The notes under the pieces: model-generated
Database searches by the model: none
What the model saw: the letters and a program-made list of their open reading frames with translations, nothing else
Told to the model about the DNA's origin: nothing
IMG/VR virus record: IMGVR_UViG_3300015371_000005
Span: 64,001 to 112,325 of that record
Origin: a virus
Reading direction: 5' to 3' (one strand)
Length of the DNA stretch: 48,325 nucleotides
In this document: piece after piece, positions 1 to 48,325 of the stretch
How the letters are laid out: every line of letters starts with the position of its first letter
How positions within the stretch are numbered: position 1 is the first letter of the stretch
Translations under genes and position numbers: made by a program

Positions 1-252
1 AAGTATCCGCTCATCGCGATCTCAGACGAGAGCGGAGTCATGCCGCAGGACACCGATGATGGCATCCTCTGGCTTGACTTCACCGAGCCGCTGATGATGG
101 GCCAGAAGGTGGGCTCGTCAATTCCGTTGGTGACAACCAATGGCGAGAGGACAAGGACACCAACAGACGGCATCACTCTGTTGGTCCTATCCAGGGAATT
201 CGATTGGAAGATCAACGCTCAGGGCATCTTCTACAAGGCAGTACGAGCATGA
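1..252 (+). CDS. Partial protein of unknown function
   Basis: The frame is open from the first base of the window to the stop at 250-252, so the gene starts upstream and is truncated here. The visible 83 residues contain short beta-like stretches and end FYKAVRA. The Met at 40 is internal unless shown otherwise. The stop overlaps the next start (ATGA), which marks it as the first visible member of a + strand operon. I do not recognise a family. Confidence 0.6.
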   Translation, partial: KYPLIAISDESGVMPQDTDDGILWLDFTEPLMMGQKVGSSIPLVTTNGERTRTPTDGITLLVLSREFDWKINAQGIFYKAVRA

Positions 253-455
253 TCAGCTCAGAGCGCGTAGCTCGCATGCTGGCATGGCTGCTGCGCAACG
301 AGAATACATCGCCCCACGAGATCATGCGAGCTGTCAACAGCGCAGTTGACATGCAGGCAGGAGATTCTGTAACACTGTATGGCGATGACGAGGAACATTA
401 CAGACGTGCTTTTGTAAACGAGCAAACAAGATTGCTTGAGGGAGTCAAATCATGA
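249..455 (+). CDS. Small hypothetical protein
   Basis: 68 residues starting MISSERVARM. I chose ATG 249 because it overlaps the upstream stop as ATGA; the open frame extends further upstream but that part shadows the previous gene. The N-terminal half looks helical (ARMLAWLLRNENTSPHEIMR), and the rest is polar and acidic. No recognised domain. It is translationally coupled on both sides. Confidence 0.6.
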   Translation: MISSERVARMLAWLLRNENTSPHEIMRAVNSAVDMQAGDSVTLYGDDEEHYRRAFVNEQTRLLEGVKS

Positions 456-844
456 TTACCAGAGAAGAAGCACAGGACATGTCCGATGCGCATGCGGAAG
501 GGCTCCACGACGATCTCAAGCGCGAGGGCTGTCCCGAGTGCGACCGCCGCGAGCTGAGTTCCTATCCGCCGGCCAAGCAAGAGCGACCGAGCGCGAAGGT
601 TATGCGCCTACTGTCCGAGCATCGACAGTTCCAGTTGCGTGAGCACGAAGCATGGGGTGCCGTTGTCTCTGAGCTTCGCAAGCGCAATGTAGGTGACATC
701 AATGCCGGCGGTAAGGATGAGAGCCTGCACGATGCGATCTGCGCATGGGCGGAGGAACTTGCTCAGCTTCGCATGAACGATCCCAATCCCGAGCACGCAG
801 CCAAGGCTCTACGTGAGCGGCGTGAGAAGTACCTGGGGATCTGA
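452..844 (+). CDS. Hypothetical helical protein with a CPEC motif
   Basis: 130 residues. ATG 452 overlaps the preceding stop. The N-terminal part carries a single C-x2-C pair (GCPECDRRE, about residues 26-34), which could be half of a metal site. The remainder is charged and helical, ending KALRERREKYLGI. A charged helical protein with one Cys pair is common among small phage accessory proteins, but I do not recognise the family. Confidence 0.65.
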   Translation: MITREEAQDMSDAHAEGLHDDLKREGCPECDRRELSSYPPAKQERPSAKVMRLLSEHRQFQLREHEAWGAVVSELRKRNVGDINAGGKDESLHDAICAWAEELAQLRMNDPNPEHAAKALRERREKYLGI

Positions 845-1098
845 TGGGTAATAGAGTTGACACAACGGAGCGCGAGAAGTTGATCGCGCCGGTCTTTCTA
901 AAACCTGGCGATTCGGTTCACCTCACCTTTGAGTTGCATATCAATCAAGATATCGATCGGCCGATGAAGATGGTTGGCATCCGCTGGGCTCCGATCTTTG
1001 AGGAGATCGACCCGGACACCATCGAGAGCACGGCAACCGAGGTTGAACCCAGGCGTCTGAGGTCGGTGCGCCCACGTCCGGCCCTTGGGGAAGCATGA
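844..1098 (+). CDS. Small hypothetical protein, beta-rich
   Basis: 84 residues. The start ATG shares a base with the upstream TGA. The central part (PGDSVHLTFELHINQDI) alternates hydrophobic and polar residues as in a beta-sandwich, and the C-terminus is Arg/Pro-rich. No family recognised. The stop overlaps the next start. Confidence 0.6.
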   Translation: MGNRVDTTEREKLIAPVFLKPGDSVHLTFELHINQDIDRPMKMVGIRWAPIFEEIDPDTIESTATEVEPRRLRSVRPRPALGEA

Positions 1099-1337
1099 TG
1101 ACCACAGCCAAGGCGCTGAAGATCATGCAAACAGATTTAGGCCGACCGATCAAGCACATCAAGTCAACTCACTTTCCTCATGACGTGCTGGTTGTCATGG
1201 CCGAGGGCAAGATCCCCGTGCCCGAAGAAGACAGCTACATACGTGAAGTTCGTCTCAGCACCTTTGTTGGCGAACAGAGAAACAGCAGCACCATCGTACA
1301 TTCCGAGTTCATCAAGGTTGACAAGGAGACAACATGA
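1095..1337 (+). CDS. Small hypothetical protein
   Basis: 80 residues beginning MMTTAKALKIMQ. Two ATG codons in tandem (1095 and 1098) are possible starts; the first overlaps the upstream stop. It looks like a mixed alpha/beta protein with a conserved-looking KIPVPEEDSYIREVRLSTFV stretch. No known domain. It ends in an ATGA overlap with the next gene. Confidence 0.6.
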   Translation: MMTTAKALKIMQTDLGRPIKHIKSTHFPHDVLVVMAEGKIPVPEEDSYIREVRLSTFVGEQRNSSTIVHSEFIKVDKETT

Positions 1338-1714
1338 CTGACAGCACCAAGCTCAAGATCAGATACGGACGGCAGAACTTCCCTGACGGGGTGAAGGCGG
1401 TATGGGGCGCAAGAATGATCTGGCCCAACGATCTCGTGCCCGACCGTCAGGATCTCGATGCGGTTGATGATGAGCACAAGCAAGAGCTGATCGCATGGCT
1501 CAATGGCACGCCAGAAGGCACGGGCGCGCTACACAAGGCACGCCAAGCACTGCGTGATCCCTACTCGCTCGGCCTGCTGACCAACGGCGACAATGAGGAA
1601 GTCATCTACGAGGATGACAAGGGTAAGATCATCGGCTCGGCACAATCCTCCTACGGCTACGTCTACGTTTGTGGGTTCCTTCACAAGCATGTTGGCGAAC
1701 CTTCCGAGAGCTAA
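1334..1714 (+). CDS. Hypothetical acidic protein
   Basis: 126 residues with start ATG at 1334 overlapping the previous stop. The sequence is acidic and Trp-containing (RYGRQNFPDGVKAVWGARMI; HKQELIAWLNGTPEG). An Asp/Glu-rich patch (NEEVIYEDDKGKII) precedes a hydrophobic C-terminal strand. I do not recognise it. It sits in the same overlapping series of small genes. Confidence 0.6.
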   Translation: MTDSTKLKIRYGRQNFPDGVKAVWGARMIWPNDLVPDRQDLDAVDDEHKQELIAWLNGTPEGTGALHKARQALRDPYSLGLLTNGDNEEVIYEDDKGKIIGSAQSSYGYVYVCGFLHKHVGEPSES

Positions 1715-1872
1715 TGAGCTACCCGATCATGCTTCCCATCCACAAGGTGGAGGAACATCTCAACAAGATTGACGAGTTGGTAGATGAACAAGACAAGGCT
1801 GAGTTTCGCATTACCAGCGCAGTCAAGCGCGAGACAGACGCGATTCGCAAGCTGTTGACAAGTGCCCGCTGA
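1714..1872 (+). CDS. Short coiled-coil-like protein
   Basis: 52 residues (MSYPIMLPIHKVEEHLNKID...). The ATG at 1714 overlaps the upstream TAA. Most of it is one amphipathic helix with heptad-like spacing (VEEHLNKIDELVDEQDKAE). Function unknown. It is the last gene of the first overlapping cluster; a spacer with a promoter-like sequence follows. Confidence 0.55.
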   Translation: MSYPIMLPIHKVEEHLNKIDELVDEQDKAEFRITSAVKRETDAIRKLLTSAR

Positions 1873-1885
1873 GACGTGATAGGGT
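1855..1885 (+). promoter_or_regulatory. Possible sigma70-type promoter
   Basis: TTGACA at 1855-1860 is followed 19 bases later by TAGGGT (1880-1885), which fits the loose TANNNT -10 of high-GC bacteria. It precedes the Ig-like protein gene. The long spacer, and the fact that TTGACA is abundant everywhere in this genome, keep confidence low. Confidence 0.25.
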
Positions 1886-2064
1886 GCCCGGCGATGGCTC
1901 AACAGCACAGGCGAGCCGGTGGATTCTGGGATCGCCTCCTAGTAGCGAACGCACGAGCGCTAGTCAAGGAGCTGCGCCGCGCCGCCAATGCTCTGGAAGT
2001 CGCTGCACCAGGACCACCAGTCCTCGCCATACCCGTCCTGTTCTACACAACCAAGGAGATCGCC

Positions 2065-2376
2065 ATGGGCGAAATCACCGTCACCGACGACGCCGCACCT
2101 CTCACCGGTACCGTCAAGTTCCTTGACGCAAAGGGCAACGAGACGCCGGCTGATGACGTTCCTACCTGGACCAGCTCCGACGAGAACGTGGCAACAGTCG
2201 CGGCCAACGAGGACGGTCTGTCAGCCACAGTGACAGTCGGCAACCCCGGAGCCGCTGTCATCGAGGTGACATCGGTCGAGGAGAACACCGGCAACTCAGT
2301 GGTCGCGCAGGGAACGGTCACCGTACAGCCGGGCGACGCCGTGATCGGCAGCGTGGAGTTCACCGAAGGCGCGTAG
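2065..2376 (+). CDS. Ig-like (BIG2-type) domain protein
   Basis: 103 residues. ATG 2065 is preferred because it has an AAGGAG sequence 8 bases upstream. The frame stays open back to 1876 and could add a helical N-terminal segment (WDRLLVANARALVKELRRAA), so the longer form cannot be excluded. The pattern TWTSSDENVATV, then SATVTVGNPGAAVIEVTS, matches bacterial Ig-like BIG2 folds, which in phages occur as stand-alone or fused virion decoration and adhesion domains. There is no signal peptide. A good terminator follows, so it may be its own transcription unit. Confidence 0.7.
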   Translation: MGEITVTDDAAPLTGTVKFLDAKGNETPADDVPTWTSSDENVATVAANEDGLSATVTVGNPGAAVIEVTSVEENTGNSVVAQGTVTVQPGDAVIGSVEFTEGA

Positions 2377-2396
2377 CTTCACCAACAACTAGCTTT

Positions 2397-2431
2397 GCAC
2401 ACTGGGCTCGCTTCGGCGGGCCTTTTGTGTG
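2397..2431 (+). terminator. Rho-independent terminator
   Basis: A 7-bp stem GGCTCGC/GCGGGCC (2405-2411 with 2416-2422, one G-T pair) is closed by a TTCG tetraloop and followed by TTTT. Outer bases GCACAC/GTGTGC can extend the pairing around it. It lies just after the Ig-like gene and before the next Shine-Dalgarno sequence. Confidence 0.8.
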
Positions 2432-2450
2432 CCCTGATACAGGAGGACTC

Positions 2451-2690
2451 ATGCCTACCTATCGCATTGAAGTCGAAGGTACTGCTCACGAGGTTTACAT
2501 GGTTGACGCGCCCACCGAGGACACGGCGCGCACATGGTTCAACGAGGGTGTCCTTACCAACCCGATTGTGCTAGAAGTTCAAGGCGCGGAGATCATTGAG
2601 ATTTCCGAAGTCGAGAGCGAAGTCACGATCGACAAGCAGCCGGGATCGCTGAACCCCGCCGCGCATGTGTATGACAGAGACCCGGAGTGA
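2451..2690 (+). CDS. Small hypothetical protein
   Basis: 79 residues starting MPTYRIEVEGTAHEVYMV. ATG 2451 is chosen for its AGGAGG site about 8 bases upstream; an in-frame ATG at 2427 overlaps the terminator and is unlikely. The alternating pattern suggests a small alpha/beta fold of the kind seen in many phage proteins that act on amino-acid-like or metal-binding partners, but no family is clear. It is followed by a 53-base spacer. Confidence 0.7.
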   Translation: MPTYRIEVEGTAHEVYMVDAPTEDTARTWFNEGVLTNPIVLEVQGAEIIEISEVESEVTIDKQPGSLNPAAHVYDRDPE

Positions 2691-2691
2691 T

Positions 2692-2709
2692 TTGACGCTG
2701 CGATAGTAT
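2692..2709 (+). promoter_or_regulatory. TTGAC-N7-TAGNAT element upstream of membrane protein
   Basis: TTGACG (2692) and TAGTAT (2704) are spaced 12 bases start to start. The same arrangement recurs at 3216-3233 (TTGACA and TAGAAT). The spacing is too short for a normal -35/-10 pair. TAGTAT may be a -10 box with TTGAC acting as an overlapping operator. Assignment is inference. Confidence 0.3.
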
Positions 2710-2743
2710 CCCGCCGTCCGATCAACCACCAGGAGGGCCGAAT

Positions 2744-3205
2744 ATGTCCGGTAGTAGCCCTAACCATGGCTGGCGAGTTTTCTGGCTCGCTGTCATTGTC
2801 GGTGCGCTTACGTATTTCTTGGTGATGGCTCTGGCGCCGTCATCCAGCAGTACACCGCGTCCGCTCAAGACCGCAACCGCAAGCGCGTTCTGTGATGTGC
2901 CTGCGTGCTATGTCCCTGGCCTGGGAACCTATATCCGGTACGTCAACGGAGCCAAGATCCGGTACTGCGATGACAACTACATTAGGCCACCGAATGCAAA
3001 CTTGACAACCACATACTACATCGCATGCCTGATCAGCAACGAACGACAGACACATGCAGGACGTGCCTGTCTGATTGCCGCCGGCATAACCACTGGCGGT
3101 ATTGTCGTTGGCGGCCTGATCGGCGGCGCTACTGCCAAGGCGATTGCAGGAGGGATCGTCGGCGGCTCAGGAGCAGCATGTATTAGCAAGATAGTTGACG
3201 GCTAA
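2744..3205 (+). CDS. Membrane protein with C-terminal glycine-zipper segment
   Basis: 153 residues with a strong AGGAGG site. Residues about 10-28 form one membrane helix (FWLAVIVGALTYFLVMALA), followed by an Ala/Thr/Ser linker. A middle domain has several Cys (AFCDVPACYV, RYCDD, IACLIS) that could form disulfides outside the membrane. Residues about 111-146 are a Gly/Ala-rich hydrophobic segment (GGIVVGGLIGGATAKAIAGG), typical of glycine zippers that insert into or oligomerise in membranes. It could be a surface-exclusion or holin-like protein; no family is recognised. It is preceded by the TTGAC/TAGNAT element. Confidence 0.7.
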   Translation: MSGSSPNHGWRVFWLAVIVGALTYFLVMALAPSSSSTPRPLKTATASAFCDVPACYVPGLGTYIRYVNGAKIRYCDDNYIRPPNANLTTTYYIACLISNERQTHAGRACLIAAGITTGGIVVGGLIGGATAKAIAGGIVGGSGAACISKIVDG

Positions 3206-3215
3206 TCGGCGGCGC

Positions 3216-3233
3216 TTGACAGCGGTGTAGAAT
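3216..3233 (+). promoter_or_regulatory. Second TTGAC-N7-TAGNAT element
   Basis: TTGACA (3216-3221) and TAGAAT (3228-3233) repeat the geometry seen at 2692-2709. It lies in the 160-base spacer before a GTG-start gene, a place where a promoter or operator is expected. No experimental support. Confidence 0.3.
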
Positions 3234-3269
3234 ATTGCATCGGGGCGGATCGGTGGACAGTCATCCCCC

Positions 3270-3292
3270 TACTAAGTGTACATTAGGTAGAG
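3270..3292 (+). promoter_or_regulatory. Imperfect palindrome, possible operator
   Basis: The sequence CTAAGTGTACATTAG is an imperfect inverted repeat around TGTACA, flanked by CTAC and GTAG. It sits in the spacer before the GTG-start gene. Such sites often bind dimeric regulators; this is inferred from symmetry only. Apart from this and the element at 3216, I see nothing else in 3206-3366. Confidence 0.3.
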
Positions 3293-3366
3293 GGAACACG
3301 GTGGGACACCTGCATAACGAAGCCGATCCGCTCCACCTGTAAATCAACGTCACAAAGGGTGGTAAA

Positions 3367-3534
3367 GTGGCAGCAGAAGATCAACGTCATTTCCGAGTAG
3401 TGGCAGTGATCAGCGTAGAGAAGGGCCAGACGCCAGACGATGTGCAGTGGCCGGAAGGCTGCGAGCTGATTGACTGGCAGTCGATCCTTACTAGCAGAGC
3501 TGACCAAGACGTAGCGCTGGCAAAGGAGAGTTAG
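3367..3534 (+). CDS. Small GTG-start hypothetical protein
   Basis: 55 residues starting with GTG (V/M-AAEDQRHFRVVAVISVEKG) and an AAAGGG site about 9 bases upstream. It has an alpha/beta pattern with one Cys and two Trp. It ends three bases before the Tat-signal gene, which suggests co-transcription. Unknown function. Confidence 0.6.
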   Translation: MAAEDQRHFRVVAVISVEKGQTPDDVQWPEGCELIDWQSILTSRADQDVALAKES

Positions 3535-3536
3535 TC

Positions 3537-3932
3537 ATGAAGACAAGTCGCCGCGATGTGCTCAAGTTGGCAGGAGGAGCGACAGCCGTTGCGCTCGTCG
3601 GCCCGTCCGTAGCTCGGGCAAGCCTTACCGGCAACTTCGATTCACCGCTCGACCTCAATGGCGGCGGTACGGTTGTCAACGCTACCGGTCCGTTTAGCTG
3701 GGACAGCGATGACGCCGCTGGCTGGGTGATCGCCACCATCACCCAGGGCAATGTCGTTGCCTCTGGCATGGCATCGGCCGATCCGTCCAAGTCCACATGG
3801 GCAGCGCGACTGTCAACCGCTTCGGGCAGATTGACACCAGGCACAGCGCAGGCTCAGGCAGTCGCCGTGGTCAGGCACAACGACGGAACCCTGGAAACTT
3901 ACGAGTGGTCACAGAGTGTGACTCTGCGATGA
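3537..3932 (+). CDS. Tat-exported protein
   Basis: 131 residues. The N-terminus has a twin-arginine signal: S-R-R-D-V-L-K at residues 4-10, a hydrophobic stretch (LAGGATAVALVGPSVA) and an A-R-A-like cleavage site near residue 28. The mature part is about 100 residues and beta-rich (GGGTVVNATGPFSWDSDDAA; AGWVIATITQGNVVAS; QAVAVVRHNDGTLETYEW), resembling a small beta-sandwich. Tat substrates are exported folded, often with a cofactor, though no cofactor motif is visible. A second Tat-type protein lies at 15571-16101. Phage-encoded Tat substrates are uncommon, and the role may be at the host surface. Confidence 0.75.
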   Translation: MKTSRRDVLKLAGGATAVALVGPSVARASLTGNFDSPLDLNGGGTVVNATGPFSWDSDDAAGWVIATITQGNVVASGMASADPSKSTWAARLSTASGRLTPGTAQAQAVAVVRHNDGTLETYEWSQSVTLR

Positions 3933-3975
3933 CTGATCTCTTCAAGAGCTGGACAATTTGGGTGGCAGGAGCAAG

Positions 3976-4221
3976 ATGGAAACACCATTAGCAGTGCGCC
4001 TTGCATACGAGCGAGGTTTGAGTATCAACAAGAACGGGACGAAGGTTCTGACAATCGAGATTCCAATCAGAACCGTGGGTAACGCAATCCCATTCCACAT
4101 CAACGGTTACCCGATCGAGAACGATTCCGAGGAACTGTCAACGTTCCTAGCAGCACTCGGTCACTACGCTGCCAAGCAGCGCAAGCGAGAAGAGCATCAG
4201 CGCCTGAAGGACGTAGCGTAG
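3976..4221 (+). CDS. Small hypothetical protein
   Basis: 81 residues starting METPLAVRLAYERG. ATG 3976 has AGGAG 6 bases upstream; an upstream in-frame start at 3958 lacks one. A beta-like core (KVLTIEIPIRTVGNAIPFHI) is followed by a charged C-terminal helix (AAKQRKREEHQRLKD). No family recognised. It is the last gene before a structured intergenic element. Confidence 0.65.
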   Translation: METPLAVRLAYERGLSINKNGTKVLTIEIPIRTVGNAIPFHINGYPIENDSEELSTFLAALGHYAAKQRKREEHQRLKDVA

Positions 4222-4238
4222 CTGATAAGCTGTACACA

Positions 4239-4305
4239 GGGAGGGGAGCCCTGGCTGGCTCGGGCTCGGTCCCTAGTAGCCAGCCACTCGCTCGGCTCCC
4301 CTCCC
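4239..4305 (+). ncRNA. Long nested stem-loop in intergenic DNA
   Basis: A perfect 12-bp GC-rich outer stem (GGGAGGGGAGCC at 4239-4250 with 4294-4305) encloses a perfect 8-bp inner stem (TGGCTGGC at 4252-4259 with 4279-4286) and a 19-base loop. There is no T-run, so it is not a classical terminator. The element at 9618-9675 has the same two-stage design and a similar purine-rich arm. It may be a structured RNA, a processing site or a protein-binding site. Confidence 0.55.
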
Positions 4306-4350
4306 GCCAATCTTACTGACAACACCACCATCGTAGTGAAAGGAGGAATC

Positions 4351-5484
4351 ATGGCTGCCGTAGCCAAGAAGAAAGCTGTCCTCAAGAAGCATGACAACTC
4401 GATTCTCACCAAGATCGAGAACTTCATCCAGCGGTTCGTTGTGCTCCCTCACGAGCACCAGTACAAGGTCCTGTCAACATGGGTGATCCATACCTGGGCC
4501 TTTGAATCCGCCAAGACAACGCCGTACCTGTACGTTCACTCACCCGAGAAGCAGTCAGGCAAGTCGCTGCTGCTCGACGTGCTCTCTCCGATCGTGCAGA
4601 ACCCCATGAATACGATTGATGCCACCGGTCCGGTTCTCTTCCACGCGATCGAAGAGCGGCAGCTCACGATCATGTTCGATGAGGTTGACGCAATCTGGTC
4701 GGGCGCGAAGAACGAGGGCCTGCGAGGCATCCTCAACGGCGGATACAAGCTCGGAGGCAAGGTCTGGCGCATGGCTTCGGCCAGCGAGCAGACTGAGCTA
4801 GGCAGCAAGGTCAAGGCGTACAACACCTTCTGCCCCAAGGTTCTCGCCGGCATCCACAACGGGTACCTGCCTGACACTTTGGTTGACCGATGCATCCCCA
4901 TCACGATGCGCCGCAAGCAGACGGGCGTAGATGTCGAGCCGTTCATGGCCTCCGAAGAGGAGGAGCGTGGCTGTGAGCTGGTCGATGAGATCGTGGAGTG
5001 GGTGCTCGAACACGAGGAAGCGCTGGACGAGTACCGCCAGCATCCCGTTGAGGGGCTCTCAGACCGCGAGGCTGAGATCGCCTGGCCGCTGCTGGCCATC
5101 GCCAACGAGTTTGGCATCAAGGATGAGATCTCCGAAGCCATCGTCAGCATGGTCACCGAGTACCATGAGCTGACCGATGAGACCGACAAAATGATTGAGA
5201 CGATCCACGTCATCGGAGAGCTGTTCGAGCAGCACGACCGCTCCAACCTCTTCACCTACGAGGTGCTGAGAGGGCTCGGAATGGGCCGGGACAAGCGCTC
5301 TGCGATGGAGCTGGCCGACTTCCTGTCCAAGTACGACATCGCACCCAAGCAAGTGCGTGTCGGCAACACTACCAACAAGGGTTACAGCCTGGAGATGTTT
5401 GACAAGCTCTTTGGGATGTACGACATCAAGGTAAGTATCAATGGTCACCGAGGTCGAAACAGTCGAAACCGAGTCTCTTCCTAA
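4351..5484 (+). CDS. DUF3631-like P-loop ATPase, possible helicase-like replication protein
   Basis: 377 residues. ATG 4351 is preferred over the GTG at 4336 because AAAGGAGG at 4339-4346 fits it. The Walker A-like motif is SPEKQSGKS (residues 64-72) and Walker B is LTIMFDEVD (105-113). A sensor/arginine region LVDRCIPITMRRK follows around residue 180-195. This order and the wording match the DUF3631 ATPases found in actinobacterial plasmids and phages, often next to primase-polymerases and thought to remodel or unwind DNA. The C-terminus (about 280-377) looks like winged-helix material (YEVLRGLGMGRDKRSAMELA). No primase lies beside it. An inverted repeat overlaps its stop codon. Confidence 0.75.
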   Translation: MAAVAKKKAVLKKHDNSILTKIENFIQRFVVLPHEHQYKVLSTWVIHTWAFESAKTTPYLYVHSPEKQSGKSLLLDVLSPIVQNPMNTIDATGPVLFHAIEERQLTIMFDEVDAIWSGAKNEGLRGILNGGYKLGGKVWRMASASEQTELGSKVKAYNTFCPKVLAGIHNGYLPDTLVDRCIPITMRRKQTGVDVEPFMASEEEERGCELVDEIVEWVLEHEEALDEYRQHPVEGLSDREAEIAWPLLAIANEFGIKDEISEAIVSMVTEYHELTDETDKMIETIHVIGELFEQHDRSNLFTYEVLRGLGMGRDKRSAMELADFLSKYDIAPKQVRVGNTTNKGYSLEMFDKLFGMYDIKVSINGHRGRNSRNRVSS

Positions 5485-5509
5485 CGCGAGGATTGTTTCT
5501 GTTTCGACC
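5452..5509 (+). promoter_or_regulatory. Inverted repeat over the ATPase stop codon
   Basis: GGTCGAAACAG at 5452 onward, then AAAC, pairs with GTTTCTGTTTCGACC at 5495-5509, with a 3-base bulge and about a 25-base loop. The repeated GTCGAAAC unit is notable. It could form a transcript-end hairpin, though no T-run follows, or a binding site. Confidence 0.4.
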
Positions 5510-5591
5510 TTCAGCGGCTCAGACCGTTCCGACCATCAGCCCGGATCTATAGTACAATAACCTAACCTGGCAACACTAAGGAGGAACCACG

Positions 5592-5831
5592 TTGAAGTAT
5601 CTGCTAACGGTTACCGCCATGGATGACCGTGACCAATCTGTCAACCTATATACGTACACGGAGACGTTCGATCTCGGTATCGAGCGCCCGAGCCCTGCGC
5701 TTGTGAAGGGCCATGTCGAGGATGTCAAGGACCGTTTCCTGGCCTCGTGGCCGCACAATCAGTTTGCCCCGAACCTAGTACCGGTCAATGTTGACATCAT
5801 TGACATACATGCCACGGAGGTGCATGCCTGA
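5592..5831 (+). CDS. Small TTG-start hypothetical protein
   Basis: 79 residues. The start is TTG with a strong AAGGAGG site 8 bases upstream. It begins MKYLLTVTAMDDRDQSVNLY and looks alpha/beta. AT-rich sequence before it (TATAGTACAAT around 5548-5559) could serve as a -10 region. No known domain. It overlaps the next gene by one base. Confidence 0.65.
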   Translation: MKYLLTVTAMDDRDQSVNLYTYTETFDLGIERPSPALVKGHVEDVKDRFLASWPHNQFAPNLVPVNVDIIDIHATEVHA

Positions 5832-6127
5832 TGCCAGGAATGACAATCACATATTCACATGCGGCACCGTACATCCGCCATCAGATGCTCAACGCTGCCA
5901 GCAGCAAGCTGGCGACCAAGACACAGCGCGATAAGCGCTACTACACTGGCGTGATGCACGGGCTCACCCTCGCGCTGGGCATCCTGCTCAAGTCACCCGA
6001 GGGCCAAGACAGCCCCAAGGGCTACCCGGAGTTCCACGGTGCCACCGGAGCCTACGATGAGATCGCGCGCTTCGTCGGCGGCGAGCACGAGATGCGCGAA
6101 CTCGGCTTCATCGAGGAGACAATCTGA
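5831..6127 (+). CDS. Hypothetical protein with N-terminal TYSHA motif
   Basis: 98 residues. The start overlaps the upstream TGA. The N-terminus MPGMTITYSHAAPYIR resembles that of the GTG-start protein at 6855-7154 (TTTYSHAGRIAEIVRREL); both carry T-Y-S-H-A followed by a helix. The rest is helical with a HGLTLALGILL segment, not long or hydrophobic enough to be clearly transmembrane. Function unknown. Confidence 0.65.
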   Translation: MPGMTITYSHAAPYIRHQMLNAASSKLATKTQRDKRYYTGVMHGLTLALGILLKSPEGQDSPKGYPEFHGATGAYDEIARFVGGEHEMRELGFIEETI

Positions 6128-6291
6128 TGGCCAAGCATGATCAGTTCGCCACGTGCCACTGTGGGCATCCGGCCAGCCTGCATGCGGTTGACGCACCATG
6201 GCCGTGTCGCTCGATCAAGTGCGACTGCGAGGGGTTCATCACACAGAAGGAACTTGACAAGCTCAACAAGATGTTTGACAAGGGGGAATAG
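6127..6291 (+). CDS. Small zinc-binding protein (CxCGH...CxC)
   Basis: 54 residues starting MAKHDQFATCHCGHPASL. The start overlaps the previous stop as TGATG. Cys and His residues are arranged C-x-C-G-H...H...C...C-x-C (CHCGH at 10-14, PCRSIKCDCEGF further on), a small zinc-ribbon pattern widespread in actinobacterial and phage proteins. A charged helix (KELDKLNKMFDKGE) ends it. It could be a nucleic-acid or protein adaptor. Confidence 0.65.
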   Translation: MAKHDQFATCHCGHPASLHAVDAPWPCRSIKCDCEGFITQKELDKLNKMFDKGE

Positions 6292-6295
6292 ACTG

Positions 6296-6499
6296 ATGCC
6301 TGTCTACAAGCTCGATCTGTCGCGTGAAGAGATCGACTACGTTATCCGTCGCCTCAGGGAAATCGATCCTGGGCCGGCGCGTCATGTGGATTACGTCGCC
6401 AACAAGATTGAAGACCAGATCCCGCATGATGTCAAGTGGACCAACCCGAGACTGAACCTCGCCTACCAGGAGAGGTTCTCCTACAGGGATGTCTCCTAA
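6296..6499 (+). CDS. Small hypothetical protein
   Basis: 67 residues (MPVYKLDLSREEIDYVIRRL...). The ATG has GGGGGA about 9 bases upstream. The start resembles small phage proteins with a beta strand followed by a helix that bears paired acidic and basic residues. It overlaps the next gene by one base. Confidence 0.65.
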   Translation: MPVYKLDLSREEIDYVIRRLREIDPGPARHVDYVANKIEDQIPHDVKWTNPRLNLAYQERFSYRDVS

Positions 6500-6828
6500 T
6501 GGGCTTCCTGGATCAGATCTGGGTTGTTGAGGGCATCGTTCACATTCGTCTGCTGCGAAGCAACTTCGAGCTGCGCTTCTATCCGCCCGAGCCCGAGCGC
6601 TTGGCGAGGATACGCGAACGTGATCCAAACGATCCAATCCCCATACGCATGGAGCTTGTCAACTCCAGATCAGGCAAGCCGGTGCGGGGCTGGGATGGCG
6701 GCCACATCAATCCCTACTGGCTGCGGCGATTCGTCTACGACATAGCGGGGGCTGTGTCCTACATGGAGCGAGAATGGGATACACTGCCAGAAGCTTACGT
6801 TGAACGAGTCGAGAAAGCGAATGCGTGA
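6499..6828 (+). CDS. Hypothetical protein
   Basis: 109 residues starting MGFLDQIWVVEGIVHIRL. The ATG overlaps the previous TAA. It has a beta-rich N-terminal half (IVHIRLLRSNFELRFYPP) and a helical C-terminus with several Trp and Arg (YWLRRFVYDIAGAVSYMERE). Not recognised. Confidence 0.65.
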   Translation: MGFLDQIWVVEGIVHIRLLRSNFELRFYPPEPERLARIRERDPNDPIPIRMELVNSRSGKPVRGWDGGHINPYWLRRFVYDIAGAVSYMEREWDTLPEAYVERVEKANA

Positions 6829-6854
6829 CAAACTCAACGAGATTATAAGGAGAA

Positions 6855-7154
6855 GTGACAACGACGTATTCACATGCAGGACGAATCGCGGAGATCGTCA
6901 GGAGAGAGTTGATGAACCGCAAGCAGCGCGAGCGTAAGCGTAGAAAGGCACAGGAGCATTCCGAACAGCAGTACCAAAAGCGATTGACAGCTACGCGCGA
7001 GACAATCGCAGAACTGAACAAGAGCAAGAAGCCGATAAGCATGGCGAACATGAGCGATGAGATGGAGGCTCGCGGCTACGTTTCTGACGGCTATGGCGGC
7101 TGGCGTCCGATCAACAAGCCCAAGAAGATTGACAAGATCACGAAGGAGTCGTAA
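6855..7154 (+). CDS. Basic GTG-start protein with TYSHA N-terminus
   Basis: 99 residues. The GTG start has AAGGAG just upstream. After the T-T-T-Y-S-H-A motif comes a long, very basic helix (RRELMNRKQRERKRRKAQEH, residues about 16-35), which could bind nucleic acid. Then comes a short segment KPISMANMSDEMEARGYVSD that looks like a helix-turn-helix-type piece and a Gly/Trp turn. It may be a small DNA-binding protein related at the N-terminus to 5831-6127. Confidence 0.6.
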   Translation: MTTTYSHAGRIAEIVRRELMNRKQRERKRRKAQEHSEQQYQKRLTATRETIAELNKSKKPISMANMSDEMEARGYVSDGYGGWRPINKPKKIDKITKES

Positions 7155-7501
7155 TGGCTATCGAGCCGAGTTCTGACAACCTGCCACCCGGCGAGCCCAC
7201 GGAGCTTGGCTGGATGCTCTCCTGTTCGGGCGTGCATCCTGAGGCGGTCAAGATCGTGGAGAGCCTTCAGGCCGAGGTCAAGCGGCTGCGGATCAACTAC
7301 GAGGCTGAGAAGGCGCGCGCGCTTGAGTATGCGCACGGGTGGGAGCGCGACCGGGCCGAGGCCGAGCGGCTGCGGCAGGCGCTGGAAGAGATCGCGAAGC
7401 TGGACGCAGACGATGCCGACCCAGGGTACGAGGCGAGCCCCGACTACTGGGTCGGCGTCGGTAGCGCAAGCGATATCGCGAAGGAGGCTCTCGATGGGTG
7501 A
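7154..7501 (+). CDS. Coiled-coil protein
   Basis: 115 residues. The start overlaps the previous TAA. Residues about 30-80 form a long charged helix with heptad spacing (AVKIVESLQAEVKRLRINYE; WERDRAEAERLRQALEEIAK), suggesting a dimeric coiled coil. The C-terminus is acidic and Tyr/Trp-containing (DPGYEASPDYWVGVG). Small proteins with such coils are common and functionally unassigned in phages. Confidence 0.65.
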   Translation: MAIEPSSDNLPPGEPTELGWMLSCSGVHPEAVKIVESLQAEVKRLRINYEAEKARALEYAHGWERDRAEAERLRQALEEIAKLDADDADPGYEASPDYWVGVGSASDIAKEALDG

Positions 7502-7550
7502 CGTAACGCCGGTATGACTCTAAACCAAGTTGACGAGGAATGAACTGGAC

Positions 7551-8108
7551 ATGGCTGATCTGCGCCGAGCGAGGACGAAGACGAAGAAGCAACCGTTGGG
7601 CGCACTGGCCAAGGCCAAGATACGGAAGAACACGAGCGAGCCGGTAAGACCGTCACTGGCGGCACTGAAGGCGCGCAAGCAGGCCGGTCCAGCACTAGCC
7701 CGGATCAAGGAACGCAAACGCAGTCCCGACGACTTCACTGTCAATGGAGTTCTGTACCACAATCCCCGAGTAATAGAATTTCGTGGCGATTCACCGCTTG
7801 GCACGGTCGATGTGACAACCGGGATCAAGACATACAGGATGTCAAATCAGGCCGGCTCATGGATGTACCCGCTCCCTGACCACAAAGGCTACTTCAAGGA
7901 ACCTGCCGCACTGGGGCTCGGCGGCCAGCTCGAAGTCTGCACCAACCTGAACGCACGATTTGCTAGGTATCTGAAGGAACAGGGTATCCTTACCGCTGCA
8001 CAGAAGCGCGTTCAGCGCGATATGCAGGAGAAAGCTGAGCGCAAGCGCCAGTTCCAGCCCAAGCGCTCGCTAGCAGCGCTCAAGACAAGGAAGGGGAAAA
8101 CTAGTTGA
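7551..8108 (+). CDS. Basic protein with repeated SLAALKxRK motifs
   Basis: 185 residues from ATG 7551 (MADLRRARTKTKK); GAGGA lies 11 bases upstream, and an in-frame TTG at 7530 is less likely. Basic tails flank a globular middle. The motif P-L-G-A-L-A-K-A-K-I-R-K (about residues 16-27) recurs as RPSLAALKARK and, at the C-terminus, KRSLAALKTRKGK. The middle (VNGVLYHNPRVIEFRGDSPL, then TVDVTTGIKTYRM) is beta-rich. The basic repeats suggest nucleic-acid or virion-DNA association. Family unknown. It overlaps the next gene. Confidence 0.6.
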   Translation: MADLRRARTKTKKQPLGALAKAKIRKNTSEPVRPSLAALKARKQAGPALARIKERKRSPDDFTVNGVLYHNPRVIEFRGDSPLGTVDVTTGIKTYRMSNQAGSWMYPLPDHKGYFKEPAALGLGGQLEVCTNLNARFARYLKEQGILTAAQKRVQRDMQEKAERKRQFQPKRSLAALKTRKGKTS

Positions 8109-8395
8109 CATTCGTCAGGGGTGACCGACTCACACAAGACTGCAAGATCGTCATCTCCTACAGGGGCACGAGCGACCCCTACTGTGAGGTCGTACCGCGC
8201 TATTCCCGCAGTCTTGGACCGCACGCCGAGTTCTACCGGATCACCGGCAATGACAGAGAGCTTGTCCTGACCCTCGGCTGGGGCGGGCTGAACACTCTGA
8301 TCCGGTGGCTGCCGCTCGTCCGCTCGGCAGCGCGCAGGATGGAGGCCAGCGACCGCAGGACCGACCCGGACAGCAGGATTGACACAGTTGCTTGA
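8105..8395 (+). CDS. Small TTG-start hypothetical protein
   Basis: 96 residues. TTG 8105 overlaps the upstream TGA and has an AGGAAGGGG stretch about 10 bases upstream. Beta-rich N-terminal half (DCKIVISYRGTSDPYCEVVP) and a C-terminal helix with hydrophobic core (GLNTLIRWLPLVRSAARRM). No family recognised. Confidence 0.6.
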   Translation: MTFVRGDRLTQDCKIVISYRGTSDPYCEVVPRYSRSLGPHAEFYRITGNDRELVLTLGWGGLNTLIRWLPLVRSAARRMEASDRRTDPDSRIDTVA

Positions 8396-8408
8396 CTTCC
8401 GCTAAACT
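8379..8408 (+). promoter_or_regulatory. Sigma70-like promoter before basic HTH gene
   Basis: A perfect TTGACA (8379-8384) is separated by 18 bases from TAAACT (8403-8408), which matches 4 of 6 -10 positions. It lies 30 bases before the start of the basic HTH protein at 8438, with a good AAAGGAGG site between. This is the best-placed -35/-10 pair I see in the left arm. Confidence 0.5.
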
Positions 8409-8437
8409 GACAATCACCACCACCAAAGGAGGATTCG

Positions 8438-8944
8438 ATGGCAATCATCAAGACCAGAGGGACAGCCAAGGCCAAGCCCTCGACCAGCACCAAGCCCGCT
8501 CGCAGGAGCACGGCCAAGGAGACAACCAGCACCAAGCGGACGGCCAGCATCAACCGCTCGCCCAAGACCGACCTGTCTCAGGCTCAGCTCAACAAGGTTC
8601 TCACCCCGCTGAGCAAGGCAGCCAAGAGCCGCAACAGGAATCACGATGCCTGGAAGGAAGACGTTGCGACTGTCAATGAGCTGATCGTCACTGGGCTCAG
8701 CGAAGAGATCCCGGTCAACATGCTCGTGGAGGCAGCCGATGTCTCCCGCCAGCACGTCTACAAGATCATCTCCGACATCGAGGAAGGCAAGCGCACCAGC
8801 GATGGCCTGGCCACCGGCAAGGCAGGACGCAAGCCCGCCGCTGCCACCAAGCGGTCAGCCACCAAGACGGCGACGCACAAGATCGGCCGCAGCGCCAGCG
8901 TCAAGCCGAGTGCCGGCAAGAAGCGCATCATCCGCGCTCGATGA
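8438..8944 (+). CDS. Histone-like basic protein with central helix-turn-helix
   Basis: 168 residues with an AAAGGAGG site. Residues 1-45 and about 120-168 are Lys/Ala/Thr/Arg-rich disordered tails with repeats such as KPARRSTAKETTSTKRTAS and KPAAATKRSATKTATHK, like H1 or actinobacterial Lsr2/HupB tails. The core about residues 45-120 is helical and ends in an HTH-like segment (IPVNMLVEAADVSRQHVYKI). This suggests a nucleoid-associated or silencing-type DNA-binding protein, or a phage DNA organiser. It has its own promoter-like sequence and overlaps the next gene. Confidence 0.65.
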   Translation: MAIIKTRGTAKAKPSTSTKPARRSTAKETTSTKRTASINRSPKTDLSQAQLNKVLTPLSKAAKSRNRNHDAWKEDVATVNELIVTGLSEEIPVNMLVEAADVSRQHVYKIISDIEEGKRTSDGLATGKAGRKPAAATKRSATKTATHKIGRSASVKPSAGKKRIIRAR

Positions 8945-9141
8945 GGACAGCGACAATTCCCGCGCGCAATCTCGCCAAAGGCAACATGGTTGTTAGAGGT
9001 GGGACCGCGCGGGAGGTCGTGTTCACGATGGTTAGTGCCGACGGCAAGCACGTTGGCATACGTCTCGCAGGCCAGTCCAATCTCATTACTCTTGATCCCA
9101 ACGAGTCAATCGAGATACAGGTAACGGACTACGAGTTCTGA
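8941..9141 (+). CDS. Small beta-barrel-like hypothetical protein
   Basis: 66 residues; ATG 8941 overlaps the upstream TGA. The pattern GNMVVRGGTAREVVFTMVSA...VGIRLAGQSNLITLDP looks like a small SH3/OB-like barrel (strand-turn-strand with a final acidic tail). Similar short barrels are common in actinobacteriophages. Function unknown. Confidence 0.65.
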   Translation: MRTATIPARNLAKGNMVVRGGTAREVVFTMVSADGKHVGIRLAGQSNLITLDPNESIEIQVTDYEF

Positions 9142-9175
9142 CAACTTATTTACACCACAACAAGGAAGGTGACGT

Positions 9176-9553
9176 ATGAGGAAGTCAATCGCGGGCCTTG
9201 CGCTCGCGTTTTGCATGGTAGTAGCGGCACCAGCGTCTGCGGATTACAACTGTCCGCCCCCGCCGCCTCCGCCTCCGTGCGAGCACAAGCCCCCGCCGCC
9301 GCCCGAGCAACCGCCCCCGGTTGTGACGCCGCCGCCCGTGGTGACGCCTCCCCCGGTTGTCACCCCGCCTCCGGTTGTCACTGCACCGCCGCCGGTCGTC
9401 ACACCGCCAGCTCCGGTTGCCGTTCAGCAGCCGCCGGTGGTGACACCTCGGCCCAAGGCGAAGCCCAAGCCCAAGCCGCACAAGCCCAAGAAGCACGTGC
9501 ACAAGAAGAAGCACAAGAAGCCGGTCAAGCGCACTCCCCACTTCACGGGCTGA
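9176..9553 (+). CDS. Secreted proline-rich protein with basic tail
   Basis: 125 residues, AAGGTG site upstream. Residues 1-22 are a Sec signal peptide (MRKSIAGLALAFCMVVAAPA, cleavage after ASA). The mature part has two Cys in poly-Pro context, then tandem PPPVVT units (about six to seven copies, residues 47-80), then a Lys/His/Pro-rich basic tail (KPKPHKPKKHVHKKKHKKP). Pro-rich repeats span cell walls, and Lys/His-rich tails can bind wall polymers or nucleic acid. It may act at the host envelope. It is the last gene of the + strand half and is followed by hairpins. Confidence 0.75.
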   Translation: MRKSIAGLALAFCMVVAAPASADYNCPPPPPPPPCEHKPPPPPEQPPPVVTPPPVVTPPPVVTPPPVVTAPPPVVTPPAPVAVQQPPVVTPRPKAKPKPKPHKPKKHVHKKKHKKPVKRTPHFTG

Positions 9554-9568
9554 GTGCTATACCATCGT

Positions 9569-9609
9569 CCAGGTTGGGCCGGGGCTGAAGTGGCCTCGTC
9601 CTAACCTGG
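9569..9609. terminator. Stem-loop 1 of convergent intergenic region
   Basis: CCAGGTT (9569-9575) pairs with AACCTGG (9603-9609) around a GC-rich loop. It follows the last + strand gene by 16 bases. No T-run, but the position suggests transcription end or protection of the transcript 3' end. Confidence 0.45.
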
Positions 9610-9617
9610 AACAGGGG

Positions 9618-9675
9618 AGGAGCCCCGCAATCCAAGGTCTTGTAGGGGGGTCGGGACCTTGGAAGCGGGGCTCCT
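9618..9675. ncRNA. Stem-loop 2, nested structure like 4239-4305
   Basis: Outer stem AGGAGCCCCGC (9618-9628) pairs perfectly with 9665-9675, and inner stem CCAAGGTC (9632-9639) with 9655-9662, leaving a 15-base G-rich loop. The two-stage build and the purine-rich arm resemble the element at 4239-4305. Function unknown. Confidence 0.55.
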
Positions 9676-9709
9676 TGACAGCGTGCGAGGGGTGAGGCGC
9701 ACACTGTCA
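9676..9709. terminator. Stem-loop 3 of convergent intergenic region
   Basis: TGACAGCGTGCG (9676-9687) pairs with 9698-9709 with one mismatch and a 10-base loop. It sits between the + genes ending at 9553 and the - strand gene ending at 9732, so it may be a bidirectional terminator. Confidence 0.5.
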
Positions 9710-9731
9710 GCATTCAATCTATCACCGTAAG

Positions 9732-10250
9732 TCAAGCCACCCAAACATGGGTGCGATCGACAACCTCTTCTGCAACGTCATAGACAAGCTCGCAGATCCA
9801 TTCGCCATGCACGTCGGGGAGGAAGCTCCCGTAGAAGTGACCGCTATCTTCAGGGTCCTCCGTCATGGTCACGGGGATCGCTTCACCGTCCGGATCAGTG
9901 AGGTTGACAACGACATCTCCCGGAGTAGCTGCTTCCTTGGTGATGATGTCGTAGAAATGAACTTGCATCTGGACACGCATGCCGACAACTGGATTTGGGC
10001 GATCCAGCACGCTGCCTTGACGCGCCGTTGAGATCTTCAAACCGCCACTTACCAATGTACTTGCTTCTGCCGGCAACGTGAGTGGAGGTGCCGCTTCCCC
10101 CACTCTTGTGCGCACCTCTTCGGGCGATGGCAGAGCAACCGGGCGCGCTGGCGCAGGACCAACACGCAAGCGACGAGGAGCCGGGTCAGTGCCAACCAGT
10201 CGGCGCTTCAGCTCTTCTGGTTCACCCGTTCCTACCAGCCGCTCGGTCAT
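9732..10250 (-). CDS. Ig-like structural protein, tail-associated
   Basis: 172 residues. The N-terminal third is Pro/Arg/Ala-rich and probably disordered. Residues about 85-172 have the spacing of an Ig/Big fold (MRVQMQVHFYDIITKEAATP; VVVNLTDPDGEAIPVTM; SGHFYGSFLPDVHGEWICEL). Such domains decorate phage tails and baseplates. Its start overlaps the stop of the baseplate-like gene upstream, so it is translated with the tail genes. It is the last gene of the leftward unit. Confidence 0.65.
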   Translation of the reverse strand: MTERLVGTGEPEELKRRLVGTDPAPRRLRVGPAPARPVALPSPEEVRTRVGEAAPPLTLPAEASTLVSGGLKISTARQGSVLDRPNPVVGMRVQMQVHFYDIITKEAATPGDVVVNLTDPDGEAIPVTMTEDPEDSGHFYGSFLPDVHGEWICELVYDVAEEVVDRTHVWVA

Positions 10251-10696
10251 CGGATATCGTCGTCAATCTGCCAGACAGGGTTGTTTTCCTTGCTGCTCGG
10301 GAACGTCATCGTCTTCGGAACGCCGAAGACAGTCCGCTTGCATTCGATCTCGATCTCGAACAAGCCAGTCTGCGCCACGCCCTGTGTGGCAGGCTCAAAG
10401 CGGTAACGGCCCTTGTTCGCCGGCACCGTGATGTACGTGCCCGAGCCGATCGGCCATTCGACCTGGACGTTTGCCCCCGCGCCATCGTTGTCAAACACAT
10501 TTACGCAGGTACCGTGGTTTGGCGTATCGCTGTCGATCACCCACACAACGCCATTGACGGTGGCCTTGGCCAGGAACCGCATTGTCCAGCCCGAGAGATC
10601 AGCAGGGCCGTTCTGATCGAACAGGACGCCGGTCACGGGCTCCCAAGTATCACCTCGCTTGCTGGTTCGTGAAGGGCTCTGTTGAACAGTAGGCAT
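10247..10696 (-). CDS. Baseplate/BppU-like N-terminal domain protein
   Basis: 149 residues. The N-terminal pattern SKRGDTWEPVTGVLFDQNGP, then ADLSGWTMRFLAKA, matches the G-D-T/D-W...G.P.DLTG..v.f signature of phage baseplate upper protein (BppU) and related tail-fibre attachment domains. This is followed by an Ig-like or jelly-roll C-terminal part (GTYITVPANKGRYRFEPATQ). It likely attaches receptor-binding proteins to the tail tip, next to the 791-residue adhesin. Confidence 0.7.
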   Translation of the reverse strand: MPTVQQSPSRTSKRGDTWEPVTGVLFDQNGPADLSGWTMRFLAKATVNGVVWVIDSDTPNHGTCVNVFDNDGAGANVQVEWPIGSGTYITVPANKGRYRFEPATQGVAQTGLFEIEIECKRTVFGVPKTMTFPSSKENNPVWQIDDDIR

Positions 10697-10704
10697 TACT
10701 TCTC

Positions 10705-13080
10705 CTATCCTCGTGCGTAGTCTTCGATCGTGACGAGCTTCTTATCAACGTCATTCACGGACATCTCATTGAACTGATCGTCCGTGTCAACGAACTTGTA
10801 CTGAACATCCTGCATGGCCAGCAAGGAAGTGGCGGCTTGAACTGTTGTCAGGAGAGACGGGACAGCCTCGACAATTACGCTTAGCGGGTAGACGAAATCA
10901 ACGATGGAGACGAAGGCAGTGCCTTGGAATATCCAATGATCTCCAACAATGAAAATGTCTGGGATGTGGAACGCCCGCGCGAAGATGCGAGCGTCCTGCA
11001 ACGCTATGAATTCGCTGATTGGCAGGAAGTGCTGCGAGACCGGAATGAACAGCGTATCCGTGATTGCCAGCGCTTCTGCCACGCTCTGGTTGAGAACTAC
11101 ACCGCCGGGGGCAAAGAGAACATTGAGCCCATCGGCGGCGAACAAGCTTTCCGGAATCAGAATGGCAGCAGCCGATGCCGGACTCTGCGTATCAGTGAGG
11201 GCAAGCGATTCGGGAATGACCAGCAACTGCGTACCGGTGGTGATCGCCGCATCGGTCATTGCCAGCGTGTCAGGGACAACCTGGAAATGTCCGGGCTGGA
11301 ATGCTCGTGCGTCTGTGACACCAAGATTGTCGCTGATACCCTGATTGAACGCTGTGCCGCCGGTAATGACTTCATGGCCCGAGGCGGTGACTGTGCCCTT
11401 ACCGCTGACGCGAGCACCAGGCTTGAGCATGAAGACAGGGGCAAAGCCACCCATCTCTGTGCGGAAGCTGTGGATCACCGCACCGGTCGGGACGCCGTTC
11501 ACGGTCTCTGTGATTGACAGCGAGTCGGACAGAGACTTCAGCAGGCCGCCCGTGCTGGCCACCACATCCGCTACGGCAAGCGAGTCAGACAGCGCCTTGG
11601 TGTAGCTCGTAGGCCCAGCAGCCGGCGTGACAAGCGAAACGTCGGCAACCTCAACACTGACCGTATCGCCAGTGGTTGAGACTCCCCACACTCGCAGCTC
11701 AAGATCAAGGTAATTGGTGATGAGCGCGGCATCGGCATCGGCAATCGCCAGCACATAGTCAGCCAGAGATGTCGTCAATGCACTTGTTTCAAGATCCCCC
11801 GAGCGATTGAGAGGTCCTTCGTACAGCGCTGCCCGGATCGCGACTGTGCCTGTGCCGCTCGTCTTGCGCGCTCTGATGTGAATCTCGTGGTTTGCCCTAG
11901 CCGTGGGCGCACCACCGGACTCAAGCGAGAGGCGCGCTACCGGCGTGGCTGTAGTGCCGCCTGGCAGCGTCGAGCCTACTTCGCTATCGGTGAGCGCTAG
12001 AGATTCGTTGAGCGTCCTGACCCAGGCTGCCGTGCGTGCTACGACATCGGTCACGCCCAGCGCTTCAAGCGGCAGCGTGCGCTCGATGTTCGGCGAGCTG
12101 CCAGCCGTCAAGATCAGTGAGTCAAATTGAAATGATCCGCTGCCTGACAGACCGCCGATTCGCAATGTAACTTGCGAGCTATCGGCAGTCGGTGTCCATG
12201 ACATCGTTACCGTGCTGTACGACAACGTGGAACCGACGACAATCTGCCCGGTATCAGTTATATCCGCAAGTACATTGTCACCGAATCTGAACCTTGCAAA
12301 GGCTTGTAGACCGGTACCTGTCACTCTGACTGATAGCGTGTACTCAATACCAGCGCGGAAGATACCCGAGAAGGTTTCCTCAAGGTAGTTCGTGTCGATG
12401 GCTGTCGAATCGGTGCCGGGGGTCCAGCGCAGCGCACCAGGCGCCGTATCAACGTTAGTCGTGACACGGGACATCGTGCCAGATGTAGGCTGCAATGTCC
12501 ATGACGTTAGATCAACGTCAAAACTCGGGTTGTCAGGAACCGGAATGCCGGCTGTCAAGACAGGCACATTGACATCTACGATACCCAGATTGTCTGGGAT
12601 CGTCGCTCGCCCATCCCTGAGCGTTGTCCGTGCGTCTGTGACTGCCAGGCTGTCAGCTATCGTCTGCGTGCGTGCTATGCCATGGATGGAGGAGTTAGAA
12701 TCCGTGATCCCCAGGGCATCAGGAATAGTCTGCACCCAGGCCGGGACAGGCGTAACAAGATTGATGTCAGCTACTTCTACATTGACAAGATCATTGGTCG
12801 ATGAGAAGCCCCAGAAACGCAGCTCAAGATCGGAGTAGCTTGAGATGGTTGCTGCGTTGCCATCCGGGATGGCCAGCGTGTACGTCGCCAGCGAAGTTGT
12901 CAATGCTGTTGATTCAAGATCACCCGAACGATTGGTGACGCCCTCATAGAGCGCTGAACGCAGGGTAACGGTGCCGGTGCCTGAGACCTTGCGAGCGCGA
13001 ACGACGATGGAGTGGGCGGTACGGGTAACTGGCGGCCCACCGAAACCGAGTGATACACGAGCAACGGGGGTGATTGACAT
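10705..13080 (-). CDS. Large multi-domain tail adhesin with CBM-like domain and ITD repeats
   Basis: 791 residues, Ser/Thr/Ala-rich. Residues 1-110 form a beta-sandwich domain (VARVSLGFGGPP...IVVRARKVSGTGTVTLRSAL...YEG). A second copy lies at about 373-482, and a third in the protein at 28221-30257. Residues about 178-328 (PDNPSFDVDLTSWTLQP...FRAGIEYTLSVRV...GSGSFQFDSLIL) look like a CBM4/9-type carbohydrate-binding jelly roll. Between and after these are about a dozen degenerate copies of a short motif such as IADSLAVTDAR and IPESLALTDTQ. It is probably a tail fibre or receptor-binding protein acting on cell-surface sugar. A glycosyltransferase is encoded immediately upstream. Confidence 0.7.
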   Translation of the reverse strand: MSITPVARVSLGFGGPPVTRTAHSIVVRARKVSGTGTVTLRSALYEGVTNRSGDLESTALTTSLATYTLAIPDGNAATISSYSDLELRFWGFSSTNDLVNVEVADINLVTPVPAWVQTIPDALGITDSNSSIHGIARTQTIADSLAVTDARTTLRDGRATIPDNLGIVDVNVPVLTAGIPVPDNPSFDVDLTSWTLQPTSGTMSRVTTNVDTAPGALRWTPGTDSTAIDTNYLEETFSGIFRAGIEYTLSVRVTGTGLQAFARFRFGDNVLADITDTGQIVVGSTLSYSTVTMSWTPTADSSQVTLRIGGLSGSGSFQFDSLILTAGSSPNIERTLPLEALGVTDVVARTAAWVRTLNESLALTDSEVGSTLPGGTTATPVARLSLESGGAPTARANHEIHIRARKTSGTGTVAIRAALYEGPLNRSGDLETSALTTSLADYVLAIADADAALITNYLDLELRVWGVSTTGDTVSVEVADVSLVTPAAGPTSYTKALSDSLAVADVVASTGGLLKSLSDSLSITETVNGVPTGAVIHSFRTEMGGFAPVFMLKPGARVSGKGTVTASGHEVITGGTAFNQGISDNLGVTDARAFQPGHFQVVPDTLAMTDAAITTGTQLLVIPESLALTDTQSPASAAAILIPESLFAADGLNVLFAPGGVVLNQSVAEALAITDTLFIPVSQHFLPISEFIALQDARIFARAFHIPDIFIVGDHWIFQGTAFVSIVDFVYPLSVIVEAVPSLLTTVQAATSLLAMQDVQYKFVDTDDQFNEMSVNDVDKKLVTIEDYARG

Positions 13081-13601
13081 TAGGCTGCGACCTCAGTCTC
13101 ATATCGCCTTGCATGAGCGACAGGCGGGAGATGTTCATGCCAGAAAGCGCACTCCTCGCCCCGGTCCTGCCCCAGCGCAGGGCCAATCGCCTGGATCATG
13201 TGGCCATCGACTGCGCGCCATGGAACGCCTTCCCATGCATCACACAGATCGGGATGAGCTTTCACCAATCTTGTTGAGAACTTTACGCACCCGATCGAGC
13301 CACCGAGCCGATCGCGCGTGCCAGCAGGTTGATCAGAATGATACGGATACAAGTGACAGCACCAATCATACTGACATGCTTCTAGTGTTGCGAGGGCACC
13401 AGGCCATGGAACTACATCGTGTTCAATGAGAATGAAGCCATGGCCACTTCGCCAGATTGCAGCGATGATATCGCCGTAATCTAGGTCTCCGATACAGAGG
13501 TACTGCTCGTGATCGATGCCTTCCATACGAAGGGCAAGATGCGCAGGGCAAACGTTCAACGCAACTACACCATCGTATGGAATGGCAACGATCGTTCTCA
13601 T
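13080..13601 (-). CDS. Glycosyltransferase-like protein (GT-A type)
   Basis: 173 residues from ATG 13601, which overlaps the upstream stop as ATGA; the longer frame lacks support. It starts with a Rossmann-like strand (MRTIVAIPYDG), then has a DxD-like IEHDVVPWPGAL at 59-70 following a hydrophobic strand. LGGSIGCVKFSTRLV (99-113), VDGHM (131-135) and WHEHLPPVAH (154-163) complete a GT-A order. It is shorter than free-standing GT2 enzymes (about 230-300), so it is a minimal or divergent member. Located among adhesin genes, it may glycosylate the Ser/Thr-rich tail proteins or a host surface polymer; that is inference. Confidence 0.6.
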   Translation of the reverse strand: MRTIVAIPYDGVVALNVCPAHLALRMEGIDHEQYLCIGDLDYGDIIAAIWRSGHGFILIEHDVVPWPGALATLEACQYDWCCHLYPYHSDQPAGTRDRLGGSIGCVKFSTRLVKAHPDLCDAWEGVPWRAVDGHMIQAIGPALGQDRGEECAFWHEHLPPVAHARRYETEVAA

Positions 13602-14356
13602 GCGAGCGTGCTCGTCACCACTGTGGCGTCGGAGGAGTCGTTGACCTTCGAGAACAATGGGGTTGTTGTCCATCCGGTTGTCGCGAGATCGGCATCCGGA
13701 CGCAGCGTCTGCTGAGTGCCAGCGCTGCTCTTCAGCGTGAAGGTATGTGCAAAGTTGCTTGACGCTCCCGCTCCGTTGGTAAATGCGGAGGGGTTGTCAG
13801 GAGCCGTGCCGGACAACTGCTTGCTGGCCATGACGCCAGAGTCGCCGGCAACATTCCTGGACCGGATCGTGTAGCCGGTAGGTGTGCCCCAGCCGCCCGC
13901 TGCCGAGCCAAACCAGCTTGACCCTACGCAGATGGCCAGAGCTGCCGCGTCAACCGGCGTGACAGAGGGCGGATCAGGGTTCGTAGCAGGCGTAGGCGTG
14001 GCCGGCGTGACCGCAGGGGTGCCCTCTGCATCGATCGGCGTTGAGGTGTTCTCTCCGCTGAACGTGCAGATGTAAAGCTCGCGCGGCTGCGATGTGCCCG
14101 TTGTGAATACCAATGACGGAGCAGAAGCACCACGAACGATGTAGGCGATCATGTACTGATGATCGTCATTCTCCGATGTGCCGGTCTGCCCGGATCTGAG
14201 GACTGTCCAGCCCACCGGAGCGCCGAGGACACCAAGTTGCCCGCAGATGATGAAGGCAACCATGATGTCATTCTGCGCGGTTCCAGTGGGCTCGGTACCA
14301 GTCGCGTTCAGCGCTGTGCCGGTGACTGTCGATGTGGCTTTGAATGCGAATGCCAT
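13598..14356 (-). CDS. Virion beta-sandwich protein
   Basis: 252 residues. The N-terminal about 210 residues are a lectin/ConA-like beta-sandwich as seen in phage tail appendages (NDIMVAFIICGQLGVLGAPV...YTIRSRNVAGDSG...FAHTFTLKSS), interrupted by a Thr/Pro-rich loop. The last about 37 residues (TLRPDADLATTGWTTTPLFS...NDSSDATVVTSTLA) recur at the C-terminus of the protein at 30257-30847. This shared C-terminal module probably docks both to the same partner. Confidence 0.65.
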   Translation of the reverse strand: MAFAFKATSTVTGTALNATGTEPTGTAQNDIMVAFIICGQLGVLGAPVGWTVLRSGQTGTSENDDHQYMIAYIVRGASAPSLVFTTGTSQPRELYICTFSGENTSTPIDAEGTPAVTPATPTPATNPDPPSVTPVDAAALAICVGSSWFGSAAGGWGTPTGYTIRSRNVAGDSGVMASKQLSGTAPDNPSAFTNGAGASSNFAHTFTLKSSAGTQQTLRPDADLATTGWTTTPLFSKVNDSSDATVVTSTLA

Positions 14357-15574
14357 CTAACAACTCCCTGGCGCGCAAGCCTGTCTTGCACCAACGTCGC
14401 CACCGTCTGTTGCTGTGCCCTTACCGGGACTGTTAGACGCTAGCGCCCAGCCAGCCCATGTCGTCGGCGTGCTGCCACCAACGTAAATCGGATTAGATAT
14501 GTTGTTCGTCTGCGTGCAGCCAGTGCAGTTGCCAATGTTGAAACCACCTTGACTGATGTTGTTGGAGATGTTCGCGTTGGTCGTTGTACAGTTACCAGGG
14601 TTGCCTCCATAGATCTGGAGGTTCGTGTTCGGACCGAACGTGTTGTGTGCAATGAGAGGGCTCGGCGAGCCGGTAATCACAACGGCGTTTGCAGCGCTTG
14701 CAGGCTCCTGATAAAACACATTGTCGGTCATCTCTGTGTAACCTGAGTTACAGTCGAAATCAACCGCGAGTGTTGAGTTGTTGTAGAAGTAGTTGCCTCT
14801 GACCCTGACGTCGCTGCACCCGTAGCACTGGATCGAATCGCAGTGAACCACTCCGCAGCCGCCCTCCAGAATGTTCTGGAAGGTGTTGCCCGGCCCGATG
14901 ATGATTCCTCTGGGCTCACCAGTGCCCTGGATGCCATCCGACGGTCCAGAACCCGTGAAGGTGCTGTTCTTGACCTGGATGTTCTGGTTGACCGACTTTG
15001 ACGTGTTGAGACCGTGGATGCCTAGGCGGCCCTCCGTGCAGCTTTGACCAATGTTGTTGAAGACGATCTTGTCAATAAGGATGTTGTTAGCGACGTTCTG
15101 CGGAGCTTGGATGCAGGCGTTGCTGTTTGAGGTGAAGTTCGAGATCTGTAGGTTCGTGCCAGATGATGTGTTGGTGCCGATGGCAAAGCCAGGAATCGTC
15201 CCCGGCCCCTCGATGCGGATGTTGTTCGACGTGCTCATCGACAGCGACGAGTACGTAACACTGGCGCCTGGAACCGGCTTGACAGTCGTCAGCGATGCCT
15301 TGCTGACCGCTGCGTTGTAGCTGTACGTGCCATTGTTCAGGCAGAGAACCCCTCCTGCCGGCACGCTGGCGAGCGCGGTTGACACGCTGCCCGAGCTGAT
15401 CGTGGAGTCGCAGGTACCGGGAGGTGGTGGCGTGACAACCGTCGTACCAACTGCGATAGCGATGGCACTGGCAGCGATTGTGCCAGCCACGAGAATGCGA
15501 GCCCTTGCAACGCCGCGCTCGCTACGTAGCAAGCCAATCAGCACTACAAAGAACCGCTTGATTGCTTCGCTCAC
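14357..15574 (-). CDS. Membrane-anchored right-handed beta-helix protein
   Basis: 405 residues. The N-terminus is basic, then a hydrophobic segment (about residues 24-48, ILVAGTIAASAIAIAVGTTV) acts as an uncleaved anchor or signal peptide. From about 55 onward the sequence has the Asn-ladder and short strand-turn repeats of pectate-lyase/parallel beta-helix folds (NNIRIEGPGTIPGFAIG; NILIDKIVFNNIG; VRVRGNYFYNNSTLAVDF; LIAHNTFGPNTNLQIYGG). Cys residues occur in pairs, compatible with disulfides outside the cell. Beta-helix proteins often bind or cut polysaccharide. Its export signal is odd for a tail spike and suggests a role on the infected cell or envelope. Confidence 0.65.
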   Translation of the reverse strand: MSEAIKRFFVVLIGLLRSERGVARARILVAGTIAASAIAIAVGTTVVTPPPPGTCDSTISSGSVSTALASVPAGGVLCLNNGTYSYNAAVSKASLTTVKPVPGASVTYSSLSMSTSNNIRIEGPGTIPGFAIGTNTSSGTNLQISNFTSNSNACIQAPQNVANNILIDKIVFNNIGQSCTEGRLGIHGLNTSKSVNQNIQVKNSTFTGSGPSDGIQGTGEPRGIIIGPGNTFQNILEGGCGVVHCDSIQCYGCSDVRVRGNYFYNNSTLAVDFDCNSGYTEMTDNVFYQEPASAANAVVITGSPSPLIAHNTFGPNTNLQIYGGNPGNCTTTNANISNNISQGGFNIGNCTGCTQTNNISNPIYVGGSTPTTWAGWALASNSPGKGTATDGGDVGARQACAPGSC

Positions 15575-16101
15575 TTGCTTCTCCCTTGCACGCGACCGGT
15601 ATTGACGGCCTCAGCAAATCGATCCCAAACCGCTATCGGATCTATTCCCTTCACAAGCACGCGAGCTTCAAACCAACCAGGTAGCGGTGGCTGAACATGG
15701 CGGTATACTTCAATGTGATTGGGACCTGGCTTCTCTGTAAAGCGAGTGTATGGTGCACTGCGATGCAACAGTCCCAGCATCTGCGAGACGTTGCCGTTGT
15801 GAACGACAAGCCGAATCAGCGGGTACTTCGACCAGGCATGATTTCCCTGACAGGATTCCAGCGTCCACACCCAATCAGATTCATTTATCCGCTTGACGGC
15901 AGGCCAGATCAGCTCATCAACCTGGGACTTCTTGAGAACGCTGGGATGGTAGTAGGGATTGGCGTCGTATGGCCCGTAGTTCTTCGGCAGCTTAGGGCTA
16001 TGTGGGATGGCGCTTTGATGGAACTTTGCACCAGCCGTTGCAGGCGCGACGGCCGCACCAGCCAGTGCGATAAGAAAGCCCCGTCTTTTCACGATCACCA
16101 C
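15571..16101 (-). CDS. Tat-type exported protein of unknown function
   Basis: 176 residues. Residues 1-26 have K-R-R-G-F-L followed by a hydrophobic Ala-rich run (IALAGAAVAPATAGA), a Tat signal. The mature part contains an ESCQGNHAW motif (about 82-90) within a mixed alpha/beta region (WPAVKRINESDWVWTLESCQ; YPLIRLVVHNGN). The family is not recognised. It overlaps the beta-helix gene downstream, so both exported proteins are probably made together. Confidence 0.6.
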   Translation of the reverse strand: MVIVKRRGFLIALAGAAVAPATAGAKFHQSAIPHSPKLPKNYGPYDANPYYHPSVLKKSQVDELIWPAVKRINESDWVWTLESCQGNHAWSKYPLIRLVVHNGNVSQMLGLLHRSAPYTRFTEKPGPNHIEVYRHVQPPLPGWFEARVLVKGIDPIAVWDRFAEAVNTGRVQGRSK

Positions 16102-16562
16102 TCCGTGTAGCCAATGAGGTTACCGGCAACCGTGCCACCAGCTTCAACGATACAAGCTGCCCGGGCGGTAGTAGGCCAGTATCCCGTCGCCTTGGACGGC
16201 AGGTAGGTGCCCTGGCCGGCCACAGCGCTACCAGCACCGAAGCGTATCCACACACCGCTGGTATTGGCGTTGCTGATCTCCAGAACCTTGCGATTGAGGT
16301 TCTGCGCCGCGATTTGCTGTGTAGTGGTTGGTGCAGTCGCGAGCGCGCCGACGACAAGCGGATCGCCGTTAGCAGGATCTCTGGTTGGCAACGGCGCCGA
16401 GACACTGATCGTCGGCAACACGACAGGCAGCGGCGTAGGCGTGTCAACGAGAGTAGCTGCATCGACAGGGCCAAAGGTGACCTTGAAGCGCGAGACATCC
16501 TCATTGCCAACAAGATCTGCTGCGTGTGTCCTGCCTTGCCCCTCGGTAAATGCGTAGCCCAC
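16095..16562 (-). CDS. Hypothetical virion protein
   Basis: 155 residues. The start MGYAFTEGQGRTHAADLVG resembles N-termini of phage tail or neck-associated proteins. The C-terminal part (NRKVLEISNANTSGVWIRFG; TYLPSKATGYWPTTARAACI) has a beta-sandwich pattern typical of small trimeric virion proteins. It lies between tail-fibre-like genes; exact role unknown. Confidence 0.6.
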   Translation of the reverse strand: MGYAFTEGQGRTHAADLVGNEDVSRFKVTFGPVDAATLVDTPTPLPVVLPTISVSAPLPTRDPANGDPLVVGALATAPTTTQQIAAQNLNRKVLEISNANTSGVWIRFGAGSAVAGQGTYLPSKATGYWPTTARAACIVEAGGTVAGNLIGYTEW

Positions 16563-16567
16563 AGTGT

Positions 16568-17146
16568 TCAGCTCCGGTCTAGGTCTAGTTTGGCATCATC
16601 GAGCATGTACAAACCTTGATTGCCGAAAACCGTATGAGCTAGCAATGACAATGCCAAGATCGTCCCGCCTGATGATGCAGTGTGGTATCCAGCAGCATCG
16701 ACATTTTGGGCAGGAACGTCGAACTGGACACCGTTAGAGGTATCATCGATCACTCCGTTTGCGGCAGCAGCACCGAACGCAATCGACTTGCGCGCGTACG
16801 CTGGGGTGCCACCCGACATCTCTTGATACTTGTTGACAGTTCCTGAAGCGATGTTGGTGGTGAAATTGACAGGAGTCCCCCCAGGAGTTTCTGCCAACTG
16901 GAATGTATTGGTTGTCTGGTTGACGACGAAGTAGGGCTTGCCGACGATCAGGCCAGTGCCACCCACCTTGGTTGCGACGACAACGATATCGCCGTTCGCA
17001 TAAGCGTGGGTGGCCGATGTCAGGATGTCAGTCGATGCAACGCCGGTGATCGGCCTGTCAGCTAGCTTGGTAAGCAAACTGGCATGCGTGATCGCAGCGC
17101 CGAGCGCATCCAACATCAAGTTGTCGCCAGCCGTGAAGTACGGCAT
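16568..17146 (-). CDS. Phage tail-fibre-like protein
   Basis: 192 residues. The N-terminus MPYFTAGDNLMLDALGAAIT...HASLL matches a frequent start of short actinobacteriophage tail-fibre proteins. An inserted beta domain (THAYANGDIVVVATKVGGTG...KPYFVVNQTTNTFQLA) is a repeat-type fold found in many virion proteins. It likely belongs to the tail tip or a fibre. Confidence 0.7.
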   Translation of the reverse strand: MPYFTAGDNLMLDALGAAITHASLLTKLADRPITGVASTDILTSATHAYANGDIVVVATKVGGTGLIVGKPYFVVNQTTNTFQLAETPGGTPVNFTTNIASGTVNKYQEMSGGTPAYARKSIAFGAAAANGVIDDTSNGVQFDVPAQNVDAAGYHTASSGGTILALSLLAHTVFGNQGLYMLDDAKLDLDRS

Positions 17147-17164
17147 CAGGGATTCCTCCCTGTG

Positions 17165-17671
17165 CTACGAGGCTGTCAACGTGTACGTCCAGGTGATCTG
17201 AAGCGTGTCGCTGGCACCCTTGGGGATGGCGGTGAACGTGGCTCGGGAGTACATCGTTCCCGTGGTCAGAGCGTTGAACACGCCGGCCTCGGTGATCGTG
17301 CCCGTGCTCGCGCCAGCGGCCCAGTTGCCGATCATCGTCAGCACGGCACCCGACGCAACGCTCGATGTGAGCACGACACGTGGTGACAAAATGCTTGTCA
17401 GGTCGGTCTGCCCGGCCGAAGCTGCGACCGTGCTGGTACCGACTGCCATGTGCGACGGCTGAGCGGTTGCGGGGGAGGAGTCGAGGCGCTCGATGATTGC
17501 CGTGACACCAGTGGTGACAACGAGGTTCTTGACGTGACGACGTGCCTTGACCTTGCCATCAGGCCCACGCAGCACTGCTGTCATCTCGCCTGTCAGGGTG
17601 CAGTTCTCCTGCGGCCCTCCGAGCTTGCGCTCACGCAGCTCACTACGGACGCTCTCTTGAAGCTCAGGCAT
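17165..17671 (-). CDS. Tail-associated structural protein
   Basis: 168 residues from ATG 17671 (MPELQESVRSELRERKLGG); the longer frame upstream is a shadow of the 17664-17915 gene, and GGGAGAAAGC precedes this ATG. The pattern VKARRHVKNLVVTTGVTAI, then later ITEAGVFNALTTGTMYSR, is a recurrent signature of phage tail-fibre or collar proteins (the E.GvF...tGtm.aR motif). It probably joins the fibre-like protein next to it. Confidence 0.7.
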   Translation of the reverse strand: MPELQESVRSELRERKLGGPQENCTLTGEMTAVLRGPDGKVKARRHVKNLVVTTGVTAIIERLDSSPATAQPSHMAVGTSTVAASAGQTDLTSILSPRVVLTSSVASGAVLTMIGNWAAGASTGTITEAGVFNALTTGTMYSRATFTAIPKGASDTLQITWTYTLTAS

Positions 17672-17915
17672 TGCTTTCTCCCATCGTGACGGCATCTGCG
17701 ATCTCCTTCTTGAGTCCAGGGAGATCGGCCGGGGTGTTCTCTTCGATCGCGTCCTGAAGGCCGCGAGCGTATTCGCTGTACTCGGGAGTGCCCTTTGCGA
17801 ACGGGCAGTGGTGCATGCCGAGCTTCTTGTGGTCGCCCGAAACATCTTCAGGCCATTCCACATTGACAAGTGCGCGCCCTGCGGCATACGCAGCTTCTGC
17901 TTCGCCCTTATTCAC
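17664..17915 (-). CDS. Small hypothetical protein in tail module
   Basis: 83 residues. It contains a CPF motif (GMHHCPFAKGTPEYSEYARG) and is mostly helical. It overlaps the following structural gene by 8 bases. A small accessory protein of unknown role. Confidence 0.6.
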   Translation of the reverse strand: MNKGEAEAAYAAGRALVNVEWPEDVSGDHKKLGMHHCPFAKGTPEYSEYARGLQDAIEENTPADLPGLKKEIADAVTMGESNA

Positions 17916-17946
17916 GAAAACTCTCCTTATTGATACTGATTGTCAC

Positions 17947-18345
17947 CTACGCCGACTCTCTGGTGGTCGAGTCTGCGACTCCCAGATTGTCGTGGATACC
18001 GCGATGCTGCTGCGCCGGGGGTGTAACTGACTGGGGGCGCAACGATCCAGCGGCAGGAATGATCCCTCGCGGCTTGAGGCGCAATGAACTTGCACTGCTG
18101 CCAGCTCGCTTGACAGGGTTCTGACGTTGGACCTTGAGCACGGGACGCCGGACGATGGTGTCCGTACGAACACGGCTCGGGTGAGCAGGGACAGTCTTCG
18201 TGTTGCTTCGATACCCACCAGGGCTACGCAGTACGACTGTAAGCCCTTGTGCAACTAGGCCGGGGGCGCCGAGAACTGATCGACGGGCCTGGCCAACCTT
18301 GACGGTGGTTCCGTCAATGACCTTGGTGCCAGTGCCTAGTGCCAT
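17947..18345 (-). CDS. Basic protein ending in an ITD-type repeat
   Basis: 132 residues with a GAGGT ribosome site. Rich in Arg/Lys/Val/Pro (RVRTDTIVRRPVLKVQRQNP), probably largely unfolded. The C-terminus reads GIHDNLGVADSTTRESA, which matches the short D-x-L-x-x-T/A-D motif of the two large adhesins (compare ISDNLGVTDAR in the 791-residue protein). This suggests it contacts the adhesin or was built from it. Function unknown. Confidence 0.6.
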   Translation of the reverse strand: MALGTGTKVIDGTTVKVGQARRSVLGAPGLVAQGLTVVLRSPGGYRSNTKTVPAHPSRVRTDTIVRRPVLKVQRQNPVKRAGSSASSLRLKPRGIIPAAGSLRPQSVTPPAQQHRGIHDNLGVADSTTRESA

Positions 18346-18390
18346 CTGTCTACCTCATTTCTGTCGCCCGAGGACGGCTTTTGAGCTTTG

Positions 18391-18419
18391 AAGCTGTGAG
18401 TGGGTCATGCTCACAGCTA
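18391..18419 (-). terminator. Strong hairpin downstream of basic-protein gene
   Basis: AGCTGTGAG and CTCACAGCT form a perfect 9-bp stem with a 9-base loop in the 134-base spacer between the genes ending at 18480 and starting at 18345. No T-run follows on the - strand, so it may be an attenuator, a processing site or a weak terminator. I see nothing else in this spacer. Confidence 0.45.
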
Positions 18420-18479
18420 ATACTTCTGCTTGCGTTATGTAACTCGCCAGCCGCTCTCAGGCGATACACAGACTATCAG

Positions 18480-18698
18480 CTATGGGTTGCCAGTACCACC
18501 ACCCTGGCTAGCGCCCCCTCCCTGGCCCGTTGAGCCCCCTCCCAGGCCACCGGAGGCATCGGCGCGCTCTTCCGACGAAGCGCCACCAGAACCGGGGCCA
18601 GAAGGCGTAGGGCCGGAACGAGCGGTCTCGCGCTGCTTCTCCTGCTGCTTCTTCATCGCCTCTTTGGCAGCCTTCTTGTCAGTCTGCTTCTTGCTCAC
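18480..18698 (-). CDS. Disordered Lys-then-Gly-rich protein
   Basis: 72 residues from GTG 18698, which overlaps the upstream stop as GTGA. The first about 30 residues are a charged helix (KKQTDKKAAKEAMKKQQEKQ); the rest is Gly/Ser/Pro-rich (GGLGGGSTGQGGGASQGGG). Probably a small flexible virion or DNA-associated protein. One of a series of tiny basic genes. Confidence 0.55.
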   Translation of the reverse strand: MSKKQTDKKAAKEAMKKQQEKQRETARSGPTPSGPGSGGASSEERADASGGLGGGSTGQGGGASQGGGTGNP

Positions 18699-18895
18699 AG
18701 AACGTCGCCCCCACGCACTGCGCGCCCGGACGAGGTGCTGTTGGCGATCACGGCCGACGAAACCCCATTGGTATCGCCACCGAGACGCTGTGAAGCCTGA
18801 TTGTTGTTGGTGATCTTGCGCGTCTTGGGGCGACGGCTGGCAGGGCCACGGCCTCGCGCCAGAGCGCTCTTCCATACTGCGTTTGCTGATGGCAT
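18695..18895 (-). CDS. Small basic protein
   Basis: 66 residues (MPSANAVWKSALARGRGPAS...). It is Arg/Ser/Asn-rich with a possible short helix at the N-terminus. It starts just after the stop of the 41-residue gene. No domain known. Confidence 0.55.
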   Translation of the reverse strand: MPSANAVWKSALARGRGPASRRPKTRKITNNNQASQRLGGDTNGVSSAVIANSTSSGRAVRGGDVL

Positions 18896-18896
18896 T

Positions 18897-19022
18897 CTAC
18901 TTGCTCCTCTTTCGTAGCTTCTTCTTGGCGGGAACCTGAGTCTTGCTCTTGCCGTGGTTCTTCATGCGCTCGACGTTGGCCTTGAGCGCCGGATGAAGTT
19001 CCTGCTTCTTCCTAACTGTCAC
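18897..19022 (-). CDS. Very short basic protein
   Basis: 41 residues from GTG with a perfect AAGGAGG site: MTVRKKQELHPALKANVERM...KKKLRKRSK. About a third of residues are Lys or Arg, in a helix-like pattern. Such short basic proteins occur in phage head regions and may contact DNA or RNA; function unknown. Directly downstream of the composite palindrome. Confidence 0.55.
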   Translation of the reverse strand: MTVRKKQELHPALKANVERMKNHGKSKTQVPAKKKLRKRSK

Positions 19023-19034
19023 GCTACCTCCTTA

Positions 19035-19072
19035 GTGATCAAACTTTGTATGCGCATACCATACACGATCAC
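19035..19072. promoter_or_regulatory. Symmetric composite palindrome, likely operator
   Basis: The 12-bp perfect palindrome GTATGCGCATAC (19048-19059) is flanked at equal distance (7 bases each side) by GTGATC (19035-19040) and GATCAC (19067-19072). The right arm overlaps the upstream stop codon. Equal spacing suggests a dimeric or tetrameric protein site rather than a simple hairpin. A role in control of the small basic genes is inference. Confidence 0.55.
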
Positions 19073-19212
19073 TTCTTACGCTTGATCGGGCCTTTCTTCC
19101 AGCGCTTGCGAGCTGCGAGCACGACACCGGCGTGAGACTTGCGTTTGCCGGCATTGCGATGACCCTTCTTGGCCGCAGCAGCTTTGCGCTTTCCCTTCAC
19201 ACGGTTAGCCAA
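19069..19212 (-). CDS. Very short basic protein, TTG start
   Basis: 47 residues, TTG start with an AGGAGA site: MANRVKGKRKAAAAKKGHRN...KRWKKGPIKRKK. More than a third is Lys or Arg. It overlaps the zinc-type gene upstream. Its start leader AGGAGAAACCAAATTGGC is almost identical to that of the gene at 23761-24048. Function unknown, possibly DNA- or RNA-binding. Confidence 0.55.
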   Translation of the reverse strand: MANRVKGKRKAAAAKKGHRNAGKRKSHAGVVLAARKRWKKGPIKRKK

Positions 19213-19417
19213 TTTGGTTTCTCCTGGTTGATGAGCGGAAAGCTATTTGACTGGCAGAACGACTACAGCCACAGGCAAGGCACAACCATATTTCTTGGAT
19301 GGCGTTGTAGCGCATCGGCTTGCCGCAGTCATAGTGAATGCCGTGTTGACCGTCCTTCTCGATGATACGCTGATCGCAGCACGGTATTGCAAGCTCGATG
19401 TCAATCAGCGTCACCAT
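19205..19417 (-). CDS. Small zinc-binding protein
   Basis: 70 residues from ATG 19417 (MVTLIDIELAIPCCDQRI...). Cys-Cys at about 13-14, YDCGKPMRY in the middle and LCLACGCS further on give a four-Cys zinc-ribbon pattern with about 15-residue spacers. It probably folds around one zinc. It sits among the small basic genes; it could bind nucleic acid or the ribosome. Family unknown. Confidence 0.6.
   Translation of the reverse strand: MVTLIDIELAIPCCDQRIIEKDGQHGIHYDCGKPMRYNAIQEIWLCLACGCSRSASQIAFRSSTRRNQIG
19208..19225 (-). promoter_or_regulatory. Conserved TTG-start leader copy 1
   Basis: AGGAGAAACCAAATTGGC contains the ribosome-binding site and the TTG start of the gene at 19069-19212. It is 17 of 18 identical to the leader at 24044-24061. 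This decided the TTG start. Confidence 0.55.
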
Positions 19418-19419
19418 GG

Positions 19420-19620
19420 CTAGCGCCTTCTTCTCGCGCCTTTCCTCGCCGGCAACCTGCGATAGCGGACCTTCTTGCCTCCTGGCGTCTTGTGGGCCTC
19501 CTTGTGAGCAAGCGCCCTGAACTTCGGATTCCTCTTTCCCTTGAAAAAGAAGAAACGCCATTGCGCCTTGCTGACGAAACCCTTCGGCATCTTGCTTTTT
19601 CTACTTCTTCTCTTAGCCAT
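19420..19620 (-). CDS. Small basic head-region-type protein
   Basis: 66 residues. MAKRRSRKSKMPKGFVSKAQ, then WRFFFFKGKRNPKFRALAHK, then EAHKTPGGKK. The KGF-x-SKAQ-x-R-x-FF and HKEAHKTPG phrases are typical of small actinobacteriophage proteins with no known function. Very basic; likely nucleic-acid-contacting. It ends just upstream of the zinc-type gene and starts next to the tRNA. Confidence 0.6.
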   Translation of the reverse strand: MAKRRSRKSKMPKGFVSKAQWRFFFFKGKRNPKFRALAHKEAHKTPGGKKVRYRRLPARKGARRRR

Positions 19621-19622
19621 AG

Positions 19623-19696
19623 TGCCCGCCCAGGGACTCGAACCCTGTCCGCACGATGCAAACCGGCGGGGCTCTCCATTGAACCAAAAGGCGGGC
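19623..19696 (-). tRNA. tRNA, atypical; anticodon ambiguous (UGC Ala or GCA Cys)
   Basis: The 7-bp acceptor stem GCCCGCC/GGCGGGC with discriminator A and a perfect T-arm (CAGGG-TTCGAGT-CCCTG) are clear. A D-arm GTTC-AATGGA-GAGC is present but is separated from the acceptor by five bases instead of two. The anticodon arm pairs as CCGC/GCGG with mismatches before the loop TTTGCAT. Read as a 7-base loop, the anticodon is TGC (Ala); GCA (Cys) is possible if the loop shifts. No encoded CCA. It may be degenerate or non-standard. It lies in a gap between small genes. Confidence 0.7.
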
Positions 19697-19701
19697 GTAA
19701 C

Positions 19702-19896
19702 TCAATTGTCTCTAATTCCTGGAGCGTCGTTGTAAGGTTGATAGATATCTCGCAACGTGATTGGTCGAGACCCGGCTACGCGCTCACTGACGATCTTTGC
19801 TCGCACAACCATCTCTTCCAGCTCTCGAATCCGCGAGTTCAAGGCAACCTCAATAGCTCGTAATCTGATTATCTCTCTGTCAGTTTCGTTGATCAT
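19702..19896 (-). CDS. Small coiled-coil protein
   Basis: 64 residues (MINETDREIIRLRAIEVALN...). One long amphipathic helix with regular Leu/Ile spacing (RLRAIEVALNSRIRELEEMV) covers the first half. Overlaps the previous gene. It could oligomerise. Function unknown. Confidence 0.6.
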   Translation of the reverse strand: MINETDREIIRLRAIEVALNSRIRELEEMVVRAKIVSERVAGSRPITLRDIYQPYNDAPGIRDN

Positions 19897-20101
19897 TGAT
19901 GTCGTAGGTTCTGATCAGTTCGTGTAACTCCGCTTCACGTTCGAGTACAGCCTGGAGAGCAGGATCGCTGCTCCTATCATCGCGACGAGCACCATTTGCA
20001 AAGGCCCACTCCCATCCACAGCGGATATCAAGAATCTCCTGCTTCCATGCATCGACGGGAGAGACATTTACATTTCTGTCGTCTTGTTGTGTTCCATCCA
20101 T
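19880..20101 (-). CDS. Small acidic hypothetical protein
   Basis: 73 residues from ATG 20101 (MDGTQQDDRNVNVSPVDAWK), with GGAG 5 bases upstream; an ATG at 20134 lies deeper inside the neighbouring gene. Helical C-terminal half (ALQAVLEREAELHELIRTYD). It overlaps both neighbours. Not recognised. Confidence 0.5.
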   Translation of the reverse strand: MDGTQQDDRNVNVSPVDAWKQEILDIRCGWEWAFANGARRDDRSSDPALQAVLEREAELHELIRTYDINDQRN

Positions 20102-20235
20102 GCAATCTCCATGGCAGCCTTTGCCTTCTGCCAATCTTTATAGATAGATTCGTTATCTGGATAGGCACGATGCCCCTCCAGAAGTACTTGATGGGCCTGA
20201 GTTTCGGCAGCCAGGATGTCGCCGGTCTCGCTCAT
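20068..20235 (-). CDS. Small hypothetical protein
   Basis: 55 residues (MSETGDILAAETQAHQVLLE...). Helical, with a Trp-rich C-terminus (YKDWQKAKAAMEIAWMEHNK). Start overlaps the upstream stop as ATGA. No family recognised. Confidence 0.55.
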   Translation of the reverse strand: MSETGDILAAETQAHQVLLEGHRAYPDNESIYKDWQKAKAAMEIAWMEHNKTTEM

Positions 20236-20372
20236 GACAATTTACTCACCGCCTCCTGTTGAGTGCGACCCCACTTGCAATCGTAGGGTGCTGAACGATT
20301 GGAATCCCACCAAACTGCCAGCCATCCTGATTTACCATCAGCGTCACTGCGTGGCCATAGCAATATCGTCAT
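20232..20372 (-). CDS. Small hypothetical protein
   Basis: 46 residues from ATG 20372 (MTILLWPRSDADGKSGWLAV). Compact beta-like sequence with four Trp; a longer frame upstream is a shadow of the neighbouring basic gene. Overlaps the next gene. No function assigned. Confidence 0.5.
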   Translation of the reverse strand: MTILLWPRSDADGKSGWLAVWWDSNRSAPYDCKWGRTQQEAVSKLS

Positions 20373-20373
20373 T

Positions 20374-20568
20374 TCACTTCTTCTTCCACTTCCTGGCGTT
20401 GAGCGCAAAGGTGGCACGCTTGCGAGTCTTCGGATTCTTCGACTTCTTCAGTGCTCGCAATTTGCTTACCGGAATCTTCTTGCCCTTCTTGACCTTGGCT
20501 GCCTTACGCAGCTTGCCACGATTGGCCTTTTTGATCTTGATGCCACCCTTGCGCCTACGCCTTGCCAT
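20374..20568 (-). CDS. Small basic protein
   Basis: 64 residues: MARRRRKGGIKIKKANRGKL, then KGKKIPVSKLRALKKSKNPK, then RKRATFALNARKW. The KGKKIPVSKL...RKRATFALNARKW phrases recur in small proteins from actinobacterial phages of unknown role. It starts in a TAATG overlap with the peroxidase gene stop, so it is translated after it. Confidence 0.65.
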   Translation of the reverse strand: MARRRRKGGIKIKKANRGKLRKAAKVKKGKKIPVSKLRALKKSKNPKTRKRATFALNARKWKKK

Positions 20569-21974
20569 TACTCCTCCGGTCTACTTGTCACGCCGGCAAA
20601 CACGAGCAGATCAGACAAGCTCATTTCGCCATCATCTCCAGCCATCGATTCGCTGGGTGTGAACGAACGGTTGAGATAGCTGTTCGGATCGAGCGCCAGC
20701 AGCTTGAGGAACACCTCTGCGACGATTCTCGCGCCCACTGGGCCGAGCACGCGCCCTCCATTGACACGCTGCGACTCAGCGAGGATGTAGTACCACAGCG
20801 GCGTCCCTGTCTGGAATCCAGGACCGAGATTGAACGACGGTGCTGGAATCGGCCTGATGCCCATCCGCGCGGCGACAACCTGTCCACTGGGCAGCCCGTA
20901 GAACTTGGCTCGCATCAGGTTCCTGAATGCAAGCACATTGCTGCCACTTGCCTCAGCCCCGGGGATCGGCAGCTCGAACAATGGCGCAGAGATCAGCGTG
21001 TCAATCTTGCGACTGATGTTCGCATTGGCAACGTCTTCCTCATCGGCCGGATCTTGCAGCTCGGGGAAGAAGTACTTCCACTCGATTCCATGGTTGCCTA
21101 ACGGATGACCTCCTGACAACTGGTCAACGCTTGGATCAAGGCTGAAGACAGGCACCTTGACACCGAGGAAATCGTTGAGGAAGTACGCAGCTCGCACCTG
21201 AGAGTGCCCGAAACGATAGGCAGCGACCGAGAACTCGACCGGCGTCATGGGATCAGACGCCGAACTCGGGTTGTAGAAGCGAGTCCTTACTGTTCCGTTA
21301 GAACTCAGGATCGAGTCAACGACGTTCTGACCAACGATGTGCGGCAGGAAGTCATGTACCACCGCCCACTGATAATGCCATTGCAGGATGCGTTGAGCTT
21401 CAGTAAACGAATGGCCCTCGTCAATCAGGCGGTTGTGCGCTCTCAGGAACGCAGCATGAATCTGCCCGATAATCTGATTCTCGTCGTTACGACCCTCAAT
21501 CAGAATTGCTGAGCCATCTGGATTGCGTGGTAGATCTTGAAAGCTGTCTGTCAGTTCCGGCAGTGATGTCGCAGCAGGTAGCTTGAAATGCACTCCATCA
21601 GCCTCGTAGAGCTGAGGACTGGCTGCCGGTCCGCCGCCATAGACGCTATCGAGATCAAACCTGAATGTCCTTCCGTTTGTGAGTGTGCTTGGATCGACTG
21701 GCGCTGACGGCTGAGGACTCGTGTCCAGCGTCAAGTCGTGATCTATGAACTGCCCGAAGTACGTGAAACCTGAACCGGTCTCATTTGGGAAGCTTCCGTT
21801 ATTCTCGCTGTCAAGGCCCGGATCACGCTGCGTCTGCGCAAGATCTGCGAGCTGCTGATTGGTCGGGGCCGTAAAACCAGGCAAGCTCGGAAACATCGAC
21901 CCAAACTTGCTTTCTGCGCCTGCCGTGGCTGGGAATCCTAGAACTAGGATTACAGCTAGTGCGAGGCGTTTCAT
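20568..21974 (-). CDS. Secreted animal-type haem peroxidase
   Basis: 468 residues from ATG 21974, with AAAGG about 10 bases upstream; an in-frame TTG at 21980 sits too close to that site. Residues below are numbered from the TTG form. Positions 1-22 are a Sec signal peptide (cleavage near AGA). FGQFIDHDLT (75-84) holds the distal Gln77, the haem-linked Asp80 and the distal His81. GRNDENQ (163-169) supplies Arg164 and Glu167 with myeloperoxidase-like spacing, followed by FLRAHNRL (178-185). AYRFGHS (254-260) gives proximal His259. All key catalytic and haem-binding residues of the peroxidase-cyclooxygenase superfamily are therefore present. Bacterial members use H2O2 to oxidise halides or organic substrates outside the cell. 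I know of no phage example. It has no adjacent partner; it may kill competitors, modify the surface or detoxify peroxide. Confidence 0.85.
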   Translation of the reverse strand: MKRLALAVILVLGFPATAGAESKFGSMFPSLPGFTAPTNQQLADLAQTQRDPGLDSENNGSFPNETGSGFTYFGQFIDHDLTLDTSPQPSAPVDPSTLTNGRTFRFDLDSVYGGGPAASPQLYEADGVHFKLPAATSLPELTDSFQDLPRNPDGSAILIEGRNDENQIIGQIHAAFLRAHNRLIDEGHSFTEAQRILQWHYQWAVVHDFLPHIVGQNVVDSILSSNGTVRTRFYNPSSASDPMTPVEFSVAAYRFGHSQVRAAYFLNDFLGVKVPVFSLDPSVDQLSGGHPLGNHGIEWKYFFPELQDPADEEDVANANISRKIDTLISAPLFELPIPGAEASGSNVLAFRNLMRAKFYGLPSGQVVAARMGIRPIPAPSFNLGPGFQTGTPLWYYILAESQRVNGGRVLGPVGARIVAEVFLKLLALDPNSYLNRSFTPSESMAGDDGEMSLSDLLVFAGVTSRPEE

Positions 21975-21986
21975 AAGCAATTACCT

Positions 21987-22394
21987 TTACAATAGTGATC
22001 TTCTGCTGTGAGCACGGCGAGCTTGCGCCTTGTCAGTCTGGATGTAGGGCTCCACCTCCCCTGTCGCTAGTTGTGCATGGTCTGCCAGGCGAGCCAGTAT
22101 GAGAAGCTCTCCGTCAACCTCAAAGACCATCGCTGGCTTGGCTCCATCGCCATGGCCTGAGTAGCCACGGGTACCGCGAATCGTCTCTCTCCACAACAAT
22201 GAAATTGCTCGCATTGAGGTTGACGCAATCGACTCGCTGGCCTTGACCGAGTAGACGAAATGGCCCTTGTCACCAGCATCGAGCTTGATGAACTTCATTG
22301 AACCTGAGCCAGGGACTAGCCTGCCGCCAGTGATCTCGGCCACGCGCCGCTCAGCATCGCTACCAATCTCGTTACTAGTCCTCTTCAATTTCAT
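21987..22394 (-). CDS. Holliday-junction-resolvase-like PD-(D/E)XK nuclease
   Basis: 135 residues from ATG 22394; an in-frame TTG at 22409 is a weaker start. The order E15 (AERRVAE), GGRLVPGSG at 23-31, D42 (DAGDKG) and YSVKAS (48-53) follows the small phage/archaeal Hjc-like resolvase pattern, where GGR.QPGSG precedes the D...ExK catalytic core. The expected Glu before Lys is replaced by Ser (S49-V-K51), so the active site is either altered or uses another acid. It overlaps the upstream gene by 20 bases. It may process recombination intermediates; a separate RuvC-like gene lies at 38547-39050. Confidence 0.6.
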   Translation of the reverse strand: MKLKRTSNEIGSDAERRVAEITGGRLVPGSGSMKFIKLDAGDKGHFVYSVKASESIASTSMRAISLLWRETIRGTRGYSGHGDGAKPAMVFEVDGELLILARLADHAQLATGEVEPYIQTDKAQARRAHSRRSLL

Positions 22395-22662
22395 AATCTC
22401 CGTCACCAATCTTGGCTTTCATGCGGATCAGCATCGTCTCAAGGATGCCGATCTGCACATAGATGCGCTGCGATGAGCACCATAGGAACGGTGCTTCGAT
22501 CTCATCATCGTTGTTCACTCGTGACGACACGATGCCAATGATCATGAACTGATCGAGCGTGAGGTCTTCCACGTTGTCATCACGCCGATCGTGATCATCG
22601 AGCATCGCATAAAATGCCTCAGCACCCTTCTTGATGCGCTCAAGGTCGTGTTCGCTACTCAC
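22375..22662 (-). CDS. Hypothetical helical protein
   Basis: 95 residues from GTG 22662, which overlaps the zinc-ribbon stop and has GAGG 7 bases upstream; the longer frame up to 22776 overlaps that gene heavily and is less likely. Acidic, with two helices (ERIKKGAEAFYAMLDDHDRR; IYVQIGILETMLIRMKAKIG). Not recognised. Confidence 0.55.
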   Translation of the reverse strand: MSSEHDLERIKKGAEAFYAMLDDHDRRDDNVEDLTLDQFMIIGIVSSRVNNDDEIEAPFLWCSSQRIYVQIGILETMLIRMKAKIGDGDYEIEED

Positions 22663-22807
22663 CTGGATGCCTCGCTGTGCGCACCTGCTTAGCACCCGTG
22701 CAAGTCTTGTCTCCTCGCGGGCAACCAGCTTTACGAGCGCGGTAGACAGTTCCGCAGTTACGACATTTGAACACATCTGTTTTTCTTAGTTCACTGATGT
22801 TGACCAT
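22655..22807 (-). CDS. Small zinc-ribbon protein
   Basis: 50 residues from ATG 22807 (MVNISELRKTDVFKCRNCGT). C-x2-C (KCRNCG at 14-19) and CPRGDKTC further along make a four-Cys zinc ribbon, then a basic tail. Resembles short phage zinc-finger regulators or adaptors. It follows the MazG-like gene. Confidence 0.6.
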   Translation of the reverse strand: MVNISELRKTDVFKCRNCGTVYRARKAGCPRGDKTCTGAKQVRTARHPGE

Positions 22808-22811
22808 CTCA

Positions 22812-23264
22812 TTAGAAGTTCTTTCCGTGTTTGTGAGCGCGGCCCTCGTTGATATCCATCTTGGCGATGATGGCATCACCAATCGGAATGCGGTTCTTCT
22901 GTGCATTCTCCATGACACGGATGATCAGGTCAGCCAGCTCTTCCCCGTATGTCCTGCTGTGAGCGCTGAAACCATTGCGTAGATCACCGAGCGCTTCAGA
23001 TGCCTCAGAGACCATCAGCATGAGCTTCTGCACGTTGGCCAGCCGGCGATGCTTCTCAGCAATCTCATGCAGTCGCGTTGAGACATCGCCTTCCTGCTTG
23101 ACAGCCATCTGCATCAGGGTGTCAGCCAAGCGATCGAGCCAATCAGCGTCATCCCAATCCTCACGGAAGCCCTTGCGATCCGCCCACTCACCGATCACTT
23201 CTGCAACGCTATTGATTGCTGCCGCCTCGCCCGTCACGTTCAGTGTAACTTCGTTGTTTTTCAT
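22812..23264 (-). CDS. MazG-like nucleotide pyrophosphohydrolase
   Basis: 150 residues. The C-terminal half shows the MazG pattern: QKLMLMVSEASEALGDLR with Glu87 and Glu90, then EELADLIIRVMENAQ with Glu109 and Asp112, ending KMDINEGRAHKHGKNF. These acidic residues bind Mg2+ in the family, which cleaves NTPs or dNTPs to NMPs. Phage MazG proteins are thought to lower (p)ppGpp or damaged nucleotides and delay host stress. The N-terminal about 75 residues are an extra helical region. Cytoplasmic. It sits with small zinc-protein genes. Confidence 0.75.
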   Translation of the reverse strand: MKNNEVTLNVTGEAAAINSVAEVIGEWADRKGFREDWDDADWLDRLADTLMQMAVKQEGDVSTRLHEIAEKHRRLANVQKLMLMVSEASEALGDLRNGFSAHSRTYGEELADLIIRVMENAQKNRIPIGDAIIAKMDINEGRAHKHGKNF

Positions 23265-23273
23265 TCTTCTTCC

Positions 23274-23516
23274 CTAAGTTAGTGGCTCTTGCAACCTGGT
23301 TTCTGCCGCCGTACCAGGTAGGAAACGCTCGTCGTGCTCAAAATTCTTGAGCTTTGTCACCTTGATCTCGGACTTGCCTGTAACATGATTGGTCTTGCGC
23401 GTGCGATATGCATCCCATCCGCCACAGAAATCGCACGGATCGCTCGTAACTCTGATTGATGGCCTTGACCAATCCTTCTGTGCTGCACAGGCAGCGCAGA
23501 ACACCACGACGCCCAT
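23274..23516 (-). CDS. Small zinc-ribbon protein
   Basis: 80 residues: MGVVVFCAACAAQKDWSRPS...CDFCGGWDAYRTRK. Two C-x2-C pairs about 20 residues apart form a zinc ribbon. C-terminal part charged (EIKVTKLKNFEHDERFLPGT). Likely a small nucleic-acid or protein-binding factor; common in phage genomes without known role. Confidence 0.65.
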   Translation of the reverse strand: MGVVVFCAACAAQKDWSRPSIRVTSDPCDFCGGWDAYRTRKTNHVTGKSEIKVTKLKNFEHDERFLPGTAAETRLQEPLT

Positions 23517-23517
23517 G

Positions 23518-23673
23518 TCAACGTCCTTCCTTTGCTGTCATCAGCTTGTCAAACACCGTCTGTTCAACGAGCTTGGACATCTGTTCGTAGTTGCGTTTGC
23601 CGGGGTGTGTCAACTCGTGCATCATCGCCTCGCGTGCTATCTGTGCTGCCAATCTGCATTCATCTTCAGTCAT
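23518..23673 (-). CDS. Small hypothetical helical protein
   Basis: 51 residues (MTEDECRLAAQIAREAMMHE...). Mostly helical and Met-rich. The ATG overlaps the stop of the 32-residue membrane gene. It precedes the zinc-ribbon gene. Unknown function. Confidence 0.5.
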   Translation of the reverse strand: MTEDECRLAAQIAREAMMHELTHPGKRNYEQMSKLVEQTVFDKLMTAKEGR

Positions 23674-23764
23674 GCGGAACCATCGACACGATCATGATCA
23701 GCAACAATGCGGTAGCAATGCAGACCATGCAGACCAGGAAAATGAAGCCACTGTCGCGCTTCAC
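23666..23764 (-). CDS. 32-residue single-pass membrane protein
   Basis: Starts with GTG in a GTGA overlap with the upstream stop: short basic N-terminus (KRDSG), then about 22 hydrophobic residues (FIFLVCMVCIATALLLIMIV), then SMVPHD. This is a classic mini membrane protein. Phages encode such peptides as holin-like, antiholin or host-membrane modulators. No further evidence of role. Confidence 0.5.
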   Translation of the reverse strand: MKRDSGFIFLVCMVCIATALLLIMIVSMVPHD

Positions 23765-24048
23765 GCAAGTCGCTCTCTTGACATGTAATGAGCCAGATCT
23801 GGCGGCGGGAGCTTGGGCAGGATGCGGTTGTCATCCTCAATGACGATCGTCGTGTCCGTAGGGATGCGCACCACGTCATCCCTGCCTCCCGCAACCTCGC
23901 TAGCAAGCTCCCTTGCTTGCGGAGCTGGCATTGCAAGCGGCGTGTCACAGGTCGCATGGTCGCTAGGGCGCGAGATGTATTCATGTACACCACCGCAGCC
24001 TTTGCATTGAACTTGTCTACTATTCTTGATGATCCTGAGTTCTGCCAA
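23761..24048 (-). CDS. TTG-start zinc-type protein
   Basis: 95 residues, TTG start with AGGAGA. The N-terminus has CKGCGGVHEYISRPSDHATC, a C-x2-C...C pattern. The rest is polar, containing IVIEDDNRILPKLPPPDL. The start leader (AGGAGAAACTAAATTGGC, 24044-24061) is nearly identical to that at 19208-19225. Unknown function; may bind metal. Confidence 0.55.
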   Translation of the reverse strand: MAELRIIKNSRQVQCKGCGGVHEYISRPSDHATCDTPLAMPAPQARELASEVAGGRDDVVRIPTDTTIVIEDDNRILPKLPPPDLAHYMSRERLA

Positions 24049-24061
24049 TTTAGTTTCTCCT
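24044..24061 (-). promoter_or_regulatory. Conserved TTG-start leader copy 2
   Basis: AGGAGAAACTAAATTGGC precedes and includes the TTG start of the gene at 23761-24048, matching the copy at 19208-19225. It overlaps the stop codon of the papain-like gene. It may be a recent duplication or a selected leader. Confidence 0.55.
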
Positions 24062-24791
24062 ATCTATCTGTTGGAACGCCGATCTCGCCGTCTTCTTTCC
24101 ACAGGCGATTCATCGTTTCAAGTGGCATCCGTACCAAATGCGGATAGCCGCGTCCCCATGAGTTGATCAGATCGACGTATGGAATCCCGGTGTAACCCAG
24201 AACAGCAGACAGATCGCTCATCGAGCCGATCCAGCGATAGGCTGAGATCCCTTCCGCCAGCACGGGCTTGCTTGCGTACTTGGGGATGATGCCCTTGTTC
24301 TTGAGCACACTCAAGCCGGCTCGCACGCTCGTGCCCTCATACTGCGGCTGAGCCCCAGGATACTCTCCTCCCGGCCATTCATCTATACGCTGTGCTTCGT
24401 AGTACAGCCAGCGCCCTTCAGGGTCATCCGCGCGGATCTCGTACTGCTTGCGGTTCATCAGCGACATGATCCTTGAGCAACCGAATTGCACACAGCGACC
24501 CTCGTTGCCCTGGTCGTAGTAGTCCCACCAGCTCGTCAGATCAGTTGCATAACGATGCTTGAGTGCAACGCAATGCCCACCCTCCAGTTCACCTAGATTG
24601 TTGGGGTCAAGCCCTATCCAGTAGGCATTGTTCCTGTAGACAGGCTCATCGAAATCTGAATACCAGTTGATCCCGATGACAACTGGGGTAGGTGGCATCA
24701 CCGCCAGCATATGAGCGCCGAGCGGATACTTGTCAACATGTTTCCAATCGCTTGGAGGCAAGCGATCTAACTGCGGACGTAGCTGAGTCAT
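24060..24791 (-). CDS. Papain-like cysteine peptidase with permuted order
   Basis: 243 residues. QGNEGRC (Gln94 and Cys100, spaced six apart as in papain Gln19/Cys25) lies in a G-x-C-x2-F-G-C context. NSWG at 210-213 matches the conserved Asn. The expected His segment (GGHCVALKH, His73) and its preceding strand PVVIGINWY (36-44) are placed before Cys100, whereas in papain the order is Cys, His, Asn. This looks like a circular permutation of the C1 fold rather than a random match, because the flanking phrases (YEAQRIDEWP, EGTSVRAG) also fit phage papain-like proteins. It may mature virion proteins or act in the host. Not secreted. Confidence 0.65.
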   Translation of the reverse strand: MTQLRPQLDRLPPSDWKHVDKYPLGAHMLAVMPPTPVVIGINWYSDFDEPVYRNNAYWIGLDPNNLGELEGGHCVALKHRYATDLTSWWDYYDQGNEGRCVQFGCSRIMSLMNRKQYEIRADDPEGRWLYYEAQRIDEWPGGEYPGAQPQYEGTSVRAGLSVLKNKGIIPKYASKPVLAEGISAYRWIGSMSDLSAVLGYTGIPYVDLINSWGRGYPHLVRMPLETMNRLWKEDGEIGVPTDR

Positions 24792-24988
24792 GCTTGCGTA
24801 GTCAGCTCCTCTTCGCTGTGAATGACCTTCGGATGGCCATCTGCTGCGCGCCTGATCATCGAGACGGCGCGTGTGTAGTCTCCGCGAGTCAGAGCTATGT
24901 CAACCTCGACAAAAACTCGCTTGTACATGTTCTCTACGTTGGCAACCGCTAGTCCATGATGCTCCGGTCGAGAGATTGTCGTGCCCAT
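24788..24988 (-). CDS. Small hypothetical protein
   Basis: 66 residues from ATG 24988, with GAGG 6-7 bases upstream; the longer frame up to 25024 is less likely. Contains an amphipathic helix (RGDYTRAVSMIRRAADGHPK). Start follows a gene ending at 24996. Unknown function. Confidence 0.55.
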   Translation of the reverse strand: MGTTISRPEHHGLAVANVENMYKRVFVEVDIALTRGDYTRAVSMIRRAADGHPKVIHSEEELTTQA

Positions 24989-24995
24989 TGCTGCC

Positions 24996-25232
24996 TCATC
25001 TCTGAAGCTGATCCACTCCAACATGACGATTCTCTGTTGGCTTGGCAGCCCCTAGTTGATCGATCGGCGCGTACTCGACGGGCCGAACGGCGATGCTCCC
25101 TTGCGGTGTGATGAACATCTGCATCTCTGACGTTCCACCGTCAACGCCAATGCAGTTTACAACTCCTCTGGTCGGGTCTATGGAAGCCACAGCCTTCGGC
25201 TTTAGATCTTCAAATCCCCGTAGGTAGCTCAT
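24996..25232 (-). CDS. Small hypothetical protein
   Basis: 78 residues (MSYLRGFEDLKPKAVASIDP...). Beta-rich, containing VVNCIGVDGGTSEMQMFITP. No family recognised. Start overlaps the endolysin stop. Confidence 0.55.
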   Translation of the reverse strand: MSYLRGFEDLKPKAVASIDPTRGVVNCIGVDGGTSEMQMFITPQGSIAVRPVEYAPIDQLGAAKPTENRHVGVDQLQR

Positions 25233-25897
25233 GACATAAATGATGTAACAGAGTCCATGTACAGTTCCAGCGCCGCACGAGCTGTTGGCCCTGGCTTGGC
25301 TGTTTCAGATACCTTGACTTGTGTAGCGCCCTCCTCTCTCGCGATGTAGGATGCGTAAGCCGGCGCGTTCCAGGCACCTGCTGCCAGTTCCCAGCGCCGA
25401 CGCATGTTCTCTAGGCCAACGAATTTGTCAAAGTACTTGCGTTCGTTTGAGGCCAGCGCACTGATGCTGACCGGGACGTTGAATCCATCCTTGGGCTCGG
25501 TGTGTGCAGTGTTGCGCTGTGCGACGCCGGCATCATACGTATTGTCATCACGTAGCGGTGAGTAGTTGCCGAGACGACAGCTAGATTCATGAGAGAGATG
25601 ACCCATCAGCAGCCCTTGTGGGAGCCGCTGCATGTTCGTCTCTCTCACCGCAATCTTGTCACACAATCTGATTTGAGTTGTTGGCCCAGCCAAGCCATCG
25701 GACAGAATCCACATCGCACCCTGGGCAAGCTTGATGGCCTTGGCTGTGTTTGGACCGAGGACGCCATCGAACCCCATGGGATCAACCCCAATGGCCTTCA
25801 ACGCCGTCTGGAGCGCATACACGTCTTCTCCAGACATCATTGGCGTCGTCAACAACAGGGTTCGATAGCGCTGATAACTCGGGTAGCTTGTGAACAT
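25229..25897 (-). CDS. Endolysin: peptidoglycan-binding plus lysozyme-like domain
   Basis: 222 residues. Residues about 20-75 are a PG_binding_1 domain (DVYALQTALKAIGVDPMGFD...GVLGPNTAKAIK). Residues about 85-190 look like a lytic transglycosylase/lysozyme fold: LLMGHLSHESSCRLG with candidate catalytic Glu104, then YDAGVAQRNT (121-130) and LAAGAWNAPAY (171-181), which match SLT motifs II and III. The enzyme would cut the glycan strand of peptidoglycan at lysis. It has no signal peptide, so release needs the adjacent holin. It starts the lysis cassette together with the holin, M15-type peptidase and L,D-transpeptidase. Confidence 0.75.
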   Translation of the reverse strand: MFTSYPSYQRYRTLLLTTPMMSGEDVYALQTALKAIGVDPMGFDGVLGPNTAKAIKLAQGAMWILSDGLAGPTTQIRLCDKIAVRETNMQRLPQGLLMGHLSHESSCRLGNYSPLRDDNTYDAGVAQRNTAHTEPKDGFNVPVSISALASNERKYFDKFVGLENMRRRWELAAGAWNAPAYASYIAREEGATQVKVSETAKPGPTARAALELYMDSVTSFMS

Positions 25898-25905
25898 TCT
25901 AGTTG

Positions 25906-26289
25906 TTATCCAGAGGCAGGGGGCTCACCGGCAGCGAAGCCCTGCGCGGCTTCTGCGCGCGAGCCCGTGAGGGTCTTGGACTTGCCATAGGATGCCGGCA
26001 GCTCGGTGTGCTCGATCTTCTGCTCGATGCCGTACGCCCACTTCTGGAAGCCATCGAGCCATGCCAACTGGCCGGCATAGACAACGGCGGTAGTGATGGC
26101 GAAGACGACGATCTGTGCGATCGCCTTGGCCGTGTCATCGGTGCCGACGTGGAAGGTGGCCAGCAGGTGGACGTGGACCGTCAACCAGGTGGCTACGATT
26201 CCGGACAGCGTTGCGATGTACGGCCCCAGGAATGCGACAAGGCGGTTGAGTGCCACTCCGAACAGAGTTGGCACGGGCTTGTCAGGCAT
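25906..26289 (-). CDS. Holin
   Basis: 127 residues with an AGGAGC site. Two hydrophobic helices: about 11-37 (GVALNRLVAFLGPYIATLSG...) and about 58-78 (IAQIVVFAITTAVVYAGQLA), connected by a short loop, with a charged C-terminal tail (about 79-127). Two-helix holins of this size are common in phages of Gram-positive hosts. It forms the membrane lesion releasing the endolysin upstream of it. Confidence 0.75.
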   Translation of the reverse strand: MPDKPVPTLFGVALNRLVAFLGPYIATLSGIVATWLTVHVHLLATFHVGTDDTAKAIAQIVVFAITTAVVYAGQLAWLDGFQKWAYGIEQKIEHTELPASYGKSKTLTGSRAEAAQGFAAGEPPASG

Positions 26290-26306
26290 ATTTCATTTGC
26301 TCCTCG

Positions 26307-26480
26307 TTAGACACCGCCGGGAGAATCCCCGGCAAGCAAGCGTTGGATAAGGTGTTCAGCAACCTCCTTGTCTGGCGACGAGATATTGTGCTCGATGTCG
26401 CCGACCTTGAACTTGGCCTCCCATACGACACCGACGGGTGGCCCGTAGTCCACACGCTCGGGCTCAACAAGATTGTTCAT
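26307..26480 (-). CDS. Small hypothetical protein in lysis cassette
   Basis: 57 residues from ATG 26480 (MNNLVEPERVDYGPPVGVVW). The longer frame is a shadow of the M15 gene. Acidic and beta-rich (WEAKFKVGDIEHNI). It lies between the M15 peptidase and holin, so could be a small lysis regulator, but this is inferred from position only. Confidence 0.5.
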   Translation of the reverse strand: MNNLVEPERVDYGPPVGVVWEAKFKVGDIEHNISSPDKEVAEHLIQRLLAGDSPGGV

Positions 26481-26485
26481 GATTC

Positions 26486-27136
26486 TCAGTTCCCGCTCGG
26501 GCTGTAATGAACGCGGTCGCGTGGCAACCGGTTCCAGATCTTCGGGGAGTATGGGCAGCCCCGCATGATCTGCCCGAAGCGGTAGTAGTCGCTCACATCG
26601 AGCGCAAACCTGTTGACAGATGTGCCGGTGTGATTGGTGTTCCTCCCGGCACACATGCCCTGACAACTAGGGCGACCGCACATCCGGTAGCACAGGGACT
26701 CGCTGTAAGCAGCGCTGCGCCAGCCCGAGACGAGCCGCCCCTTCCAGCCATTCTTACGAGCATACTCAAGGTAACGGATGGCGGCATTGGCCACCGGCAG
26801 CCCGTCATAGCGGCCCACACCTGTCGTGTGGTTGGCATGATTGTCGTTGGCATGAGCCAGCTTGCGCTGCTTGACACGGCGCCGGCCTGCGCGATACAGG
26901 CGATGGGGACTTGAGTAGCGTACGGACTTCGGATGCCAGATCCGCTGCCTGAAGTCCATGTTGATTGTCGCGTTGATCGGCTTGAGATAGCCTAGGTAGT
27001 ACTTGCACGTACGAATCCGCCCATTCGTATGCGGCCCGAGCCTGCCGTCCTCAAGGATCGCACCGAGCCCGTACAGGTAGCGCTTGACGAACAAGTTCAT
27101 TGCATGCTGCAAATGCTTGATCTCTGTCTTAGTCAC
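26486..27136 (-). CDS. M15-type peptidase with peptidoglycan-binding-like N-terminus
   Basis: 216 residues. Residues 1-55 resemble a PG-binding segment (LQHAMNLFVKRYLYGLGAIL...DGRLGPHTNGRIRT). The rest has GRLVSGWRSAAYSE (133-146), NHTGTSVNRFALDV (168-181, His169 and Asp180) and RVHYSPSG (208-215, His210). This matches the zinc D-Ala-D-Ala/endo-peptidase (M15) pattern, with extra residues between the first His and Asp. It would cleave peptide stems in murein. There are four extra Cys. Same cassette as endolysin and holin. Confidence 0.65.
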   Translation of the reverse strand: MTKTEIKHLQHAMNLFVKRYLYGLGAILEDGRLGPHTNGRIRTCKYYLGYLKPINATINMDFRQRIWHPKSVRYSSPHRLYRAGRRRVKQRKLAHANDNHANHTTGVGRYDGLPVANAAIRYLEYARKNGWKGRLVSGWRSAAYSESLCYRMCGRPSCQGMCAGRNTNHTGTSVNRFALDVSDYYRFGQIMRGCPYSPKIWNRLPRDRVHYSPSGN

Positions 27137-27145
27137 GATGTCGCC

Positions 27146-27577
27146 TTAGTAGATGAAGACAGGGATTCCCAGCCCTGCCTTCTTGTAGAGATCAACAAAG
27201 TCGTTGACATTCATGCGAATGCAGCCATGCGATGAGAGCGTGCCGAGCTGCGGGTCGAACTTGGTGCCGTGAATACCCACCCCGTCGGTGTTGGCGATCG
27301 ACATGAACCCACCGGCGAAAGGGTTCTTGGGATCATCGAACTTCAGGATCTGTCCGCGCATCTCTTCGGGCACCCAATCAGCATTTGGTGCCTTCCAATC
27401 TGGTTTGCGCGTCTTGCTCTCAATGAAGTAGAGCCCAGTTGGAGTCTCGTGCCCAAGTTGACCGAGCGTGATCTGACGCGCCAGTTCGACTGTGTAGGTA
27501 TTGAGCCTCAACCGCCAGAGCTGTAGCTGGAACCCAGCGGTGTCGATGATTATGATCTTGGGCGTGAGGCGTAGCAT
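27146..27577 (-). CDS. L,D-transpeptidase (YkuD)
   Basis: 143 residues. The YkuD signature is intact: IHGT (His103) and SSHGCIRM (115-122) with catalytic Cys119 and Arg121. Family members cross-link peptidoglycan via L,D bonds or attach proteins to it. The family in bacteria is usually exported, but here there is no signal peptide or membrane segment, so it would act only after lysis, through the holin, or within the virion. Its placement beside three other murein enzymes suggests cell-wall remodelling or hydrolysis in the lysis programme. Confidence 0.8.
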   Translation of the reverse strand: MLRLTPKIIIIDTAGFQLQLWRLRLNTYTVELARQITLGQLGHETPTGLYFIESKTRKPDWKAPNADWVPEEMRGQILKFDDPKNPFAGGFMSIANTDGVGIHGTKFDPQLGTLSSHGCIRMNVNDFVDLYKKAGLGIPVFIY

Positions 27578-27586
27578 AGGCGTGCC

Positions 27587-28066
27587 TTACAGTAGGAGCA
27601 TCAGCTCTTCATCTTCGCGTCTGGCATGCATCATAGCGCCTGAGAGAAGTAGCGTACTAACGTTACGTTCCTCATAGCTGGCCACGAGTGCAAACCCGGC
27701 CTGTGCAAAGAAGACACCTGACTTGACAAGTCCGAACGTTCCACGGAAGTGATCGCGGCTGACGGCAACCAGTGTGAAGCGACCGGGGAATCGATCCTGT
27801 TGAGCAACAATCGCGGGCTCGAACGGACCAGCAATCGTCGGCGCAGGAGTAGGTTCCGGCGCGGGCGCCACCGCATGCGTAAGCGTGAATGAACCGGGGA
27901 AGCGATCGATCTGCGGTGAGAAGGTGAGCGTGAAGCTGCCAGGGAAGCGATCAAGCTGCTCATCACCCTCCCAATCGGCCTCGAAATCCAGTGTGAACCA
28001 GGATGTCTCGCCGACACCAGACCAATCAGCGTCGAAGTCAATCTCAAACCATGGAAAGTCGCTCAT
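27587..28066 (-). CDS. Virion-type protein with FPGSFTL repeats
   Basis: 159 residues from ATG 28066 (MSDFPWFEIDFDADW). Two acidic repeats (FEIDFDADW, FTLDFEADW) are followed by four copies of a short motif (DRFPGSFTL, DRFPGSFTL, DRFPGRFTLV, DHFRGTFGLV) and a Pro-rich hinge. The pattern suggests beta-stranded repeats of a tail or fibre protein. The start overlaps the upstream 53-residue gene. Confidence 0.6.
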   Translation of the reverse strand: MSDFPWFEIDFDADWSGVGETSWFTLDFEADWEGDEQLDRFPGSFTLTFSPQIDRFPGSFTLTHAVAPAPEPTPAPTIAGPFEPAIVAQQDRFPGRFTLVAVSRDHFRGTFGLVKSGVFFAQAGFALVASYEERNVSTLLLSGAMMHARREDEELMLLL

Positions 28067-28224
28067 AGCGGACGCTCCATGAAGTACACCCAGCCGCAGC
28101 TCCAACCCATCTCACGCCCACACTTGGGCCGGCAGCGGTGCGGGTTGAAGCACTTGCGTCTGCCATCGAACCAAACGCGATCGACGCCACGGTAGCTGAA
28201 GAGGGCTAGAACACCAGGGCTCAT
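28063..28224 (-). CDS. Small Cys-rich protein
   Basis: 53 residues: MSPGVLALFSYRGVDRVWFD...CFNPHRCRPKCGREMGWSCG. Four Cys and one His arranged C-x4-C-x3-C-x7-C suggest a zinc finger or disulfide-bonded peptide. ATGA overlap with the upstream adhesin. Not recognised. Confidence 0.55.
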   Translation of the reverse strand: MSPGVLALFSYRGVDRVWFDGRRKCFNPHRCRPKCGREMGWSCGWVYFMERPL

Positions 28225-30257
28225 GTCGTCCAGTTCCCAGCAAGATCCTGAGCGAAGATCTTCAGCGAATGCTCGCCATCACCAGCCGGCAAGCTTGTTG
28301 CATCGATGGTTGTCACCTGATCATCACTGGCCGGGACTGCGCCTCCACTGGCCACGAGCGTCCCATCCGTATGCGTAGCTCCCCCGGCACCGGTAAGATC
28401 ACGGATCTCCCATGCTTGACAAGCTTCATCTACATTCCAGGTGACATCCGTTGTGGTATGCCCTGCAACCAAACTGACTCTGGTTGCCGTCTCAGACACA
28501 TAGACGGTTACCGGCGGCGTAGTGTCGCCCGAAGCGGATTCTGTAGTTACATTGTCAGTGATTCCCAGTGCATCAGCAACAGCGTTAGCGAACTCAGCCA
28601 GCGTGGCGTTGGCATCGGTGATTCCGAGTGCGTCGGCCAGTGCAGAGAAGTACTCTGCTGCGCTCACATTGGCGTCTGTGAGCCCTAGAGCGTCCGCAAC
28701 GGCAAGTCCTATGCCCTTCTCTGAGAGTGCATCCGTGATCGCTGGATTGTCAGCAATTGTGTTGGCAAACTCTTCGATGAATGATTGGGCATCCGTCAGT
28801 GCAATTGCATCTGCGATGGTTGAGGGGAAGAACTCAGCCGCCGGTGTGTTCGCGTCAGTGATTCCAAGTGCATCTGCAATCGACTTGCCAGGCTCAAATG
28901 CCCTTGCATCCGTGATCCCAAGAGCATCAGCAAGGGATAGCTGAGGTTCAAGCGACCTCGCATCCGTGATGGCAATTGAATCGGCAAGCGATAGCTCTGG
29001 CTGGAGCGATCTTGCATCGGTGATGGCAGGTGAATCGGCAAGAGAAAGCCCCGGCTCGAACGCCCGCGCATCCGTCAACGCTATTGGATCGGCAATCGTC
29101 CTCTCGTACGTGGCGACAAAGGTCTCGGCATCAGTGATCGCAGGCGAATCAGCAATCGTCTGACCCCAGCCATGCTCAGAAACCGGGCTGTCAGTGATGG
29201 CAATCGAATCACCGATCGTCTGTGTCAGCGCAGCACCACTGGCAGCAGGAGCCTCCAGATACGCCTCATAGATGGTGACAACGATAGTGTCACCAGTCGG
29301 TGAATCAGCATGGATCTGAAGCTCAAGATTCGAGTAGCTGGTGATGTTCGCCGCACTGGCATCAGGAATGGTCAGCGTGTAATCTGCCGCCGAGGTTGTC
29401 AGACCACCAGTGGTGAGATCACCTGAGCGATTGTTGGCACCCTCATACAAGGCCGCCGTGATCGTTACCGTACCGCTACCTGATGCCTTCTTGGCCCGAA
29501 TCTTGATTGTGTGGAGCGTGCGTGTGGTCGGCTCGCCACCAGAAGCCAGCGACAACTTAGCTGTCGTTGTTGTCGTCGGAGCAGGAGCTTCCTTGATGCT
29601 AGCCGCAGCAATGCAGTAGTCATCTGATGTTGCGAAACTCCAATTGATGGTGTATGTGCCAGCGCTGGTGGCGGCTGTGCTGCGTGCTACATGCCCTGAG
29701 TTCGCGCCGGCATCAATGCCAATCCCTGCACCTGTGCCGCCCGAGAACACTTCCTCGCCCGTGCCAGGCACATAGCTCGATGGAGCAGCAGCACCGCCCA
29801 TGAGCCCGCCATAGACCATCGCGTTGGCTACGACAGTTAGGTTTGCAGTAGGATCAGCCGCCGTCGTCGTGTTCTTCTGGACGATCCCGTCGAGCGCGGT
29901 GTGACCCGTCGTTGATGTGCAGGTGTGTGCGTAAGCTACCTTGTTGTCAGTGGTACACCCCTGCAATGTGACTGTCTGCGTACCTCCGAGCGCAGTGCCA
30001 CCGAGATTGAGGAAGTAGATCTGAACATTGCCGCCCTCGCTCGTGTCCGTGGCTTCGGCAACCTTCGTCATCGCGGTGCCGCCATAGAGCACGCCTGATA
30101 CCACCGGCGTAGCGAGATCGCCAAGCACAATGACTACAGCACCGTCAGCACCCGCTGCTCCTGCATGTGAGAATGTCCTGTTTCCCGATGTCGTATCAAC
30201 AACGGTTGCGTCGGCGTTGGCCGGGAAGCGCGTAGCAGTATCGTGAGCGACAGCCAT
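28221..30257 (-). CDS. Large tail adhesin with twelve ITD repeats
   Basis: 678 residues. Residues 1-225 form a lectin-like beta-sandwich (FPANADATVVDTTSGNRTFS; DDYCIAAASIKEAP). Residues about 229-339 are the same beta-sandwich domain as in the 791-residue adhesin (LSLASGGEPTTRTLHTIKIR...YTLTIPDASAANITSYSNLE). Residues about 346-569 are twelve copies of a short repeat, e.g. LADSIAITD, IADALGITD. A C-terminal Ig-like domain (about 575-678) resembles that at the end of the 225-residue protein upstream. Its domain sharing suggests it and the 791-residue adhesin were assembled from a common kit for receptor binding. Confidence 0.7.
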   Translation of the reverse strand: MAVAHDTATRFPANADATVVDTTSGNRTFSHAGAAGADGAVVIVLGDLATPVVSGVLYGGTAMTKVAEATDTSEGGNVQIYFLNLGGTALGGTQTVTLQGCTTDNKVAYAHTCTSTTGHTALDGIVQKNTTTAADPTANLTVVANAMVYGGLMGGAAAPSSYVPGTGEEVFSGGTGAGIGIDAGANSGHVARSTAATSAGTYTINWSFATSDDYCIAAASIKEAPAPTTTTTAKLSLASGGEPTTRTLHTIKIRAKKASGSGTVTITAALYEGANNRSGDLTTGGLTTSAADYTLTIPDASAANITSYSNLELQIHADSPTGDTIVVTIYEAYLEAPAASGAALTQTIGDSIAITDSPVSEHGWGQTIADSPAITDAETFVATYERTIADPIALTDARAFEPGLSLADSPAITDARSLQPELSLADSIAITDARSLEPQLSLADALGITDARAFEPGKSIADALGITDANTPAAEFFPSTIADAIALTDAQSFIEEFANTIADNPAITDALSEKGIGLAVADALGLTDANVSAAEYFSALADALGITDANATLAEFANAVADALGITDNVTTESASGDTTPPVTVYVSETATRVSLVAGHTTTDVTWNVDEACQAWEIRDLTGAGGATHTDGTLVASGGAVPASDDQVTTIDATSLPAGDGEHSLKIFAQDLAGNWTT
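28551..29220 (-). repeat. Tandem ITD-repeat coding region
   Basis: Twelve units of about 17-24 codons, each with the core L/I-A-D-x-x-x-I/L-T-D (for example IADSPAITD, LADSIAITD, IADALGITD, VADALGLTD). DNA between units is partly conserved, so unequal recombination could expand or shrink the array. Confidence 0.75.
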
Positions 30258-30847
30258 TACGCTAGCGTATGTGTGATGAAGGTCGCATCTGATGCATCAT
30301 TGACCTTCGACCACAATGGAGTTGACGCCCATGATGCAGCGTCATTGTCTGCATCTGGCTGAAACTTCTGAGGAACAGCCAAGCTCTCACCGTACACATT
30401 AGCGACATTTGAATTGCTGAAGCTCTGTGTAGCGTGCGGGTTTGGACACGTCGTATTCGGGCTTGTATCGCGCTCGGTTCCTCCGGTCGTAGCATTATCA
30501 GTGTAATTGAAGGTACCGCCAATACTCAGGAACTCAATCCAGTAGAAGGTCCCCGAGGTAACCGCAACAGGAGTAGCTAACGTGTACCCATTCCAAGCGT
30601 TGGCCGTATAGACACCAGAGGTATTGTCCTCCGACAGTCTGGTTGCACCAGAGATCGCACCAGCATTGTCGGCATACACAGCGCAATGGACCGCAGTCAG
30701 GCCAGAGCCGACCGCGCCTGTTCTGATCCAGATCTTCTCAACCGTGCCCGTGGCCAGCGCTTGCAAACGCTGAGCGAACGCAGTGTTTGCAACATTCGAG
30801 TTGGCGCTATTGGCGCCAGTATCGCTCTGTCCCAGAAGGACAGTCAT
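30257..30847 (-). CDS. Virion protein with shared C-terminal module
   Basis: 196 residues. A beta-sandwich (about 40-140; TVEKIWIRTGAVGSGLTAVH; TFYWIEFLSIGGTFNY) is followed by a C-terminal segment (FQPDADNDAASWASTPLWSK...NDASDATFITHTLA) that matches the C-terminus of the protein at 13598-14356. Likely a fibre-tip or appendage component. Confidence 0.65.
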   Translation of the reverse strand: MTVLLGQSDTGANSANSNVANTAFAQRLQALATGTVEKIWIRTGAVGSGLTAVHCAVYADNAGAISGATRLSEDNTSGVYTANAWNGYTLATPVAVTSGTFYWIEFLSIGGTFNYTDNATTGGTERDTSPNTTCPNPHATQSFSNSNVANVYGESLAVPQKFQPDADNDAASWASTPLWSKVNDASDATFITHTLA

Positions 30848-30850
30848 TGC

Positions 30851-31528
30851 TTACGCGCTCCACAGTCCCGAGAGATCCTGCACGAAGACCTTCACGATCT
30901 TGGTTCCGTCACCAGCAGATGCAGTCTCCAGATCCGTACCCTTGATTGTCACTGACTGGTTTGTCGTCGCGGCAAGCGAGGTGCCAGTCGTATTCGCTGA
31001 TCCTGCTGTGACGGGGATGGTCGTGCCGGCGCTCTCCACCGAGCCCGTGGCGGGAACGACCTTGACCTTCCATGCCTGAATGGCAACGTCTGCCTGGAAC
31101 TGGAAAGTTGTCGTATCGAAGGACGCGACCTTCGAGATCTTCGTCGGGGAGGCTGCCACGCTGATTGTCGCGACCGGGATGGTCGTATCGAGCGTGATCG
31201 TATCCGTCGCCTCAGTGGAGACGTTTCCTACATCATCACGGATCTTGACATGCAGCGTCTTCAGCGCATCGCCTGTTGACAGCTTGACTGCTTGAGAAGT
31301 GCTGTAGGCAATCCAGGACGAAGCGCCTTCAGTCGTCTGGATATTGGCGTTGTCAGCAGGATCGACATCGCCGTAGATCTTCATCTGATAGCTGGTTGTC
31401 ACACCATCAGACGTGAACGGCTGTGCTGTCACTGCCTGCGTAGTTGCGTATGTAGCACCCGAGTTGATATCGAGGGTTACACCAGCAGGTGCAGTGGTGT
31501 CTAGGGTAAGATTGAAGTTGTTAGCCAT
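30851..31528 (-). CDS. Tail-associated Ig-like protein
   Basis: 225 residues in two Ig-like units: about 1-112 (TAPAGVTLDINSGATYATTQ...LHVKIRDDVGNVSTEATDTI) and about 115-225 (PVATISVAASPTKISKVASF). The second resembles the C-terminal domain of the 678-residue adhesin (VKVFVQDLSGLWSA versus LKIFAQDLAGNWTT). Probable virion component. Confidence 0.65.
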   Translation of the reverse strand: MANNFNLTLDTTAPAGVTLDINSGATYATTQAVTAQPFTSDGVTTSYQMKIYGDVDPADNANIQTTEGASSWIAYSTSQAVKLSTGDALKTLHVKIRDDVGNVSTEATDTITLDTTIPVATISVAASPTKISKVASFDTTTFQFQADVAIQAWKVKVVPATGSVESAGTTIPVTAGSANTTGTSLAATTNQSVTIKGTDLETASAGDGTKIVKVFVQDLSGLWSA

Positions 31529-31872
31529 CAGACAAACCGCTTGCTGCTGACGACGTATTCAAATTGCATAGGGCCTAGCTCCTCGTCGGTTGCGGGCGTT
31601 TGAACTCGTGCCCAGAATGTGAACTGCTCGTCAGCCATAAGACTGTCGGCCACAAGGATTGATGTTCCTGGGTTCTGCCATGTATCCGGCAGCCCATTGA
31701 CATCCTCTGCAAGTTGAACCATGGTCGCCGCATCGCCAGCGAGCGCCACTCGCACGACACGGATCTCGCCGCCACTGATGTTCTGACCGGTGATCATGAT
31801 CGGATCAGACGGCCCTTCACCAACCTCGATCTCACCGAAATCAACTTGATAGTCAAGACTAACGTTAGCCAT
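31528..31872 (-). CDS. Small structural-type protein
   Basis: 114 residues from ATG 31872 (MANVSLDYQVDFGEIEVGEG). The N-terminus and ISGGEIRVVRVALAG fit a beta-sandwich as in neck, fibre or fibrous proteins. Start overlaps the end of the 300-residue gene. Probably part of the adhesin assembly. Confidence 0.6.
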   Translation of the reverse strand: MANVSLDYQVDFGEIEVGEGPSDPIMITGQNISGGEIRVVRVALAGDAATMVQLAEDVNGLPDTWQNPGTSILVADSLMADEQFTFWARVQTPATDEELGPMQFEYVVSSKRFV

Positions 31873-32767
31873 CGACAGGCACCTCATCCACGCTCGTGAT
31901 CAGCTTTGACTCGGGATCACGAGTGACAACCTTGCGGGTAGGCTTCGTGTTATCGACATGTACATTGATGACTGGCTGCGGCATCTGGGAGGCCACACGC
32001 CCAAGCGCATCAGCCAGCGCCACGCCCTCATCCGGGTCCTCTTCCCAAACGCCTGTCTCGGCCACGACAAGCGGGTCCTCAAGGTTCGTCTTGCCGCTCT
32101 TGGGCTTTGCCTCACCGAAGCTCTGCTCAAGCCGTGTCTTGACCGCAGCGTTGTTGATCTTGCTGACAACGAACTTGGAGACATCAGCAGCATCCCAGCC
32201 ACGGCCCTGAAGCCTCGTCACTACATTGACAATGCTGGCCTCATCTAGCCCTCGCAATGCGCTCTTGACGTAGGTCTTGGAACCAGCCACCTTGACAGCA
32301 GTTGCATTGACGTTCTGATCAAGCAAGTCAACGAGATCATCGAGCTTCGCTGCCTTGACATCGGAAACGAACATGTCGATGTTGACCTGAGATGAGTTGA
32401 CATCTGGATGTGCGTCGAGATACGCCTTTGCCTTGGCCGGATCGATGTCACGCAAGGTTCGTGCTGCGGCGCGAACGATATCCTGGCGCTTCTCCCATTG
32501 CGCCTGTGTCACGCCCTGAGGCAATGTCCTTGTCTGCTGTACGACAACCACATCACCACCCTGTTGCTGAACAGAGCGCCCCGATGCCTTGCCGGCGAAA
32601 CGCCCGCTGGCCGGATCGACGTTGGGATTGCCTGAAGCCGCTCCTCGCAGTACGACAGCGCCTGAGGTTCTCTGCGCCGCCACCTGGCCCGGAGCCCGTG
32701 TAGCGAGCAGGATCGGCCAGCCGTTCTCGTCTTCGGTCAGCTCGACAACTTGTTCATCGTCAGCCAT
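31865..32767 (-). CDS. Helical virion or assembly protein of unknown function
   Basis: 300 residues immediately after the portal-MuF gene. Disordered, Gly/Gln-rich N-terminal part (about 1-80), then a helical body (IVRAAARTLRDIDPAKAKAY; KLDDLVDLLDQNVNATAVKV). The C-terminus VTRDPESKLITSVDEVP resembles the ends of phage head proteins that carry a V-x-R-D-x-x-G-x-I-x-x-V-x-E-x-P phrase. It could be a scaffold or head accessory; unproven. No protease signature. Confidence 0.55.
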   Translation of the reverse strand: MADDEQVVELTEDENGWPILLATRAPGQVAAQRTSGAVVLRGAASGNPNVDPASGRFAGKASGRSVQQQGGDVVVVQQTRTLPQGVTQAQWEKRQDIVRAAARTLRDIDPAKAKAYLDAHPDVNSSQVNIDMFVSDVKAAKLDDLVDLLDQNVNATAVKVAGSKTYVKSALRGLDEASIVNVVTRLQGRGWDAADVSKFVVSKINNAAVKTRLEQSFGEAKPKSGKTNLEDPLVVAETGVWEEDPDEGVALADALGRVASQMPQPVINVHVDNTKPTRKVVTRDPESKLITSVDEVPVDG

Positions 32768-32867
32768 TAGCAGACCTCCATCGTGTCACGGCGCGTTCGT
32801 GATGGACCATCGACCACGCAAGGAGACCAGTGAGGACAAAGATGGTTAGATTTCGCAGATCCTTCAT
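32760..32867 (-). CDS. 35-residue membrane protein
   Basis: Starts ATG 32867: MKDLRNLTIFVLTGLLAWSM, then VHHERAVTRWRSANG. One hydrophobic helix (about 8-22) and a basic tail. It overlaps the 300-residue gene start by 8 bases. A mini-protein of the kind that acts as holin or membrane regulator, or a chance ORF; no domain evidence. It covers nearly all of the 102-base gap between two large genes. Confidence 0.4.
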   Translation of the reverse strand: MKDLRNLTIFVLTGLLAWSMVHHERAVTRWRSANG

Positions 32868-32869
32868 TC

Positions 32870-35578
32870 CTAACCCACCTGTGCGTACCCGTTGCGAGAC
32901 TTGGTAGTTAGCTTGTCAACCACAGCCGAGAGATATTCGTCAACCACGGTATCGTCAATTCCGTTGAGGATGTACACTGTGCTTGAGTCGTCATCGAAGT
33001 AGGCAAAGTGATCGGCATACTCCTCTGGCATCTGCATGACGTGCTCGATGGAGAAGTTGGCACGCGGCACAAGCTCGTAGCCCAGCGTGTCATTGGGATG
33101 TGTCTTGCGCAGCTCTCTCCACGCCTCGCGAATCGTCAGCAGCTTGCCATCGCGCTCCTCGCACACGGCATCTGTCGGCCCGAGCTGTGCGTCATGGGCC
33201 TTGACATACTTGATCCCCGAAGCCGCACCCGAGAGCAGTGTCGCCGCGTTGACGACATCGCGTGTCTCGGAGCGAGCGATGCGATCGGCGCGCGTGCGGG
33301 GCATGCTCTCAAAGCGAGCTGTCAATCCATCTGCGATCTCACCGGGAGTCTTGCCATCGCGGATCTCGTTGACAAGATGGTTCCTCAGCTCATCCTTGAA
33401 GCTCTGATCGGTAAGCTTGATCAAGCGCCCAACCTGCTCATCAATGTAATTTGTCACCGCATCTTCATCAGGCTTCACGTCAGTGCCCAGCGCCTGGTTC
33501 TCAAGGATGGAGGCGCGCTTGAGGATCTTGCGCATGATGGCCTGCGACTTGTTGGTCAGATCCTTGAGCACCGACGAACTGAGGCTGAACCCGGTGGCAA
33601 TGACACGCGCTGCCTTCTCGGCCTGGCGCTTGGTCACCGGCACGAGCTTGCGCTTGTCAGCAAACATCAGCCCCTCGGCGCCATACATGAACTTGACATC
33701 GCTGTCCTCAAACTCAAACGTGTCAATCTTGTCAATGTAGTTAGCCATCTCCGGATACAGACGCCGGAAGTGTGCCGACCAGACACGCCTTAGCTGTACC
33801 GAGAGCGCCCGGATCGTCTTGTCCTCATAGTGCTTGGTCGCAGGCAGGCCGGCGAGGAAGTCATCGACATCAGACAGCTCAACATCGATCACGATCTCCT
33901 CACGCGGCTGGATGTAAATGAAGCTGTCCTCAAGATCCTCAAAGCCAGCGGCCACCGGAGTGTTATTGGCGTTGGGAACGCTGCCGCCAGCGGTGAACCC
34001 AGGATTGACAGTCGGATTCGTGACTCGGCCTGTGACACCGGGAACATTGGGCACGCCGGTGTTTCCCAGCGCCGCTTGCTGATCGGCAATCCTCTTGCGT
34101 TCGGCTGCCAGGGCATTGGGATCGCGCAGTGGCGTGCCAATGCGGCGCAAGAGCTCGGTGATGTCAATCTGATCCAGAGTGGTGGGATCGTTCTGACCGA
34201 AGAGCTGGATGATCTGCTTGTTGAGATCCATGTCCTCCTGACGGAAGCCCCTGCTCTTCATCACCGCGCTGCCGCCAGCAGTCAGGAACTCAGGCTGATT
34301 GAGCATCAGGAGCTGCGGGATCATGTACAGGTTGACTTCCTCCATGATCTCGTCCATGAAGAGCTGCTGGCTCTGTGTGAAGATCTCGGCCATCTGTGCA
34401 GCCACATTGCCACCAGTACGGCCGACCTCGCCGCCGGTGAAGGCAAGCTCGGGCACCCAGCATGAACGCAGCTTCATGACATTCAGGTAGTTGAAACGCG
34501 CATCGAAGACGGTCAATGCCTCAAACGGAGTCTCAAGGAACTTGAAGTCCCAGGCGCGCTGCGTGTTCGACGTGTCACCGATGCCGGCCTCTGCCATCGT
34601 GGAGGGCACGGCGGCGACAGCATTGGAACGCAAGCGCTCGGCCATCTCAAGCGCGATCTCCCAATTGGGGCGTGTTATGCCCGTTATCGAGTCAACCAGG
34701 GTGCTGCCTTCTGGGTGGTAGGCAAGTACCGGCGGGATGGCGAGACGCTCGTAACCACGATTTGAAAGTCCGAACAGGAACTCGTACGTCCACCAGTAGC
34801 CACGGGCCAGACCAGTGAGAGGGTAACCATAGATTGAGCCATGCTCCTGATCCTTCCCGTTGGTCGCCCACAGCGCGTGGTAGATGTCAATCTCAAGCTG
34901 AGCGGCCTGCTTCTTCTTCGTGCCCTTGCGCTTCATCGTCGCTGCCGCTGAGGTTGTCGGGTTCGTGTAGAGAATCCCCTTGAACTCCTCGGTCTTCTCA
35001 TCGAACATCGGCTGGACAAGCTCGGGGCGCAGCGCTACCGGAGCGCGCCAGATCTTGGGCAGGATCGTTCCCTGATCCCACACAGGCTTGACAGTGGGAT
35101 TGCCATTCTTGTCAAGCTTTGACTGATCCTCGAACACGCCGCCGGGATTGGCAAGCTGCCAGCGCTTGGCAATGGCCTGGAAGCCGAAGTCGAGGCATAG
35201 CATCCGCTGGAAGACGTAGCGGGCGTAGATCTTGCGGATGCAGGCGTCAACGAAGGCGGCAACTTCTGCATTGAGACCCTTCTTGTCACGCGCCTCGATA
35301 TACCACTCGGCTCGTGCGATCGGAACCTTGCGGTAGTGCAGGGCAAAGGCGATCATCGAGTCCTTGCGCAGTTGACGCATCTGCCGCAACGTGACGCGCT
35401 CAGAGTCAAACGGAGGGCCAAGTGTGTCGCGTTGCTGCTGCCAGAGCGTATCGCCCTGTGTCTGCGCCCCGGTTGTCGGTGCCTGCTCGACGCCGAGAAC
35501 AGACTTGGTGAGCCTGTCAAGTTCCTTGGGATCTACATCCGTCTGGACAGGAATCTTGGCATTGGCTTGATCGGACAT
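32870..35578 (-). CDS. Portal protein fused to MuF-like domain
   Basis: 902 residues. The first about 600 residues look like a phage portal of the Mu gp29 / DUF935 group (LRQMRQLRKDSMIAFALHYR; GIGDTSNTQRAWDFKFLET; Pro-rich and Gln-rich linkers around 510-560). The C-terminal about 300 residues include RADRIARSETRDVVNAATLL, the MuF-type R-A-x-R-I-A-R-x-E motif, followed by DAQLGPTDAVCEERDGKLLT. In Mu and SPP1, portal and MuF are separate genes; here they are one polypeptide. The portal is the DNA gate; MuF-like domains are head-internal and sometimes carry an effector. Walls of the gene abut the terminase gene upstream. Confidence 0.75.
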   Translation of the reverse strand: MSDQANAKIPVQTDVDPKELDRLTKSVLGVEQAPTTGAQTQGDTLWQQQRDTLGPPFDSERVTLRQMRQLRKDSMIAFALHYRKVPIARAEWYIEARDKKGLNAEVAAFVDACIRKIYARYVFQRMLCLDFGFQAIAKRWQLANPGGVFEDQSKLDKNGNPTVKPVWDQGTILPKIWRAPVALRPELVQPMFDEKTEEFKGILYTNPTTSAAATMKRKGTKKKQAAQLEIDIYHALWATNGKDQEHGSIYGYPLTGLARGYWWTYEFLFGLSNRGYERLAIPPVLAYHPEGSTLVDSITGITRPNWEIALEMAERLRSNAVAAVPSTMAEAGIGDTSNTQRAWDFKFLETPFEALTVFDARFNYLNVMKLRSCWVPELAFTGGEVGRTGGNVAAQMAEIFTQSQQLFMDEIMEEVNLYMIPQLLMLNQPEFLTAGGSAVMKSRGFRQEDMDLNKQIIQLFGQNDPTTLDQIDITELLRRIGTPLRDPNALAAERKRIADQQAALGNTGVPNVPGVTGRVTNPTVNPGFTAGGSVPNANNTPVAAGFEDLEDSFIYIQPREEIVIDVELSDVDDFLAGLPATKHYEDKTIRALSVQLRRVWSAHFRRLYPEMANYIDKIDTFEFEDSDVKFMYGAEGLMFADKRKLVPVTKRQAEKAARVIATGFSLSSSVLKDLTNKSQAIMRKILKRASILENQALGTDVKPDEDAVTNYIDEQVGRLIKLTDQSFKDELRNHLVNEIRDGKTPGEIADGLTARFESMPRTRADRIARSETRDVVNAATLLSGAASGIKYVKAHDAQLGPTDAVCEERDGKLLTIREAWRELRKTHPNDTLGYELVPRANFSIEHVMQMPEEYADHFAYFDDDSSTVYILNGIDDTVVDEYLSAVVDKLTTKSRNGYAQVG

Positions 35579-35586
35579 ATGTCACT

Positions 35587-37578
35587 CTAATTTCGTAGTG
35601 AATCAGATAGCACAAAGTTCGGGTCCAACTTTATTGCAGAGCCGCCTGATGCTGCGATTGAGCCGTAATGAACTTGATGAGTATCAATGGCATGCAGCGT
35701 CTTTACCGAGATTGCCTGCTTGGCCGGTGGTGCAGCGCGTTCTCTGCCATTGCCACCCTGGCCCTGCTGGGCACGGGTATGGCCTTCAACGATCTCGGCG
35801 TTGGAGATCCCGTAGCGCCAGGCCGACATCGCGTGGTTATACTTGTCAAGTTCCTTGCCATCATCCCTGCGCTGCCAGATCTCGACTTCCTCACAGAAGA
35901 CCGGAGCTTGATCAACGTCAACGCCGAAGCGATCGTCAGAGACGATGTTCTGCACGTTTGAGATCATCAGATCCTTGCGGCGCGTCTTCACCGGCCAGCT
36001 CGATCGCAAGCCCATGTTGGCCCAGGTGATGCGGTCACCCTTGCCCTGTGGATCGGTGAAGCGTCCCTTGACCGTCCATCCTGGACCGAACTGAGCGCGA
36101 TAGCCGTTCTCGATGGACACGACGCGACGACCAAGCGTACCGGCGTCGATGTTGGCTGTGTAAATTTCCTTGAAGAGAACGTAGGTCCCGGCTGCCAACC
36201 AGATCGGCTGATAGTTGAAGTCGATTGCCGGCACCTCGCACGTCAGGTACTGGAACCAGAGCACGCACGCCGGGTTGGTGGCACCCCAGTCCACGCCCTG
36301 GTAGATCGGCCCGTAGAGAGGATGGGGTTGATAGTCGCGGATGCCGTACAACGACAGCGACCAGTCCTCGATGTAAACCTTCTCGTCACGACCATGGCGG
36401 CACTCGTGCTGCAACAGCCACGTACCAGGAGTGTTGCGCTTGAACGTCCGTACGGCGTCGATGTACGGCTTCCATCCACGGCCTCTGAAGCCCTTGTACT
36501 CATGACCAGGCATGCACTTGCCGATCGTGCCACAGGCATCCTGTAGCGTCCGCTTGGTGCCATCACTGTGGCGGCCCTTGGACACGCGATGACATTGACA
36601 GATCGAATCGGTAGGTATGCCAAGCTCCTTGAGCCTGGCTTCACGCATATCAGCGGGGGCGTTTCGGCATGTGGGAATCTCCTTGATGGTTTCCCAGATG
36701 CACCATGAATAGAGATCAAACTGAGGAATGTCGCCGTTCTTGAGATCTTCGTCAATCTCGTCAAGCAGCTCTTGCATGAGCCCCTTGGTCGTGTTGCGCG
36801 TCGAGGTGGCAATGTCCTGTGGTGGGATCGTGCCGCCGAAACGATTCATGAACACCGGCAACGGACCTGTCGCGTTGTTCGTGACCGCCAAGCCACGCGA
36901 CTGGTTCCAGACACCCTTCTCCATCAGGTCAATCTCATCGGCATGTGCCTTGGCCGGGTGTGGGCCAGAGACAGCATTCTCAGAACCTGCGACAACCTCT
37001 ACGACACTGCCAACCTTCCAGTGCGTGTGAGCCTTCAGTGGCTTGTCACGAATGAACGGCTTGACAACATCAGTACGGCGACCGGTGTCAGGGTCCTTCT
37101 CATAGCACCAGTCTTCGATGTGCCCGTAGCAGCGCCGGCCCTGTCCTTCCGTGGCACCGAAGCTCAGACTCTGACAACCAGGCTTGTAGGTTGAGTTGGC
37201 GAAGTGAAGACAGGCGACAATGAAGGTCTTAGACCCACCACGATTCGCCAGCGCCAACGCCGCCGACGTGCGCTCAAAGTAGAGATCAGCGAGGAATTCA
37301 AACGGAGCTTGGTGGTCTGGACAGACACTGACACGGGGGATATCAGCCCCGAGGTTCTGCTTCACCCATTCGTGCAGCTCGTCGTCGTTCTGCGGCCCTG
37401 CGTATCGAAGCCTTTGGCTTAGCGTTTGAACGCGCTTGACGATCTCCCGAAGCTCGGCCTCGTCCATTTTGGCCAGATCGTCCTTCGTGATCCCCATTCG
37501 TGTCAGAACGGGTGGAATCTGATTCACTCCTGGGAGTTCCTGCTGCGGCGGCTCGCTTTGCTGCTTCTTCCGCTTCAA
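35587..37578 (-). CDS. Large terminase subunit (start uncertain)
   Basis: About 663 residues if started at TTG 37578; GTG 37527 or ATG 37497 are alternatives. The frame is open back to 37839 but there it shadows the previous gene. The Walker A variant is ANRGGSKT, Walker B is AHADEIDLM, and the nuclease-like region has GVDWGATNPACVLWF and KYNHAMSAWRYGI. These match the terminase large subunit that drives ATP-dependent DNA packaging and cuts concatemers. The central part contains a Cys/His-rich insertion (SICQCHRVSKGRHSDGTKRT; GTIGKCMPGHEYKG), which could bind zinc. It overlaps the 264-residue gene by over 200 bases. Confidence 0.8.
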   Translation of the reverse strand: MKRKKQQSEPPQQELPGVNQIPPVLTRMGITKDDLAKMDEAELREIVKRVQTLSQRLRYAGPQNDDELHEWVKQNLGADIPRVSVCPDHQAPFEFLADLYFERTSAALALANRGGSKTFIVACLHFANSTYKPGCQSLSFGATEGQGRRCYGHIEDWCYEKDPDTGRRTDVVKPFIRDKPLKAHTHWKVGSVVEVVAGSENAVSGPHPAKAHADEIDLMEKGVWNQSRGLAVTNNATGPLPVFMNRFGGTIPPQDIATSTRNTTKGLMQELLDEIDEDLKNGDIPQFDLYSWCIWETIKEIPTCRNAPADMREARLKELGIPTDSICQCHRVSKGRHSDGTKRTLQDACGTIGKCMPGHEYKGFRGRGWKPYIDAVRTFKRNTPGTWLLQHECRHGRDEKVYIEDWSLSLYGIRDYQPHPLYGPIYQGVDWGATNPACVLWFQYLTCEVPAIDFNYQPIWLAAGTYVLFKEIYTANIDAGTLGRRVVSIENGYRAQFGPGWTVKGRFTDPQGKGDRITWANMGLRSSWPVKTRRKDLMISNVQNIVSDDRFGVDVDQAPVFCEEVEIWQRRDDGKELDKYNHAMSAWRYGISNAEIVEGHTRAQQGQGGNGRERAAPPAKQAISVKTLHAIDTHQVHYGSIAASGGSAIKLDPNFVLSDSLRN

Positions 37579-38137
37579 CCGGGCTTTCGATATCGAACCT
37601 GCCCGCGCCGATGACTTCTGCGTCTGTGATGTCTTCTGCGTACCCTTCGATGGCCGCTGCTGTGGCTGGTTCCCCGACGATTTCAAAGAGCGTTGTGAGG
37701 AGCTGTTCCCTCGTGTCACCGATATTGCCATCGTGCTCCTCTTCCTCAAGCTGAAGCTTTCGCTCGCCACGCTCGATTTCCATTGACAACTTGACTGCTT
37801 CCAAGTTGGTCTTGCTACCCTCGTCTGCATTGAGCGCACGAGTGAGCGCGTTCTTCAGCTTATTCGTGAGGTTGGAGCGGATGTGATCCGCAAGCACCTC
37901 GGCTGCACGTTGCTTGCGCGGTCGGCCCTGGCCCCGGTTGGCGCCACCCCACTTGCCTTCAAACAGGAGCTGATAGGCCCGGATCTTCGAGTCCTGGCTG
38001 TAGATTGGCTTGCCGTTGGCTCCGATACGAGCAGGCTCCGCGCCAAGCTCAGCGAGCTTTTCCAACGCGATTACCTGCTGAGAGGTGAGCCCTAGCTCGT
38101 TGTCACCTTCCAGGGGAGCGAGTTCCTGAGAAGCCAT
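37343..38137 (-). CDS. Possible terminase small subunit / DNA-binding protein
   Basis: 264 residues by frame. Residues about 15-130 are helical with a basic GQGRPRKQRAAEVLADHIRS segment, then an acidic helix (KLSMEIERGERKLQLEEEEH). A small terminase-like role fits its place directly before the large subunit. From about residue 205 the sequence becomes Arg/Ser/Gly-rich (RSDTNGDHEGRSGQNGRG), which is typical of a shadow of the terminase frame. The true C-terminus may therefore be shorter, or the frame may read into the terminase by frameshift. Confidence 0.5.
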   Translation of the reverse strand: MASQELAPLEGDNELGLTSQQVIALEKLAELGAEPARIGANGKPIYSQDSKIRAYQLLFEGKWGGANRGQGRPRKQRAAEVLADHIRSNLTNKLKNALTRALNADEGSKTNLEAVKLSMEIERGERKLQLEEEEHDGNIGDTREQLLTTLFEIVGEPATAAAIEGYAEDITDAEVIGAGRFDIESPVEAEEAAKRAAAAGTPRSESDSTRSDTNGDHEGRSGQNGRGRASGDRQARSNAKPKASIRRAAERRRAARMGEAEPRG

Positions 38138-38155
38138 CGCCCGCGATCATAGCGA

Positions 38156-38488
38156 TCACGCTGCCGGCCTATGCGCTTCTTCGTAAGCACCATTAGTAGT
38201 GCTATGGCCTCGGTAACCTGTTAGGGCCGTGTCTATGTCCCTCAGCGCGGCCTCTGCCAAGAAAGTTCGTTCTCTCCAAAGTTCTTGGGAATTGACCTTA
38301 TCTCCCCTGCTGTCATCGAACAACCAGCTAAAGATCCGGCAAGCTGCCAGCGGAGCCTTGCCGCGCTCCCAATTGGCGATCGTCTCTGGACTGAGCCCGA
38401 GGCTGACAGCGAGTTCAGCCTTTGTCAATCCAAGCGACACTCTACGAGCTTGAAGTGCTCTTCCTACATTCTTCGGTGAGTACCGCAT
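38156..38488 (-). CDS. XRE-family HTH regulator
   Basis: 110 residues from ATG 38488, with GAGGCC upstream; a longer TTG start at 38539 lacks a ribosome site. Residues about 8-50 are a Cro/CI-type helix-turn-helix (GRALQARRVSLGLTKAELAV; SLGLSPETIANWERGKAPLA), followed by a small helical region (about 50-85). Single-domain regulators of this type act as repressors or activators in phage lysis or lysogeny control. It stands between the terminase and RuvC genes. A dispersed TTGACA motif is a candidate binding site for some regulator, but no direct link is visible. Confidence 0.7.
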   Translation of the reverse strand: MRYSPKNVGRALQARRVSLGLTKAELAVSLGLSPETIANWERGKAPLAACRIFSWLFDDSRGDKVNSQELWRERTFLAEAALRDIDTALTGYRGHSTTNGAYEEAHRPAA

Positions 38489-38546
38489 TGTCGCGGCCTC
38501 ACGGTTAGCAATCGGCTTCTGCCTGCCTTGTTGTCCCAATGCAATT

Positions 38547-39050
38547 CTATTGCTTTCTCATGCCCTTCCCACGCTCAAGATGTGTCGTCGCTGAAAGCGC
38601 ATGAACCATCGCATCGGCTTTGTCCATACCACCCTGATCGAGCCTACCGAAAGGAAACGCGGGATACAGCTCCCGCATTGCCTTCCAGGCTGTCTCCTTG
38701 TTGGTATTGGCCGGGAGTCCGAGTGCGATATTTCGTGACGAGCCGATTGTCGGATTGACAACGATTGCGCCGCATTGCTTGCCGGTAAGCAAGGCGACAC
38801 CCTCGAAATGCGACAGGGCTCTGATCACCTTCTTGTTCAAGAACACGGCTAGCTGCTCGACTGCCACCACCTGAGGACGGTAGATGATCAGCTTAGCCTC
38901 TAGCCAGTCATGAAATTCCTTCAACCTGACTGCCTCTGAGTCGCGATGATGCTCTGGCTGCCAGATGAAGGCGCGTCGTGGCCTTTCATCGGTAGCAAGG
39001 GCGAGGGCAGCCTTGCCGGCACTGGCAATATCAATACCTGCTGTTTTCAA
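38547..39050 (-). CDS. ruvC: RuvC-like Holliday junction resolvase
   Basis: 167 residues. The RNase H fold motifs are Asp7 (AGIDIAS), Glu65 (VVAVEQLAVFLN) and D143-x-x-D146 (MDKADAMVHAL), matching RuvC residues D7, E66, D138 and D141. RuvC cuts four-way junctions; in phages such enzymes debranch DNA before packaging. It is at the boundary between the packaging genes and the replication block. A second, Hjc-like gene is at 21987-22394. Confidence 0.8.
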   Translation of the reverse strand: MKTAGIDIASAGKAALALATDERPRRAFIWQPEHHRDSEAVRLKEFHDWLEAKLIIYRPQVVAVEQLAVFLNKKVIRALSHFEGVALLTGKQCGAIVVNPTIGSSRNIALGLPANTNKETAWKAMRELYPAFPFGRLDQGGMDKADAMVHALSATTHLERGKGMRKQ

Positions 39051-39286
39051 ATTGACTTTCTCACAAACAAATTACATACTTCAAACGGCTGATACACGGC
39101 ATCGTTCTGCAATGAGGGCTTGACAACCCATGTGAAGAGTCGGCAACCATTGATGGACGCCCCGTAAGCGAGCGTTGGCCCGAGCGATGGATACCCACCA
39201 GAGCTATCGCCCGATCCAGAGGATTCAGAAGCAAACAGAAGCAGCATCACGATGATGACCCAACATGGACTGCTCCATAGGCACAT
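39047..39286 (-). CDS. Small membrane or secreted protein
   Basis: 79 residues. MCLWSSPCWVIIVMLLLFAS forms an N-terminal hydrophobic helix followed by Ser/Gly linker (ESSGSGDSSGG). The helix could be a signal anchor. Remainder contains four Trp/Tyr and two Cys. The start overlaps no other gene. Role unknown. Confidence 0.5.
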   Translation of the reverse strand: MCLWSSPCWVIIVMLLLFASESSGSGDSSGGYPSLGPTLAYGASINGCRLFTWVVKPSLQNDAVYQPFEVCNLFVRKSI

Positions 39287-39304
39287 GCGCGAAGTCTAGC
39301 ATGG

Positions 39305-39505
39305 TTAGAACCCAAAGAGGTTGTAACCCAACTTGAAGGCTTCGCTGAACAAGCGAACGATCGCACCAAACTCAAGTGCCCATAAGCACAATCCGATTCC
39401 TATGGGCACGGTCAGAACGATGAGGTACGTAACGAAATTGCCAAGGAAATCGTGAAGCGGAATCATCCTGTGCTTCTTCTCCGTTCCCTTGTCAATCGAG
39501 CCCAT
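39305..39505 (-). CDS. Small single-pass membrane protein
   Basis: 66 residues from ATG 39505 (MGSIDKGTEKKHRMIPLHDF), overlapping the upstream TGA. Hydrophobic helix about 22-48 (LGNFVTYLIVLTVPIGIGLC...) with a short second hydrophobic end (KLGYNLFGF). Its basic N-terminal tail suggests inside orientation. Possible holin-like or envelope protein. Confidence 0.55.
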   Translation of the reverse strand: MGSIDKGTEKKHRMIPLHDFLGNFVTYLIVLTVPIGIGLCLWALEFGAIVRLFSEAFKLGYNLFGF

Positions 39506-40131
39506 CAACGTCTCGCTATGCGTTTGGCTGAGCCCCTGGATGAGCCCTTGGAGCGCCCCAGGGCCTTGCCTCGTGTCGATGACTTGACTGCCCTGTGCTC
39601 CTCGACCTCGGCCTCGTCACCGATGAAACCGCCAATCCTGCTAACGGCCTTGGCACGCTTGTCAAGCGTACTGGCAAGATCGCGGAAGCGCACGTAATCT
39701 CGGTAACGATCCTTGTACATTGACCGCGCCGCAACCACATTCTCATTGGTATTGGCATCGGCCTTGCGCTTGCTCTCGTTGCTCTCGTTGCTGTCAAGTA
39801 GAGCGATATCAGCTAGGTAGTCGGCGATCTCCTCATAGGCATCGGCCTCGACGTAGCTCTTGCTGGCAAACCAGATGCAGGTGCTATAGGCGTTGGTGAA
39901 CTGAGCAAGCAGATCGGTCAGCGTGTCGTGATCCTCGGCAGCAATGTCATTGGGAAGATCAGGCATGGCGCCGTCCCAATCACTTGGTTCACCGAGCCCT
40001 GCTACCGCCAACGCTTTGTCATGCAGCTTGCTCCTGACGAACGAAGACGCCAGCCCGCTGGGGACAAGTCGCTTGAGATCGTTGTCATCAAGCGTGTCCT
40101 TCTTACGCAGAGCTGGCGCCTTCGCCGCCAT
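39505..40131 (-). CDS. Hypothetical helical protein
   Basis: 208 residues from ATG 40131. Helical with a charged middle (ALLDSNESNESKRKADANTN) and a very basic C-terminus (KALGRSKGSSRGSAKRIARR). Sits in the replication block between the acidic 310-residue protein and small membrane genes. A basic tail could anchor DNA or RNA. Not recognised. Confidence 0.55.
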   Translation of the reverse strand: MAAKAPALRKKDTLDDNDLKRLVPSGLASSFVRSKLHDKALAVAGLGEPSDWDGAMPDLPNDIAAEDHDTLTDLLAQFTNAYSTCIWFASKSYVEADAYEEIADYLADIALLDSNESNESKRKADANTNENVVAARSMYKDRYRDYVRFRDLASTLDKRAKAVSRIGGFIGDEAEVEEHRAVKSSTRGKALGRSKGSSRGSAKRIARR

Positions 40132-41063
40132 CACCCGACCTCGATGGTGACCGAGCCGGAATCGAGCGCCTGAAGGATCTGCTCCCGAGTCAGCTCAATG
40201 ACAAGGCCGTTGTCCTCGACGACCTTGGCAGCCGACTTTCCCGTAGCCTTCGTTGACGCCTTCTTGCCGACCGTGGCCTTGAGGGCGGGCTTGGTCTCCT
40301 CCTCCTCAGCTTCCGAGAGCGCTTCGATCATCTCGTCAACCTTGTCGAGAATGCGCTTGCGGGGCGTCTTGCGGGCCTCCTCATAGCTCTTGACGTACTC
40401 AAGCTGCTCGACAGTCAGCGGCTCGTCCTCGTCCGCTGCCACCTCATCGAGCGTGGTCTTGATGTCAACCGCAGTGGCCTTGTCATAGCCATCCCAAGGC
40501 TCGTCAAGCTCATCGGGATCTTCGTCGTCCTCGGCCTCATCGTCCTCCATCTCAACGTTCTCTTCGATCCAACTGAGAACGCGGGAGCTGGGCTTGTCCT
40601 GCTCTTCCTCCCACTCCTTGATGCGGGCAACGATGGCCAGCGTGTCGGCGTCTTCGAGATCCAGCTCACCGAGCGCCTTGACCTTCGACGCGGCTGTCAA
40701 CTCGGTGTAACCGTCATCGAAGTAGTCATCGGGATCGAACGGCGCCTCGTCGTCATCCTCTTCGGCCTCGGCGGAACTCTCGTAAATCAGGGTGCCGTCC
40801 TCGTCAATATCGATGCCGGCGGCCTCGAAGATCAACTGAATTGCCTCACCGGCGGCGGCGACATCCTCATCGTCATCGTCGGGGCGAACGCCATCGTTGA
40901 CCCATGAATCAACGCAGAACTCAACCGCCTCTGCGGCTGCCTCCAGGCGTCCCTTCTTGTTGTCAGGCATCTCATCCGAATAGGCCCCGTGCTCGATTGC
41001 CAGCTTGACAACCTTCTTGGCCTCGGCATCGGTGAGATCCAGGTCTACCGCTGTTGCCGCCAT
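40131..41063 (-). CDS. Acidic protein with two similar helical modules
   Basis: 310 residues with an AGGAGG site. Very acidic (DDDDEDVAAAGEA; EDDDEAPFDPDDYFDD; EDDEAEDDEDPDELDEPWDG). Two related modules occur: FDDGYTELTAASKVKALGEL...RVLSWIEENVE (about 115-168) and EPWDGYDKATAVDIKTTLDE...KRILDKVDEMIEAL (about 185-250). Each resembles a small helical domain ending in a W/R-x-L-x-x-I-E-x-x-V phrase, somewhat like Rho N-terminal or SAP-type modules. Highly acidic phage proteins often mimic DNA. The C-terminal Lys/Ala segment (KKASTKATGKSAAK) and a last beta-like piece balance the charge. Role unknown. Confidence 0.6.
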   Translation of the reverse strand: MAATAVDLDLTDAEAKKVVKLAIEHGAYSDEMPDNKKGRLEAAAEAVEFCVDSWVNDGVRPDDDDEDVAAAGEAIQLIFEAAGIDIDEDGTLIYESSAEAEEDDDEAPFDPDDYFDDGYTELTAASKVKALGELDLEDADTLAIVARIKEWEEEQDKPSSRVLSWIEENVEMEDDEAEDDEDPDELDEPWDGYDKATAVDIKTTLDEVAADEDEPLTVEQLEYVKSYEEARKTPRKRILDKVDEMIEALSEAEEEETKPALKATVGKKASTKATGKSAAKVVEDNGLVIELTREQILQALDSGSVTIEVG

Positions 41064-41106
41064 TACTTACTTCCTCCTGTATGTGTTGACAGATAAAATT
41101 CAATTT

Positions 41107-41132
41107 GCAGACCGGAGCCGATCCCGGTCTGC
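41107..41132 (-). terminator. Hairpin upstream of acidic-protein gene
   Basis: GCAGACCGG (41107-41115) pairs perfectly with CCGGTCTGC (41124-41132), loop of 8. On the - strand the hairpin is followed by an AT-rich stretch (AAATTGAATTTTATC), so it may terminate the exonuclease transcript or separate it from the acidic gene. Confidence 0.5.
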
Positions 41133-41163
41133 CGAGCTGGCTGGGCTCGTATGCTGCTCAGCG

Positions 41164-41280
41164 GCTAACCCTGAGCCACCTTTCTAGCCACCTAGACCAT
41201 GAGCCATACGGCTGACGTATAGGTAGGAGGGGCGGTGAATTCCTCTGGCCGTCGCCAACGGCCCGTGGCTCAACCCTAGC
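41164..41280 (-). ncRNA. Structured intergenic region with closing helix
   Basis: GCTA (41164) and TGAGCCAC (41172-41179) pair with GTGGCTCA (41265-41272) and TAGC (41277-41280), enclosing smaller stems such as GGCCGT/ACGGCC (41247-41252, 41258-41263). This branched fold fills the gap between the Cas4-like and acidic-protein genes. It may be a noncoding RNA, a leader or a recombination site. No protein is encoded here. Confidence 0.45.
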
Positions 41281-41288
41281 ACAGATCT

Positions 41289-42422
41289 TCAGCCTTCGGC
41301 TGTTGCGCCCCACCGAGCCTCGATCGCGGCCTTGACCAGATCGAAATCATACCCCTCCCTTACTTCCCTTGCAACTTCGACGGCCGCACTGTCCACCAAT
41401 TCGATTGGACCGCCCAACTTGATTGCCGCCTTCGTATCTTCCCTGCAAATATCGCCGTAGTCGCACCACTTGCAAGGATATTCGTCCTTCGTCCACTGCC
41501 AGTTGAAGGGGTGTGCGAAGCGCTTGTCCTCGAAGTTCGTCTGAGGCAGCTTGCCTTCCAGGAACCACTGCCGCCACATGTCAAGCTGCTTGCGACCGGC
41601 CGCCATGAACGCCGGGTCGTACTCGTAGTAGAACTCCCACGTCTGGCTGGGATCATCGCGCGAGCAGTAGTAGATGAAACCATATTGAACGGGCTCAAGC
41701 AGCTCATCGCGCAGACACTTGGCAGAGCCGTGCTCGGGGCAGACTTCGACAACCTTTGTGGTAATTTCTCCCATCCCCGTCTTTCCATTGGGAATGTAGA
41801 CGTCTTTCAAACCCAGCTTGACAGGCAACCTGCCGGTGTTGTAACAGCGCTTGACGTGCCACTGGCCACGCTCATGCGCCAAGCCGATTTGTGTCTTGAC
41901 CTGGCGCTCATGCTGAGGATCAGGACCACGGCAGAGCAGGAGCATGCTCTCGATGTCTTGCGCCGATTTCGACTTGACTTCCACCACGGCAGGGCGATTG
42001 GCACGAGGATGCACGACAATGGCATCGACAGTCGATGTCAACCAAACTTCAGGGTCCTCGAAGATCGTCTGATAGGGGTCTGTGGGCGGTGCTGAAAGCA
42101 GATATCCGGCGTCGTACCACTTCTGGACAAGCCGATTCTCTACGTCTTTGCCGGCGTCTGCGATCTGTTCCAGCCAGCGCGGAGGCAATGGACGAGGGAT
42201 GTCCATCAAGCGATAGATCGAGCGCCGTGGGCACGCATAAGGATTGTCACCAGGGAACTCAGAGCCGTGGAAGGAGACGTGCCACGGATGCTCGGCCGCC
42301 GCTCCTATGTCCGGTGTCTGCGATTGCAGCCATTGCCCGAACTCATACGCACGATCGGTAAGCGGGTCAACCTCCTTGAGCAACCCGACACGTGCTGCAA
42401 ACTCACGTCTTGACAGTCCCAT
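41289..42422 (-). CDS. Cas4/RecB-like Fe-S exonuclease
   Basis: 377 residues from ATG 42422; GTG 42431 is an alternative. PD-(D/E)XK core: GKDVENRL (91-98, Glu95 region), STVDAIVVHP (130-139, Asp133) and VVEVKSKS (146-153, Glu148 and Lys150). One Cys near the N-terminus (YACPRR, C64) and C-x2-C-x5-C at the C-terminus (PCKWCDYGDIC; C317, C320, C326) form an AddB/Cas4-type 4Fe-4S cluster. This enzyme resects DNA ends, providing ssDNA for the RecA-like protein. It overlaps a 26-residue membrane gene and lies near RecA and DnaE. Confidence 0.8.
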   Translation of the reverse strand: MGLSRREFAARVGLLKEVDPLTDRAYEFGQWLQSQTPDIGAAAEHPWHVSFHGSEFPGDNPYACPRRSIYRLMDIPRPLPPRWLEQIADAGKDVENRLVQKWYDAGYLLSAPPTDPYQTIFEDPEVWLTSTVDAIVVHPRANRPAVVEVKSKSAQDIESMLLLCRGPDPQHERQVKTQIGLAHERGQWHVKRCYNTGRLPVKLGLKDVYIPNGKTGMGEITTKVVEVCPEHGSAKCLRDELLEPVQYGFIYYCSRDDPSQTWEFYYEYDPAFMAAGRKQLDMWRQWFLEGKLPQTNFEDKRFAHPFNWQWTKDEYPCKWCDYGDICREDTKAAIKLGGPIELVDSAAVEVAREVREGYDFDLVKAAIEARWGATAEG

Positions 42423-42502
42423 TACATCCACCAGAGAGCGAAGAGATATCCGGCCACACCGCCGAGGACCACTGCTGCAACAACATTGAAGGTGAGTTTC
42501 AT
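42422..42502 (-). CDS. 26-residue membrane protein
   Basis: MKLTFNVVAAVVLGGVAGYL, then FALWWM. Start ATG 42502 overlaps the upstream stop, and its stop overlaps the Cas4-like start (TAATG), so the frame is locked between coupled genes. It is almost wholly hydrophobic, one membrane helix. Possible function in membrane regulation; no homologue known to me. Confidence 0.55.
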   Translation of the reverse strand: MKLTFNVVAAVVLGGVAGYLFALWWM

Positions 42503-42741
42503 GCCTTCTTTACATCCAAGCCGTGGAGAATCGTGTGCAATATGCCGCCATGCTTGTCAACAACTGTGATCCAATCGTCAATTTTGGTGACGACGCCTTT
42601 GAAGTGCCTCACGCCCCCTCCGTAAGCGGGATCGACCGGCCATGAGAGCCTTACGAAGTCCCCTTGGCTGATCCCAGACAGTGACGATCCAACCGGCCTC
42701 GCGGAGACGCTCAATGCTCGCTTGCGTTTCATCCGTTCCAT
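42499..42741 (-). CDS. Small protein with SH3-like beta pattern, start uncertain
   Basis: About 80 residues if started at ATG 42741; TTG inside the frame or a link to the overlapping frame (42578-42850) is possible. The clear part is GDFVRLSWPVDPAYGGGVRH, then FKGVVTKIDDWITVVDKHGG, then LHTILHGLDVKKA, a small SH3/KOW-like barrel. The first half overlaps the neighbouring ORF in another frame. A frameshift fusing both would give one protein, otherwise they are separate overlapping genes. Confidence 0.5.
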   Translation of the reverse strand: MERMKRKRALSVSARPVGSSLSGISQGDFVRLSWPVDPAYGGGVRHFKGVVTKIDDWITVVDKHGGILHTILHGLDVKKA

Positions 42742-42850
42742 CGTGGACAAGGTTGACTCTTCCTCTAACTTCTGTTTCAAGGCGCGTGCCCTTAGGATCG
42801 AGCCTGATTTCGGTTGACTCTTCATATTTTGCTTTGTCCTTGTCATTCAC
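42578..42850 (-). CDS. Small hypothetical protein, overlapping frame
   Basis: 90 residues by frame, GTG start overlapping the upstream TGA (GTGA): MNDKDKAKYEESTEIRLDPK...ERLREAGWIVTVWDQPRG. The last about 20 residues (RRGREALQRRRHQN) look like a shadow of the SH3-like frame. The upstream two-thirds look coding. See the finding on the overlap. Confidence 0.5.
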   Translation of the reverse strand: MNDKDKAKYEESTEIRLDPKGTRLETEVRGRVNLVHDGTDETQASIERLREAGWIVTVWDQPRGLRKALMAGRSRLRRGREALQRRRHQN

Positions 42851-43017
42851 GTTTTCTTGACCCTCGGATCATCTTCTGGCACCGCGATTGCTCTCAGCGC
42901 CAAGCCATCGTAAGCATAGGCAGCTCGCCTGGCTCGCTCCTTTGCATCATCGCCATCAAACTCGTCAACGACATTAGGAGCCTTCCAGTCAATGGCAATA
43001 ACGTACCAAATCGTCAT
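42847..43017 (-). CDS. Small acidic hypothetical protein
   Basis: 56 residues from ATG 43017: MTIWYVIAIDWKAPNVVDEF...DAKERARRAAYAYDGLAL. Alpha/beta with an N-terminal hydrophobic strand. The start overlaps the RecA-like stop as ATGA. A short accessory of the recombination operon, unknown role. Confidence 0.55.
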   Translation of the reverse strand: MTIWYVIAIDWKAPNVVDEFDGDDAKERARRAAYAYDGLALRAIAVPEDDPRVKKT

Positions 43018-44279
43018 GTCGCGATCCTCAACCTTGCTTGGATGCGGTCACGCAGCTCAGCTTCCTCATATAGAGCGGTTGCCGCCCGCCATTCACCCTT
43101 CCACGAGACCGTGCCCTTGCCCGTCTTGTTGCGAGTGATCCTCTGGAAGTTCTCATCAAGCAGATAGAACATGCCACCGCCACCGGATTCGACAATGTGG
43201 AAGTACTCGGCCGCCTTGAGCAGCTCGAACGGCTCGTCAAAGCCAACCTCCTGGATCAGCTCGCCGGTGCGCGTGTCGGCCATGGGAAAGCGAAAGCGCA
43301 TGATCCCGTGCCTGAAGGGCTTGCCCGTGGAGTTCTTGGCCACCTCGCAGCGCATCTCTATGCCGGCGACCTCGGCCCAATCGACGCCCATGGTGCGAAA
43401 CTCAGTACTTGCCTTGTCACGATCGTCTGTCAACACGAGATCATCGTTGAGATAGAGCTTGCGGCCCTCATCAAATTCGATTGCAATGCTCGCGTTGTGC
43501 TTGAGGAAGCGAATCTGCGGAGGCTGTGGGCGAGGCTTCTGGTACTTGGCGCTGTTACCCAAGCCCATCCGCATCTGGTCAACGATGATGATCGTGTTCT
43601 CCTTGCGGTCGAGCTTACGGCGCACACCGCGCAGGCGCTTCCAGGCGGCAGCGGCGCCACCCTGCTCGTAGGCTCCGGGCTCAGTGTTGGCCTCCTTGTA
43701 GCTCTCGGCATTGGAGGCACTGTCAATGCAAATGATGTGATACGCCTCGACCGCCTGCTCCATCTGATGCGCGATCTCCTCGATGATGTTCTCCTCGATC
43801 ATCACGAACTTGTCTTTGCTGAGATCGACGCCAAGCTGGGCAGCGAGATCAAGCTGAGCGCGCTGCTCGGTGTCGTACAAGCAGATAGTCATGCCATCAG
43901 GAAAGCGCTTGACTGCCTCGTTGAGGCGCTTCTTCACCTTGCCCGCCTTGAGCTTCTTCCCCGTCGCCTCGTAGAACCTGATTTCATACTCGGCCAGATC
44001 GGTCATGATGCGGGGGAAGTTCTGAGCGCAGTAGAACAATCCCCAGTTGGTCATGCTCTTGCCCGAGCCCTCCGGTCCGTACCAGCGCCCGATATGTCCG
44101 ACAGGAACACCACCGGTCGTGGCCCATGTCAAGATGGGTGACAGAAAGGGGATGCGCAGCGGTCCCTCAGACAGCCACGAGTCCTCGCCGGTATAGGCCG
44201 CCGAGGCATGACCGCCATTCTTGCCCTGATCTGTGATCCAGGCAAGAAACTTCTCCCTGGCTTGAGGGTCTACAGGCAC
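43014..44279 (-). CDS. recA: RecA-like recombinase
   Basis: 421 residues. Walker A GPEGSGKS (68-75), catalytic Glu138 in LYDTEQR, Walker B HIICIDSAS (181-189) and IIIVDQMRMGLG (231-240), the L2-type Q-x-R sequence, fit the RecA/UvsX core. An extra about 40-residue helical segment (about 90-130) lies between Walker A and Glu138, where bacterial RecA is compact. The C-terminal about 100 residues are not RecA-like and may be phage-specific. Works with the Cas4-like nuclease and RuvC in recombination-dependent replication. Start ATG overlaps the DnaE stop. Confidence 0.85.
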   Translation of the reverse strand: MPVDPQAREKFLAWITDQGKNGGHASAAYTGEDSWLSEGPLRIPFLSPILTWATTGGVPVGHIGRWYGPEGSGKSMTNWGLFYCAQNFPRIMTDLAEYEIRFYEATGKKLKAGKVKKRLNEAVKRFPDGMTICLYDTEQRAQLDLAAQLGVDLSKDKFVMIEENIIEEIAHQMEQAVEAYHIICIDSASNAESYKEANTEPGAYEQGGAAAAWKRLRGVRRKLDRKENTIIIVDQMRMGLGNSAKYQKPRPQPPQIRFLKHNASIAIEFDEGRKLYLNDDLVLTDDRDKASTEFRTMGVDWAEVAGIEMRCEVAKNSTGKPFRHGIMRFRFPMADTRTGELIQEVGFDEPFELLKAAEYFHIVESGGGGMFYLLDENFQRITRNKTGKGTVSWKGEWRAATALYEEAELRDRIQARLRIAT

Positions 44280-47200
44280 TATGCCGCCACCTTCCTACGC
44301 TTGAGCTTCTTGGCCACCCGCCGACTACCGATGTTGACGACTGTATCAGGTCGCCAGTCATTGGCCTCCGCGACATCGATGACATCGACAAGCTCACTTA
44401 CAAGCACATTGCCCTCGCGGCCCTTGTGCCCGCTGACGAGGAAGACGGTCGGGCGCTTGAGCAGCTCCTCGTACTTGACGTACATGAAAGGGAAGAAGAC
44501 GCAGTTGTAGTGGTTCAGGCCGAAGGCGATGTCAACGAATGCCATTGTCTCGCGCTTGGCCTTCGTCTTGGTGATCTTCGTGTTGACAACCTCGCCACCG
44601 ACGATGCAGAACGCCTCTTCGCACTCCTTGCAACCACAATACAGGCCGTGTTTCTTGCCCTTGCGCTTTGGTTGCACCGGCAGCTTGTCAACCTCTTCCT
44701 CGGTGAAGATCCGGGCCTCGATGAACGGCTTGTAGCGCATGTAAATCTGACCGAGTGACAACGGGACATTGAGCGATGCAAGCTCCATGTCATTGATCTC
44801 CTCGGCTGTTGGAACGTAATCGACAACCGGCTTCTGACCAGGATGATCCTTCAGGAAACGCGCGACCTCGTAGGTGTCGTCAAGTCGCTTGAAGTCAATC
44901 GGAGCGGCCTCTGGATGGTGCTTGCATTCACATTCAAAGTCGATGAAGTGGTTGACAGCCTCTTCGAGATCGCCTTCCTTCACCTTGATTGTCTTAGCCT
45001 TCAGATGGCCGCAATCCATCTTGATCTTGAGCTTGGCCACTCCCTCTGCCCACTGGCGTGTGTGGCTGAGCAGGTACTCTCGATCCTCGATCTCATCGAA
45101 CGCGCCGGCCTTGGCCAGTGCTACCAGCTTGTCGGCACCGAAGCCCGTGGGGATTCTGTCAAGGAAGTCCTGATAGCTCTCGTACGGGCGATGATCCATC
45201 ACAGACTGAGCCAGCCCGCCACCGATGTCGGTGATTGACACGAGCCCGTAACGTAGCTTGTTCTTGTCGATCGTCCAGCCCCTGTCACTTGTGTTGACAT
45301 CGGGAGGTGCGGCCTCGATGTCGAAGATCCGCGCCTCGCGCAGCCCTGCCTTCATCCATTCGCGCTTCTCATCCTTCTTCTTGGAGCGCCCGCCGCCAAC
45401 TGTCAATGCGGCTGCATAGAAGGCCAGCGGATAGTGCTTCTTCAGATAGCCGTCCTGGTATGCCTGAAGCCCATACGATGAGCTGTGCGAGCGGTTGAAA
45501 AGGTAGTTGCCAAGCGGCAGCATGCGATCATCGAAGATCGAGGCGGCATCCTTCTCACGCAGGCCGCTGACCGTCATGCAGCCGTGGATGAAGCGCTCGC
45601 GGTCCTCGCTCATCACCTGCTGGGCCTTGTCTCCGGGCAGCCGGTAGAGCTTGGACATGATCTTGCGGAACTTGTCAGCATCGGCGCCAGAGAATCCTGC
45701 AAGTTGCTTGACGACCTCCATCGCCTGCTCCTGGAAGCACATCAATCCCAATGTCTCACCCAGTATCGGCTCTAGCGACTCGTGCCAGTAGGTGGTTGGC
45801 ACCTTTCCCTGCTTGCGATCACCGTACTCAAAGGCGATCTTGATCGGTCCCGGTCGATAAAGCGCATTGGCCACGCTGATGTCGGTGGCATTGTCTGGGC
45901 GTATGTGCCGCAGTAGCTGCGTGATTCCGCGCCCGCCGAACTGAAAGACCTCCCACATGATCCCCTTGACGAACAGGTCGATGACCTCCATGTCAACGTC
46001 AAATGGGTTGCGCAGGGCTGGTAGCTCATTGGGCTCGAACTCCTCATCGTAGTACTCGCGGATGAACTGGCAGGCGACCTCCTGCTTGGCCAGCGACCTG
46101 ACACCCAAGATGTCGTACTTGAGGAATCCGTAATCGGCCATGATCGGGAAGTCCGCACGGTCGGCCCATGCTGTTACCGTCGTGACCTCATCCGCGCCGA
46201 GCTGCGTGGGGATGTAGAAGTTGGTTGGCTTGGGTGTGATGACAACCCCGCCGGCATGGCGCGTGTCACGGAGAATGCTGTCCTCCAGATTGAGGAGCAC
46301 ACTCCAGACCTCTGGTTGCTTGTCACGCAGTCCTGCAACGAACTTGTTGGGCTCGATGTCCTTGTCTGCAACGCCATTGGCAATACGTTCAAGCCCGCGC
46401 TCTGTGTCACCGATCGACTCAGTAATCTCGTTCATCCATGGCCATGACAACTCATATACAGCGCCAACCTCCTTGATGGCGATGCGTGGCGCAAACGTCT
46501 GATAGGCGATGATGTCAACCACGTGATCGTGGCCATAGACACGGCGCAGGTACTCCTTGACACAGCCACGGCCATCGAGATGCGTGCCATCCTCAAAGGT
46601 GATGACGGGCAGCTCGGTCTCGAAATCCATGTCGATGTCGGGATAGCCCTCGCGATCGGGATTGAGAAAGCGCTCGAACAGCAGCCTGTGCGTGATCGGA
46701 TCGATGGCAGTAATGCCAATCAGATATGAGACGAGCGATCCAGCGGCCGATCCGCGCCCGAGACCCACGCGAATGGGGCGTTTGGTTCCGTCGTACTGAA
46801 TTCGGCCTCGGTTGTCACGGACCAGTTCTCCATCTTTGTCAACCTTCGGCAAGCCCTTGTCACTCTTGGCCCAGCGAACGAAGTCACCGACGATGTAGAA
46901 GTAGGGCAGGACCCCTTTCTCGTCAAGAACATTGAACTCCATCTCCTTGCGCTCGATGTATGTCCGGCGCTTCCACTGCTTCCAGTGACTCTCCGGGTAC
47001 TGCTTCAGGACGCGCTCCCAGCCCTCGTCGATCCAGTCGGTGACGATCTGCTTGGCATCGACATCGACCTTCGGCGCCTTGGTTGACTGCCCGATCACGT
47101 ACCAGTTGACCTGACGAGCGAACTCATGCGTGTTGCGCATCGCCTCCAGCACGATGTCTTCTGGCAAATCTGGATGATACTTCTGGAACTGCGCGAACAT

Positions 47201-48052
47201 CTCTGAGCCCGAGCTACAGAAGACGGTATCGATCGCCTCGGTGTAGACATCCTCACCGGCTTCCTTCTTCATCTCGCGGTGGGAGAAGTTCTGCTTGTAG
47301 CTCGCCAGCCGGATGACCTCATGCGTCTTCTCCCAGTCAGCAAACGGTATGTGCACGTCGCCGGTGGCCAGCAACGGGTCGCCAGTCTCCTGAGCAAGAT
47401 TGACAATAGCCAGATTGACTTCACGTTGTTCATCGAGATTGTGCGGCATGATCTCAAGCCAAACAATCCCATTCTTGGAGATCTTGCGCATCTTGCGCAG
47501 GAAACGCTTGGCTCCGACATCATCCCCGTTCATGATGAAATATGACAACGGCGATGCCAGGCAGGCAGTGGAAACGATGACGCCCTCGTGGTCATCTTCC
47601 AGCATCTCGTAGTCCATCACCGGCTTGCCGTAGAAGCCACCGCCATGCTCACGCCGGACCCACGACTTCGACGACAATCGCATTAGCGTACGCCAGCCCT
47701 GGAGCGAGCCGGCATGCAGGCAGAGATGGTGCGCCCAGGTTGAATTGCACTCCATCATCCGATTGCGGCGGAAGAACGCCTCGATGCCCAGCACCGGCGT
47801 GATCCGCTCGTCCTTCGTACGCCTGCGATCGGGCTCAAGCGGGTGATCGTACTTCTCAGGGTGCCGACAGGCGTGGAAGTGCTCCAGCGAGCCGCCCAGA
47901 CGACCGTGATCGGTCAGGCCCTGGTGTGTCTGCTCATTGTTGACGGCAGCCCATGTATATTGATTGGCATTGCCGCCGCCATCGAGCGGTGAGAACTCGC
48001 AGTGCTTGTGGAAGTGGCCTGCAAGCGCTTCATTGAGATTGCGCTTGTTCAT
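44279..48052 (-). CDS. dnaE: DNA polymerase III alpha-type replicative polymerase
   Basis: 1257 residues. The PHP domain is intact at the N-terminus: HFHKHCEFSPLDG (13-25) and GLTDHGRLGG (about 53-62), plus ATGDVHI further on. The polymerase has LGRGSAAGSLVSYLIG and the catalytic PDIDMDF around residue 470, and YDILGVRSL near 650. HhH and OB-fold regions follow; two Cys/His insertions (DCGHLKAKTIK, FECECKHHPEA; YCGCKECEEAFC) lie between HhH and OB and could bind zinc. A beta-clamp is not seen here. Bacterial-type DnaE in phages substitutes for host replication. Its stop overlaps RecA; it drives the replication block. Confidence 0.9.
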   Translation of the reverse strand: MNKRNLNEALAGHFHKHCEFSPLDGGGNANQYTWAAVNNEQTHQGLTDHGRLGGSLEHFHACRHPEKYDHPLEPDRRRTKDERITPVLGIEAFFRRNRMMECNSTWAHHLCLHAGSLQGWRTLMRLSSKSWVRREHGGGFYGKPVMDYEMLEDDHEGVIVSTACLASPLSYFIMNGDDVGAKRFLRKMRKISKNGIVWLEIMPHNLDEQREVNLAIVNLAQETGDPLLATGDVHIPFADWEKTHEVIRLASYKQNFSHREMKKEAGEDVYTEAIDTVFCSSGSEMFAQFQKYHPDLPEDIVLEAMRNTHEFARQVNWYVIGQSTKAPKVDVDAKQIVTDWIDEGWERVLKQYPESHWKQWKRRTYIERKEMEFNVLDEKGVLPYFYIVGDFVRWAKSDKGLPKVDKDGELVRDNRGRIQYDGTKRPIRVGLGRGSAAGSLVSYLIGITAIDPITHRLLFERFLNPDREGYPDIDMDFETELPVITFEDGTHLDGRGCVKEYLRRVYGHDHVVDIIAYQTFAPRIAIKEVGAVYELSWPWMNEITESIGDTERGLERIANGVADKDIEPNKFVAGLRDKQPEVWSVLLNLEDSILRDTRHAGGVVITPKPTNFYIPTQLGADEVTTVTAWADRADFPIMADYGFLKYDILGVRSLAKQEVACQFIREYYDEEFEPNELPALRNPFDVDMEVIDLFVKGIMWEVFQFGGRGITQLLRHIRPDNATDISVANALYRPGPIKIAFEYGDRKQGKVPTTYWHESLEPILGETLGLMCFQEQAMEVVKQLAGFSGADADKFRKIMSKLYRLPGDKAQQVMSEDRERFIHGCMTVSGLREKDAASIFDDRMLPLGNYLFNRSHSSSYGLQAYQDGYLKKHYPLAFYAAALTVGGGRSKKKDEKREWMKAGLREARIFDIEAAPPDVNTSDRGWTIDKNKLRYGLVSITDIGGGLAQSVMDHRPYESYQDFLDRIPTGFGADKLVALAKAGAFDEIEDREYLLSHTRQWAEGVAKLKIKMDCGHLKAKTIKVKEGDLEEAVNHFIDFECECKHHPEAAPIDFKRLDDTYEVARFLKDHPGQKPVVDYVPTAEEINDMELASLNVPLSLGQIYMRYKPFIEARIFTEEEVDKLPVQPKRKGKKHGLYCGCKECEEAFCIVGGEVVNTKITKTKAKRETMAFVDIAFGLNHYNCVFFPFMYVKYEELLKRPTVFLVSGHKGREGNVLVSELVDVIDVAEANDWRPDTVVNIGSRRVAKKLKRRKVAA

Positions 48053-48325
48053 ACATCATCACGCTTCTCGTAGTAGGCAATCGTCCCGTGATTACCGGCC
48101 TCGGTGAGCGAGTACTTGGCCCTGTCAACCACTGACATCGAAGGTTCACAGACCTCTTCAAGCTTGTCAGGGTCGTTGTTGGCCGGTACCAAGTAGCATG
48201 TACGGACGTTGTGCAGCTTGCCGTCGATCATCATCACCGCCCAGACATGGCCGAAGCTGCTCTGGGAATAACCCATGCACTGGCCCTTCTTGCCCCGTAG
48301 ATCAACGTAATTGGCTGAGTTCTCA
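48049..48325 (-). CDS. Partial hypothetical protein
   Basis: The frame is open through ATG 48276 up to the window edge, with a coherent N-terminal extension (YVDLRGKKGQC before MGYSQSS), so the gene begins outside. Visible part contains FGHVWAVMMIDGKLHNVRTC and an acidic helical tail. Overlaps the DnaE start. No family recognised. Confidence 0.55.
   Translation of the reverse strand, partial: ENSANYVDLRGKKGQCMGYSQSSFGHVWAVMMIDGKLHNVRTCYLVPANNDPDKLEEVCEPSMSVVDRAKYSLTEAGNHGTIAYYEKRDDV

Follow-up and report, generated by a model that had tools for sequence, protein, structure and literature searches.

Animal immunity is the best-known setting of haem peroxidases of the peroxidase-cyclooxygenase (animal haem peroxidase) superfamily. 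Their defining features are the motifs GQxxDHD and RxxE together with a proximal His-Asn pair (PMC4420034). The single-domain, bacterial-type 'short peroxicins' of family 5 carry the same features, and their physiological role is stated to be unknown (PMC4420034). The window analysed here, a stretch of 48,325 nucleotides that spans bases 64001-112325 in a virus record 112,325 bases long, contains a gene for a protein of this superfamily (Table 1). A preliminary description, made from the sequence alone, had proposed an open reading frame encoding a secreted, animal-type haem peroxidase with all catalytic residues in place, packed with tight overlaps into a phage operon and without a described phage counterpart. 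It had named a profile search, a structure prediction, a phylogeny against bacterial members and a homologue search in phages as ways to check this. Each of these claims held on the evidence given below, the last within the libraries and literature searched, and the analysis goes beyond them in finding a whole phage lineage with two export routes.

Table 1. Positions of the features discussed, in window coordinates unless another record is named
Record	Feature	Position	Strand	Details and basis
Window	Haem peroxidase coding sequence, animal-type	20568..21974	minus	468 aa; PF03098, AlphaFold2, Foldseek
Window	Start codon ATG of peroxidase	21974	minus	sequence
Window	Stop codon TAA of peroxidase	20570-20568	minus	sequence
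Window	Likely ribosome-binding site AAAGG	21984..21988	minus	sequence
Window	Predicted Sec signal peptide, residues 1-20	21915..21974	minus	predicted cleavage AGA/E; sequence, hydropathy, low-pLDDT N-terminus in model
Window	Distal motif GQFIDHD (in FGQFIDHD)	21735..21752	minus	Gln75 halide site, Asp78 haem ester, His79 distal, Asp80 Ca2+; invariant in 24/24 viral proteins
Window	Arg162-x-x-Glu165 (GRNDEN)	21480..21491	minus	catalytic Arg and second haem-ester Glu; invariant 24/24
Window	Proximal His257 (AYRFGHS)	21204..21206	minus	invariant 24/24
Window	Asn352 to Arg355 (NLMR)	20910..20921	minus	Asn352 is proximal His partner; Asn 19/24, Asp 4/24, one truncated
Window	Downstream 64-aa Lys/Arg-rich ORF	20374..20568	minus	sequence
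Window	Upstream gene, resolvase-like	21987..22409	minus	phrog_2002; 54-56% identity to G012 and G015 counterparts
Window	Papain-like peptidase	24060..24791	minus	phrog_16701
L044	Papain-like peptidase	9167-9913		phrog_16701
L089	Papain-like peptidase	9253-9975		phrog_16701
L090	Papain-like peptidase	10808-11491		phrog_16701
Window	Endolysin-like gene with peptidoglycan-binding domain	25229..25897	minus	PF01471 and endolysin PHROGs
Window	L,D-transpeptidase domain (YkuD)	27146-27577	minus	PF03734, 65.8 bits
Window	'DxLxITDA'-type repeat protein	28221-30257	minus
Window	'DxLxITDA'-type repeat protein	10705-13080	minus
Window	Right-handed beta-helix protein	14357-15574	minus	PF13229
Window	tRNA-Gln (TTG)	19622-19692	minus
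L045	Peroxidase with apparent frameshift	9965-11311
L079	475-aa protein with signal-like N-terminus	7361-8788	minus	equals G012 67361-68788; no Pfam match

The window protein matched the Pfam profile An_peroxidase (PF03098) well above its cut-off of 25, at 56.4 bits (E 2.6e-15), and the family profile also matched lactoperoxidase-type, Dictyostelium PoxA, myeloperoxidase and DUOX chains among the PDB sequences. An AlphaFold2 model, with 38 homologues in its alignment, reached a pLDDT of 88.3 and a pTM of 0.90. Its best Foldseek match was a cyanobacterial peroxidase (8s6c, E 2e-17); the other solved matches were Dictyostelium PoxA, lactoperoxidase and myeloperoxidase, all of them, including 8s6c, with a probability of 1.0 and a TM of about 0.6. 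By pTM and Foldseek the prediction meets the criterion of a mainly helical fold around a haem core, with the reservation that the model was made without haem and that pocket distances were not measured. Residues Gln75, Asp78, His79, Asp80, Arg162, Glu165, Arg254 and His257 show no variation in the 24 viral proteins, and the catalytic residues of the window protein are invariant or nearly so among the 38 homologues. The proximal His-Asn pair of the superfamily is also present, as judged by sequence only, its geometry being unmeasured. Profile, motifs and predicted fold together show that the protein belongs to the superfamily; haem binding and activity are inferred. Since the active site is complete, we propose a catalytically competent enzyme, an inference from sequence and model that no assay supports as yet. 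In L103-L106, four viral proteins that make up a Tat-type subgroup, the proximal Asn is replaced by Asp, and the residue corresponding to Ser110 near the Ca loop is Gln; these replacements may tune the haem chemistry.

The N-terminus of the window protein, MKRLALAVILVLGFPATAGA followed by ESK after the predicted cleavage site, is a textbook Sec signal with a 12-residue hydropathy of 2.71. Here and in the relatives, export signals were judged by hydropathy and motif rules and not by a trained predictor (SignalP). By these rules, every complete protein of the viral clade except that of L045 bears a Sec or Tat signal. Sec-type signals were found in the window protein and in L044, L046, L047, L049, L088-L091, L093 and L108, and twin-arginine signals (for example MTDFTRRTFIRAGVLGGTVALLPWGGRAVAG) in L048, L092, L094-L096, L098-L107, L109-L111, L113 and L114; L097, called from an internal start, was excluded from the assessment. 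The proteins with Tat signals group in a single subclade (bootstrap 99). Among the bacterial relatives, only 9 of 78 have a strongly hydrophobic N-terminal stretch. That the host exports the peroxidase beyond its membrane is thus predicted from hydropathy and motifs, without export data. The L045 gene has an apparent frameshift before the mature part, with a signal-like stretch in another frame just upstream, which may reflect a sequencing error or a decayed start.

The peroxidase gene is tightly packed against its neighbours: its likely ribosome-binding site overlaps the stop codon of the upstream gene, and its own stop codon overlaps the start of the downstream gene as TAATG. Its GC content (0.56) is close to that of the flanking 5 kb on each side (0.556 and 0.569), and its GC3 equals that of its neighbours. 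The same-strand run of phage genes around it includes portal/head, UvsX-like recombinase, DNA polymerase III alpha and endolysin-like genes, all with clear matches; support for a terminase in the window phage is confined to weak PHROG matches and to IMG/VR relatives. Promoter and terminator scans gave scores no better than shuffled sequences, and no promoter was recognised. The window phage has almost no cultured relatives. Two collinear relatives (G012 and G015, of 108 and 113 kb) retain the upstream gene without the peroxidase. Because the gene lies within a virus record of 112 kb, with frames abutting its neighbours, an upstream gene kept in two relatives and a matching GC content, we assign it to the phage. 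The worry, raised in the preliminary description, that the contig might be chimeric with host DNA does not stand: 32 independent viral contigs and the related phages with the upstream gene refute it.

Several other genes of the window deserve mention in their own right. Close to the endolysin-like gene the phage encodes a peptidoglycan cross-linking enzyme, an L,D-transpeptidase. Two long repeat proteins resemble tail-fibre or adhesin arrays, and the beta-helix protein, downstream of the peroxidase and with a hydrophobic N-terminal stretch, is possibly an exported or fibre protein. The sole tRNA gene lies about 0.9 kb downstream of the peroxidase.

Successive alignment-based scans of IMG/VR returned 8, 35 and 32 loci, the last two agreeing on 32 phage-clade loci; a scan with a single-sequence pattern found no relative of the window peroxidase. 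The 32 further contigs are of phage type and come from 30 metagenome identifiers. They show that the peroxidase is a genuine phage gene present in uncultured phages, and, encoded in phage genomes amid phage hallmark genes, it meets the criterion for a phage accessory gene. Virion proteins of three carriers were closest to those of phages of Arthrobacter, Mycobacterium/Rhodococcus and Streptomyces, and a soil habitat of the carriers is inferred from this kinship of phages and their hosts. Three other loci (L050, L051 and L112) have host-like flanks and were set aside as phage members; L050 and L112 group among bacterial sequences outside the viral clade, and L051 is a near-copy of L050.

In a maximum-likelihood tree of 91 sequences, 23 distinct viral proteins and one Acidimicrobiia gene (L002) formed a single clade (bootstrap 100, SH-aLRT 99) nested inside the bacterial family. 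The clade remained unchanged after the addition of 11 more actinobacterial sequences. The wider bacterial family had a relative in 31 of 397 sampled genomes (eight percent) of the same phylum in our actinobacterial sampling. Computation shows that purifying selection acts on the peroxidase in the viral clade, with dN/dS of 0.18-0.31 across nine close pairs. The Acidimicrobiia gene, from MAG PFL8, is the sole cellular gene within the phage clade and carries a signal peptide; it is surrounded by cellular-looking genes, apparent transposase fragments and a cation-efflux gene, and may represent either a donor lineage or a capture from phage.

The position of the gene differs among the carriers tested, as judged from Pfam and PHROG matches. 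It lies between terminase and portal genes in L093 and between portal and capsid genes in L114, follows the capsid gene in L045 and L103 but precedes it in L098, precedes the tape measure gene in L106, and follows terminase and portal genes in L090, a lysin gene in L092 and a transglycosylase gene in L047. The slot varies even within one lineage, L044 and L089 differing from L090. Recurrent neighbours are same-strand structural genes and one papain-like peptidase family, present in four carriers: the window phage and three further phages in which it adjoins the peroxidase or lies close by. No co-encoded source of H2O2 was seen among these recurrent neighbours. In two carriers the peptidase overlaps the start of the peroxidase, and it is possibly a functional partner. 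In the cultured Arthrobacter phage Shambre1, with a terminase sharing 56% identity with its L093 counterpart, the terminase-portal gap that holds the peroxidase in L093 contains no more than a 70-codon-class ORF, and no peroxidase. The absence of the gene from this gap and from G012 and G015 supports its being a dispensable accessory gene that is mobile between phages. Within a few kb of the site that corresponds to the peroxidase locus, G012 encodes (in L079) a 475-aa protein with a signal-like N-terminus and no Pfam match.

We found no phage member of the family in PHROGs or NCBIfam models, no relative in 50,697 deposited phage records (INPHARED, tblastn with two different members) and no paper on a phage member in the open-licence literature searched. 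The viral structure library yielded no phage match and giant-virus proteins only, and plasmid records yielded bacterial-type relatives only, those listed having <44% identity. The enzyme superfamily is known; within these libraries and this literature, its phage lineage is apparently undescribed.

The reading that best fits the evidence, and which we favour by a modest margin, is that of a late, exported, active haem peroxidase working outside the host membrane; its activity, timing and export are all inferred. The gene would be expressed late, together with virion and lysis genes, as inferred from position and strand only in the absence of expression data, and the host Sec machinery would export the product during infection. 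By analogy with lacto- and myeloperoxidase, host-supplied haem would be linked to Asp78 and Glu165, and beyond the membrane the enzyme may oxidise small anions or phenolics with H2O2 present in its surroundings. The gene would be an accessory one, gained and lost among related phages. Difficulties for this reading are that a Sec-exported apoprotein has to find haem beyond the membrane, that no H2O2 source was seen among the recurrent neighbours and that location in the head module could also point to a part of the virion. As for the benefit, clearing of peroxide from the surroundings of the infected cell and of freshly released virions ranks first, although it has not been shown and we hold it less likely than not. 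Surface modification and counter-defence are the nearest alternatives, and the precise benefit is open. The functional options listed in the preliminary description (oxidants outside the host, an altered surface, protection from peroxide, or a moron) all remain unproven.

Among the rival explanations, superinfection exclusion is possible, though not likely. The exported enzyme would oxidise or cross-link surface proteins and sugars (for example through dityrosine bonds), closing receptors against other phages and keeping progeny from being wasted on debris. The two export routes indicate work on or outside the cell surface, and glycosyltransferases lie near the gene in several carriers, such as L095 and L114. 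However, no cell-wall anchor was seen in the window protein on unsystematic inspection, no precedent was found in the literature searched, and a late gene would be less useful for this purpose than an early one. Counter-defence appears unlikely; here the peroxidase would oxidise redox-active compounds, such as anthracyclines, that soil actinobacteria secrete against phages. This explanation is favoured by the Arthrobacter, Mycobacterium/Rhodococcus and Streptomyces affinities of the carriers tested and by the record that many phages are inhibited by Streptomyces anthracyclines and aminoglycosides (PMC11536984), but the substrate is purely inferred and the hosts of the carrier phages are unknown. 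Such anti-phage compounds are believed to act intracellularly and at an early stage of infection, which fits poorly with this explanation.

We also doubt that the protein is a virion component, packed on or in the particle and acting at entry or in a matrix, for example on extracellular polymers. The peroxidase is often found among capsid, portal and tail genes, and the papain-like peptidase adjoining it in some phages also lies within the structural run; against this, canonical Sec and Tat signals would remove the protein from the cytoplasm, where virions are assembled, and the shifting module slot in the L044/L089/L090 lineage is unlike that of a structural gene. Lysogenic conversion, in which a prophage would express the gene as a moron that aids host survival of peroxide or competition in soil, would suit the accessory distribution and the tyrosine integrase of one carrier, L092. 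No other viral-clade record searched had a tyrosine integrase above the cut-off and none had a serine recombinase, although most records are fragments. No viral-clade copy occurred as a prophage in the sampled actinobacterial genomes, the only cellular copy being the Acidimicrobiia gene in its cellular-looking context. Because integrases are rare among these mostly fragmentary carriers, lysogenic conversion is mildly disfavoured, and we hold it to be improbable. We can all but exclude that the gene is a decayed relic or is host DNA that entered the contig through chimera formation or mispackaging. The wider enzyme family is bacterial and the three loci set aside have host-like flanks, but the frames overlap those of phage genes, GC and GC3 equal those of the neighbours, 32 further viral contigs carry the gene, and it is under purifying selection.

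To return to the favoured reading of a late exported peroxidase, a clade that keeps its catalytic residues, adds two export routes and sits with late genes suggests that extracellular oxidative activity benefits phage infection. This points to a side of phage biology that plays out beyond the infected cell and for which few genes are known, involving peroxide, defence by small molecules and the chemistry of surfaces, and a phage peroxidase offers a compact and directly testable system. A bolder reading, which we could as readily accept as reject, is that soil actinobacterial phages evolved their own lineage of exported haem peroxidase, located among virion genes and transferred across unrelated phages, as an extracellular chemical tool that neutralises peroxide or anti-phage metabolites or seals the surface of the infected cell. 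To our knowledge no earlier phage-encoded extracellular redox chemistry of such a kind exists; if the bolder reading is true, this would be the first.

The described systems nearest to this lineage resemble it to different degrees. Orpheovirus, a eukaryotic giant virus, supplies the one viral protein of the structure library that is clearly a haem peroxidase (A0A2I2L5A1); this protein is 17% identical and is not close kin of the phage clade. The cyanobacterial TDX16 peroxidase (8s6c) and Dictyostelium PoxA (6erc) are the top structural matches and have a common active-site pattern, but they are larger, come from cellular organisms and are only 18-19% identical. Much closer are the An_peroxidase (PF03098) proteins found in actinobacteria, acidobacteria and other bacteria, for which 'heme peroxidase family protein' is a frequent annotation. 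They share about 30-50% identity over most of their length and identical active-site residues, and the viral clade is nested among them. Most of these begin with an HG...RG segment and have no export signal, whereas the viral proteins have a Sec or Tat signal instead. In size, bacterial kinship and motifs the window protein agrees with the family 5 short peroxicins, although the tree held no typed family 5 reference, and it differs from them in being borne by a phage and, as predicted, exported.
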